Below, piece after piece: positions 1 through 47,178 of a DNA stretch of 47,178 bases (positions are counted from its first letter, which is position 1; the number at the start of each line of letters is the position of its first letter). The notes under the pieces were generated by a model, which saw nothing but the letters and a program-made list of their open reading frames with translations, was not told the DNA's origin and did not search any database. The translations under genes and the position numbers were made by a program. Origin of the DNA: an uncultured Nitrosomonadaceae bacterium (GTDB taxonomy: Bacteria > Pseudomonadota > Gammaproteobacteria > Burkholderiales > Nitrosomonadaceae); the NCBI GenBank assembly GCA_905612245.1, contig CAJQRL010000024.1, positions 1 to 47,178 on the forward strand. Direction: 5' to 3'.

Positions 1-319
1 CTACCTTTCCAGCCATATTCAGCATTCCCTGAGAAGCGACCTTAATGTCATTTAATACCTGGTCAAGTGCCTCTTCAGAGACCTCTGGATTTTTACGCAA
101 TAATTCTAAAGATTTCCTTTGTCTTTCTAATTCTTGTAGTAATTCTGATTTAATATCAGCACGACTTGTAACATCAAGAATTTCAAATAAAGTAACAATT
201 GCCGAGTGATGTTCAGCCGAATCCTCTTTATCCGCAAAAAATTCAACTTTTTTAAATAAGTCTTCAAGCCGCAGCATGGTACGAGTGCGCTCATTTAGGG
301 GATGTTCGTAGCAATTCAC
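1..319 (-). CDS. zapD: Cell division protein ZapD, N-terminal part (cut by window edge)
   Basis: ZapD (formerly DUF1342) is a cytoplasmic protein that cross-links FtsZ filaments at the division ring. About 106 N-terminal residues are visible; the rest lies beyond position 1. The frame reads YEHPLNERTRTMLRLEDLF near its start and DVTSRADIKSELLQELERQ further in, matching the opening helices of the family. The start is best placed at a GTG at 319, directly before the conserved NCYEHPLNER segment; a TTG five codons upstream in the same frame cannot be excluded, and neither has a strong ribosome binding site. It follows coaE and pilD on the same strand, the order usual in beta- and gammaproteobacteria. 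The family is clear; only the exact start is uncertain. Confidence 0.85.
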   Translation of the reverse strand, partial: MNCYEHPLNERTRTMLRLEDLFKKVEFFADKEDSAEHHSAIVTLFEILDVTSRADIKSELLQELERQRKSLELLRKNPEVSEEALDQVLNDIKVASQGMLNMAGKV

Positions 320-416
320 AGTGAAATGATCCAAGTAACAAAAGTTAACATGCAATTTTGCCCGTTAGTAAATAATTTTACAATTAAAAATTAATTCATA
401 ATGAACATTATTGTAC

Positions 417-1031
417 TTAATATATTGAATTTTTTTGCAATAAACTAAGATATATATTGTGTTGGAATTTTATTTTTTCTTGAAGACTAGATATACCTGT
501 GTCATTAACAATGACATCATCGGCTTGATTGAGGCGTTCCTGACGTGATTTTTGTGTCGCCATTATGGCACGTACCTCTTCTTCGTTTAGTCCACCACGA
601 GAAATGGCACGAGAAATTTGGCATTCTTCGTTACAATCAACTACAAGTATCCGTGTGACTGTTTCACAATAATCACCAGTTTCAAGAAGTAGCGGCACTA
701 CAATTATTATGTATGGGGAAGAAGCAGTCTCAATGCGATGCATTACTTCAGTTTGAATAAGTGGATGTAGAATTCCTTCAAGTTTCTTTCTAGAATTAAT
801 CTCGGAAAATATTCTACTTCTCATTTTTTTCCTATCTAATTTTCCATCTGCAGTAATAAAATTACTGCCAAAACATTCTTTTATATTTGGAATGGCGGCT
901 CCTTGTGCTCCTGTGAGCTCATGAGCGATCGTATCTGCATCAATAATAGCCACTCCTTCGGCAGAAAAAAGTTTGGCAGCGCTAGTCTTTCCGCTGCCTA
1001 TTCCTCCAGTTAATCCGATTATCAGAGACAT
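417..1031 (-). CDS. coaE: Dephospho-CoA kinase
   Basis: CoaE phosphorylates the 3'-hydroxyl of dephospho-CoA with ATP, the last step of coenzyme A synthesis, in the cytoplasm. The 204-residue protein opens with MSLIIGLTGGIGSGKTSAAK, a P-loop typical of the family, followed by IDADTIAHELT (substrate region) and the lid-domain stretch around residues 135-170. Length is normal. It lies three bases from pilD upstream and about 100 bases before zapD, so pilD-coaE-zapD look like one transcription unit. coaBC for earlier steps of the same pathway is at 6617-7822. Confidence 0.95.
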   Translation of the reverse strand: MSLIIGLTGGIGSGKTSAAKLFSAEGVAIIDADTIAHELTGAQGAAIPNIKECFGSNFITADGKLDRKKMRSRIFSEINSRKKLEGILHPLIQTEVMHRIETASSPYIIIVVPLLLETGDYCETVTRILVVDCNEECQISRAISRGGLNEEEVRAIMATQKSRQERLNQADDVIVNDTGISSLQEKIKFQHNIYLSLLQKNSIY

Positions 1032-1034
1032 ATG

Positions 1035-1895
1035 TTAAAGTAAATCAAGGTATGTACGGTTAAGTTGGTCTCCCCAGAATAATACGATAAGACCACCGCC
1101 AACTAGATATGGTCCGAATGGGATAGGGGCATCACGTTTATGTTTGGCTACAATAACTAGTCCAATTCCAATTACAGCACCAGCTAAGGAGGAAAGTAAG
1201 ATTACCATTGGAAGCATTTTCCATCCGAACCAAGCGCCAATTACAGCAAGTAATTTGAAATCACCATAACCCATTCCCTCTTTGCCGGTAGCAATTTTAA
1301 AGCACCAATAAATCAGCCATAGGAAAAAATATCCTGAAGCTGCGCCGATGACTGCAGAACTAATATCCGTAAAGCCATTACCTAAATTGATTAATAATCC
1401 AATCCATAGTAACGGAAGCGTTATATCATCGGGAAGTAATTGAGTATCGAGGTCAATAAATGCTAGAGCAATCATTGACCAGACGAAAATAAATGCGGCA
1501 ATTGTAATAAATCCATATCCAAAATGCCAGGCAATAAAACCACTAATAATCCCTGTTAGTGCTTCCATAATAGGGTAGCGCAGGGAAATGGAAGTATTGC
1601 ATTGTGAGCAGCGTCCTCTTAAGGCCAAGTAGCTTATGATAGGGATACTCTCTAATGCAGTTATTTTATGTTTGCAATGGAGGCACTCAGAGCGAGGCTT
1701 AACTAAATTTAAAGCTGGTAAAGGTTTTATAGTTTCACCACGTAGCTCGGAGCATTGCTGGTTCCATTCTCTTTCCATCATTTTAGGAAGCCGGAATATA
1801 ATCATATTCAAGAAACTACCTGCCACTAAACCAATGGTAGTACACAATGAAATGAAAAATACCGGGTTGGTCTGCAGTAGTGTAATGAATGACAT
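1035..1895 (-). CDS. pilD: Type IV prepilin peptidase / N-methyltransferase PilD
   Basis: PilD cleaves the leader peptide of type IV pilins and type II secretion pseudopilins and N-methylates the new N-terminus, in the inner membrane. At 286 residues it is full length. The N-terminal domain has the Zn-binding CxxC pairs (CLHCK near residue 71 and RCSQC near 95). Both catalytic aspartate motifs of the aspartyl protease are present, in AFIDLDTQLLPDD and GMGYGDFKLL. About seven hydrophobic segments follow. No pilin genes are visible here; pilB and pilC would normally lie upstream in the genome but are not at this position, since CorB/C precedes it. Confidence 0.95.
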   Translation of the reverse strand: MSFITLLQTNPVFFISLCTTIGLVAGSFLNMIIFRLPKMMEREWNQQCSELRGETIKPLPALNLVKPRSECLHCKHKITALESIPIISYLALRGRCSQCNTSISLRYPIMEALTGIISGFIAWHFGYGFITIAAFIFVWSMIALAFIDLDTQLLPDDITLPLLWIGLLINLGNGFTDISSAVIGAASGYFFLWLIYWCFKIATGKEGMGYGDFKLLAVIGAWFGWKMLPMVILLSSLAGAVIGIGLVIVAKHKRDAPIPFGPYLVGGGLIVLFWGDQLNRTYLDLL

Positions 1896-2030
1896 GGGAA
1901 CTCTGAGTTTCAGTAGTACAACAAGATTTCAGGAGAATACATTATATCCCCTTAATTTATTTGGACTTTTATCTTATAGCGCGCCTCATTTAAAATCTTA
2001 TTTTCTCTGTAAATTAAATGGGTTTATTAA

Positions 2031-3308
2031 CTACTCTGGAATTATTGAAACAGAATAAATTTGTACTACTTTGACTACCCGGTTATGAGTTTGGATTATT
2101 TCCATTGGATATCCGGAAATTTTTAGGCTTGTACCGGCCTCTGGGATATCCTGAAAATGATCTAAAATTAGACCATTCAGAGTTTTTGGACCATTCAATG
2201 GGAGTTTTAGTCCTAATTTTCGATTAAGATCTCGTAATAGGCTACTTCCTTCAACTATTACACTGCCATCTTTTTGTTTTATATAGGCACCTGATTGTAC
2301 TGGGGAATTAGTAGTAAAATCACCGATAATCTCTTCGATAATATCTTCCAGAGTTACAAGTCCCATCCACTCCCCATATTCGTCTACTACTAATCCGACT
2401 CGTTCATGATTTTCTTGGAATAACTGTAATTGTGAGAATAAGGGGGTGCCAGAAGGAATAAAGTATGGTTCACGTATAATTTTTCCAAGTGATAATGCAG
2501 TAATCTCACCACCACTCATTTGATTTAAAACTTTTCGGGCCGAAATTATTCCAGTTACATCATCCAAAGTTCCTCGATATACGGGTATGCGTGTGTGATG
2601 GCAAGTAAGCAATTGATTCTGTATTATTTTATCTCCATCATCTAAATTTATTGCTTCGATCTGTCCGCGGGGGACCATTATGTCATCAACAGTAGTTGAT
2701 TCTAAATCAAACAGATTTAATAATACGCTCTGGTGTTTTTTCCTAATAAAATGTCCTTCTTCCAGAACAAGAATTTTGAGCTCTTCTAAGCTAAGTTTAT
2801 GTACTGAATTGTTTTCTTTAGGTTTTATGCGAAGGATGAAAAGTATTGCTTGGACAAAAAGATTAACAAACCATACTACTGGATAGAAAATCTTTAACAG
2901 CGGTGTTAGTACGTAGCTCGAAATTAATGCAATGCGCTCAGGATAGGTAGCAGCAATTACTTTTGGTGTAATCTCACTAAATACTAGGATAGCAAATGTT
3001 ACACATACCGTACCAAAGAGAATGGCAAGATCATTGTGGCCAAAATAATTAGAGATAATTAGAGCAACCAGTGTTGCAGCTGCAGCATTTAGCAGATTAT
3101 TACCAAGAAGAATTACCCCTAGCAACCGATCAGTATCTGCTAACAATTTGGTAGTTAGGCTAGCTCCACGATGTCCTTGCTTAACAAGAAACTTCAACCG
3201 GTATCGATTGATCGCCATCATGCTGGTTTCAGAAAGGGAGAAAAACGCGGACAGAATCAACAAGATAGCTACCGCAATTAGTAGCACATATAACGGTAAA
3301 TCTTCCAA
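2031..3308 (-). CDS. CorB/CorC-type transporter-associated protein (DUF21-CBS pair-CorC domain), YfjD family
   Basis: This 425-residue membrane protein has three or four N-terminal transmembrane helices (DUF21/CNNM domain, about residues 1-180), a CBS pair (about 200-330, with MVPRGQIEAINLDD and GLVVDEYGEWMGLVTLEDI) and a C-terminal CorC_HlyC domain. Members of the family are linked to magnesium or cobalt transport and resistance. The start is a TTG, preceded in frame by a stop a few codons upstream, so no longer form is possible. It lies downstream of ypjD on the same strand, with ffh divergent, the same neighbourhood as E. coli yfjD-ypjD-ffh. The exact ion and direction of transport cannot be read from the sequence. 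Confidence 0.88.
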   Translation of the reverse strand: MEDLPLYVLLIAVAILLILSAFFSLSETSMMAINRYRLKFLVKQGHRGASLTTKLLADTDRLLGVILLGNNLLNAAAATLVALIISNYFGHNDLAILFGTVCVTFAILVFSEITPKVIAATYPERIALISSYVLTPLLKIFYPVVWFVNLFVQAILFILRIKPKENNSVHKLSLEELKILVLEEGHFIRKKHQSVLLNLFDLESTTVDDIMVPRGQIEAINLDDGDKIIQNQLLTCHHTRIPVYRGTLDDVTGIISARKVLNQMSGGEITALSLGKIIREPYFIPSGTPLFSQLQLFQENHERVGLVVDEYGEWMGLVTLEDIIEEIIGDFTTNSPVQSGAYIKQKDGSVIVEGSSLLRDLNRKLGLKLPLNGPKTLNGLILDHFQDIPEAGTSLKISGYPMEIIQTHNRVVKVVQIYSVSIIPE

Positions 3309-3437
3309 AAAGTCTTCTTATCTTAATAGAGAAGAATCCAGTATCGAAGGGGAGAGAAGTTTTGTCAAGGACTCAAAGATAGAGATAGTCATGCTTTTTA
3401 CAAGCATCATCTCAATTCGCTATAGTATTTATTTTAG

Positions 3438-4268
3438 TTAGCGTTGCAGGACTACTTCCAAGACAAATTTACTGCCAATATAAGCTAGTAACAAGATAAC
3501 AAATCCCATAAGGGTCCAGCGGATAGCAATACGTCCCCGCCAACCATATAATTGCCTACCTGCTAACAGAGCCGCGAATACGCCCCAAGAAACGAAGCCA
3601 AATAAAGTTTTGTGAGTAAATTTTACTGGCTGACCAAAAACTTCTTCAGAAAAAGCCACGCCACTGATAAGAGTTAATGTTAATAGTATGAAACCGGCCC
3701 AAATAATACGGAACAGTAGTTTTTCCATAACCAGAAGGGGCGGTAGATTTGTTAATACCGATGGCATAGTAGGTTGATGTAAACGTCTTTCTACAACCGC
3801 CATAAGTAAGGCGTGTAAAGCAGCAATAGTTAGTAGACTGTAGGCCAGCATAGCAACTAGAATGTGTGCTTTAAATGCGGGGAGGTCGATATTGGTTAAG
3901 GGGTGTGGTGATGGAGATATAAGTGGTAGCAGTACTGCGACTGCCGCTACTGGTGCAACTAGTGTTTGCATAACTTCAAGGCGATAGAAGAAGAAGCCGG
4001 AAAGCCAATAAATTAGGGCGGTGAGCCACACAATAGAGGAGACCGCATTACCAATGCCAAAGCTCAATCCGGCACCAGAAAATATGGACTGATATAGTAT
4101 ATAACCGTGTAGTATAAGTGGTATGAGAATTACATAATTTTCTCGGCCCACAGTTACAGTGCCCTCATCCGTGGATTGAACTGGATTATTCCACTTGGTG
4201 CGCCAGAAATGCCAGCCGATTAATCCATAAAGCAGGCAGGCAATGAGATAAGCTAAAATAAAAGACAT
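3438..4268 (-). CDS. ypjD: Cytochrome c assembly-type membrane protein YpjD
   Basis: A 276-residue protein with about eight hydrophobic helices, of the CcsA/CcmC-like cytochrome c assembly family. YpjD itself has no settled function; it is found next to the CorB/CorC gene and ffh in many proteobacteria, as here. His residues typical of this family are visible in PAFKAHILVAMLAYSLL and in VKFTHKTLFGFVSWG, which in related proteins contact haem; that role here is inference. It is divergent from ffh with only 66 bases between the start codons, so their promoters must share that gap. Confidence 0.85.
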   Translation of the reverse strand: MSFILAYLIACLLYGLIGWHFWRTKWNNPVQSTDEGTVTVGRENYVILIPLILHGYILYQSIFSGAGLSFGIGNAVSSIVWLTALIYWLSGFFFYRLEVMQTLVAPVAAVAVLLPLISPSPHPLTNIDLPAFKAHILVAMLAYSLLTIAALHALLMAVVERRLHQPTMPSVLTNLPPLLVMEKLLFRIIWAGFILLTLTLISGVAFSEEVFGQPVKFTHKTLFGFVSWGVFAALLAGRQLYGWRGRIAIRWTLMGFVILLLAYIGSKFVLEVVLQR

Positions 4269-4334
4269 TATTTAATAGGCTAAAACAAGAGTGATCAGAT
4301 AGTCTACACCAATTTTTCATGAGAGGAACTTTAC

Positions 4335-5681
4335 ATGCTTAACAATCTTACTAGTCGGCTTTCTGGAGTCATAAAATCTATACGAGGTGAAGCGAGACTA
4401 ACCGAGGAAAACATACAGGTAGTATTACGAGAAGTGCGGATGGCATTACTGGAGGCTGATGTTGCACTGCCTGTAGTCAAGGATTTCATATCAAATGTTA
4501 AGGAAAAAGCTATTGGTCAAGAGGTAATAGGTAGCCTTTCTCCCGGGCAGGCTCTGATTGGTGTAGTGCATCAGGAGCTTATTTCTATAATGGGGAAAGA
4601 GAACTCTGAAATTAATCTTTCTACCGTACCTCCTGCTGTCATCCTCATGGCGGGATTACAGGGCGCTGGTAAAACAACTAGTAGCGCTAAATTAGCGAAA
4701 TGGTTGATAGAGGAGAAAAAGAAAAAAGTGTTACTTGTTTCCTGTGATATATACCGCCCAGCTGCAGCCGATCAGTTAGAGGTATTAGCCAATCAAGTTA
4801 ATGCAGATTTTTTCCCAATACAAGCAGGGCAACAGCCAAGAGAAATTGCTACTGCTTCATTAGAGCATGCTCGTAGACATCATCATGATGTGATGATTAT
4901 GGATACTGCTGGCCGGTTAGCTATAGATGAGCCCATGATGGCTGAAATTAGAGAATTAGAGGTGCTGCTTAAACCAATCGAAACTCTGTTTGTGGTAGAT
5001 GCAATGCAGGGTCAGGATGCGGTAAATATTGCCAAGACATTTGCAGATGTCTTGCCTTTGACAGGGATTATTCTTACCAAGCTAGATGGTGACTCACGTG
5101 GAGGGGCAGCATTATCAGTGCGCCATGTCACAGGAAAGCCAATTAAATTTGCTGGTGTGGCTGAGAAGCTGACAGGATTCGAAGCTTTTCATCCTGATCG
5201 TATGGCATCGCGTATCCTTGGTATGGGCGATGTACTGGGGCTTATTGAGGAAGCTAAACGTGGTATAGACCAGGATGAAGCTGAGAAATTAGCTAAAAAA
5301 ATAAAATCTGGAAAGAAATTTGACCTAGATGATTTCAAGATGCAGTTTCAGCAGATGAGAAATATGGGAGGTATGAGTGCATTAGCAGACAAGCTACCTG
5401 CACAATTAGGGGACGCCGTTAAAAATATCCAAATGGATGACAAGGTTATAGGACGTACTGAAGGTATTATTAATTCAATGACACTTAGAGAGCGCACTAA
5501 ACCAGAAATTCTTAAAGCATCTCGTAAGCGTCGCATTGCTTCTGGAGCGGGTGTCTCAGTGCAGGAAGTGAACCGTTTGCTAGCTCAATTCGAGCAGACT
5601 CAGAAAATGATGAAGAAAATGAGTAAAGGTGGAATGGCAAAAATGATGCGAGGGCTCAAGGGAATGCTCCCTGGAATGTAA
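4335..5681 (+). CDS. ffh: Signal recognition particle protein Ffh
   Basis: Ffh is the GTPase of the bacterial signal recognition particle; with 4.5S RNA it delivers nascent inner-membrane proteins to FtsY. The 448-residue protein has the N domain (1-90), the G domain with GLQGAGKTTSSAKLA (G1), DIYRPAAADQL (insertion box), DTAGRL (G3) and TKLDGDSRGGAAL (G4), and the methionine-rich M domain that binds signal peptides and RNA from about residue 325 to the end. Length and motifs are standard. A good GAGAGGA ribosome binding site precedes the ATG. No S16/rimM/trmD genes follow, unlike in several other bacteria. Confidence 0.97.
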   Translation: MLNNLTSRLSGVIKSIRGEARLTEENIQVVLREVRMALLEADVALPVVKDFISNVKEKAIGQEVIGSLSPGQALIGVVHQELISIMGKENSEINLSTVPPAVILMAGLQGAGKTTSSAKLAKWLIEEKKKKVLLVSCDIYRPAAADQLEVLANQVNADFFPIQAGQQPREIATASLEHARRHHHDVMIMDTAGRLAIDEPMMAEIRELEVLLKPIETLFVVDAMQGQDAVNIAKTFADVLPLTGIILTKLDGDSRGGAALSVRHVTGKPIKFAGVAEKLTGFEAFHPDRMASRILGMGDVLGLIEEAKRGIDQDEAEKLAKKIKSGKKFDLDDFKMQFQQMRNMGGMSALADKLPAQLGDAVKNIQMDDKVIGRTEGIINSMTLRERTKPEILKASRKRRIASGAGVSVQEVNRLLAQFEQTQKMMKKMSKGGMAKMMRGLKGMLPGM

Positions 5682-5715
5682 TTCTAATTATCTAGAATAG
5701 AAGAGAAAACGTTAA

Positions 5716-6153
5716 TCATTCTGCATTAGGGGCCTTTTCTAGCCCGGTTATCTTCTTTCCTGCTTTAATATCTCTTGAACTGAACCAGCCGAGATTCATT
5801 TCAAGAGCATATTTAGCTTTACTAGCTGCAGAATTTTTTGTTCTTGTATGAGGTGACATATCAATAATATTAAGTATTATTCCATCCTTATCAAGAAATG
5901 CGATACTCAATGGAATATAGGTATTAATCATCCACATGCTATGAATAGCGGCCTCTGGAAATACAAATAGCATGCCACTATTTTTTCCCATAGAATTTCG
6001 ATACATCAGTCCCCTGATGCGAGATTCCTTTTTGTAAGCAACTTCAGCAGACAGAGTGTGGCCAGAAACCTTTAAATGGATAGTTGGTGGTATCTCTGCG
6101 CTAGCTGATGACGATAGAAAAGTAAATAGGATAAATACAGTAAGTAGGCGCAT
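5716..6153 (-). CDS. DUF192 secreted protein
   Basis: A 145-residue DUF192 protein with an N-terminal signal peptide (hydrophobic core followed by SSASAE, cleavage expected near residue 19-20). It therefore acts in the periplasm or outside the cell. The core carries the family signature around MYRNSMGKNSGMLFVFP and the SMWMINTYIPLSIAFLD stretch. The biochemical role of DUF192 proteins is not established. It follows dut by nine bases on the same strand and probably shares its transcript with coaBC-dut. Confidence 0.85.
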   Translation of the reverse strand: MRLLTVFILFTFLSSSASAEIPPTIHLKVSGHTLSAEVAYKKESRIRGLMYRNSMGKNSGMLFVFPEAAIHSMWMINTYIPLSIAFLDKDGIILNIIDMSPHTRTKNSAASKAKYALEMNLGWFSSRDIKAGKKITGLEKAPNAE

Positions 6154-6162
6154 AGTGCTACT

Positions 6163-6612
6163 TCATCGTGTACCGGTACTACCAAATCCCTTTTCACCCC
6201 TACCACTTTCCTCGAACTCAGTTACCACATTAAAATTAACTCGTATAACCGGTACCACTACAAGTTGCGCAATTCTCTCTAGTGGACTGATCTTAAAAGG
6301 CACCTTACTCCGGTTCCAGCAGGATACCATTATTTGTCCTTGATAATCTGAGTCGATAAGACCTACTAAGTTTCCAAGTACAATTCCATGCTTATGACCA
6401 AGGCCAGAACGCGGCAAAATCATGGCAGCAAGGCTTGGGTCTGCAAGATGGATGGCAATTCCAGTTGGAATAAGACTAACTTCTCCTGGCTCTAAAGTTA
6501 ATGAATCGCTAATACAAGCTCGTAAGTCTAGTCCAGCAGAACCAGAGGTTGCATAGGATGGCCGCTGTTCATGCAAACGTTTATCAATAATCTTTATTTC
6601 AATTTTTTCCAT
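6163..6612 (-). CDS. dut: dUTP diphosphatase (dUTPase)
   Basis: Dut hydrolyses dUTP to dUMP and pyrophosphate, keeping uracil out of DNA and feeding thymidylate synthesis. The trimeric-type motifs are in order: [47 protein letters not shown] and the C-terminal arm [10 protein letters not shown] that closes over the active site. I place the start at the ATG at 6612 (149 residues, [12 protein letters not shown]), because the family begins there and a GGA-type ribosome binding site sits before it inside the end of coaBC. The frame is open further upstream, which would add 13 unrelated residues. It lies right after coaBC, a very common pairing. Confidence 0.95.
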
Positions 6613-6616
6613 AAAA

Positions 6617-7822
6617 TTATTTTTTCCATTTCTTATATAGTAGTGAAGCATGTTTAATTAGGTGTCTTGCCTGTTCTTTTTTTGGCGCCTCAGGTAGAAG
6701 GTGTTTGCCATTGTCATCAAGCAAAAGTAGTTCACTTTTATCAGAATTAATAGCATTTGGGACGAGATTAGCGGCAAGAAGAGGTATTTTTTTCCTGCGC
6801 CTCTTGGCTTCTGCATTTTTTTCTAGGTTTTCTGTTTCTGCTGCAAAGCCTACACAAAAAGGTGGTTTGGGTGTCTTCGCTACAAATTCCAGAATATCAG
6901 GATTAGGTGCAAGTAGTAATGATATGTTGCTGCTAGTTCTTTTAATCTTCTGGTTACTATTGTTAGCAGGAAGGAAGTCTGCAACTGCTGCAACACTTAT
7001 AAAAATATCTGTGCCAGAAAGATTCTTTTTTACTGCTGCGAACATTTCTTGTGCACTTGTTACGTTAGTTAGAGCAGCTTCAGAAGGAGCCTCAAGGAAT
7101 GTTGGGCCAGAGATTAGTGTAACTTTTGCTCCTGCTTCCAGTGCGGCATTAGCAACTGCATAGCCCATCTTTCCAGAACTTAAATTAGTGATGCCACGGA
7201 CCGCGTCAATAGCTTCGTATGTTGGTCCGGCAGTTATAAGAACATGCTTATCTTGTAGTAATTTTGGTTGAAAAAAGATTAACATTTCTTCAACCAGTTC
7301 CTGAGCTTCAAGCATACGCCCCATACCTGTCTCTCCACATGCTTGGGCACCATTGGCTGGGCCAATAATTAGTACTCCATCACGTTGTAAAGTGACTAAA
7401 TTTCGTTTTGTGGCAGGGTGCTCCCACATCTGGCGATTCATTGCGGGAGCAATAAATAAAGGACAATCACGCGCTAAACATAATGTTGATAAAAGATCAT
7501 CCGCGGAACCGTTTGCAAGTTTAGCTATAAAATTCGCACTAGCAGGAGCAATTAGGATGGCACTTACATCACGAGAGATATTTATGTGTGCCATATTATT
7601 ATTAATACGGCTATCCCATAAATCCGTGAGCACCGTTTTACCGGTTAGCGCTTGTAATGTAGCCGGGCCAATAAATCTACAAGCCGATTCTGTCATTACT
7701 GTCTGCACATCGATACCTTTCTTCACTAGAATGCGTGCAACTTCAGCTGCTTTGTACGCGGCAATTCCACCAGTGATTCCTAGAAGCAGACGCTTAGTGT
7801 GGGGTAAGGATGATGTAACCAT
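6617..7822 (-). CDS. coaBC: Bifunctional phosphopantothenoylcysteine decarboxylase / phosphopantothenate-cysteine ligase
   Basis: CoaBC joins cysteine to 4'-phosphopantothenate (CoaB) and decarboxylates the product (CoaC, FMN-dependent), two steps of coenzyme A synthesis. The 401-residue protein has the CoaC flavoprotein half (residues 1-190: [25 protein letters not shown], and [10 protein letters not shown] with the catalytic Cys) and the CoaB half ([25 protein letters not shown], then [12 protein letters not shown]). All expected motifs are present. It heads the run coaBC-dut-DUF192 and is divergent from rpmB with about 260 bases between them. Confidence 0.97.
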
Positions 7823-7948
7823 AGCTATTTTTGTAAGATACTTTCCTAGGGAACAGAATTTTAACCTAAAAATGAACTTTTTCTTAAGAAGGAGTGTAAC
7901 ATTTTGATTTAAACATATTTTTTAATTTAAATGCTAGTTTTTCAGTCG

Positions 7949-8009
7949 AAGAGTCATGCTGCGTATTAGTTTTGGCTATGTATCCATTTGATAAAGATTG
8001 ATGACTCTT
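7949..8009. repeat. 9-bp inverted repeat between coaBC and rpmB
   Basis: AAGAGTCAT at 7949-7957 is repeated in perfect reverse complement as ATGACTCTT at 8001-8009, with 43 bases between. It sits in the divergent promoter region of coaBC and rpmB. It could be a stem of the rpmB leader, a pair of protein half-sites, or chance. Confidence 0.35.
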
Positions 8010-8043
8010 AGATAATAATACCAATTTTTGCAAGAAATCAGTA

Positions 8044-8049
8044 TATAAT
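8044..8049 (+). promoter_or_regulatory. Candidate -10 box for rpmB-rpmG
   Basis: A perfect TATAAT lies 33 bases before the rpmB start codon. No good -35 hexamer is found at 16-18 bases; TTGCAA is present but only 10 bases upstream. The ribosome binding site CCGGAG follows at 8067-8072, nine bases before the ATG. Confidence 0.45.
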
Positions 8050-8081
8050 GCGTTCTTTTAAGAATTCCGGAGTATGTTGTT

Positions 8082-8318
8082 ATGTCACGAATATGTGAAG
8101 TCACTGGCAAGAAGCCTATGTCAGGCAACCATGTTTCCCATGCTAACAATAGAACGAGACGTCGGTTTCTTCCAAATTTACAGCATCGTAAGTTTTGGGT
8201 TGAGAGTGAAAAACGCTGGATTAATTTGCGTTTATCTAATGCCGCATTACGAACTATAGATAAAAATGGAATTGATGCGGTTCTGGCAAAAATGCGTGCT
8301 GGTGGAAATAGTATATAG
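8082..8318 (+). CDS. rpmB: 50S ribosomal protein L28
   Basis: A 78-residue L28 protein of the large ribosomal subunit. It begins [29 protein letters not shown], typical of the family, with the basic RNA-binding segment and the [17 protein letters not shown] helix. The zinc-binding CxxC pairs found in some L28 forms are absent, with only one Cys at residue 5. GGAG nine bases before the ATG supports the start. It is followed by rpmG after 45 bases, the conserved rpmB-rpmG operon. Confidence 0.97.
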
Positions 8319-8363
8319 GGTAGCGTACTAAGCTTTAGTACTTAAAAATTTAGGAATTACATC

Positions 8364-8519
8364 ATGCGTGAAAAAATAAAACTTGAGTCTTCTGCTGGAA
8401 CGGGACATTTTTATACTACTACCAAGAATAAAAGGACCACCTCAGAAAAATTAGAGATGTCAAAATTTGATCCTGTAGTACGTAAGCATGTGAAGTATAA
8501 GGAAACGAAGTTAAAGTAG
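8364..8519 (+). CDS. rpmG: 50S ribosomal protein L33
   Basis: A 51-residue L33 protein. The sequence [20 protein letters not shown], then [20 protein letters not shown] and a lysine-rich end, is the Cys-free type of L33. The zinc-free form and the adjacency to rpmB are usual for betaproteobacteria. The start has AGGAAT eight bases upstream. The gene is followed by an intrinsic terminator within 22 bases. Confidence 0.96.
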
Positions 8520-8540
8520 TATTATCGCTGATAGAAGTAT

Positions 8541-8572
8541 AAAAAAACCCGATTTTAGATCGGTTTTTTTTT
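8541..8572 (+). terminator. Rho-independent terminator after rpmG
   Basis: CCGAT and ATCGG form a stem around the loop TTTAG, flanked by seven A on the left and nine T on the right. The U-tract in the rpmG direction makes it a standard intrinsic terminator; the A-run means it may also act on the opposing desaturase transcript. Confidence 0.9.
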
Positions 8573-8610
8573 GGTTCAAATTATTATTAAATTTTTACTG
8601 TCAGCATTTA

Positions 8611-9801
8611 TTATGCATAGCAGCGTAGCCTGCGGGAGAATTTTTCAAGTACTTCGATACCGCTTCCTTCCGCACGGTGACACCAGTCTTCCAACTGTTT
8701 TACTAACTCATCTTTAGTCCCTGTGGAACGCTGCCACACTGATACAAGTTCTTCACGCATAGTATAGACTTTATCTAGCGTTTTAATTTTACTTAGCACT
8801 AAATTAAGCTTAGTACGTTCGTGTTCCTGTAGTGTTTTAGAGTCAGCTAGGACCCAACGTTTAAGGGTGGTATTGTCCACACCATGGTATGTGGCTTCTT
8901 CTTCCAAGTGATCTATTTCCTTGGCAAAAGTTTTCTTTAGGGAATGAGCGTATTTTGCTAATACTTCATAACGATGCAGAATAACTGCTTGTAGCGTATC
9001 AGAATCACACTTAGTCTTTGTCGTATCAAGACGTAATTTAGGTGCCATTTTTTTAACTTTCGCTAGTCCTGCTGCTTTCAGGATGCATATATACATCCAG
9101 CCAATATCGAACTCATACCATTTATTGGATAGGCGTGCAGAAGTTGCGTATGCATGATGATTATTATGTAATTCTTCGCCACCAATAAGAATGCCCCATG
9201 GGACAACATTGCGACTTGCATCTTCCGGTTGGAAGTTACGGTAACCCCAATAATGCCCAACACCATTAATAACCCCAGCAGCTAATAAAGGTGACCAAGC
9301 CATTTGAACTGCCCATATGGTTAGTCCAATTGGTCCAAATAGAACAAGATTGATGATAAGCATCGAAGCAACGCCTTTCGCACTATGTTTAGTGTAAATA
9401 TTACGCTCCATCCAGTCGTCAGGAGTTCCTTCGCCGTATCTCTCTAATGTTTCCAAATTTTTAGCTTCTTTACGGTAGAGCTCTGATCCTTCTTTTAATA
9501 TTTTTCCTATGCTAAGAATTTGAGGGCTGTGAGGATCATCTATGGTTTCGCATTTAGCATGATGTTTGCGGTGAATTGCCGTCCATTCCTTGGTAACCAT
9601 GCCTGTAGTAAGCCACAACCAGAAACGAAAGAAATGGCTGGGTATTGCATGTAATTCCAGGGCACGATGGGCCTGATGGCGGTGTAGAAATATAGTGATA
9701 CTAGCAATTGTGATATGAGTAACAATCAAGGTGAAGACAATATAACCCCACCAAGGTAATTGAATAAGTCCCGATATCATATGGGTAAATTCCATGCGCA
9801 T
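8611..9801 (-). CDS. Membrane fatty acid desaturase (delta-9 acyl-CoA/acyl-lipid type)
   Basis: A 396-residue di-iron membrane desaturase that would introduce a double bond into saturated acyl chains. The three histidine boxes are all present: HRHQAH (residues 40-45), HRKHH (77-81) and HNNHH (about 213), separated by paired hydrophobic segments as in the stearoyl-type desaturases. About 150 residues after the last box form a charged, helical C-terminal extension of unknown role, which several proteobacterial members share. The start is the ATG at 9801 or the ATG two codons later. It stands alone on the minus strand, so its promoter must lie in 9802-10085. Whether the substrate is acyl-CoA, acyl-ACP or phospholipid cannot be told. 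Confidence 0.9.
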   Translation of the reverse strand: MRMEFTHMISGLIQLPWWGYIVFTLIVTHITIASITIFLHRHQAHRALELHAIPSHFFRFWLWLTTGMVTKEWTAIHRKHHAKCETIDDPHSPQILSIGKILKEGSELYRKEAKNLETLERYGEGTPDDWMERNIYTKHSAKGVASMLIINLVLFGPIGLTIWAVQMAWSPLLAAGVINGVGHYWGYRNFQPEDASRNVVPWGILIGGEELHNNHHAYATSARLSNKWYEFDIGWMYICILKAAGLAKVKKMAPKLRLDTTKTKCDSDTLQAVILHRYEVLAKYAHSLKKTFAKEIDHLEEEATYHGVDNTTLKRWVLADSKTLQEHERTKLNLVLSKIKTLDKVYTMREELVSVWQRSTGTKDELVKQLEDWCHRAEGSGIEVLEKFSRRLRCYA

Positions 9802-10085
9802 AAATTCCCAGTAAGTAGTGATGCTGCAATCTAAAGCGAAAAGGTCATTTAGTCAAGAAATTATAAGGCATATTTGTGGAGATTTATAGGAAAAAAATTC
9901 TATTTTTAGCGTGTCATGAGCAACTTAATTATAAGAGGTAAATTTAACGACTTATTCGCTCCTATTAATTAGAAGTACATATTTAATATATTTATTCAAA
10001 TTGTAAGGTTAATAAATGACAGACAATAGAAACTAACTATATTAGATATGGCGCGCAGAGATATCACAATGTATTAATATATATC
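9802..10085. other. 284-base AT-rich intergenic region without a gene
   Basis: This lies between the stop of tesA and the start of the desaturase, both on the minus strand, so it should hold the desaturase promoter. I see no open frame of note, no RNA gene, no U-tract terminator after tesA and no clear palindromic operator. Confidence 0.6.
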
Positions 10086-10736
10086 TTAATAAGACACAAT
10101 CATTTTATGTAGGACTTTCCATACATTATTTAGAATCTTTTCTTGTGCATTTTTGTTAGGGTGCATCTTATCTTCTTGAAAATATTCAGGTTTATCACCA
10201 AATCCTGCTAGCAGAAATGGGACTAATCTAAGCTCGTGTCGTTTTGCTATTTGTTGATAAATAGCTGAGAATTTTTTTGTGTATGCTGTCCCATAATTTG
10301 GAGGTAGACGCATACCTACTAATAGTATTGATGCTTTATTCTGTTTGCATGCTTTTACAATAGCTTCCAGATTGTCGTGGATAGATTTAATGGGCAGGCC
10401 ACGTAGTCCATCATTTGCTCCAAGTTCAACAATAACAATGTTAGGGTGGTGACGCTTAAGTGCTTTCTCAATTCGATTGAGACCGCCAAGTGTTGTTTCA
10501 CCACTGATACTGGCATTGATTATTTGGTAGACTGCTTGTTGTTTTTTTAGTTGTGTTTTTAGCATACTTACCCATCCGGTCTTTTGTGGTAAGCCATAGC
10601 CTGCTGACAAACTGTCTCCATATACCATAATGGTGGTAGATTCAGCGGGAGAAATAGCAGTACCTGTACTGCTATAAGCGATACTAGACGAAGTACTTAA
10701 TAATAAAATACTTAAAGTAATTAGAAAGGTTTTCAT
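10086..10736 (-). CDS. tesA: Periplasmic SGNH esterase TesA (thioesterase I / lysophospholipase L1)
   Basis: TesA is a broad-specificity periplasmic SGNH hydrolase acting on acyl thioesters, esters and lysophospholipids. After a signal peptide ([20 protein letters not shown]) the SGNH blocks appear in order: VYGDSLSAGYG (block I, nucleophile Ser), a Gly in ISGETTLGG (II), VELGANDGLRG (III) and DKMHPN (V, catalytic Asp and His). The start is placed at the ATG at 10736, where the signal peptide begins (216 residues); an upstream TTG would spoil it. No ribosome binding site is seen, while a TATAAT lies just upstream, inside ybbA. The gene is divergent from ybbA with overlapping start codons. Confidence 0.93.
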   Translation of the reverse strand: MKTFLITLSILLLSTSSSIAYSSTGTAISPAESTTIMVYGDSLSAGYGLPQKTGWVSMLKTQLKKQQAVYQIINASISGETTLGGLNRIEKALKRHHPNIVIVELGANDGLRGLPIKSIHDNLEAIVKACKQNKASILLVGMRLPPNYGTAYTKKFSAIYQQIAKRHELRLVPFLLAGFGDKPEYFQEDKMHPNKNAQEKILNNVWKVLHKMIVSY

Positions 10737-11421
10737 GACAGATAATTTAATTATAAAGCCTATTGTACAAGCAATCTCTCTGACTAAACATGTCAAAAGT
10801 AGTGATACTCAACTTACTATCCTGCAGGATATTAACTTGGAAGTGAGTATTGGTGAAGCTGTTTCAATTGTAGGGGCTTCTGGATCCGGGAAATCCACAC
10901 TGTTGGGCTTGCTGGCAGGACTTGATATCCCTTCCAGTGGAAAAGTGTATCTTAATGGAGAAGATATTTTCTCATTGAGTGAAGATGGAAGAGCAGAATT
11001 GCGTGGCCGCTTACTTGGTTTTGTATTCCAATCATTTCAGTTGCTGCCTGTGCTCACAGCAATTGAGAATGTAATGTTGCCATTAGAGCTAACAGGTGTG
11101 AGTAATGCACGTAAAATTGCACTTGAATTACTTGGACACGTAGGGTTAGAAGCCCGCGTTAATCATTATCCAAAGCAGCTTTCGGGTGGGGAGCAGCAAC
11201 GCGTAGCTATTGCACGAGCATATGTTACACATCCGAAATTACTGCTGGCCGATGAACCTACCGGTAATTTAGACTCATCTACCGGAAATCAAATTGTAGA
11301 CCTTATGTTCGAGCTTAATCGTGAGAGAGGGACTACTCTGATTCTGGTAACCCATGACGAAACTATTTCTAGTCGTTGTACACGACAAATTAAATTGGTT
11401 GGTGGGAAAATTGAAGATTAA
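10735..11421 (+). CDS. ybbA: ABC transporter ATP-binding protein YbbA
   Basis: A 228-residue ATPase of the LolD/MacB-type family, partner of the large FtsX-type permease encoded next. It has Walker [11 protein letters not shown]-loop [10 protein letters not shown], signature LSGGEQQR, Walker [15 protein letters not shown] and the switch His in LVTHDE. In E. coli ybbA lies beside tesA and ybbP in the same arrangement. The family is thought to move hydrophobic molecules out of the inner membrane, but the substrate is not known. The ATG at 10735 has AGAAAGG six bases upstream. It overlaps the tesA start codon on the other strand by two bases. Confidence 0.93.
10750..10755 (-). promoter_or_regulatory. 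Candidate -10 box of tesA inside ybbA
   Basis: Read on the minus strand these bases are TATAAT, 13 bases before the tesA ATG. The -35 at 17 bases spacing is poor (GAGATT). A start site from this box would leave a leader of only about six bases, which fits the lack of a ribosome binding site at tesA. Confidence 0.4.
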
Positions 11422-11462
11422 CTGGTTATATCAATTAAATTCTAAGCGGTGCAATATTTTCC

Positions 11463-13970
11463 ATGAATTCTTTTAAACTTTCTTTACGTATGCTGCATCG
11501 TGATTTGCGTGCAGGTGAATTACATGTGCTGATATTTGCACTGATAATCTCAGTGGGCGGGATGACCACAGTAGGGTTCTTTACTGACCGGGTGCAGTTG
11601 GCTCTTTCTCGTCAGGGAAATCAGTTGCTTGGTGCGGATCTTGTTATTGTTTCTGATCGCCCCCTTTCACAGCGCTATACAGGAGAGGCAGTAAAGCTTG
11701 GACTGAATACTTCTAGCTCACTTAAATTCCCTAGTATGGTAGTGAAAGGAGATGACAATATTCTGGTTGGGATAAAGGCAGTAACCGCTGGTTATCCATT
11801 GCGCGGTGAATTACGTATTACAGAAGACATTGGTAAGGCCGCTTCATATAGAAATGATCATGTCGCTAATGGAATTCCATCTCCTGGTTCAGTGTGGGTG
11901 GGTGAGAAACTTGCTGCTCGTCTTGCACTAAAAAAAGGGGATATTATTGAGGTTGGGGAAGCGCGTCTAATTGTAGCTTCACAGATTACCCTGGAGCCAG
12001 ATTATTCAATCGGCTTCATAAACCTTGGACCACGGCTATTGATCAATGCAATTGATCTTCCTGCAACTGGTTTAATACAACAAGGCAGCCGTATTTCATA
12101 CCGTTTGTTGATTAGTGGTAATGCCGGTTTGATAACAACTTTACGGAGCTGGCTACAGCCTAATTTGACGTCAGGAGAGAGAATTCAAGGTATTCGTGAT
12201 GCTCGGCCTGAAATTAAAGCAGCACTTGAGCGGGCAGAAAAATTTTTAAGTCTTGCTGCTATGGCGAGCGTAGTGTTGGCAGCGGCAGCTATAGCACTTG
12301 CAGCTCGTCGTTTCACCATGCGCCACTTGGATGGTTGTGCAATTATGCGTTGTCTGGGTGCAAGACAGAATGAAGTATTGTATCTGTACCTATATCATTT
12401 CATTATACTTGGCCTGGTTGCGAGTGTTATGGGGTGCCTACTAGGGCTTCTTGCTCAGGAGGCTCTGGTTTATTGGCTCTCTGCAATGATAACGGTTGAA
12501 CTGCCCTGGCCCAGTTTGTTTCCTTTCGTACAAGGAATATTAGTTGGTTTAGTGTTATTGCTAGGTTTTGCTTTGCCTCCTTTACTTAATTTGCGCAGTG
12601 TACCCGCATTGCGTGTACTGCGACGTGATATTGGAATCTCCAATGCTCATAGCCTGACAGGTTACGCATTAGGGCTTGGTGCATTGGCAGTATTATTCTT
12701 GTGGAAGGCTGGTGATGTGCGTCTGGGACTTTCGGTTATGACCGGATTTATTGTTGCAATAGCAGTTTTTGGTTTACTTGGGTTTCTTCTAATAAAAACT
12801 ATTTCAAGTGTTCGTAGTAAAGCAGGAGGAACATGGAAATATGGGCTAGCTAGTATATGGAGACGTGCTAACAGCAGTGTGGTACAAGCTGTGGCACTTG
12901 GGCTAGGGTTGATGGCCTTGCTGACATTGACATTGATTCGTGGTGATTTACTACAAAACTGGCAAACCACCCTTCCATCAGATGCGCCCAATCATTTTCT
13001 AGTAAATATCCAGGAAAATCAGCTGCAGCCACTGCAAGAATTTTTTAAACAAAATGATATCTTGCAGCCCTCTGTGCATCCAATGGTACGAGGCCGCATA
13101 ACTTCTATTAACGGCAGTATAGTCATGCCGGATAATTATTCAAATGCACGGGCAAAAAGATTATTGAAACGGGAGTTTAATCTTTCGTGGGCAAATGAGA
13201 TACGAAGTGATAATCAGATTATAGATGGAGAATGGTGGCAGAGTAGAGACAAGGGGAAAGCAGTCTTGTCTTTGGAGAAAGGTGTTGCAAAAGCAATAGG
13301 AGTGAAATTGGGGGATACATTGACTTTTGATATTGCGGGAAGTACTTTTTCTGCTGAGGTGAGTAGTATCCGAAAAGTAGATTGGGATTCATTCCGCGTT
13401 AATTTCTTTGCAGTAACACCACCAGGTATATTGGAAGAATATCCAACAAGCTATATTACTAGTTTTTATTTGCCAGAGAATCAGATGGATATGATGAATC
13501 AATTGATCATGACATTCCCAAATTTTCTGGTTATAGACGTGGCAACTATTATCACGCAGGTACAAAAAGTCATTGAGCAAGTAACTAAAGCAATTGAATT
13601 TGTTTTCTTGTTTACACTTTTATCCGGAGTAATAGTATTGTATGCGGCAGTCATCTCTACCCAAGATGAACGTATTTATGAGGCTGCAATATTCCGTACT
13701 TTGGGTGCAAAGCGCAGGCAATTAATTAGCGCCTGGGTAGTTGAGTTTGCAATACTCGGTGGTTTATCCGGATTATTTGCTTCAATGGGGGCAAGTGCAT
13801 TGGGTTATGTTATTGGAAGGTTTGCATTAAATTTGCCTTACTCCTTTAATATATGGATATGGCTGATAGGATTATTTGTTGGAGTAATCGGCGTAGTAGC
13901 AGCTGGAATGATAGGGACACGTAGTGCGTTAACAAGTCCGCCAATTACGGTGCTTAGGAGAGTTAGCTAA
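11463..13970 (+). CDS. ybbP: FtsX-family ABC permease YbbP
   Basis: An 835-residue permease with two FtsX domains. There is an N-terminal membrane anchor (about residues 20-45) and a large periplasmic domain. A helix cluster follows around 255-500, then a second periplasmic domain, and three C-terminal helices (about 715-820) containing the typical IFRTLGAKRRQLISAWVVE loop. An earlier loop IMRCLGARQNEVLYLY matches the same FtsX signature. It works with YbbA, 41 bases upstream. Adjacency to TesA suggests a role in lipid or hydrophobic-compound handling; that is inference from context. The ribosome binding site is weak. Length is close to that of the E. coli protein. Confidence 0.92.
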   Translation: MNSFKLSLRMLHRDLRAGELHVLIFALIISVGGMTTVGFFTDRVQLALSRQGNQLLGADLVIVSDRPLSQRYTGEAVKLGLNTSSSLKFPSMVVKGDDNILVGIKAVTAGYPLRGELRITEDIGKAASYRNDHVANGIPSPGSVWVGEKLAARLALKKGDIIEVGEARLIVASQITLEPDYSIGFINLGPRLLINAIDLPATGLIQQGSRISYRLLISGNAGLITTLRSWLQPNLTSGERIQGIRDARPEIKAALERAEKFLSLAAMASVVLAAAAIALAARRFTMRHLDGCAIMRCLGARQNEVLYLYLYHFIILGLVASVMGCLLGLLAQEALVYWLSAMITVELPWPSLFPFVQGILVGLVLLLGFALPPLLNLRSVPALRVLRRDIGISNAHSLTGYALGLGALAVLFLWKAGDVRLGLSVMTGFIVAIAVFGLLGFLLIKTISSVRSKAGGTWKYGLASIWRRANSSVVQAVALGLGLMALLTLTLIRGDLLQNWQTTLPSDAPNHFLVNIQENQLQPLQEFFKQNDILQPSVHPMVRGRITSINGSIVMPDNYSNARAKRLLKREFNLSWANEIRSDNQIIDGEWWQSRDKGKAVLSLEKGVAKAIGVKLGDTLTFDIAGSTFSAEVSSIRKVDWDSFRVNFFAVTPPGILEEYPTSYITSFYLPENQMDMMNQLIMTFPNFLVIDVATIITQVQKVIEQVTKAIEFVFLFTLLSGVIVLYAAVISTQDERIYEAAIFRTLGAKRRQLISAWVVEFAILGGLSGLFASMGASALGYVIGRFALNLPYSFNIWIWLIGLFVGVIGVVAAGMIGTRSALTSPPITVLRRVS

Positions 13971-14015
13971 AAATGGTACCTGGCACAGGCGTCATATTTA
14001 GCAATCTATAAAATA

Positions 14016-14048
14016 AAAGCCCGTTTTCTAAATAGAAATACGGGCTTT
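14016..14048. terminator. Bidirectional terminator between ybbP and ssb
   Basis: AAAGCCCGT at 14016-14024 pairs with ACGGGCTTT at 14040-14048, and the inner TTTCTA/TAGAAA extends the stem with one bulged T. T-runs close the stem on both sides, fitting convergent use by ybbP (plus) and ssb (minus). Confidence 0.85.
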
Positions 14049-14083
14049 AAAGGCATTATTAATAGTAATATCAACGGTTATTT

Positions 14084-14551
14084 TTAAAATGGTATATCGT
14101 CATCCATATCTCCAAACCCACTGTTAGAGGTACTTGCGGCGTTATTATTACTTGCAGCGCTATCTTTAGAAGGTGAGGTTTTATTATTCTTATTTTCTCC
14201 TTCAAAGCTACTGCCTCCAGATTTGCTGCCCAGCATTCTCATTTCATTTGCAATTATTTCAGTTGTGTAACGGTCCGCACCTGTTTTATCTGTCCATTTA
14301 CGAGTTTCAAGCCTGCCCTCAACATAGACGGAGCTACCTTTCTTTAGATATTCTCCTACAATCTCAGCAAGCTTTCTATAAAAAGTTACACGGTGCCATT
14401 CAGTTTTTTCTTGTTTTGCACCTGTTTTATCTTTCCAGGTTTCAGAAGTTGCTAATGTGATATTAGCGACTGCCTCGCCATTAGGCATGTAACGAATATC
14501 TGGGTCTTTTCCAAGATTTCCAATGAGTATAACCTTGTTTACTGATGCCAT
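14084..14551 (-). CDS. ssb: Single-stranded DNA-binding protein
   Basis: SSB coats single-stranded DNA in replication, repair and recombination. At 155 residues it has the OB fold in the first 110 residues ([58 protein letters not shown]), a Ser/Asn/Ala-rich linker, and the acidic tip DMDDDIPF that recruits partner proteins. The ATG directly follows the stop codon of the upstream transporter (TAAATG), and the ribosome binding site AGGGGGAAG lies inside the end of that gene, so the two are translationally coupled. Confidence 0.97.
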
Positions 14552-15940
14552 TTATTCTTCCCCCTCAAGTATTTGAAAAGCTCTTGCTTCATCAAAACCC
14601 TTCATGTCTACCTTTAGGTAAGCGACTCCCTCGCTTGCCAGTACTAAGGCTTCATGAACACCGTTCAGAGATGCCAGCTCACGTGATAATTCATTTGCTT
14701 TGCCTGTTTCCATTTCCTGTACATGGTACATCTTTGTACGTACAGCTGCAGGAGCTTTCATAGTAATAGCAAGCACTAGCCATAATGCCAGTAGTGTGCC
14801 ACAAAATGCAAATAATGCTGGGCTGCCATGATGCTCATATAGATAGCCTCCCGCAGTTGCTCCAGTAAATGCTCCTAAGAACTGGATGCTGCTATATACG
14901 CCAATGGCTGTTCCTTTAGCACCTACCGGAGAAATTTTTGAAATAAGAGATGGCAGGCTAGCTTCAAGAAGGTTAAATGCGGCAAAGAATACCAGAAGTG
15001 CGATTGCCATGCCTGGTATAGAATCAAGAGTAAGCGTTAATAGCCCCTGGCTTACTAGTAACAGAAATACTGCTATTGAAAATACTGGTTTAAGCTTAAC
15101 CTTCTTTTCGGAATAGATGATTGCCGGAATAATGAGTAACATGGAAATAACTAATACTGGTAAATATATCTGCCAATGATCATCTACTTCTAATCCGGCC
15201 TTTCGTAGTGATACCGGAATCACAAGCCAAAGTGCCATAAGTGTGGCATGTAGCGCAAATACACCGAAATTTAGGCGTAATAATTCAGGATCTTGAAGTA
15301 CATTGATGAAGCGTCCGGGAGCTGCTTCAGTATCTGAATGGAAACGGCAAAGCTGCGGATTAGGAATAATTTTGTAAACTACTAAGATAGCTAGTAATGC
15401 AAGTATTCCTGTCATGATAAAAATTCCTGGCACTCCTATCAGGCGATTTAATGCGGGTGCAATGATGAGTGAGAGAGCAAAGACAGTGCCAATGGTCATT
15501 CCAATTGAGGCCATAGCTTTGGTACGGTGCTCTTCACGGGTAAGATCGGCAGCTAGTGCCATTATTGCAGCAGAGATTGCACCAGAACCTTGGACAATAC
15601 GGCCAAAGATAACCCAGTATATATCGTCAGCAGAAGCGGCTATAAAGCTTCCCAGGGCAAATAGAATTAAACCAAAGTAGATAACTGGCTTACGTCCGAT
15701 ACGATCAGATAGCCAACCAAAAGGGATTTGAAGTATTGCCTGAGTAAGGCCGTAGGCGCCAAGTGCAATACCGATTAGTGTGTAATTGTTCTCGCCGGGC
15801 AGGCTCTCTGCATAAAATGCAAACACTGGGAGAATAATGAACATTCCAAACATACGTAATCCATAGACTGCTGCCAAACCGGCAGTAGCTCGAATTTCAA
15901 CTGGAGACATTTTTTCAGAAGATGGAGAGGAAGGCATCAA
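14552..15940 (-). CDS. yajR: MFS transporter of the YajR family with C-terminal YAM domain
   Basis: A 462-residue major facilitator transporter with twelve predicted helices and a C-terminal ferredoxin-like (YAM) domain from about residue 390. The signature loop between helices 2 and 3 reads GWLSDRIGRKPV; the motif GRIVQGSGAI in helix 4 fits proton-coupled efflux. Helix 11 onset LEASLPSLISKISPVGAKGTA matches E. coli YajR closely. Substrate is unknown. It is divergent from uvrA (63 bases) and directly upstream of ssb, with which it must share a transcript. Confidence 0.87.
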   Translation of the reverse strand: MMPSSPSSEKMSPVEIRATAGLAAVYGLRMFGMFIILPVFAFYAESLPGENNYTLIGIALGAYGLTQAILQIPFGWLSDRIGRKPVIYFGLILFALGSFIAASADDIYWVIFGRIVQGSGAISAAIMALAADLTREEHRTKAMASIGMTIGTVFALSLIIAPALNRLIGVPGIFIMTGILALLAILVVYKIIPNPQLCRFHSDTEAAPGRFINVLQDPELLRLNFGVFALHATLMALWLVIPVSLRKAGLEVDDHWQIYLPVLVISMLLIIPAIIYSEKKVKLKPVFSIAVFLLLVSQGLLTLTLDSIPGMAIALLVFFAAFNLLEASLPSLISKISPVGAKGTAIGVYSSIQFLGAFTGATAGGYLYEHHGSPALFAFCGTLLALWLVLAITMKAPAAVRTKMYHVQEMETGKANELSRELASLNGVHEALVLASEGVAYLKVDMKGFDEARAFQILEGEE

Positions 15941-16003
15941 TCAGATTAGGACATTACTGGAAAATTGGGTATATTAGCAGGTTGCTCGGGGCTTAGGTAG
16001 AAG

Positions 16004-18865
16004 ATGGAACTTATCAAAATTCGTGGTGCGCGTACTCACAATCTAAAAAACATCAGTATTGATTTACCACGTAATAAATTAATCGTGGTTACTGGGTTAT
16101 CAGGATCAGGTAAATCTTCGCTTGCGTTTGACACGCTTTATGCAGAAGGTCAGCGGCGCTATGTGGAATCTCTCTCAGCGTATGCTAGGCAATTTCTTAA
16201 GTTAATGGAGAAGCCAGACGTAGATCTGATCGAAGGACTCTCTCCTGCTATAGCCATAGAACAAAAAACAACCTCGCATAACCCTCGCTCTACAGTTGGA
16301 ACTGTAACTGAAATTCATGATTATATGCGTTTATTATTTGCTCGTATTGGTGATCCACAGTGCCCAGATCACCAGACCACTTTGGTAGCTCAGAGTGTTT
16401 CGCAAATGGTAGATCATGTATTACAACTTCCACAAGATACGAAATTGATGATTCTTTCTCCGCTTGTAGTAGGGCGCAAAGGGGAGCAAGCAGACTTGTT
16501 TGATGAGTTAAGTGCGCAAGGCTTCGTGCGTTTAAGGATTGATGGAAAGATTTATGAAGTTGATGATTTGCCAAAATTACAAAAAACCAAGAAGCACACT
16601 GTAGAAATAGTAGTGGATAGGCTAAAAGTTTCATTAGATTGCAAGCAACGTCTTGCAGAGTCATTTGAGACGGCGCTACGTCATGCTGATGGCAGGGCAT
16701 TAGCTGTAGAAATGGATTCTGGTCGCGAACATCTCTTTTCTGCCAAATTTAGTTGCCCCATGTGTAGTTATTCTCTGGCAGAACTAGAGCCAAGATTATT
16801 TTCCTTTAATAACCCAATGGGATCATGCAAAGAATGTGACGGCCTTGGACAAATGACTTTTATTGATCCTAAGCGTGTTGTTGCCTTCCCTCATCTATCG
16901 TTAGCATCTGGTGCAATTAAGGGTTGGGACCGGCGTAATCAATTTTATTTTCAGATATTAGAGGGACTCTCGAAGCACTATGGTTTTGATCTGGAGACGC
17001 CATTCGAGCAATTTTCTCCTGATACTCAAGATATTATTCTGAAAGGATCAGGAAAAGAAAAGATCTCATTTTTTTATTTAAATGGAAACGGTTCTAAGAC
17101 TAAGAGAGAGCATCCTTTTGAAGGCGTTGTTCCTAGCTTGAATCGTCGCTATAAAGAGACAGATTCATTAGCGGTTCGTGAAGAACTGGCAAAATATCTA
17201 AATTCCCAGACTTGCCCTGAGTGCGAAGGTACTCGTCTTTGTCGTGAAGCTCGTAATGTTAAGGTTGGAGGAAAAGCCATTTATGAAATTAGTAAATTGC
17301 CACTCAAACAGGCGAGGGATTATTTTGATCAAATGGAACTTACTGGCCACAAGCGTGCCATTGCGGAACGAATTATCAATGAAATTTCTAGTCGCTTACA
17401 ATTTCTAAATAATGTCGGGCTTGATTACCTGTCATTAGATCGATCTGCTGATACGCTGTCAGGTGGTGAGTCACAGCGTATTCGACTGGCAAGTCAGATT
17501 GGGTCGGGGCTGACTGGTGTAATGTACGTACTAGATGAGCCTTCCATTGGACTGCATCAGCGGGATAATGAACGTCTCTTAGAAACTCTCAAAAATTTAC
17601 GTGATCTTGGTAATAGTGTGATTGTTGTGGAGCATGATCGGGATGCCATACTTTCTGCTGATTATGTTGTAGACATGGGCCCTGGTGCAGGTGAGCATGG
17701 CGGATTTATTGTTGCTCAGGGAGAGCCGCAGGATATTCGCAAAAATAAAGATTCCCTTACTGGAAAATATATTTCAGGTGAGCTGGATATTGAGTTACCT
17801 GAAAAGAGAGTTAAGCCTAAAGATGATCGTTGGTTGTTAATCGCAGGAGCTTCAGGCAATAACCTGAAGAATGTAAATTTTAATCTGCCTATAGGAATGT
17901 TTGTTTGTGTTACAGGAGTATCTGGCTCCGGCAAATCTACACTTATCAATAATACTCTTTACCATGCTATGGCACGACATCTATATGGTAGTAATGTAGA
18001 GCCTGCACCTTATGAGTCTATTGAAGGAACAGCTTTCTTCGATAAAGTTATCAACATGGACCAGAGCCCGATTGGGCGAACCCCACGATCTAATCCAGCA
18101 ACTTATACCGGTTTATTTACACCTATCCGAGAATTATTTGCAGGCGTCCCTCAGGCCCGCGAGCGTGGTTATAGCCCTGGTCGATTCTCTTTTAATGTTA
18201 AAGGTGGTCGCTGTGAAGCTTGTCAGGGAGATGGCCTAATTAAAGTAGAAATGCATTTCTTGCCAGACATATATGTATCGTGTGATGTTTGTCATGGTAA
18301 GCGTTATAACCGTGAGACACTTGAAATTAAGTACAAGAACAAGAATATCATTGAGATTTTACAAATGACAGTTGAGCAGGCGTATGAGTTTTTTGCTCAG
18401 GTGCCAGTTTTAGCTCGTAAATTGAGAACTTTATTAGACGTAGGACTAGGCTACATTACACTAGGACAGTCTGCGACAACACTCTCAGGAGGTGAGGCCC
18501 AGCGTGTGAAATTATCGCTTGAGCTTTCGAAGCGTGATACAGGGCGTACCTTGTACATACTTGATGAGCCTACTACCGGATTACATTTCCAAGATATAGA
18601 TATGTTGTTAAAAGTACTACATCGATTACGAGACCACGGAAATACAGTAGTAGTAATTGAGCATAATCTTGATGTGATTAAAACGTCAGATTGGATTATT
18701 GACCTTGGTCCTGAAGGAGGTAATGCTGGAGGTCAGATTCTTGTTGAAGGGACCCCAGAGGAGGTTGCAGAACATAAGGCTAGTTTCACAGGAAATTATC
18801 TCAGAGCAGTACTCAATATACCGGCTAAGAAAGAAAAAAATAAAGTCCAGCAAGCTTCTGCTTGA
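16004..18865 (+). CDS. uvrA: UvrABC excinuclease subunit A
   Basis: UvrA is the damage-recognising ATPase of nucleotide excision repair. The 953-residue protein has two ABC ATPase modules: Walker [11 protein letters not shown] (about residue 31) and [10 protein letters not shown] (about 640), signatures [12 protein letters not shown] and [12 protein letters not shown], and Walker B sites [10 protein letters not shown] and [10 protein letters not shown]. Zinc modules are visible as CPMC...CKEC and CEAC...CDVC. The start ATG has TTAGGTAG upstream. It is divergent from the yajR-ssb unit; no SOS box with CTG-N10-CAG spacing is visible in the 63-base gap. Confidence 0.98.
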
Positions 18866-19056
18866 TGGTTTTAATATTCCTGTGCTGCTGATCCGTTAAA
18901 CATAGTGTCCAGAATTTATCCAAGCTATCCAAGTGCCGACAGGATATATTCACAATACTAGAGCAGATACAAAAAACATCTTTCATAAAAATTTGTATTT
19001 CTTTATGTCATTACAGTACTAAAATAGTATTTCCGGATTATTAAAGGAAAGTGTAA

Positions 19057-19749
19057 ATGGCAGCGACTATACTAGTTGTAGAGGATGAACCAGCAATTCA
19101 GGAATTGATTTCGTATGGTTTGCGACAAGCAGGCCATGAAACATTCTGTGCAGGGGATGCAGAGCAGGCAATGAAAATAGTGAATGATGTACTGCCTGAT
19201 TTAGTATTACTTGACTGGATGCTACCCGGAATGAGTGGAATTGAATTAGCAAAAATACTACGGCGAGCTCCTAGAACTAAGAATATTCCTATCATTATGC
19301 TTACTGCACGCACAGAGGAATTCGATAAAATCTCGGGGTTGGAGGTAGGTGCAGATGACTACATTACTAAGCCATTTTCTCCCCGTGAATTGGCTGCCCG
19401 GATTAAGGCAGTTTTACGACGACGTTCACCAGAGTCTGCTGATGATGTTGTTGAAATTAATGAATTAAGGCTTGATCCGGTTACGCATCGTGTGACTGTA
19501 AATGATCATGAGGTGATATTAGGTCCTACAGAGTTTCGGCTGTTATATTTCTTAATGACTCATACAGAGCGAGTACACTCACGCTCACAATTACTTGATG
19601 GAGTTTGGGGAGATCATGTTTTTGTTGAGGACCGTACAGTTGACGTACATATAAGAAGATTACGTAAGATACTGGAGCCTGTTGGTAAAGACGGATTAGT
19701 ACAAACTGTAAGAGGAACAGGATATCGTCTGTCTGTTGGTAGGGCATAG
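19057..19749 (+). CDS. phoB: Phosphate regulon response regulator PhoB
   Basis: A 230-residue OmpR/PhoB-type response regulator. Receiver domain residues 1-120: the acidic pair in VEDEPAIQ, phospho-acceptor Asp in VLLDWMLPG, Thr in IIMLTAR and Lys in [11 protein letters not shown]. The winged-helix DNA-binding domain (about 130-228) has [23 protein letters not shown] and [17 protein letters not shown], as in PhoB. It is followed after 27 bases by the sensor kinase gene. When phosphorylated it should bind Pho boxes; its own upstream region shows only a weak half-site. Confidence 0.93.
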
Positions 19750-19776
19750 GGTATGGGATAATATAAAAATGATGAT

Positions 19777-21114
19777 TTGTCTTTATTCTTTGGAATAAAT
19801 TACGTGCACCGTTTCTCAGGAAGCTTATTAATTGTTATTTTGGCTACTGCTATAGCAGGTAGCCTATGGTTGATTCTTGATATTGTCATCGCGTTATTAT
19901 TCTATAGCACGACATTATTGTTACTTGTCATTTATCATCTACATTATTTAATGTCCCTAGACAGATGGCTACAGATTCCTGACCCTACGTCGGCTACTCT
20001 ACCTGATGGTCCCGGCGCATGGGGTGACGTTTTTGCACGACTAGCTCGTCTTATGCGAAATCAGAGTCAAAGCCAGCAACAGCTAAGTCTAGCACTTGAA
20101 CGTCTTCGGCGTGCTACCTCTGCAATGCCGGAAGGTGTGACAATCCTGGATGAATCAGATCGTATCGAATGGTGTAATCCAGTTGCCGAGAATCATTTTG
20201 GCATTGATTCTAAAAGAGATGCTACTCAACAAATTACTTTTCTGGTACGGCAACCACAGTTTGCTGAGTATTTGTTAACTCATAATTACAGTGAACCTCT
20301 GGTAATCAAGCAAAAGAGGCATCAGGAGCTGATTCTCTCTCTACAATTAGTGCCATATGGAGATAAGCAAAAACTACTAATAAGTCGTGATATTACAAGT
20401 TTTGAAGGAGTCGAAACGATGAGGAGGGACTTTGTTGCGAATGTTTCACATGAGCTTCGCACGCCACTTACAGTGATAAGTGGTTTTTTTGAAACTGCGT
20501 CAGAAGAAAGCTGGATCTCTTCTGAGATGGGTAAGCGAGCTCTTACTCTCATGACTGATCAGACCGGTCGTATGCAACGCTTAGTAGAAGATTTATTGAC
20601 GTTGTCACGACTTGAGAATACACAGAATCAAATACAGGAAGAAAATATTAACGTGACTGAGATATTGTACGAGTTATATCACGAGGCAGAATCTTTAAGT
20701 GCAGGGCGCCATCATATTAACCTCACTCTTGATACTGATGTAAAGTTACGGGGGAGCCCAGATGAATTACGAAGCGCATTTAGTAATCTTGTCAGTAATG
20801 CCATACGCTATACTTCTGACGGAGGAAAAGTTGATTTGAGGTGGAGTTATCAAAACGGTAGGGGTATTTTTGTTGTGCAGGATACTGGTATTGGTATTGA
20901 TCAGGAACATATTCCGCGCTTAGCTGAACGTTTTTACCGAGTGGATCTTAGTCGCTCACGAGGAACTGGTGGTACCGGTTTAGGGCTCGCGATCGTTAAA
21001 CATATACTTAATCGTCACCAAGCACATTTGGAAATTATTAGTGAACCAGGGAAGGGTAGTTCTTTCAGTGCATGGTTCCCAGAAAAACGTTCAATAGCTC
21101 AGGAAGACGAATAG
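19777..21114 (+). CDS. phoR: Phosphate regulon sensor histidine kinase PhoR
   Basis: PhoR is the membrane sensor that phosphorylates PhoB when phosphate is scarce. Two hydrophobic stretches (about residues 13-52) anchor it with almost no periplasmic loop, as in E. coli PhoR. They are followed by a PAS domain (about 110-210), the phosphorylation motif VSHELRTPLTV, and the ATPase boxes LVSNAIRYT (N), VQDTGIGI (G1), FYRVD (F) and GTGGTGLGLAIV (G2). There is no ATG at the start: a stop lies just upstream of the TTG at 19777, and a GTG at 19804 with GGA nine bases before it is an equally good start. Confidence 0.92.
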   Translation: MSLFFGINYVHRFSGSLLIVILATAIAGSLWLILDIVIALLFYSTTLLLLVIYHLHYLMSLDRWLQIPDPTSATLPDGPGAWGDVFARLARLMRNQSQSQQQLSLALERLRRATSAMPEGVTILDESDRIEWCNPVAENHFGIDSKRDATQQITFLVRQPQFAEYLLTHNYSEPLVIKQKRHQELILSLQLVPYGDKQKLLISRDITSFEGVETMRRDFVANVSHELRTPLTVISGFFETASEESWISSEMGKRALTLMTDQTGRMQRLVEDLLTLSRLENTQNQIQEENINVTEILYELYHEAESLSAGRHHINLTLDTDVKLRGSPDELRSAFSNLVSNAIRYTSDGGKVDLRWSYQNGRGIFVVQDTGIGIDQEHIPRLAERFYRVDLSRSRGTGGTGLGLAIVKHILNRHQAHLEIISEPGKGSSFSAWFPEKRSIAQEDE

Positions 21115-21137
21115 ACTTTATTTGTCAGTAAAAAATA

Positions 21138-22028
21138 ATGCTCAAGACCATAGAAAATTTTGTCGGCAATACGCCTCTGGTAAGGCTTCAACGCTTGCCC
21201 GGTAAAACTAGTAATATTTTGCTTGCTAAACTGGAAGGGAATAACCCTGCGGGTTCTGTAAAAGATCGCCCTGCCTTATCAATGGTTTTAAATGCACAGA
21301 GGCGTGGGGAAATTAAACCAGGGGACACTCTGATTGAGGCCACTAGTGGAAATACTGGTATAGCTTTAGCGATGGTCGCTGCAATGCTCGGTTATCGAAT
21401 GATATTGGTAATGCCAGAGCATCTCAGTGTGGAACGAAGACAGTCCATGAGTGCGTATGGCGCGGAGATTGTGCTGAACTCCAAAGAGGGTGGAATGGAG
21501 GAAGCTAGAGATATAGCAGAACATATGAGTAAAACAGGGCGTGGAATTATTCTTAATCAATTCTCCAATTCTGATAATCCATTAGCACATTACGAAAGTA
21601 CAGCACCAGAAATCTGGAATGATACTAAAGGTAAAATTACTCATTTTGTAAGTAGTATGGGAACGACAGGTACAATTATGGGTTGCTCCAAATATTTCAG
21701 GGAAATGAATCAGTCAATCCAGATTATTGGAGTGCAACCTAAGGAGGGTGCCCAGATTCCTGGTATCAGAAAATGGCCAGAAGCGTATCTGCCAAAGATT
21801 TATGATTCGAATCAAATAGATCAGATTATGTTAGTTTCTCAGGATGAAGCGGAAGAAACTACCAGACGTTTAGCTAGAGAAGAGGGGATATTTGCAGGAG
21901 TTTCCTCAGGTGGAGCTTTAGCTGCAGCCCTTCATCTTTCTTCTGGTATAAAAAATTCTGTAATTGTTTTTATAGTATGTGATCGTGGTGACCGATATCT
22001 TTCAACCGGTATCTTCTCAAATAAATGA
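21138..22028 (+). CDS. cysM: Cysteine synthase B (O-acetylserine sulfhydrylase B)
   Basis: CysM is a pyridoxal-phosphate enzyme that makes cysteine from O-acetylserine and sulfide or thiosulfate. The 296-residue protein has the PLP lysine in NPAGSVKDRPA, the phosphate-contact motif EATSGNTGIALAM, and the CysM-type active-site segment RRQSMSAYGAEI. GVSSGGALAAAL near the end binds the cofactor ring. It begins 23 bases after phoR on the same strand and could be read through from it, though the functions are unrelated. Confidence 0.93.
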   Translation: MLKTIENFVGNTPLVRLQRLPGKTSNILLAKLEGNNPAGSVKDRPALSMVLNAQRRGEIKPGDTLIEATSGNTGIALAMVAAMLGYRMILVMPEHLSVERRQSMSAYGAEIVLNSKEGGMEEARDIAEHMSKTGRGIILNQFSNSDNPLAHYESTAPEIWNDTKGKITHFVSSMGTTGTIMGCSKYFREMNQSIQIIGVQPKEGAQIPGIRKWPEAYLPKIYDSNQIDQIMLVSQDEAEETTRRLAREEGIFAGVSSGGALAAALHLSSGIKNSVIVFIVCDRGDRYLSTGIFSNK

Positions 22029-22218
22029 AATATAGATATATGTGATAGAAAGTACAGTACTCTTAAACTCATATTGAATTTTGCTTGTTTTATATTCCCT
22101 ATACTATCTTGAGATAGCAGCGATCATTACAGATAAAATATAGAAATCGTAACAGTTTGAAGTAAAGCTATGCCAGATAGACTTTTTTAAGCTTAAAATT
22201 TATTTAGAGAGGTTACGC

Positions 22219-22998
22219 TTGGCTCCAACTCTTGTTTTTGATATCGAAACAGTACCTGATATAGATGGGCTTCGTAAGCTTCATGAGCTTGACTCTGAAC
22301 TATTGCCTGCGGATATTGCTGAGATGGCATTCCAGTCTCGTCGGCAAGTAACCGGGAATGATTTTTTACAACTTCATCTGCATAAAATCGTTGCTATTTC
22401 ATGTGCGTTGCGCGACAAAGATGATTTTTGTGTATGGTCTTTGGGTACTACGGAAGATACAGAGGCAGACCTTATCAGACGATTTTTTGAAGGTATTGAT
22501 AAATACACTCCTCAGTTGGTTTCGTGGAACGGAAACGGTTTTGATTTACCGGTACTACACTACCGAAGCATGATTCATGGTATCCGGGCGTATCGCTATT
22601 GGGAAACAGGCGAGAATGACCGGGACTTTAAATGGAACAATTACCTTAGTCGCTATCATACTCGTCACCTAGACTTAATGGACTCGCTTGCCTTACATCA
22701 GCCACGTGCCAATGTTGCACTTAATGATCTAGCACAATTGATAGGCTTCCCAGGGAAGCTAGGGATGGATGGTTCTCAGGTATGGAAATCATTTCAGGAC
22801 GGGAAGGGCGTGGAAATTCGGAATTATTGTGAAACTGATGTGGTAAATACTTATCTTATGTTTCTGCGTTTCCAGTCTCTACGGGGAATTTTAGATGATG
22901 AGCAATATATTTATGAGAGCGAACTGGTTCGTACTACCTTGAAAAAATCAACTGAACCGCATTGGGAGGAATTCCTGAGTCAATGGAAGACTCAATAA
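22219..22998 (+). CDS. 3'-5' exonuclease, DNA polymerase B-like (DnaQ fold)
   Basis: A 259-residue exonuclease of the PolB exo2 type, often mis-named as a polysaccharide biosynthesis protein. The DEDDy-type motifs are complete: FDIETVPD (Exo I, Asp and Glu), SWNGNGFDLPVLHY (Exo II, Asp) and YCETDVVNTYLMF (Exo III, with Tyr and Asp). No polymerase domain follows. It should remove nucleotides from 3' ends, in DNA or RNA processing that has not been defined. Translation starts at a TTG with AGAGAGG seven bases upstream; no ATG is available. Confidence 0.85.
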   Translation: MAPTLVFDIETVPDIDGLRKLHELDSELLPADIAEMAFQSRRQVTGNDFLQLHLHKIVAISCALRDKDDFCVWSLGTTEDTEADLIRRFFEGIDKYTPQLVSWNGNGFDLPVLHYRSMIHGIRAYRYWETGENDRDFKWNNYLSRYHTRHLDLMDSLALHQPRANVALNDLAQLIGFPGKLGMDGSQVWKSFQDGKGVEIRNYCETDVVNTYLMFLRFQSLRGILDDEQYIYESELVRTTLKKSTEPHWEEFLSQWKTQ

Positions 22999-23025
22999 AA
23001 CATCACGGGATATCGTTATTGTGCA

Positions 23026-23068
23026 CTTTGTCTGATCAGGGTGACGGACTAACCCTGATCAGACAAAG
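23026..23068. terminator. Long perfect hairpin, bidirectional terminator
   Basis: Seventeen bases at 23026-23042 (starting CTTTGTCTGATCAGG) pair perfectly with 23052-23068 around a nine-base loop. It lies between the convergent exonuclease and yccA genes. The right side is followed by GCTTTTATTT, the left side by few A, so termination is best supported in the plus direction. Confidence 0.85.
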
Positions 23069-23080
23069 ACGCTTTTATTT

Positions 23081-23776
23081 CTAGTCTCTTTGTCCTGCAA
23101 ATGCCATCAACAGATGTAACAAATGTACAAAGAGATTAAAAACATTGAGGTACATGCCCAGCGCTGCCATCACGTAGTTTGTTTCGCCACCATTTACAAT
23201 TCGGCTTACGTCATAAAGAATAAACCCTGAAAATAGTAGTACTGCAACTGCTGAGATTCCTAGAGATGCTGCTGGTATATCAAGAAATATGTTTGCAACC
23301 ATTGCAATTATCAATAGGATCATCCCTGCAAACAGGAAATTCCCCATAAAACCAAAGTCTTTTTTTGTCACTGTTGCATATCCTGCCAAAGAAAAAAGAA
23401 TAGTAGCGGTGCCTCCGGCAGCAAGACCTATTAATTGCGGGCCATTGCTAAACTCTAGTGCAGAATTTAGTAGGGGTCCAAGGAACCAACCCAGACAAAA
23501 AGTGAATCCGAAAAGTAGGACAATTCCCCAAATACTGTTTCGGGTGGCTTTTATTGCAAATATGAATCCGAACATCACTGCCAACATTACTACCATACCC
23601 ATAACCGGAGACTGAGCCATGAAAGAGAAATTCGTGCTCATTCCAATCATTGCGCCAATTATCGTTGGAATCATGGTTAGGCCCAGCATCCAAAAGGTAT
23701 TACGAAGAACCTTATTGCGGACAACAGAAAGTTTTCCTGATTGGGTCTGGCTTGGATATTGTAATTCGGGTTGCAT
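23081..23776 (-). CDS. yccA: Bax inhibitor-1 family membrane protein YccA
   Basis: A 231-residue protein with about seven transmembrane helices and the Bax inhibitor-1 fold. In E. coli YccA is a substrate and modulator of the FtsH protease. The conserved aspartate pair of the family is visible in FSGFILYDVSRIV near residue 190 and in the C-terminal half helix. AAGGAG upstream of the ATG supports the start. Transcribed toward the exonuclease, sharing the terminator. Confidence 0.9.
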   Translation of the reverse strand: MQPELQYPSQTQSGKLSVVRNKVLRNTFWMLGLTMIPTIIGAMIGMSTNFSFMAQSPVMGMVVMLAVMFGFIFAIKATRNSIWGIVLLFGFTFCLGWFLGPLLNSALEFSNGPQLIGLAAGGTATILFSLAGYATVTKKDFGFMGNFLFAGMILLIIAMVANIFLDIPAASLGISAVAVLLFSGFILYDVSRIVNGGETNYVMAALGMYLNVFNLFVHLLHLLMAFAGQRD

Positions 23777-23926
23777 ATGTTCTCCTTGGTTTTTAAGCTA
23801 CACTAAATCTCTAATATATAAGACTACTAATATTCATGAAAAGTTGCAATGCTACTTGAGGATTGCAACTATATCTTCAGAAGAAGATAATTCTAGTTAT
23901 ATTCTTGCTAATTACAAAATTAGCAG

Positions 23927-24592
23927 TTATTTCACCACTTCTAGGTTGGCCTTTGCATCAGCATTTCCTTGTGCTGCCGACTTTGTATACCACTTCTTAG
24001 CTTCGGAATTATTTTGTTCTACGCCTTCACCCAATACATACATAGAGCCAAGGTTGTTTTGAGCGTCAGCATTCCCCTGGAGAGCGGATTTTAGATAGAA
24101 TTCGACTGCTTTAGCAGAATCTTGAGGTAAGCCACCTTCCCCATTAAAATACATCAGACCTAAATTATATTGCGCATCAGGATTTCCCTGCAGAGCGGAT
24201 CTATGGAACCAAGCTGCAGCTGTAGCAGCATCGGTACTCAGTACTTTGCCAGACGTATCTTTAGATATAGCTTGACCTGTAAAATACATTATACCTAGAG
24301 TAGTTTGTGCCTCTGCATCCCCATCTTCAGCTTTTTCTCTCAATTTTTGAAATTTCTCTTCTGGCTTTGGATCGTCTGGTGAGGCCATCGGTAATATTTC
24401 TTCGGTAAGCTTAGATTTTTCTTCCGGTGATAGTCCACTTGTTAATATTGATGGTAGTTCTCCTTCAAGTGTTATTTCACTACCCAAGGAAACTGCTCCT
24501 TTCATCTGCTCTTTACTATCAGCAGCCTCGTTATTACAACCAATAATAGTTAATAAAAAAACAGTAGTTAATGAAATGGTAAAAATACTCAT
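23927..24592 (-). CDS. Sel1-repeat lipoprotein
   Basis: A 221-residue protein with an N-terminal lipobox (LTIIGC, lipidated Cys at residue 19) and at least three Sel1-like repeats: AEDGDAEAQTTLGIMYFTGQ, SALQGNPDAQYNLGLMYFNG and SALQGNADAQNNLGSMYVLG, with a partial fourth SAAQGNADAKANLE at the end. Such repeats form alpha-helical solenoids that bind other proteins. Residues 20-100 are acidic and without a recognised domain. It should be anchored in the membrane, facing the periplasm. Partner and role are unknown. Confidence 0.85.
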   Translation of the reverse strand: MSIFTISLTTVFLLTIIGCNNEAADSKEQMKGAVSLGSEITLEGELPSILTSGLSPEEKSKLTEEILPMASPDDPKPEEKFQKLREKAEDGDAEAQTTLGIMYFTGQAISKDTSGKVLSTDAATAAAWFHRSALQGNPDAQYNLGLMYFNGEGGLPQDSAKAVEFYLKSALQGNADAQNNLGSMYVLGEGVEQNNSEAKKWYTKSAAQGNADAKANLEVVK

Positions 24593-24742
24593 TAATTATT
24601 TCCCTTTATGGAATTGATTAAACGATGGGGTTACAGCAGTCATGTTTGTACGTTTTTTGTATAGTAGTGGAGATGTAACGACCAGACTTTGGACCGTTTC
24701 ATTACTCTATACGGCTTATATACTTGTTAGTATTAAAATAGG

Positions 24743-26152
24743 CTATAAGCTGTAATACATATCAAATTCAATCGGATGAGTTGCCATACGGGAGCGCATG
24801 ACTTCTTCCATTTTTAAATCGATATAAGCGCTTAGCATGTCATTGGAAAATACATCTCCACGGATAAGAAAGTCACGATCATTGTCAAGGTTATCCAGAG
24901 CCTCTTCCAGAGAAACGCAGGAATTTGGAACCTTGGCTGCTTCTTCAGGTGGTAGGTCATAGAGATTCTTGTCCATAGGGTCGCCCGGATGGATTTTATT
25001 CTGTATGCCATCTAACCCGGCCATCATTAAAGCAGTGAAAGCAAGATAAGGGTTGGCAGTAGGATCAGGAAAGCGTGCCTCGATACGACGGGCTTTCGAA
25101 TCATTAGTATGGGGTATACGCACTGCAGCGGATCGGTTGCTTACTGAATAGGCAAGATTGCTAGGAGCTTCAAAACCAGGGATCAATCGTCGATAGGAAT
25201 TTATACTGGGATTAGTAATAGCGTTTAGAGCTTTTGCGTGTTTGATTATGCCGCCAATATAAAATAATGCCATCTCAGATAAGCCGGCATACCCGTTCCC
25301 AGAAAATAAATTTTTATCGTTCTTCCACAGTGACTGATGTACATGCATACCTGAACCGTTGTCACCTACAATGGGCTTTGGCATGAAAGTTGCTGTTTTT
25401 CCATAGGAATGAGCAACGTTATGTACAACATATTTAAGTATTTGGGTCCAGTCAGAACGTTTTACTAAGCTACTAAATTTTGTGCCTATTTCACATTGGC
25501 CTGCAGTAGCAACTTCATGGTGGTGAACTTCCACTTCCACCCCCATTTCTTCAAGTACAAGGCACATCGCTGAGCGGATATCCTGCAAAGAGTCAACTGG
25601 GGGTACGGGAAAGTATCCATTTTTAACCATAGGGCGGTGACCAATATTGCCATTTTCATATCTTTCTTTGGAGCTCCAGGCTGCTTCACCAGACTCAATC
25701 TGTACTGAGCAACCTGACATATCTGTATTCCAGGTCACAGAATCAAAGACAAAGAATTCAGGCTCCGGGCCAAAATAGGCAATATCAGCAATGCCAGTAG
25801 ACTTGAGATAAGCCTCACCTCGGCGTGCTAGAGACCGTGGGTCACGGCTATAACCCTGACCATCTGAGGGCTCAACTACATCACAGGTAAGTAGTAGAGT
25901 AGGTTCGTCCATGAACGGATCAAGGTTAGCTGTTTCATGGTCAGGTACTAACAGCATATCGGAAGACTGGATACCCTTCCATCCAGCAATTGATGAGCCA
26001 TCAAACGAGTGGCCGTCTTCAAATTTATCAATACCGAAAGCATGTGCCGGAATAGTTACATGATGTTCCTTGCCCCGGGTGTCAGAAAATCGCAAGTCAA
26101 CGAATTTTATTTCGTTATCTTTTATCATTTTTAAAACGTCAGCTGCTGCCAT
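24743..26152 (-). CDS. glnA: Glutamine synthetase type I
   Basis: GlnA makes glutamine from glutamate, ammonia and ATP, the main entry of ammonia into biomass, as a dodecamer. The 469-residue protein has the beta-grasp segment [20 protein letters not shown], metal-binding FFGPEPEFF-like PEPEFFVFD, the [13 protein letters not shown] loop, and NLYDLPPEE carrying the Tyr that is adenylylated in type I beta enzymes. The start is the ATG at 26152: the TTG four codons upstream belongs to the TTGGAG ribosome binding site. It is divergent from the rhodanese gene over 276 bases. I see no well-spaced sigma-54 site. Confidence 0.97.
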
Positions 26153-26428
26153 TTTTATCTCCAAACTAGATGTTACAACTTAACATAGCATAAGAAATGA
26201 GCAAAATACCAAATATAGATTATATCAGGACGAGCAAGGTTATCGCTTGAAACAATTTAAATACTATAGTGCAAGGTGTTATTCCCATAATTTAAAATAA
26301 AATGGCGAGATATCATATTAGGTGCCCGTAGCTATTGCAGAATAATATTTCTATTAGTATTCTTAATACATTCGTAATGAATATGGAATAACATTACATT
26401 CTTTAATCCTTAAACTATCGGAATATAC

Positions 26429-26881
26429 ATGGGATCAATTACAGAAATTCTAAACAGAGCTAAACTTCGAGCCAATGAGATGGATTTACCATATGAAGGA
26501 GCACTTCTTCCTACGGAAGCGCTTACCTTCTTGCAGGAAAATTCTGGCGCGAGATTAGTAGACGTGAGGTCAAAAGCAGAATGGTCTTGGGTAGGGAGAA
26601 TCCCAGGCGCAGTTGAGATAGAATGGCTGGTTTTTCCGAGTATGCAGGCCAACCCTAATTTTCTTGAGCATCTTTCGCTTAAGGTGCCTAAAGAATCACC
26701 AGTGATGTTTATATGTCGAAGTGGTGTTCGTTCGAATCAAGCTGCCATAGCTGCTTTGGAATCAGGCTATGTAAATTGTTTCAATGTTCTTGAGGGATTT
26801 GAAGGAGATAAAGACTCAAATGGTCATCGTGGTGTCCAGGGGGGATGGAAGGCAGCAGGGTTGCCATGGGTACAAAGCTAG
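26429..26881 (+). CDS. Rhodanese-like sulfurtransferase
   Basis: A 150-residue single-domain rhodanese. LVDVRSKAEWSWVGRIPGAVEIEW is the CH2A-type region and CRSGVRS is the active-site loop with the catalytic Cys near residue 99. The six-residue loop size fits sulfur rather than phosphorus substrates. Such proteins carry persulfide sulfur for cofactor or tRNA thiolation or detoxification; which of these applies is not clear. It stands alone between glnA (divergent) and uppP (convergent). Confidence 0.88.
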   Translation: MGSITEILNRAKLRANEMDLPYEGALLPTEALTFLQENSGARLVDVRSKAEWSWVGRIPGAVEIEWLVFPSMQANPNFLEHLSLKVPKESPVMFICRSGVRSNQAAIAALESGYVNCFNVLEGFEGDKDSNGHRGVQGGWKAAGLPWVQS

Positions 26882-26916
26882 ATCCATCTGTTCTAGAGAG
26901 GAAGGTATTGCAGCAG

Positions 26917-27741
26917 TTAATTAGCGGACCATTTTATCAGTCCGGAATATGCAGTAATTAGAATAATTATGCCAAATATAATTCGATACCAAGCAAAAAC
27001 TGTGAAATCATGATTGCTAATAAAGCGTAATAATCCACGTACTGCTAGAAGTGCGCTAATAAATGAAGCAACAAATCCAATGCTAAACATTCCGATATCA
27101 TCGAAATGTAGAAATTCACGATGCTTGAAAACATCGTAGAACGTAGCAGCGAACATAATAGGAATCGCTAGGAAAAAAGAAAACTCTGTTGCTGCTTTGC
27201 GGGACAAACCAAAGAGTAACCCGCCAATTATTGTGGCTCCTGAGCGGGAAGTTCCTGGGATTAATGCAAGACATTGTATCAATCCAACTTTTAAAGCGTG
27301 CTTCCAGTCCATATCCTCTATACAGTCTACATCTACGATATGTTTTCTTTGTTCAGCCCATAAAATTATCACTCCGCCGATAATCAAAGCAATCGCAACT
27401 GGTATTGGATGGAATAGATACTGTTTGATGGTACTTATGAACAATAATCCCAAAATTGCAGCAGGTAAGAATGCAATAAATAGATTCAATATAAAGCGGT
27501 TGGAGTCCTCATTGGAACCAATGCCAGCTAATACAGTATTGATTTTAGAACGATATTCCCAGCAGACAGCTAATATAGCGCCTAGTTGAATTACAATTGA
27601 AAAAACCATACCCTTTTCATCATTGAAACTAAGTAAATCGCCAACAAGTATAAGATGTCCGGTAGAAGAAATTGGAAGGAACTCAGTTAGACCTTCAACG
27701 ATACCGAGGATCAGCACCTTAATCAGTAGGGTCAGGTCCAT
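26917..27741 (-). CDS. uppP: Undecaprenyl-diphosphatase UppP (BacA)
   Basis: UppP removes a phosphate from undecaprenyl pyrophosphate at the inner membrane, recycling the lipid carrier for peptidoglycan and polysaccharide synthesis; overproduction gives bacitracin resistance. The 274-residue protein has the paired motifs of the family, [17 protein letters not shown] near the N-terminus and [15 protein letters not shown] near residue 160, and about eight hydrophobic helices. Length is normal. Confidence 0.96.
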
Positions 27742-27935
27742 GCGATTATCTTAAGAAAAAAATTTTTGCTGTGGATAAACATAAATGAACCAAAATGGAT
27801 ATAAGTCTTTCTAAGAAAGTTAAGGCGCAGTCGGGCTAGAGATGTTATGTCCATTTCACTAGTCTCATTTTTATGAGCAGATATAACAATCCACACTAAT
27901 TTTTAACTTTAAAAAACAGAATAGTTATGGAAATA

Positions 27936-29966
<2,031 letters not shown>

Positions 29967-30031
29967 CTGCGAAACTAAAGGAAATATGGAATAATTGCAA
30001 GTATGAGATAAGAATTTATTTAGGAATAAAC

Positions 30032-30685
30032 ATGAATTTAGAGCAAACCCGTTTTAATATGGTCGAACAACAAATCCGTACATGGGATGTACTGGACCCA
30101 GAAGTTATCAAATTACTTTTTGAGCTGCGGCGCGAAGAATTCGTCCCTGCCTCTTATCGTACTTTAGCATTTGTAGATATGGAAATTCCACTGGGGCATG
30201 GGGAGGTGATGCTTGCTCCCAAGATGGAAGCCCGTATCTTACAGGAATTACAGGTTACAAAGACTGACAGAATACTAGAAATAGGTAGCGGTAGCGGTTA
30301 TCTAACTTCATTATTAGCTAAGAAAGGCGGGCATGTTTACAGCGTTGAGGTTTTACCGGAATTAAAAATAATTGCAGAACAGAATCTCCAGGCTCATGGG
30401 ATAACGAATGTCACTCTAGAAGTGGGCGATGCTTCCCATGGTTGGCCTGAGCACGGACCATATGATGTTATTGTACTGACTGGTTCCACGCCAGTATTGC
30501 CTGAAGAATTCCAGAAAAGCCTTGTGGTTGGCGGGCGTTTATTCGTAGTAGAGGGTGAAGCACCAGCCATGAATGCCACACTCATCACATGTGTGAAGGA
30601 GGGTACCTATAATAGAGTAGGTCTCTTCGAGACTTGCATTCATGCATTGAGGAATGCCCAGAAGATAAAACAATTTGTTTTCTAA
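30032..30685 (+). CDS. PCMT-like methyltransferase without the isoaspartate catalytic motif
   Basis: A 217-residue SAM-dependent methyltransferase of the protein-L-isoaspartate O-methyltransferase family. The SAM site is clear (RILEIGSGSGYLTSLLAKKG, then VYSVEVLPEL). The catalytic segment is not: where Pcm has GHGQTISQP with the essential Thr-Ile-Ser, this protein has GHGEVMLAP. It also lacks the usual C-terminal arginine-rich segment. It is therefore probably not a classical isoaspartate repair enzyme. Genes of this type sit next to tolC in many betaproteobacteria, which suggests an envelope- or quinone-related role; that is inference. Confidence 0.8.
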   Translation: MNLEQTRFNMVEQQIRTWDVLDPEVIKLLFELRREEFVPASYRTLAFVDMEIPLGHGEVMLAPKMEARILQELQVTKTDRILEIGSGSGYLTSLLAKKGGHVYSVEVLPELKIIAEQNLQAHGITNVTLEVGDASHGWPEHGPYDVIVLTGSTPVLPEEFQKSLVVGGRLFVVEGEAPAMNATLITCVKEGTYNRVGLFETCIHALRNAQKIKQFVF

Positions 30686-30789
30686 TTTTCTACTTCATAA
30701 ATTATTCTTTTAACATGGCCGGCTTCTAAGATAACTGTAATCCGGCTAGAATTTCATTTTTAAAAAATAGTAATTAATTAAGAATTAAG

Positions 30790-32112
30790 GTGAATATTTC
30801 GCGAAATTTTTATGCGTTATTAATTTCTTGGCTAATCTTTTCTCATGCTCCGTTAAATGCTGCTGATTTGGTTGATATTTACCGGGAAGCATTGGATCAG
30901 GATGCGCAGTATGCTGCTGCCCGTGCCGAGCATAAGGCAGCTCAGGAAAAGATACCTCAGGGTAGAGCAGGACTACTTCCTAATCTGACGCTTTCAGGTG
31001 TAAGGAAAAGGCAATTGATAAATCCAGGCGGTTCTCCAGAAGTAGCGCTTAATAGAGGCGGATTGGTTATTCAGGCTGTCCAGCCACTTTTTCGTATGCA
31101 AAATTTCATAGCCTATGAACAATCTAAAATTCAGGTTATGCAGGCAGATTCGCAATTTATTATAGCTTCCCAGAATCTGATCTTGCGTGTAGCACAGGCA
31201 TACTTTGATGTATTAATTGCTCAGTTCGACGTGAGGGTGGAGGAGGATCAGAAGAGAGCTATTGAACGACAGCTAAAACAGGCCAAAGCAAATTTTGAGG
31301 CGGGAAATTCTACTATGGTTGACACCAAAGAAGCTCAAGCTCGCTTTGATTTATCAGTTTCGAGATTAATCGTCGCTAGGAACGTGCTGGAAATTAGCAA
31401 ACGTAAATTACAGAAAATTACTGGACGGTACCCCAGCATCATTGCTCGTTTACATGAAAACCATGACACCAATTCATTTGTTTTAAAGTATGCCAATATG
31501 AATGATTGGCTTGCAGTAGCCGAACAGAATAGCCTTACGGTCCGAGTCCAGCAATTAGTTCTTGAAATGGCGGAGCATGAAGTGAAGAGAGCTAGGGCAG
31601 GGCACTACCCAACCCTCGATCTAGTTGCTCTCTACAGTAATCAGAAAGGTGTGGGTGGGACTTTTACCGGGAGGGGAATAGATCTAACTTCAAAGGAAAT
31701 TGGACTTCAACTAAATATCCCATTATTTAGTGGATTTGCAGTACAGTCAAGAGTGCGTGAAGCGATGGCCACTGAGGAAAAAGTACGTCATGATTTAAAA
31801 AATACATATCGTGATGCTGAGCTTAATGTTAGCCAGGAATTTCTTAATTTTACTAATGGTAGAGCCCTGGTAAAGGCGCAGATAGAGGCTGTGAGGTCTA
31901 GTCAAAGCCAACTTGAATCAACTAAACTTGGACAGGAAGTCGGGGTAAGGACTGAGGTAAATGTGTTGAATGCACAGGGGTTACATTCTCTTGCCAGACG
32001 AGATCTTAGCCGGGCATACTATAATTTGCTTATGTCAAGATTGAGGCTAGAGGCGGCGGCAGGCGAGCTGGATGAGGAGGATTTGGTGCAGATAAATAAA
32101 GTGCTGCAGTAG
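30790..32112 (+). CDS. tolC: TolC-family outer membrane channel protein
   Basis: A 440-residue outer membrane efflux/secretion protein with a signal peptide (cleavage expected after APLNA) and two OEP repeats (about residues 30-210 and 235-430) forming the beta-barrel strands and long coiled helices of TolC. Typical segments include QALDQDAQYAAARAEHKAAQ-like ALDQDAQYAAAR and the second-repeat GLQLNIPLFSGFAVQSRVREA. It would be the exit duct of type I secretion and tripartite efflux systems. Start is a GTG with only weak AAGG before it. No inner-membrane partner genes are adjacent. Confidence 0.9.
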   Translation: MNISRNFYALLISWLIFSHAPLNAADLVDIYREALDQDAQYAAARAEHKAAQEKIPQGRAGLLPNLTLSGVRKRQLINPGGSPEVALNRGGLVIQAVQPLFRMQNFIAYEQSKIQVMQADSQFIIASQNLILRVAQAYFDVLIAQFDVRVEEDQKRAIERQLKQAKANFEAGNSTMVDTKEAQARFDLSVSRLIVARNVLEISKRKLQKITGRYPSIIARLHENHDTNSFVLKYANMNDWLAVAEQNSLTVRVQQLVLEMAEHEVKRARAGHYPTLDLVALYSNQKGVGGTFTGRGIDLTSKEIGLQLNIPLFSGFAVQSRVREAMATEEKVRHDLKNTYRDAELNVSQEFLNFTNGRALVKAQIEAVRSSQSQLESTKLGQEVGVRTEVNVLNAQGLHSLARRDLSRAYYNLLMSRLRLEAAAGELDEEDLVQINKVLQ

Positions 32113-32212
32113 CAGGGTATTTTTGATTAGAAGAGTTTATTTTTATTTCTTAAATATGACTTTATTATGTAATGCATCGCGTGTTTTATAACTATTAAAA
32201 TAGGACATGTGG

Positions 32213-33937
32213 TTAATGGTAGAGCGGGTAAAGTTCAGCATAAAGTCCTTTTTCTGAAAGTAGCTCTTGGTGACCACCAGTTTCTACAATACGATTTTGT
32301 TCTATTACAATAATACGATCAACCTTCTCTAAAGTTGCTTTACGACGCGCAATAATTATGGTGGTGCGCTCTCGCATTAAGTTATCTAGTGCCGATCGTA
32401 AAAGATATTCCGACTCAGAATCCGGTACTGTAGTTATTTCATCCAGAATAAGAATAGATGGATTTTTGAGGATTGTTCGGGCAATAGCGATATGTTGACG
32501 CTGTTCTCTGGAAATTTTTATACCATGCCTACCTATGAGCGTTTGCATTCCTTGTGGCATTTTCCTAATAAATTGTATTGCATGTGCGGCATGTGCGGCT
32601 GAAATGATCTCACTTTCAGTTGAGTAACCCATTTCTCCATAAGCAATGTTAGAGGCGACCGAGTCATTAAACAGTGTTGCGTCCTGTGATAAAAATCCGA
32701 TTTTAGAACGTAAACTGTCTAATTTAATGGTGGTTAACTCTTGATTATTAAGTAAAATTTCTCCATCGGTAGGCTGTATGAATCGTGGTATTAAATTAAT
32801 TAGGGCATTTATAGTCTCATCTGAAGAACCAACCAAAGCAATTTTTTCTCCTGATCTGATGGCTAGTGAAAAATCTTTTAGAGCGCCATGATAATTAACA
32901 TGCTCAAATCGTAATTCACCTTGAGCATTACTTATGGTTATTTTCCCCTTATCTGACTGAGTTTCCAGATCTAGAACAGAGAAAATATCTTTTGCTACAG
33001 CAGCACAATTTCGTAGCGACTTATTTTCTTTGATGAGCTGCTTCAAGGATGCAGATAAAATTAATATTGAAACAATAAATGAAAAAGAACTGCCTACTGT
33101 TATCTCATCTGTAAGAGCCTGCCGAAAGGCTAGATAAAATATAGCGGATAGGGTGATGGCTACAACTATGTTTATTAAAGATTCTTTTAAAATAGTAGCA
33201 TTAGTATTCTTTATATTAAATTTTCGTATCTGGTCGGTTCCATCTTGGAAGCGCTGAAGTACATGCTTCTGGCCCCCGTTCAGCACTACTGTTTTGTAAT
33301 TTTCTGTTGATTCCTTTATTACTTGAATAAGATTTTCTGTTATTTGATATTTCTTTTCACTGGTGTCATGCGATCGGCCATAGATTATTTGTGCGCTTAG
33401 TAAAGTTATTGTGGTTAGCATTAAAGCTAATAATGATAGCTCTAAATTTAGATAGAGCATCCACATTGATAACCCTATAATAGTAAGTATATTCTTTATA
33501 AAGATGAATGCTGCTCTTGCTCCATCTTGAGTAATTTGGATTACATCAGAAGTAAGTTTTGAAACTAAATTTTCACTTGTTTGTCCTTCGTAGTATTGGC
33601 AGGGCAGTATTAGAAGCTTGTCAAATATTGCTGTTTGTAGATCTGATGTTAAGGTATTTCCTATCCAATTTATTCCATAATTGCTGATATATCTAGATAG
33701 ATTTTGTACCATAAAAAAAGCAATGATAATTAATGGAATAAACTGTACGGAGTCATAGTCTTTACTAACAAAAATGCCATCCAATATTGGTTTAATAAAT
33801 ACTGGGATAACTGTATAAGTTATCGCCATGAGAACTATACTTGATAGTGCCAGTGTAAATATTAACCGGTAGGGAGAAAGGTGGCCCATTAAGCGCAGGC
33901 ATAACTGATAATTAGTCATGGTTTGAGTATTCAGCAT
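32213..33937 (-). CDS. MsbA-like ABC exporter with degenerate ATPase site
   Basis: A 574-residue half transporter with an N-terminal six-helix ABC exporter domain (about residues 15-310) and a C-terminal nucleotide-binding domain, closest in look to MsbA, the lipid A flippase. The frame is intact but the ATPase motifs are not. The Walker A region reads GSSDETINA (370-378) where GSSGSGKST is expected, losing the Lys. The signature reads ISREQ (475-479) in place of LSGGQ, the D-loop TVPD in place of SALD, and the H-loop His is Arg531. Walker B (LILDE) and the Q-loop Gln remain. It is convergent with tolC. It may be a non-hydrolysing paralogue or a gene early in decay; a working MsbA should exist elsewhere. 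Confidence 0.85.
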   Translation of the reverse strand: MLNTQTMTNYQLCLRLMGHLSPYRLIFTLALSSIVLMAITYTVIPVFIKPILDGIFVSKDYDSVQFIPLIIIAFFMVQNLSRYISNYGINWIGNTLTSDLQTAIFDKLLILPCQYYEGQTSENLVSKLTSDVIQITQDGARAAFIFIKNILTIIGLSMWMLYLNLELSLLALMLTTITLLSAQIIYGRSHDTSEKKYQITENLIQVIKESTENYKTVVLNGGQKHVLQRFQDGTDQIRKFNIKNTNATILKESLINIVVAITLSAIFYLAFRQALTDEITVGSSFSFIVSILILSASLKQLIKENKSLRNCAAVAKDIFSVLDLETQSDKGKITISNAQGELRFEHVNYHGALKDFSLAIRSGEKIALVGSSDETINALINLIPRFIQPTDGEILLNNQELTTIKLDSLRSKIGFLSQDATLFNDSVASNIAYGEMGYSTESEIISAAHAAHAIQFIRKMPQGMQTLIGRHGIKISREQRQHIAIARTILKNPSILILDEITTVPDSESEYLLRSALDNLMRERTTIIIARRKATLEKVDRIIVIEQNRIVETGGHQELLSEKGLYAELYPLYH

Positions 33938-34148
33938 CAGCGCACAATATCAGAAATAAGGGAAATAGAGTAAATGATGCTTCAAGTTGCAGATGACAGC
34001 AAATTAAATGTTTCTGGCCGTATCATTCGTTTAGCTAAAGGATTAGGCAGTAGGAAGAGTCACTAGAGTGTTTAATACTAGCTAGGGGATCATAGGAGCG
34101 CAGGAAACTATGTGCCCGCAAAGCTGTAGTTGTTAAATCAATCGTGAA
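33938..34148. other. Intergenic region between the MsbA-like gene and the coiled-coil gene
   Basis: About 210 bases without a recognisable gene. A short plus-strand frame from 33973 (about 30 codons, MMLQVADDSKLN at the start) has no family I know and no ribosome binding site, so I do not call it. No RNA gene or terminator is evident. Confidence 0.5.
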
Positions 34149-34175
34149 ATGACATTTGGAGTACTCTGTTACCGG

Positions 34176-34205
34176 TTGACTTGGAAGGGATTATCAAATT
34201 ATAGT
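34176..34205 (+). promoter_or_regulatory. Strong sigma-70-type promoter, probably leaderless
   Basis: TTGACT at 34176-34181 and TATAGT at 34200-34205, 18 bases apart. Transcription would start about seven bases after the -10, which is the A of the ATG at 34212. No ribosome binding site precedes that ATG. Confidence 0.6.
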
Positions 34206-34211
34206 GCGTTG

Positions 34212-34721
34212 ATGAAAGAAGAGCTTAAATTGCTAGAAGAAAAGATTAATCAATTTGTACAATTGTGCCACCATCAGCGTACGGAAAATATGCAGCTGCG
34301 CGAAAAATTATCAGAAATTACCAGTGAAAATAATAATTTATCAGAAAAAATAAGTGGAGCAATTAGTCGTTTAGATACAGAGAATAATCAACTACGTCAG
34401 CAATTAACAGAAGCTACTAGTGAGAATAAGAATTTATCAGAAAAAATAAGTGGAGCAACTAGTCTTTTAGGTACGGAGAATACCCAACTGCGAGAGCAAT
34501 TAGCAGAAGCTACTAGTGAGAATAAGAATTTGTCAGAAAAAATAAGTGGAGCAACTAGTCTTTTAGGTACGGAGAATACCCAACTGCGAGAGCAATTAGC
34601 AGAAGCTACCAGTGAGAATAAGAATTTGTCAGAAAAAATAAGTGGAGCGACTAATCGTTTGGAAGTTCTCCTAACTCAATTCCCAAACTCTCCAATCATA
34701 AGTAATATAAGTAATGACTGA
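34212..34721 (+). CDS. Coiled-coil protein upstream of zapA, ZapB-like (TIGR02449 type), repeat-expanded
   Basis: A 169-residue, almost wholly coiled-coil protein. Its first 40 residues (MKEELKLLEEKINQFVQLC, then RTENMQLREKL) resemble the short ZapB-like protein, normally about 70 residues, that precedes zapA in betaproteobacteria. Between that and the C-terminal NRLEVLLTQF, which matches the usual end, lie about three and a half copies of a 32-residue unit (SENKNLSEKISGATSLLGTE, then NTQLREQLAEAT). The likely role is in Z-ring organisation with ZapA; this is inference from position and shape. The ATG at 34212 is chosen over one 63 bases upstream because a promoter lies between them. The stop overlaps the zapA start by eight bases. 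Confidence 0.75.
   Translation: MKEELKLLEEKINQFVQLCHHQRTENMQLREKLSEITSENNNLSEKISGAISRLDTENNQLRQQLTEATSENKNLSEKISGATSLLGTENTQLREQLAEATSENKNLSEKISGATSLLGTENTQLREQLAEATSENKNLSEKISGATNRLEVLLTQFPNSPIISNISND
34325..34658 (+). repeat. 96-bp in-frame tandem repeat
   Basis: Unit starts fall at 34325, 34421, 34517 and 34613, exactly 96 bases (32 codons) apart; the last unit is partial. Copies 2 and 3 differ at two of 96 positions, both silent (TTA/TTG and ACT/ACC). Copy 1 is clearly older and more diverged. Confidence 0.95.
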
Positions 34722-35004
34722 TAATAACGCTGTGGATGTCGCCATTATGGGACGCGAATTTCGAGTTACTTGCCCTGACGAGGAACGGGAAGAGTTGCTT
34801 CAAGCGGTGGCGTATCTTGATAAAAAGATGTGTGAGATCAGGGAGAATGGAAAGGTAGTTGGTTCTGAACGTATCGCTATAATGGCGGGTCTTAATATAG
34901 CCCACGAACTTCTTGCTGTGAAGGTAAAGGAAGATTGTGACATGGGGGAATTTAAGCGTAAAATTGATCGCATGCAGATGTTGCTTGACACAGCAACGCC
35001 GTAA
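34714..35004 (+). CDS. zapA: Cell division protein ZapA
   Basis: ZapA is a small cytoplasmic protein that bundles FtsZ filaments. The 96-residue protein has the N-terminal head (VDVAIMGREFRVTCPDEERE), ALVAYLDKKM-like helix AVAYLDKKMCEIRENGKV, the motif ERIAIMAGLNIAHELL and a C-terminal coiled coil. It overlaps the upstream coiled-coil gene by eight bases, so the two are co-translated. The 6S RNA gene follows, the standard order. Confidence 0.95.
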   Translation: MTDNNAVDVAIMGREFRVTCPDEEREELLQAVAYLDKKMCEIRENGKVVGSERIAIMAGLNIAHELLAVKVKEDCDMGEFKRKIDRMQMLLDTATP

Positions 35005-35020
35005 CAAAAGTTACTTTTTT
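35001..35020 (+). terminator. Short hairpin and U-tract at the end of zapA
   Basis: GTAAC pairs with GTTAC around AAAA and is followed by six T. The zapA stop codon lies within the stem. Only five base pairs, so termination would be weak. Confidence 0.45.
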
Positions 35021-35030
35021 AATTAGAGTT

Positions 35031-35204
35031 GTCCCCTGTGATGTTAGCTTAGGTGTATATTCTTTGAGCCAATATTTACAGATGGTTGTTAACCAATGTG
35101 ATGCTGTTGTGTGTATCCTATATGGAAGTGCCTGATGCATCCGGGAAATGACCGCTTTGAGCCTTATGGTTCAAGATGATCGCCTGGCGGCATATACGGG
35201 GGGC
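35031..35204 (+). ncRNA. ssrS: 6S RNA
   Basis: 6S RNA mimics an open promoter and binds the sigma-70 RNA polymerase holoenzyme in stationary phase. The segment begins GTCCCCTGTGATGTTAGC, has the TTTGAGCC stretch, the second-half hairpin TTGAGCCTTATGGTTCAAG and ends in CATATACGGGGGGC, which closes on the 5' CCCC. Its place right after zapA is diagnostic in proteobacteria. Ends are estimated by eye from the closing stem. A TTTAAT at 35018-35023 could be its -10 box. Confidence 0.85.
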
Positions 35205-35239
35205 TTTAGTAATGATGATAGCTAGCATTATTTTATAAT

Positions 35240-35698
35240 ATGCGTTACTGGTTAGTGAAAGCTGATCCGTCAGATATAAGCGTTGACGATCTTAGAAATA
35301 GGCCGAATGGAACTATTGCTTGGTATGGCATACGCAATTATCAGGCACGAAATTTCATGCGTGACCAGATGAGTGTTGGTGATCAAATCCTTTTCTATCA
35401 TTCGAGTTGTAAACAGCCTGGCATAGTAGGAACTGCTGAAGTTTGTAAATTAGCATATCCTGATTCAACTCAATTTGATCCGAATAGTAAATATTTTGAT
35501 CTGAAGGCCACTTCAGAATGCCCGCGCTGGTTTAATGTAGATATAAAGTTTGTTAGTAAGTCCCAATTAATTAGCATTAAGGAACTGAGAGGTATTCCAG
35601 CTCTGGAAGGGATGCGCATTTTACAAAAGGGTAATCGTTTATCTATTACACCCGTGGATCCTGCAGAGTGGAAATATGTTATTGGAATCATGCGATAG
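35240..35698 (+). CDS. EVE domain protein
   Basis: A 152-residue single EVE domain (PUA-like fold). It opens MRYWLVKADPSDISVDDL, with WYGIRNYQARNFMRD and VGDQILFYHSSCKQPGIVG following, all typical. The fold binds modified bases in DNA or RNA; the target of these stand-alone members is not known. No methyltransferase or restriction gene is adjacent; the neighbourhood (zapA, 6S RNA, TauE permease) is the ordinary housekeeping one in betaproteobacteria. Confidence 0.93.
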   Translation: MRYWLVKADPSDISVDDLRNRPNGTIAWYGIRNYQARNFMRDQMSVGDQILFYHSSCKQPGIVGTAEVCKLAYPDSTQFDPNSKYFDLKATSECPRWFNVDIKFVSKSQLISIKELRGIPALEGMRILQKGNRLSITPVDPAEWKYVIGIMR

Positions 35699-35779
35699 TA
35701 GTTTCTTCGTCAGAGTTGTTGTAAACAAACCAGGCTAAAATAATGCCAAAACTAAATTTCAGCTTAAGCAAAGAATAAA

Positions 35780-36577
35780 GTGGAATGGTGGCTGGGTTAC
35801 ATGTGCTTAGGTGCAGTCGTAGGTTTCTTTGCCGGATTATTTGGCATTGGTGGCGGACTGGTGATGGTTCCAGTGCTAAGCTTTCTTTTCAGTGCGCAAG
35901 ATTTTCCCCCTGATCGTATTATGCATCTCGCCCTTGGTACTTCCATGGCAGCGATAATTTTTACGTCTATTTCCAGTCTGCGTGTTCATCATATGAACGG
36001 AGCAGTAAATTGGAACACAGTAAAACTTGTTACCCCAGGGATCATCTTTGGCACATTCTGTGGCGTAATTCTTGTAAATAGTCTTTCTGGAAGATACTTG
36101 AGTATCTTCATTATCTTATTCATTTATTATGCTGCAACTAAAATGTTGGTTAATAGAACGACTAACCCTAGTCGGAATCTTCCGGGAAAAGCTGGGATGT
36201 TTGCTGCGGGGTGGATTATAGGTGGGGTGTCTAGTTTAGTAGCTATTGGCGGGGGAATATTAACTGTGCCATTCCTTTCCGCATGTAATGTAAGGTTGCA
36301 GCATGCTATTGGTACTGCATCCGCAATTGGCTTTCCTATCGCAATTGTAGGAACAGCCAGTTATATTGCTAGTGGTATCGTTCAGCCTCAGGTTCTTCCG
36401 GAATATAGCCTAGGCTATATTTATTTACCAGCACTTACAGGGATAGCCGTCTTCAGTGTAATTTCTTCCTCTATAGGTGCAAAAGTTGTTCATATTACGC
36501 AGACTAAAACTATTAGGAAGATCTTTGTAATATTGCTATATGTTCTGGGAACTAAAATGTTAGTGGGACTTTTCTGA
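35780..36577 (+). CDS. TauE/SafE family permease
   Basis: A 265-residue membrane protein with about eight helices and the two glycine-rich repeats of the family (FFAGLFGIGGGLVMVPVL and VSSLVAIGGGILTVPFLS). Members export sulfite, sulfoacetate or other organosulfur anions, but the substrate cannot be assigned from sequence. The start is a GTG. It converges with purC with only five bases between the stop codons. Confidence 0.88.
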   Translation: MEWWLGYMCLGAVVGFFAGLFGIGGGLVMVPVLSFLFSAQDFPPDRIMHLALGTSMAAIIFTSISSLRVHHMNGAVNWNTVKLVTPGIIFGTFCGVILVNSLSGRYLSIFIILFIYYAATKMLVNRTTNPSRNLPGKAGMFAAGWIIGGVSSLVAIGGGILTVPFLSACNVRLQHAIGTASAIGFPIAIVGTASYIASGIVQPQVLPEYSLGYIYLPALTGIAVFSVISSSIGAKVVHITQTKTIRKIFVILLYVLGTKMLVGLF

Positions 36578-36582
36578 AATCC

Positions 36583-37479
36583 TTATATGTTTGTCAAAAG
36601 CTTCAATACTTCCTGATATTTATCTGAAGTTTTGGTCAGAATATCCTCAGATAGAATGGGAGCAGGTGCTTTTTTATTCCAGTTATGTGTTTCTAACCAG
36701 TCTCGAACTAATTGCTTATCGTAACTTGGCGGATTTCCTCCGGGACTATATTTATCAGCTGGCCAAAATCTGGATGAGTCTGGGGTGAGCGCTTCGTCAA
36801 TAAGATAAAGTTTGCCTGTATGGTCTTGACCGAATTCAAATTTGGTGTCGGCAATAATAATGCCCTTAGTTGCAGCATAGTCTGCTGCCTCAGTGTACAG
36901 GGCGATCGCGTTGTCACGTATTTGTCGTGCTAATGTGCTGCCTATAATTTTTTCTGTTTCTGCAAATGAAATATTCTCATCATGTGCGCCCATTTCTGCT
37001 TTAGTTGAAGGTGTAAAAATTGCCCCATCAGGTAACTTAGAAGCCTCCTGTAGCCCGACAGGAAGTGCAATCCCACAAATTGCATTAGTCTTCTTATAGT
37101 CTTTCCAACCAGACCCTACAACATAGCCCCGTACGATAGCCTCTATTGGTAGTGGTTTTAGCCTCTTTACCACAAACGCACGCCCCGATACCTGGTCTAG
37201 CTCATTACTTGATACAAGTGACTCAGGCTGAATATCAGTCAGATGATTGGGTATAATATGCCCTAGTTTTTTAAACCAGAAATTAGACATAGCGGTTAAT
37301 ACTTTACCTTTGCCAGGAATTGGCGTGGGTAGAATCAAATCAAAGGCAGATAGTCTGTCTGTCTGGATGATCAATAATTTATCTTCATCAACAGCATAGA
37401 TATCTCTCACTTTCCCTCGGTGCAAGAAATTGAGACTTGTAAGACTGGATTCAAATAAAGCTTTTTTAGGTAAGGTCAT
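36583..37479 (-). CDS. purC: Phosphoribosylaminoimidazole-succinocarboxamide synthase (SAICAR synthetase)
   Basis: PurC couples aspartate to CAIR with ATP in purine synthesis. The 298-residue protein is the longer form, with [23 protein letters not shown] at the N-terminus, [27 protein letters not shown], and [32 protein letters not shown]. It directly follows purE on the same strand, and PurE makes its substrate. Confidence 0.97.
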
Positions 37480-37486
37480 ATTTAAT

Positions 37487-37981
37487 TTACTCCAGTTCAG
37501 GAAGTGTCATTGCTTTAGTCTTATCTGCCTGTGCTTTACGGAAATCATTAAGTCGGGCAGCTATATCAGGATCAGAGAGTGCTAATAGGGAAACAGCAAA
37601 TAAACCTGCATTAGCAGCACCAGCCTCACCTATGGCAAAGGTGGCAACTGGTATGCCTTTTGGCATCTGTACTATTGAAAGTAATGAGTCTAGCCCCTTA
37701 AGATACTTGGAAGGTGCTGGTACTCCTAGAATTGGCAAGGTTGTTTTGGCTGCCAGAACTCCAGCGAGGTGAGCAGCACCACCTGCACCTGCAATAATAC
37801 AGCGCAAACCACGATCAATAGCTGTTTGTGCGTATTCAAGAGCAATATCTGGAGTACGGTGAGCAGAGATTACTTGGGTTTCATATGGGATACCAAAATC
37901 CCGTAACTGAGCCGCAGCCTGCTGCATGACACCCCAATCACTGTTGCTGCCCATAACGATACCTACTAGTGGCTTTTTCAT
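37487..37981 (-). CDS. purE: N5-carboxyaminoimidazole ribonucleotide mutase
   Basis: Class I PurE moves the carboxyl group of N5-CAIR to give CAIR. The 164-residue protein has [13 protein letters not shown], the active-site ISAHRTP and the [21 protein letters not shown] segment of the class I fold; the usual AAHLPGM reads AAHLAGV. Class I enzymes need PurK to supply N5-CAIR. purK is often the next gene, but here it is not; the next gene upstream is cbbY. Confidence 0.95.
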
Positions 37982-38039
37982 TTAACTCCTTATTGGTTCT
38001 GATTACTAATTTTCATACGTAGAATAATACTTATTTTTT

Positions 38040-38807
38040 TTACTGGGGGCTAATATTATTTAGCATTTTTACATCTACTAAGTTATTACTATTAGCTATT
38101 CCTGATAAAACAGTAAATGGTTTTGATGGTTCACCCAAATCAGATAGCACTACAGATGCACCGGTAAAGTCCTGTTTTTCAGTATAGCTGTTCACTGTAA
38201 CAACTGTGTCAAGACCTGCGGCAAGAGCAGATTTTAATCCACATTCAGAGTCCTCTATCGCTATACATTGTTGAGCTTGTAAGTCCAGATGTTTAAGTGT
38301 CCATAGATAAATATCCGGCGCTGGCTTTTTTTTAGGAACGATATCGCCTGCCGCGATTACATTAAACCAAGAGAGAGAATCCTCACCTAATGTAGATTTT
38401 AGAAGTGTAGTTACATTCTCCGGCGTAGTGGTGGTTGCGATCGCAATTTTTATTTTAGCAGAACGTAGTTCCTGAATTAGGCGAGTAACGCCTGGACGTA
38501 GTGGGATTAGACCACGATTAAGTAATGCTACAAAATGCTTTGTTTTAGTACTATGTAAATCAGCAACCCAATCGTCTAATTCGTTTATCTTTAATTTGTC
38601 AGGGGCATATGTTTCCATATAATAGCGGATACGTTCTTTTCCCCCTGTGATATTAAGCAGCTCTCCGTATAGCGCAATGTTCCAATCCCAGTTAAGGCCA
38701 AAATCATTAAATGCGGCATTAAAAGCAAGGCGGTGACCATCACGTTCGGTATCAGCTAATGTGCCATCAACGTCAAATAACACTGCAGAAATCTTATTAT
38801 TTCTCAT
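38040..38807 (-). CDS. cbbY: Xylulose-1,5-bisphosphate phosphatase CbbY (HAD family)
   Basis: CbbY dephosphorylates xylulose-1,5-bisphosphate, a tight inhibitor formed by RuBisCO side reactions. At 255 residues it shows the HAD motifs: DVDGTLADTE (motif I, Asp nucleophile), IATTTTPENV (II), the lysine in PKKKPAPDIY (III) and IEDSECGLKSA (IV). The CbbY-specific marks are also there: TGGKERI in the cap, LRPGV and VIAAGDIVPKKKP. This points to a Calvin-cycle organism. It sits outside any cbb operon, between purE and sua5. Confidence 0.88.
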   Translation of the reverse strand: MRNNKISAVLFDVDGTLADTERDGHRLAFNAAFNDFGLNWDWNIALYGELLNITGGKERIRYYMETYAPDKLKINELDDWVADLHSTKTKHFVALLNRGLIPLRPGVTRLIQELRSAKIKIAIATTTTPENVTTLLKSTLGEDSLSWFNVIAAGDIVPKKKPAPDIYLWTLKHLDLQAQQCIAIEDSECGLKSALAAGLDTVVTVNSYTEKQDFTGASVVLSDLGEPSKPFTVLSGIANSNNLVDVKMLNNISPQ

Positions 38808-38859
38808 TATTTATTATGAAGATACCAGTTTGGCATTTGTTATTAAGAAATTTAAGTGG

Positions 38860-39855
38860 CTATGGCCTGGATGGCACAAAGCTTGCTCGCTGCAAACGAT
38901 CTAATACTGCCATCCAGTCCGGATTATTAGGTGGCGTTTCTAATAATAGGCGGTCATATTGGCCATTATCAAATCGGCGCAAGGTTGCATAGAGCTGCCT
39001 TCCATAGGCTGTTGGTTCGTTGGACATTGGGAAACACATGAAGTCTTTATTTTTTATTTTAGTAAGAAATTCCGCTGACCATCCTAATAACATTGGATGC
39101 AAACCTAGCTTTTCTATTTCTCTACAACGTTCCCATAATGATGTATTGGGCCAGATTTCAAGTGGTGTTAATGGAGCATAATGGGAGTTTAGAGAACCTG
39201 ATACACGTATATCAGATTGTTTTTTTTCTGAAAGAAAGACTTCGTCATCCAGCACTTCAGCTAATTTTGTTAATGGGATTCCACCTGGTCGTAAGACGAT
39301 TGCAGAGTTTTCCTTAAAACTAACAATCGTACTTTCAAGGCCGATTTTACACAAGCCACCATCCAGGATCATATCTACTTTATGACCCAGCTCATCGAAA
39401 ACGTGTGCTGCAGTTGTAGGGCTGATCCGCCCAAAACGATTAGCTGATGGCGCAGCTAGCGCCCTTTCAGGTCCCATGGCATCTAATAGAGCACGCGCAG
39501 TGGGATGGTCTGGCATTCTTAGTCCCACCATATCTTGGCCGCCCGTTACATTTAAAGAGACATGATTAGTTCGTGGCAGGATTAAGGTTAGTGGTCCTGG
39601 CCAGAAGTGTTTGGCAAGTAGCCTAGCCGCCCTTGGTATTTCCTGTGCCCAGTGATCAAGTTGAGATAATTGGGAAAAATGAACTATTAACGGATGGTTT
39701 GCAGGTCTTTCTTTAATTTCAAATATACGGTTTACTGCGGATGGAATCGAGATGTCTGCTCCTAGGCCATACACAGTTTCTGTTGGAAAGGCTACTATTC
39801 CCCCCGCTTTCAGTTTAGTAGCAGCAGAAGAAATTTGACTAGATAATTCCGGCAT
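38860..39855 (-). CDS. L-threonylcarbamoyladenylate synthase, long (Sua5) form
   Basis: Makes threonylcarbamoyl-AMP, the donor for the t6A modification of tRNAs reading ANN codons. The 331-residue protein has the YrdC catalytic domain (residues 1-200: GGIVAFPTETVYGLGAD, KERPANHPLIVH, LAAPSANRFGRISPTTA, ESTIVSF, LRPGGI) followed by a Sua5 domain to the C-terminus. Long Sua5 forms in the purC-purE region are common in betaproteobacteria. Separated from nadA by a hairpin. Confidence 0.93.
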   Translation of the reverse strand: MPELSSQISSAATKLKAGGIVAFPTETVYGLGADISIPSAVNRIFEIKERPANHPLIVHFSQLSQLDHWAQEIPRAARLLAKHFWPGPLTLILPRTNHVSLNVTGGQDMVGLRMPDHPTARALLDAMGPERALAAPSANRFGRISPTTAAHVFDELGHKVDMILDGGLCKIGLESTIVSFKENSAIVLRPGGIPLTKLAEVLDDEVFLSEKKQSDIRVSGSLNSHYAPLTPLEIWPNTSLWERCREIEKLGLHPMLLGWSAEFLTKIKNKDFMCFPMSNEPTAYGRQLYATLRRFDNGQYDRLLLETPPNNPDWMAVLDRLQRASFVPSRP

Positions 39856-39903
39856 CAGAATAATAGTAGTACATATGTTATAGAAATTGTCTCTACATGT
39901 CTG

Positions 39904-39938
39904 AAGGATAAAAAACAGATTTTTTATTTTTTATCCTT
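39904..39938 (-). terminator. AT-rich hairpin between nadA and sua5
   Basis: AAGGATAAAAAA at 39904-39915 pairs perfectly over 12 bases with TTTTTTATCCTT at 39927-39938, loop of 11 bases. It lies downstream of nadA on the minus strand. The stem is weak in G and C, so it is a probable rather than certain terminator. Confidence 0.6.
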
Positions 39939-40088
39939 AAATGGATTTTAAATCCAAGGACATTGTCTTCTTGGTTATAACCCATCGTGCCTCCCGAGTC
40001 AGTAACAAACTTAAAGGACTAATATATGAGAGGGCCTATAGTAAATCAATGCGGGTCATTCACAGCAATTTTTGTGCTGACTATAATA

Positions 40089-41186
40089 CTAAGAAACTTC
40101 TAACATACGTTGCAGTGCAAGTTTCGCAAATTTAGTATCTTCTTCCGGTACACTAATCTGGTTTACTACGTTTCCATTTATCAGGTTCTCTAACGTCCAG
40201 GCAAGGTGTTGAGGGTCAATACGAGCCATAGTAGAACACATGCATACAGTTGGGGACATAAATTGTATAACTTTTTCCTCAGGCTTAAATTCTTCTGCAA
40301 TACGACTAACAAGATTTAATTCAGTCCCTACTAACCAGCGAGTACCTCTTTCTGCTTGTTTTATTTTATTAATGATAAAGTCAGTAGAGCCAACATAATC
40401 AGAATTATTACAAACCTCAAAACTACATTCTGGATGAGAGATAACGAGTCCATCAGGATATTTGTTTCGGAACCGAATAATATGCTGCGGTTGGAACATT
40501 TGGTGAACCGAGCAGTGTCCCTTCCATAAAAGAATCTTGGCTTTTTTAATTTGTTCTCGAGTAAGGCCGCCCATAGGTTTATCAAAGTCCCAGACCACCA
40601 TCTCATCCTGCGGAATTCCAAGTTTGTGCCCACTCCAACGCCCTAGGTGTTGGTCAGGGAAAAAAAGTATTTTTTCACGCCGTGAGAAAGACCATTTAAG
40701 GATTTCAAGAGCATTACTAGATGTGCAGACGATACCACCATGTTCTCCACAGAAGGATTTCAAGTTTGCCGCTGAGTTGATGTAAGTTGCTGGCGTAATA
40801 GTTTCATCCGGGTCCAATACTTCTGACAATTCACGCCAGACTCTTCTTACCTTAGTGTGGTCTGCCATATCTGCCATCGAGCATCCTGCAGAGAGATCAG
40901 GCAAGATAGAAATTTGATCGGGTTTGGATAGAATGTCAGCTACTTCAGCCATGAAATGTACGCCACAAAATACTAGATACTTTGCATCAACCTGGCTTGC
41001 AAGACGTGAAAGTCCGAGTGAATCTCCGGTAAGATCCGCGTGTTTATAAACATCGGCTCTCTGGTAGTGATGTGCAAGTATTACTGCACGTTTTCCTAGA
41101 ATAGCTTTCGCCGCAATAATACGTTTCTCACAAGCGTCATCCTGTAGCGTATCAAATTGATCAAACTCCATTACTTCTGCTTGCAT
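40089..41186 (-). CDS. nadA: Quinolinate synthase NadA
   Basis: NadA condenses iminoaspartate with dihydroxyacetone phosphate to quinolinate, the start of NAD synthesis, using an oxygen-sensitive 4Fe-4S cluster. The 365-residue protein has ILAHHYQRADVYKHADLTGDSL, the first cluster Cys in FCGVHFMAEVA, a second in GIVCTSSNA and the C-terminal SPTVCMCSTM carrying the third. NadB and NadC are not in the window. Confidence 0.96.
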   Translation of the reverse strand: MQAEVMEFDQFDTLQDDACEKRIIAAKAILGKRAVILAHHYQRADVYKHADLTGDSLGLSRLASQVDAKYLVFCGVHFMAEVADILSKPDQISILPDLSAGCSMADMADHTKVRRVWRELSEVLDPDETITPATYINSAANLKSFCGEHGGIVCTSSNALEILKWSFSRREKILFFPDQHLGRWSGHKLGIPQDEMVVWDFDKPMGGLTREQIKKAKILLWKGHCSVHQMFQPQHIIRFRNKYPDGLVISHPECSFEVCNNSDYVGSTDFIINKIKQAERGTRWLVGTELNLVSRIAEEFKPEEKVIQFMSPTVCMCSTMARIDPQHLAWTLENLINGNVVNQISVPEEDTKFAKLALQRMLEVS

Positions 41187-41253
41187 GGCTACTCCATTAC
41201 TGAATAAGGAAGATAAACTATACTAATAGGACAAAAATACTAGGTATGAGTTC

Positions 41254-41712
41254 TCATAGACTTTTATTTGTTCTTACTGAGGATGACAAATTACGTATCG
41301 CTTCCGCATTGCTACATGAGAAAACCTTCTCTATGGCCTCCTGTTGAGGGAGCCAAGCATAACGCAGATGCTCTCTCGGCGACACTATAACTGGGGTAGG
41401 CTTTGGTAAAAGTAAGCTAAAAACATGTTCAGTATTATGAGTTACGCCCGGAGCATAGCGCCATCTCCACTCCTGAAAAATCTCATATTTATTTATAAAA
41501 TTCAAGTCCGTTAATAAAAAATTAGTGGCATCTATCCCTGTTTCTTCAGTGGTTTCTCTGGCTGCTGTTTGTAATAATGCTTCATTCTGATCTTGACTGC
41601 CGGTAATTGACTGCCAATAGCCAGGATGGTCAGCCCGCTCCAGTAATAGAACCTGTAGATCAGGAGTGTAAACTACGACTAAAACAGAAATAGGGGCTTT
41701 ATATTTCTCCAT
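41254..41712 (-). CDS. nudB: Dihydroneopterin triphosphate diphosphatase (Nudix)
   Basis: NudB removes pyrophosphate from dihydroneopterin triphosphate in folate synthesis. The 152-residue protein has a complete Nudix box (GSQDQNEALLQTAARETTEE, followed by TGI) and the N-terminal strand VLVVVYTPDLQVLLLERAD. It follows aspS after 63 bases, the usual arrangement in betaproteobacteria. Confidence 0.93.
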   Translation of the reverse strand: MEKYKAPISVLVVVYTPDLQVLLLERADHPGYWQSITGSQDQNEALLQTAARETTEETGIDATNFLLTDLNFINKYEIFQEWRWRYAPGVTHNTEHVFSLLLPKPTPVIVSPREHLRYAWLPQQEAIEKVFSCSNAEAIRNLSSSVRTNKSL

Positions 41713-41775
41713 AACATCAGGTAGAAACAGCAGGTGAAATAGCGGGCTAACTTTGTATTAAGTAGTACAAATATT

Positions 41776-43557
41776 TTAAGTTTCTTGTTTTTCAGTACGA
41801 CGTAGCCGTATATGTAGTTCTTGTAATTGTTTCTCGTCTACTAAACTTGGTGCCTGCGTCAATAAGCATTGAGCGCGCTGTGTCTTGGGAAAAGCAATAA
41901 CATCACGTATTGATTCTTCACCCGCCATCAAGGTAACCACACGGTCAAGCCCGAATGCAATGCCGCCATGAGGTGGCGCCCCATACTGTAAGGCTTCCAA
42001 TAAGAAGCCAAATTTCTCTTTGGCTTCGCTTATTTCTATATTTAGGGCATGGAATACCTTTAACTGTATATCTCTGCGATGAATACGAACTGATCCACCT
42101 CCAATCTCAGAGCCATTTAGTATCATATCAAATGCTTTCGATAAAGCTTTTCCGGGGTCTGTTTCCAGTAAATCCTCATGACCATCAGCAGGAGATGTAA
42201 ATGGGTGATGTAGCGCTTGCCATCGATTCTCATCCTCATTTCGTTCAAACATTGGGAAATCTATTACCCATAAAGGTTTCCATCCAGGCTCGATAAGGTC
42301 TAAATCCTGGCCAATTTTTACGCGTAATGCACCTAATGATTCGTTAACTATCTTTAACTTTCCCGCGCCAAAGAATATGAGGTCCCCGTCATTAGCAGCT
42401 GTACGTTCAAGGATAATCTTTACTGTTTCTTCTGGTAAGAATTTCAATATTGGGGACTGTAATCCCTCAAGCCCTTTTTCAAGAGAATTGACCTTGATAT
42501 AGGCAAGTCCTTTTGCACCATAGATCCCAACAAAATTAGTATAGTCATCAATTTCTTTACGAGACAGCTTGCTACCCTGAGGCACACATAGTGCTGCTAT
42601 ACGCCCACCTGGTTTCTGCGCAGCGTCACGGAATACCTTGAACTCTACTTCCTTCATGGCATCGGTAAGCTCGGTGAGCACCAACGGTATTCGCAAATCA
42701 GGTTTATCAGATCCATATTTCAGCATGGCCTCAGAAAATGCCATACGTGGAAAAGGGGATTGCAGCTTAATTTGTAATACATTGTTGAATAAATTACAGA
42801 TCATTTCTTCCATCAGCACCATAATCTCAGGTTCTTTGAGGAAAGATGTCTCGATATCAATCTGTGTAAATTCTGGTTGACGGTCGGCACGAAGATCTTC
42901 ATCACGAAAGCATCTTGTAATCTGGTAGTACCGATCAAACCCTGAAACCATGAGCAACTGTTTAAATAATTGCGGTGATTGTGGAAGCGCAAAGAAATGT
43001 CCAGGATTTGTTCGCGACGCCACCAGGTAATCACGCGCTCCTTCCGGCGTTGATTTGGTTAGTATAGGTGTTTCAACATCAATAAAATCCTGTTGGTCCA
43101 GAAATTTACGAATTTCCATTGTAACTTTGTGGCGTAATCGTAAATTTTTCTGCATCTGTGGCCGCCTAAGGTCAAGATAACGATGTTCCAGGCGGACAGT
43201 CTCGCTAAGATTTTCGTCATCCATCATGAAGGGTGGTGTCAGAGAGGTGTTAAGAATCTCGATTGATTTTGTCAGTACTTCAATCTCTCCACTTATAAGG
43301 TTTGTATTGATAGTCCCTTCCGGACGGTGGCGAACTAATCCAGTAATTTTAAGCACGAACTCGTTTCGAATTTTTTCCGCACTCTGGAATGCCAATACAT
43401 TGTCTGGATCACATACAATTTGTACTAGACCTTCACGATCGCGCATATCAATAAAAATTACACCTCCGTGATCACGGCGGCGGTGTACCCAGCCAAATAG
43501 TGTCACGGTTTGATTAAGGTATTGGGTGCCAATGAGGCCGCAGTAATTGGTGCGCAT
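41776..43557 (-). CDS. aspS: Aspartyl-tRNA synthetase
   Basis: A 593-residue class II synthetase of the bacterial type. The anticodon-binding OB domain (residues 1-110: [26 protein letters not shown]) is followed by the catalytic core with motif 1, motif 2 ([21 protein letters not shown]), the bacterial GAD insertion (about 290-410) and motif 3 ([10 protein letters not shown]). In organisms that also carry GatCAB and lack AsnRS the same enzyme charges tRNA-Asn; that cannot be decided here. It follows the DUF502 gene with one base between. Confidence 0.98.
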
Positions 43558-43558
43558 A

Positions 43559-44191
43559 TTATTTCTTTTCGCTATCTGTTTCGTTGATCAAGGTTTTATT
43601 GTTCCCATTAGGCGAGACAACACCCATGGAAATAATATATTTCAGTGCTTCATCTACGCTCATATCAAGCTCAATTACGTCACTTCTCAGCATCATTAGG
43701 AAGAATCCTGATGTAGGGTTAGGTGTAGTAGGAACATAGATGCTTATGTAATCCCCCTTCAGGTGATTAGCAACATCCCCACCGGGTTGCCCTGTCATAA
43801 ATGCAATTGTCCACGCACCCTCACGTGGGTACTGAACCAGTAGCGCTTTACGGAAGGCCTCTCCTTTACTTGAGAATATAGTGTCACTTACTTGCTTAAT
43901 GCTCCAGTAAATTGATTTAACTACCGGGATACGCCATAGCACTCCTTCCCAGAACACGAGCAGCTTTTGGCCAATAATATTTGCAGTCATTATGCCGGTT
44001 ATGAATACAACGAGCAGTGTAAGAATCGTACCAACTCCATAGACATTCATGCCTAGTAGTACCTCAGGCTGAAATTTGTCAGGTAGCAGGAGCAGAGATT
44101 GATCCATAGTGCTAATCAAGAATTTAAGAACCCAAGCGGTCAGGCCTATAGGTACCCAGATAAGAAGTCCAGTAATAAAATAGCGTTTCAT
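43559..44191 (-). CDS. DUF502 inner membrane protein
   Basis: A 210-residue protein with two N-terminal transmembrane helices (about residues 5-25 and 53-77) and a soluble C-terminal domain. It matches DUF502 in [35 protein letters not shown] and [16 protein letters not shown]. Function is unknown; it may be involved in membrane organisation. It is the middle gene of FmdB-DUF502-aspS-nudB, conserved in betaproteobacteria. Confidence 0.9.
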
Positions 44192-44217
44192 ATTGAATGA
44201 TTATCCGTGCAAGACAT

Positions 44218-44511
44218 TTATTTTGTAGTAGAAGGTGTACTGGCTTTTGGCGCAGGATTAGGTGTAGTTTTAGGCTTGGTTTCAGACATAGAGTCACTCT
44301 TCGCTTCTGTTTTTGGTTTTGATTGTGGCCCATTCTTAAAATCAGTGGCGTACCAGCCACTACCTTTTAACTGAAAGCCAGCGGCAGAAATAAGCTTAGT
44401 ATAAGTATTGCTGCCACATGTAGGGCAAACTGGAATAGGCTCATCACTTAATTTCTGCAAGTGTTCTTTTTTAGTGCCGCAAGGTCCGCACTGGTATTCG
44501 TAAATAGGCAT
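44218..44511 (-). CDS. FmdB-family zinc ribbon protein
   Basis: A 97-residue protein. The first 45 residues are a zinc ribbon of the FmdB type (MPIYEYQCGPCGTKKE, then PVCPTCG) with two CxxC pairs; residues 60-97 are a low-complexity tail rich in Lys, Pro, Ser and Thr. FmdB was named as a putative regulator but the role is not proven. Heads the FmdB-DUF502-aspS cluster. Confidence 0.9.
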   Translation of the reverse strand: MPIYEYQCGPCGTKKEHLQKLSDEPIPVCPTCGSNTYTKLISAAGFQLKGSGWYATDFKNGPQSKPKTEAKSDSMSETKPKTTPNPAPKASTPSTTK

Positions 44512-44699
44512 GTAATTCTCGACAACACATAATTTAGAATAGTAAGATTATACCCCAACCACTTAGTTTAATTGTGGAGACATGAGGACACTGGTATCAG
44601 TTAAAGAAGTAAAAATGGTTTGAATAATCAGAGAAATTACGGCTAGGGTTAAATTTACTTAACTATATGGTCGGCTCGGGCTGTCTATTGCAAGGGAGT

Positions 44700-45128
44700 C
44701 TAATCTTCAATTTTTTTTCTCAAAGTTTTAATCTGTCCATGACGTGTCTTACTATCTAGACGTTTTCTATTAGAACTCATAGTGGGTCTTGTTACTCTAC
44801 GTTTCCTGGGTACGCTCGATACGCTTTCAATTAGTTTAAATAATCTTTTTAAAGCTTCATCCCGATTTTTTTCCTTACTACGGTATTGCTGTGCCTTAAT
44901 TACAATAACGCCCTCAGAATTAATGCGCTGATCATTTAATTGCAATAGACGTTCCTTGAGAGGGTCCGGCAGGGATGAGGAATTAATAGAAAAGCGTAAA
45001 TGAATTGCATTAGAAACTTTATTTACATTCTGCCCGCCTGCCCCTTGTGCCCGGATTGCACTTATCTTTATCTCATTATCCGCAATCGTAACCTTGCTAG
45101 TTATATGGTGGAGGGCATATTTTTGCAT
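44700..45128 (-). CDS. arfB: Alternative ribosome-rescue peptidyl-tRNA hydrolase ArfB
   Basis: ArfB (YaeJ) releases nascent chains from ribosomes stalled without a stop codon. The 142-residue protein has the catalytic GGQ in RAQGAGGQNVNKVSNAIHLRF near residue 32, and a basic C-terminal tail (KRLDSKTRHGQIKTLRKK) that enters the empty mRNA channel. It lacks the codon-recognition domains of release factors. Length is typical. Confidence 0.95.
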   Translation of the reverse strand: MQKYALHHITSKVTIADNEIKISAIRAQGAGGQNVNKVSNAIHLRFSINSSSLPDPLKERLLQLNDQRINSEGVIVIKAQQYRSKEKNRDEALKRLFKLIESVSSVPRKRRVTRPTMSSNRKRLDSKTRHGQIKTLRKKIED

Positions 45129-45280
45129 TTGAAATATATGGCTATTATTTGAAATACAATAAATAGGGGTTAATATTTTCTACAAAAACAATATAACATA
45201 TTGATATATATTTGTTTTATTGTTTGTTCTTCTTGGAAATTTTTTAGGGTTTGTATTAGACAGTAAATAATGATATAAAT

Positions 45281-45299
45281 ACGAATAGTTATCATTATT
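45281..45299. promoter_or_regulatory. Candidate Fur box upstream of hemP
   Basis: ACGAATAGTTATCATTATT matches 12 of 19 positions of the Fur consensus, with the right half (TATCATTAT) nearly perfect. It lies about 82-100 bases before hemP. The functions of the genes that follow make iron control likely. Confidence 0.45.
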
Positions 45300-45380
45300 A
45301 ATCAGTGCGACAATTTGCCACATTCTAGTAACCAGTAGAATCAAGTAATATCAAAAATTGTTCATATTAATTAATTAATA

Positions 45381-45584
45381 ATGACTAAGCCTAAACCTAA
45401 TTTAAATTTAATAGAAGAGCCTATCGTGATGGAAAAGAAAAGCCACGCTGATGTTCGAAAAAAACTTCTGACTATTAATAGTCACGAGTTATTAAAGCAT
45501 GAGAAAGAGGTTTTTATCATGCATAAGGGTGATCAGTACCACTTGCGTTGTACGCGTAGTGGTAAGTTAATATTAACTAAATAG
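45381..45584 (+). CDS. hemP: Hemin uptake protein HemP
   Basis: HemP is a small protein encoded near iron and haem genes and required for haem uptake in some betaproteobacteria; it is thought to act as a regulator of haem receptor expression. The C-terminal 40 residues match the family (SHELLKHEKEVFIMHKGDQY, then HLRCTRSGKLILTK). The first ATG (67 residues) has no ribosome binding site; the ATG at 45429 (51 residues) has GAAGAG nine bases upstream and may be the true start. bfd follows after 19 bases. Confidence 0.85.
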   Translation: MTKPKPNLNLIEEPIVMEKKSHADVRKKLLTINSHELLKHEKEVFIMHKGDQYHLRCTRSGKLILTK

Positions 45585-45603
45585 TGAACTTACAATACTT
45601 ATC

Positions 45604-45780
45604 ATGTATATTTGTATCTGCAGAGGTGTAACAGATACCGCAATCCGTAAGGCTGTTTGTGATGGTGCTGACCGGATGAAGGATCTGAGAGCCTGCCTTG
45701 GAGTGAGTGAGCAATGCGGTTTATGCGCTGCCCATGCAAAAGAGGTATTAGAGCAAGAGTTGTTGCGCAAACATAGATAG
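45604..45780 (+). CDS. bfd: Bacterioferritin-associated ferredoxin
   Basis: A 58-residue [2Fe-2S] ferredoxin that docks on bacterioferritin and reduces the stored ferric core to release iron. The four cluster ligands are placed as expected: C4 and C6 in MYICICRGVTD, and C38 and C41 in SEQCGLCAAHA; an extra Cys sits at 31. The gene sits between hemP and bfr. In other bacteria it is repressed by Fur and induced by iron starvation. Confidence 0.94.
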   Translation: MYICICRGVTDTAIRKAVCDGADRMKDLRACLGVSEQCGLCAAHAKEVLEQELLRKHR

Positions 45781-45839
45781 CAGCCGTAACACTCTAAATC
45801 TACTCGGCGTATCCTTTTATTCAGCCTGAGGAGGCAGAT

Positions 45840-46304
45840 ATGATAGGTAATCCAGAGATTATCAAATTATTAAACAATCAGTTACGCCATGAGTTGACCG
45901 CAGTTAACCAGTATTTTTTACATGCGCGTATGTATAAAAATTGGGGATTTATCAGTCTTGGTAAGCACGAATACGATGAGTCTATAGAAGAGATGAAGCA
46001 CGCTGATCTGATTATTGAACGGATCTTATTTCTGGAAGGGCTCCCTAACTTGCAGGAGTTAGGAAAGCTTATGATTGGTGAGAAAACAGAGGAATGTGTG
46101 GCATGTGACCTCAAGCTAGAGTTGGCTTCACGTGATGATCTAACAATTGCAATTACCGCGTGTGAAGGTTCTAAGGACTATGTCTCAAGAGAATTGTTCA
46201 AGAAAATCATGGAAGATACGGAAGAGCATATCGACTGGTTGGAAACACAATTGGATGTAATGCATAAGGTTGGTACTCAGAACTGGCTTCAAAGTCAAAT
46301 GTAA
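45840..46304 (+). CDS. bfr: Bacterioferritin
   Basis: Bacterioferritin stores iron as a ferric mineral in a 24-subunit shell containing haem. The 154-residue protein keeps the di-iron centre ligands (E18 in [11 protein letters not shown]51 and H54 in EEMKHAD, and the second-half E and H in [10 protein letters not shown]) and Met52, which binds haem between subunits. The start has a strong GAGGAGG. It is co-oriented with bfd, 59 bases downstream. Confidence 0.96.
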
Positions 46305-46315
46305 CTCTGTTCTGG

Positions 46316-46334
46316 TTCAGTCGTTTCGACTGAG
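46316..46334. terminator. Hairpin after bfr
   Basis: TCAGTCG at 46317-46323 pairs with CGACTGA at 46327-46333 around TTT. A run of T appears about 13 bases later. It separates the convergent bfr and DUF2325 genes and may serve both. Confidence 0.55.
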
Positions 46335-46382
46335 CTTGTAGCAAAATTTTCCTTGTTATTTATGTGGGAATGCTGGCCAGTG

Positions 46383-46518
46383 TTTCTACTCCTTTACCAC
46401 AGGTGGTTAGGTCACAACGATCTAGCAACGCGCATGGTTTGCCAGATTTTCTACTCCCTTACCAAAGGTGGTTAGGTCACAACGATCTAGCAGCACGCAT
46501 GGTTTGCCAGATTTTCTA
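46383..46518. repeat. 65-bp tandem duplication at the end of the DUF2325 gene
   Basis: Copies at 46383-46447 and 46448-46512 differ at four of 65 positions, and the first six bases of a third unit follow. As 65 is not a multiple of three, the second copy is read in another frame. The stop codon of the present protein lies within copy 1. Confidence 0.93.
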
Positions 46519-47060
46519 CAAAAATGTTTTACAGCAAAATAAGTTTCATGGTTTACACAATCAACTGGGCAAATGACCATATCTGCACAAGTTAAAAGAT
46601 CAGGTAAGCGATCCGTATCGCCTTTCTGATTACCACGATAAATCAGTAAGCTCCCTCCTAGTGACTCGATCAGGCAACGATATTCTGGATATAGCTTGCC
46701 ACGCCCACCAACACACAAAACACATTTATTTGAGATGTCAGGGCAATTAATTAGAATTTTATTATAGGTGAAACTACTTGATGTGCCTGCTGCAGGAGTG
46801 CGCGCAGTAGTGACCTTAATAAGCGGCATCCAATTCGCCTCGGATAGCTTAGTTATTTTGTAGTCATTGAACTTATATCTTAGAGAGTTACAAATATTTT
46901 TGAGATATAAAGAATTGCTAACAATGCTTCTCAATAAGTACTTAAGTTTAATATCTGCTCTATGACGGAAGTACGAGAGCTTAAATTTCTTAGTCTGATC
47001 CAGGGCCTGATTCACGATAGGAGCAGTAGAATCTAAAAGATATTTTTGGGGGTAACTCAA
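46422..47060 (-). CDS. DUF2325 protein with altered C-terminus
   Basis: A 212-residue protein. Residues 1-105 are basic and of no family I recognise. From about residue 113 the DUF2325 domain follows: KCVLCVGGRGKLYPEYRCLIE, then LLTCADMVICPVDCVNHETY and FAVKHFCRKSGKPCVLLDRC. Nine cysteines fall in the second half, suggesting a metal- or redox-linked role; no function is established for the domain. The current C-terminus (NLANHARC) results from a 65-bp duplication; in the older frame it would end in ETLASIPT at a stop at 46360. It converges with bfr. Confidence 0.8.
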   Translation of the reverse strand: MSYPQKYLLDSTAPIVNQALDQTKKFKLSYFRHRADIKLKYLLRSIVSNSLYLKNICNSLRYKFNDYKITKLSEANWMPLIKVTTARTPAAGTSSSFTYNKILINCPDISNKCVLCVGGRGKLYPEYRCLIESLGGSLLIYRGNQKGDTDRLPDLLTCADMVICPVDCVNHETYFAVKHFCRKSGKPCVLLDRCDLTTFGKGVENLANHARC

Positions 47061-47178
47061 AGTTTTAACTCCTTATAAGTAGCTGAAAGAGGCTGGCTGG
47101 TCTTGGAGTTAAGACTGGCTTGCTAAATTATTGTTGGATTAGGGCGGCAACAATAAATTTACCGATTTTTTTATTAAA
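47061..47178. other. Upstream region of the DUF2325 gene, to the window edge
   Basis: No gene is visible. AAGGAG lies just upstream of the DUF2325 ATG on the minus strand. GTCTT and AAGAC around GGAGTT (47099-47114) form a short hairpin in its leader. Confidence 0.5.

Follow-up and report, generated by a model that had tools for sequence, protein, structure and literature searches.

The window analysed here is a stretch of 47,178 nucleotides from an uncultured Nitrosomonadaceae bacterium, contig C24 of an assembly that is 72% complete and divided into 69 contigs. Its reverse strand carries an msbA-like gene (Table 1), which opens with an ATG at position 33937 and closes with a stop codon ending at position 32213; the frame of 574 amino acids contains no internal stop, as the original prediction had claimed. 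The predicted protein has the domain order of a type IV ABC exporter, a transmembrane domain (TMD; PF00664, ABC_membrane, 116.7 bits against a cut-off of 28) and then a nucleotide-binding domain (NBD; PF00005, ABC_tran, 73.1 bits against a cut-off of 25). The top NCBIfam model is MsbA (TIGR02203), at 488.5 bits and under the curated cut-off of 602, and solved MsbA structures resemble the protein (for example 3b5w, E = 2.4e-99); eukaryotic ABCB transporters outscore MsbA in the same structure-sequence comparison because they have two halves each. An AlphaFold model built on a 10-row alignment (mean pLDDT 61.5, pTM 0.43) was left unused. The gene is AT-rich: the two 1-kb blocks that hold it (32001-34000) have GC contents of 0.376 and 0.340, the latter the lowest among the 47 1-kb blocks of the window. 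By eye there is no clear ribosome-binding site at 33938-33960, 5' of the ATG; the codons just 5' of the ATG are similar in members of the window's genus (g1) and of genus g2. Counts of predicted promoters and terminators were not above those of shuffled sequences.

Table 1. Features of the msbA-like locus, with positions in the window
Feature	Position	Strand	Basis or remark
tolC-like outer membrane efflux protein gene, convergent neighbour	30790..32112	+	PF02321
msbA-derived pseudo-ATPase exporter gene	32213..33937	-	574 codons and stop; PF00664 and PF00005
Transmembrane domain, residues ~10-320	32978..33910	-	PF00664 at residues 29-298; dN/dS 0.318 versus L026
Dead Walker A GSSDETINA, residues 370-378	32804..32830	-	without Lys and without Ser/Thr Mg ligand
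Q-loop Gln418, kept in the window	32684..32686	-	alignment
Helical subdomain, residues ~415-469	32531..32695	-	most conserved part across the family; contains E441 and Q465
Dead signature ISREQ, residues 475-479	32501..32515	-	motif reading
Walker B ILILDE, residues 495-500, kept	32438..32455	-	motif reading
D-loop altered to TVPD, residues 503-506	32420..32431	-	motif reading
H-loop position, Arg531 instead of His	32345..32347	-	motif reading

The altered Walker A, signature, D-loop and H-loop and the retained Walker B and Q-loop glutamine are all as originally read, and in the alignment T375, I376 and N377 of the window protein stand opposite G381, K382 and S383 of E. coli MsbA. Orthologues were sought with a profile (A2) made from 23 members of the family Nitrosomonadaceae and run over 125 genomes of its four genera (g1 to g4), after which the best open frame was extracted. 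An open orthologue is present in 119 of the 125 genomes (g1, 6 of 8; g2, 8 of 9; g3, 23 of 23; g4, 82 of 85). The raw profile tally was 121, from which G067 and G087 were left out with scores only of the paralogue class, and the search gave no profile match in G002, G003, G032 and G104. A frame at a contig end of G032 (51% complete) may be part of the gene. G002 (95% complete) and G003 (87%), both of g1, have no match, yet they possess serine palmitoyltransferase (Spt), LptD and LptF/G, and therefore the gene seems not to be strictly needed. At the low end of the orthologue scores G079 (392 bits) and G071 (381 bits) overlap the best paralogue (384 bits); by BLAST, these two match other dead orthologues best (307 and 342 bits), with intact MsbA (179 bits) and paralogues (106-108 bits) scoring far lower. 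Three of the 119 (L027, L186 and L212, of 402, 510 and 450 amino acids) are short or reach contig ends, and many members of g2 and g4 have a shortened C-terminus or lack it. Eighteen rows of the profile search, most of them g4 rows with one or two, report stops within the match, which we take to be the natural end of the gene overrun by the profile because the extracted frames are open and nearly full-length. The nearest relatives, likewise Nitrosomonadaceae, are 80% (G005; L011/L026) and 59% (G001; L012/L028) identical to the window protein, and mean pairwise TMD identity across the family is 0.31.

Eight catalytic positions (in E. coli numbering K382, S/T383, Q424, S482, G484, D505, E506 and H537) were scored in these orthologues and in a comparison set of 15 MsbA, which consisted of E. 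coli MsbA and 14 from other families of the order; 10 of the 24 other-family genomes are absent from this comparison, among them G052, in which the best match is only 27% identical. All eight residues are present in 15 of 15 comparison MsbA and in none of the 119 family orthologues, three of which keep seven (L055, L056, L057) and two of which keep six. The GxxGxGK[ST] motif is likewise found in 15 of 15 versus 0 of 119; L160 alone retains G381-K382-S/T383, without the remaining Walker A residues. The SGGQ signature persists in two members (L055 and L057), the H-loop histidine in 10 and the Q-loop glutamine in 13, and the Walker A loop is deleted in six of the eight g2 members. The ATPase site is broken in differing ways across the family, and the persistence of other motifs beside a broken Walker A in L055 and L057 suggests that Walker A was lost first and that the other motifs eroded lineage by lineage. 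The same dismantled Walker A occurs in three more assemblies of the window's genus (G005, G001 and G004, the last being L027); G005 and G001 also share the signature, D-loop and H-loop losses, and the 402-codon frame of G004 stops at Walker A. Early decay of the gene, one of the readings first offered, is rejected, since loss of the motor is family-wide and the gene is under purifying selection.

The tree comprises 66 rows and places all of the 47 family orthologues sampled on one side of a 100/100 branch, with L221 (G079) on a long branch; four paralogues fall apart from them, beside E. coli MsbA as distant rows. This branch, together with a neighbour gene common to a family with intact MsbA (see below), argues that the family gene and the msbA of related families share an ancestor. 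Neither the window's 72%-complete assembly nor the matches listed in the family searches include an intact MsbA orthologue. Two further exporters encoded in the window genome do have intact motifs: L002 (29% identical), which groups with the paralogues, and L003 (23% identical), which is not among the rows of the tree. By tally, six of the 125 genomes pass the TIGR02203 cut-off, and all five among the matches listed are dead-site orthologues of g3, so that the cut-off is no test of the motor. Below the orthologues in score, the matches listed include intact paralogues with frames of about 757-819 amino acids; frames of this length also occur in other families that possess MsbA. The proposal that the protein is the partner or inhibitor of a true MsbA was not borne out, and inhibition of a true MsbA is rejected because no intact orthologue was found in that assembly or among the matches listed.

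Selection was assessed by pairwise codon fits to 32 hand-picked close pairs, in place of IQ-TREE codon runs whose tables gave no dN/dS, and dN/dS = 1 was considered rejected at LRT > 3.84. Median dN/dS over the 32 pairs is 0.32 for the TMD and 0.27 for the NBD, and dN/dS = 1 is rejected in 32 of 32 pairs for the TMD and in 30 of 32 for the NBD (the exceptions being L054-L167, with an LRT of 0.9, and L152-L157, with 3.7), that is, in 62 of 64 domain tests. For the window versus L026, dN/dS is 0.213 in the NBD and 0.318 in the TMD; the IQ-TREE log for the single group that contains the window gave 0.16 and 0.25, respectively. Purifying selection in both domains agrees with the original prediction of a pseudo-ATPase under selection and not a simple pseudogene, and the protein is very probably a functional pseudo-ATPase of some kind. 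Intact MsbA proteins of one other family (motifs intact in 19 of 19) have dN/dS of 0.05-0.11 in the NBD (10 pairs) and 0.03-0.19 in the TMD (9 pairs, one saturated fit having been dropped). Constraint on the msbA-like gene is relaxed three- to fourfold compared to intact MsbA, but it is real. Among window genes compared with L011, dN/dS is 0.05 for thiC, 0.09 for uppP, 0.10 for pcm, 0.15 for tolC, 0.23 for the TSUP gene and 0.27 for the msbA-like gene; the highest of the ten genes compared (0.52) belongs to a ZapB-like coiled-coil gene at 34149-34721, which contains four tandem 96-base repeats.

The constraint is unevenly distributed within the dead domain. Relative to intact MsbA, the blocks around Walker A, the signature, Walker B/D-loop and the H-loop have an information content of 0.43-0.53 and the C-terminus one of 0.33, versus 0.91 in the helical subdomain (E. 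coli residues 421-475) and 0.90 at residues 491-503. Family members share on average a pairwise identity of 0.31 in the TMD, 0.55 in the helical subdomain and 0.41 in the rest of the NBD, versus 0.51, 0.60 and 0.66 in the 14 intact outgroups. Positions at least as conserved as in the 14 intact MsbA number 21 of 55 in the helical subdomain, the bounds of which were picked after inspection of the alignment, versus 52 of 503 elsewhere (Fisher p = 4.8e-7); residues 491-503 show no conservation excess by the same test (p = 0.68). Two residues that vary in intact MsbA are fixed or nearly so in the family, Glu at E. coli position 447 (118 of 118 members that have a residue at this position, against 6 of 15 intact MsbA) and Gln at position 471 (116 of 117 against 4 of 15). 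In the same 32 pairs the helical subdomain has an amino-acid change of 0.080, compared with 0.153 for the TMD and 0.136 for the remainder of the NBD, and change at fourfold sites is alike (0.198, 0.190 and 0.215, respectively); catalytic-motif positions (110 of 778) change no more slowly than the remaining NBD positions (665 of 5661). By these substitution patterns, the catalytic residues are now free to change, and the part that normally contacts the membrane domain is not. A DNA-level element within the conserved segment was considered and rejected, with fourfold differences at 162 of 818 sites there versus 1162 of 5872 elsewhere.

Synteny was counted in 84 stretches of at least 7.5 kb (5 of g1, 3 of g2, 10 of g3 and 66 of g4). 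A tolC gene beside the msbA-like gene is confined to g1, where 4 of 5 stretches have it, against 0 of 79 long stretches of the other three genera; the argument that a position opposite tolC suggests envelope lipid work is weak. A polysaccharide epimerase gene lies near the msbA-like gene in 1 of 5 (g1), 3 of 3 (g2), 7 of 10 (g3) and 43 of 66 (g4) stretches, 54 of 84 overall and 53 of 79 outside g1, with PF02719 in the two tested. A GT4 transferase gene is present in 1 (g1), 2 (g2), 7 (g3) and 41 (g4) of the epimerase-bearing stretches. The epimerase gene (Polysacc_synt_2) also adjoins the intact msbA of outgroup G051 (L103).

The context missing from the earlier interpretation is an apparent loss of lipid A. 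Lipid genes were contrasted between 37 family genomes and 24 genomes that each represent a different one of 24 other families of the order. LpxC is absent from all 125 family genomes by a first model and from all 37 by a second, and present in 24 of 24 other-family genomes; LpxB is over its cut-off in none of the 37 (with one weak match, in G028) and in 24 of 24. LpxK was observed in 82 of 85 g4 genomes, from which LpxC is absent, versus 0 of 40 other family genomes. Conversely, Spt is over its cut-off in 35 of 37 family genomes (the exceptions, G007 and G023, are 79% and 89% complete) and in 0 of 24 other-family genomes, weaker relatives of the enzyme matching everywhere. In nine of nine stretches examined, Spt belongs to a four-gene operon encoding an AMP-binding enzyme, an epimerase, a carrier protein and Spt (Pfam names taken from one of the nine). 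This ceramide operon itself contains no transporter gene; in its flanks, which are annotated in part, an EamA-type transporter gene adjoins the operon in three of nine stretches. LptD is present in 37 of 37 family genomes and LptF/G in 35 of 37 (exceptions G000 and G023). Individual genomes such as G005, G015 and G019 combine the absence of LpxC and LpxB with Spt, LptD and LptF/G, and in three genomes of the window's genus (L251, L252, L253) Spt lies about 7-9 kb from the lptD match. From gene content, the family appears to have lost lipid A. A 2010 survey already noted that Nitrosomonas europaea lacks nearly all Kdo2-lipid A genes, having found lpxK alone in that species and lpxA alone in N. 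multiformis (PMC3087551); the present pattern agrees with that survey and with the sphingolipid genes reported for N. eutropha (PMC11324152).

The gene is a real, family-wide, MsbA-derived pseudo-ATPase retained after the apparent loss of lipid A. Its novelty lies in the retention of a dead flippase; the searches of open-access literature showed no account of an MsbA with a dead site in Nitrosomonadaceae. The best explanation, which we favour only tentatively, is that an msbA orthologue was retained after lipid A loss as an ATP-independent lipid translocator. A role specifically as a lipid translocator is a shade more tentative again; the dead site and the retention of the gene are shown, and both the substrate and the energy source are inferred. 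A broader scenario, in which LPS was exchanged for a ceramide-based lipid family-wide and the flippase became a motorless translocator feeding the retained Lpt bridge, is somewhat unlikely. By the proposed mechanism, lipid A would have been replaced by a ceramide-derived outer-membrane lipid, and the protein would have stopped using ATP and survived as an ATP-independent translocator whose homodimeric membrane domain lets the new lipid cross the inner membrane. The driving force could be the proton gradient or removal of the lipid via the Lpt bridge, which presumably depends on lipid at the inner membrane's outer face. The pseudo-NBD would hold the dimer together through its conserved helical subdomain, set against the coupling helices. 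A precedent comes from E. coli: once stripped of its NBD, MsbA moves ethidium with the pH gradient, whereas MsbA with Lys382 deleted is trapped by ATP (PMC4979069); complete loss of ATP binding would presumably avoid such trapping.

Lipid phosphates are touched by a ring of basic and acidic residues that lines the MsbA cavity (PMC8660845). Position 148 is Lys or Arg in 37 of 37 members of g1-g3 and Gln in 38 of 82 of g4; position 78 is Arg in 31 of 31 members of g2-g3; position 149 is acidic in 111 of 119 orthologues; and position 41 is acidic in 15 of 15 intact MsbA, 2 of 6 (g1), 8 of 8 (g2), 0 of 23 (g3) and 0 of 82 (g4). The window protein has Y41, Q78 and N149. As aligned, the basic part of the ring is largely kept in g2 and g3, and less in g1 and g4; what is kept of the ring speaks for a translocator. 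Several observations count against the translocator reading: the elevated dN/dS, the variation of ring residues and the two g1 genomes without a match. It is also odd for a pure translocator that conservation is lower in the TMD than in the helical part of the dead NBD. Also against it, an E. coli msbA mutant is rescued neither by NBD-less nor by Lys382-deleted MsbA, and flopping of PE there needed ATP besides protons (PMC8660845).

The closest known system is MsbA itself (TIGR02203; E. coli b0914), with which the family protein shares descent, domain order, length, similarity to solved structures and one neighbour gene also present in a family with intact MsbA; it differs in having no working ATPase site, in falling short of the curated cut-off, and in belonging to a host family without LpxC and LpxB. 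The laboratory construct MsbA-MD, an NBD-less E. coli MsbA (PMC4979069), similarly has a membrane domain that must work without ATP, but the protein described here is natural, family-wide and full-length, with an NBD that is constrained but dead. Caulobacter without lipid A (Zik et al. 2022, as described in the commentary PMC10964400) likewise shows that sphingolipid supports life without lipid A; there, however, the lack of lipid A is a conditional laboratory state, whereas here it is apparently a fixed family trait, judged from genes only.

Somewhat less probable than the lipid translocator is an envelope scaffold or regulator that has lost transport and whose pseudo-NBD, above all the helical subdomain, binds another protein. 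The best-conserved region of the protein is this subdomain, in which E447 and Q471 have become characteristic of the family. Against a scaffold, purifying selection acts on the TMD too, in every pair, part of the basic cavity ring persists in g1-g3, and no partner gene is adjacent family-wide, the commonest neighbour being the epimerase that also stands beside one intact msbA. An improbable alternative is a slowly eroding relic of LPS export after lipid A loss, as might be suspected from the three- to fourfold elevation of dN/dS, the degraded C-termini in g2 and g4 and the two g1 genomes that lack a match; LpxK is kept in LpxC-less g4 genomes, and therefore relics may linger. Against a relic stand frames that stay open in 119 of the 125 genomes, across four genera and at so low a TMD identity, the near-universal rejection of dN/dS = 1, positions that are fixed in the family but variable in intact MsbA, and constraint that is unequal at the protein level while synonymous change is equal.

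A heterodimeric ABC exporter of which this protein is the degenerate half, the partner supplying a working ATP site, is very improbable. Degenerate NBD motifs in a type IV exporter are also found in TM287/288, BmrCD and TAP, heterodimers in which one of the two sites is degenerate and the other stays canonical. Among type I/IV exporters, heterodimers of this kind form an established class (PMC7756269), and the window genome has L002 and L003 with intact motifs. Of the 119 stretches, whose flanks span 1.5-6 kb or less where a contig ends, just one holds a second exporter frame: in G103 an exporter with an intact Walker A (L181, G103:C210) lies about 3 kb from the dead gene. In contrast to the known heterodimers, a homodimer here would have two dead composite sites and there is no regularly adjacent partner; Walker A and signature are both lost in one protein, and therefore both composite sites of a heterodimer would be damaged as well, and L002 groups with the paralogues. 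That the Walker A codons were missequenced or misassembled, conceivable in so fragmentary an assembly, is rejected as virtually impossible because the same change is seen in three other assemblies of the genus (G005, G001 and G004) and the site is dead in various ways across the family.

A conserved MsbA with a dead motor at the step of crossing the inner membrane makes the supply of outer-membrane lipid testable in ammonia oxidisers, and offers a natural experiment on whether the membrane domain of an ABC exporter can move lipid without ATP. If the lipid translocator reading is true, the Nitrosomonadaceae would contain an ABC transporter that has turned, in nature, into a secondary or passive lipid carrier.
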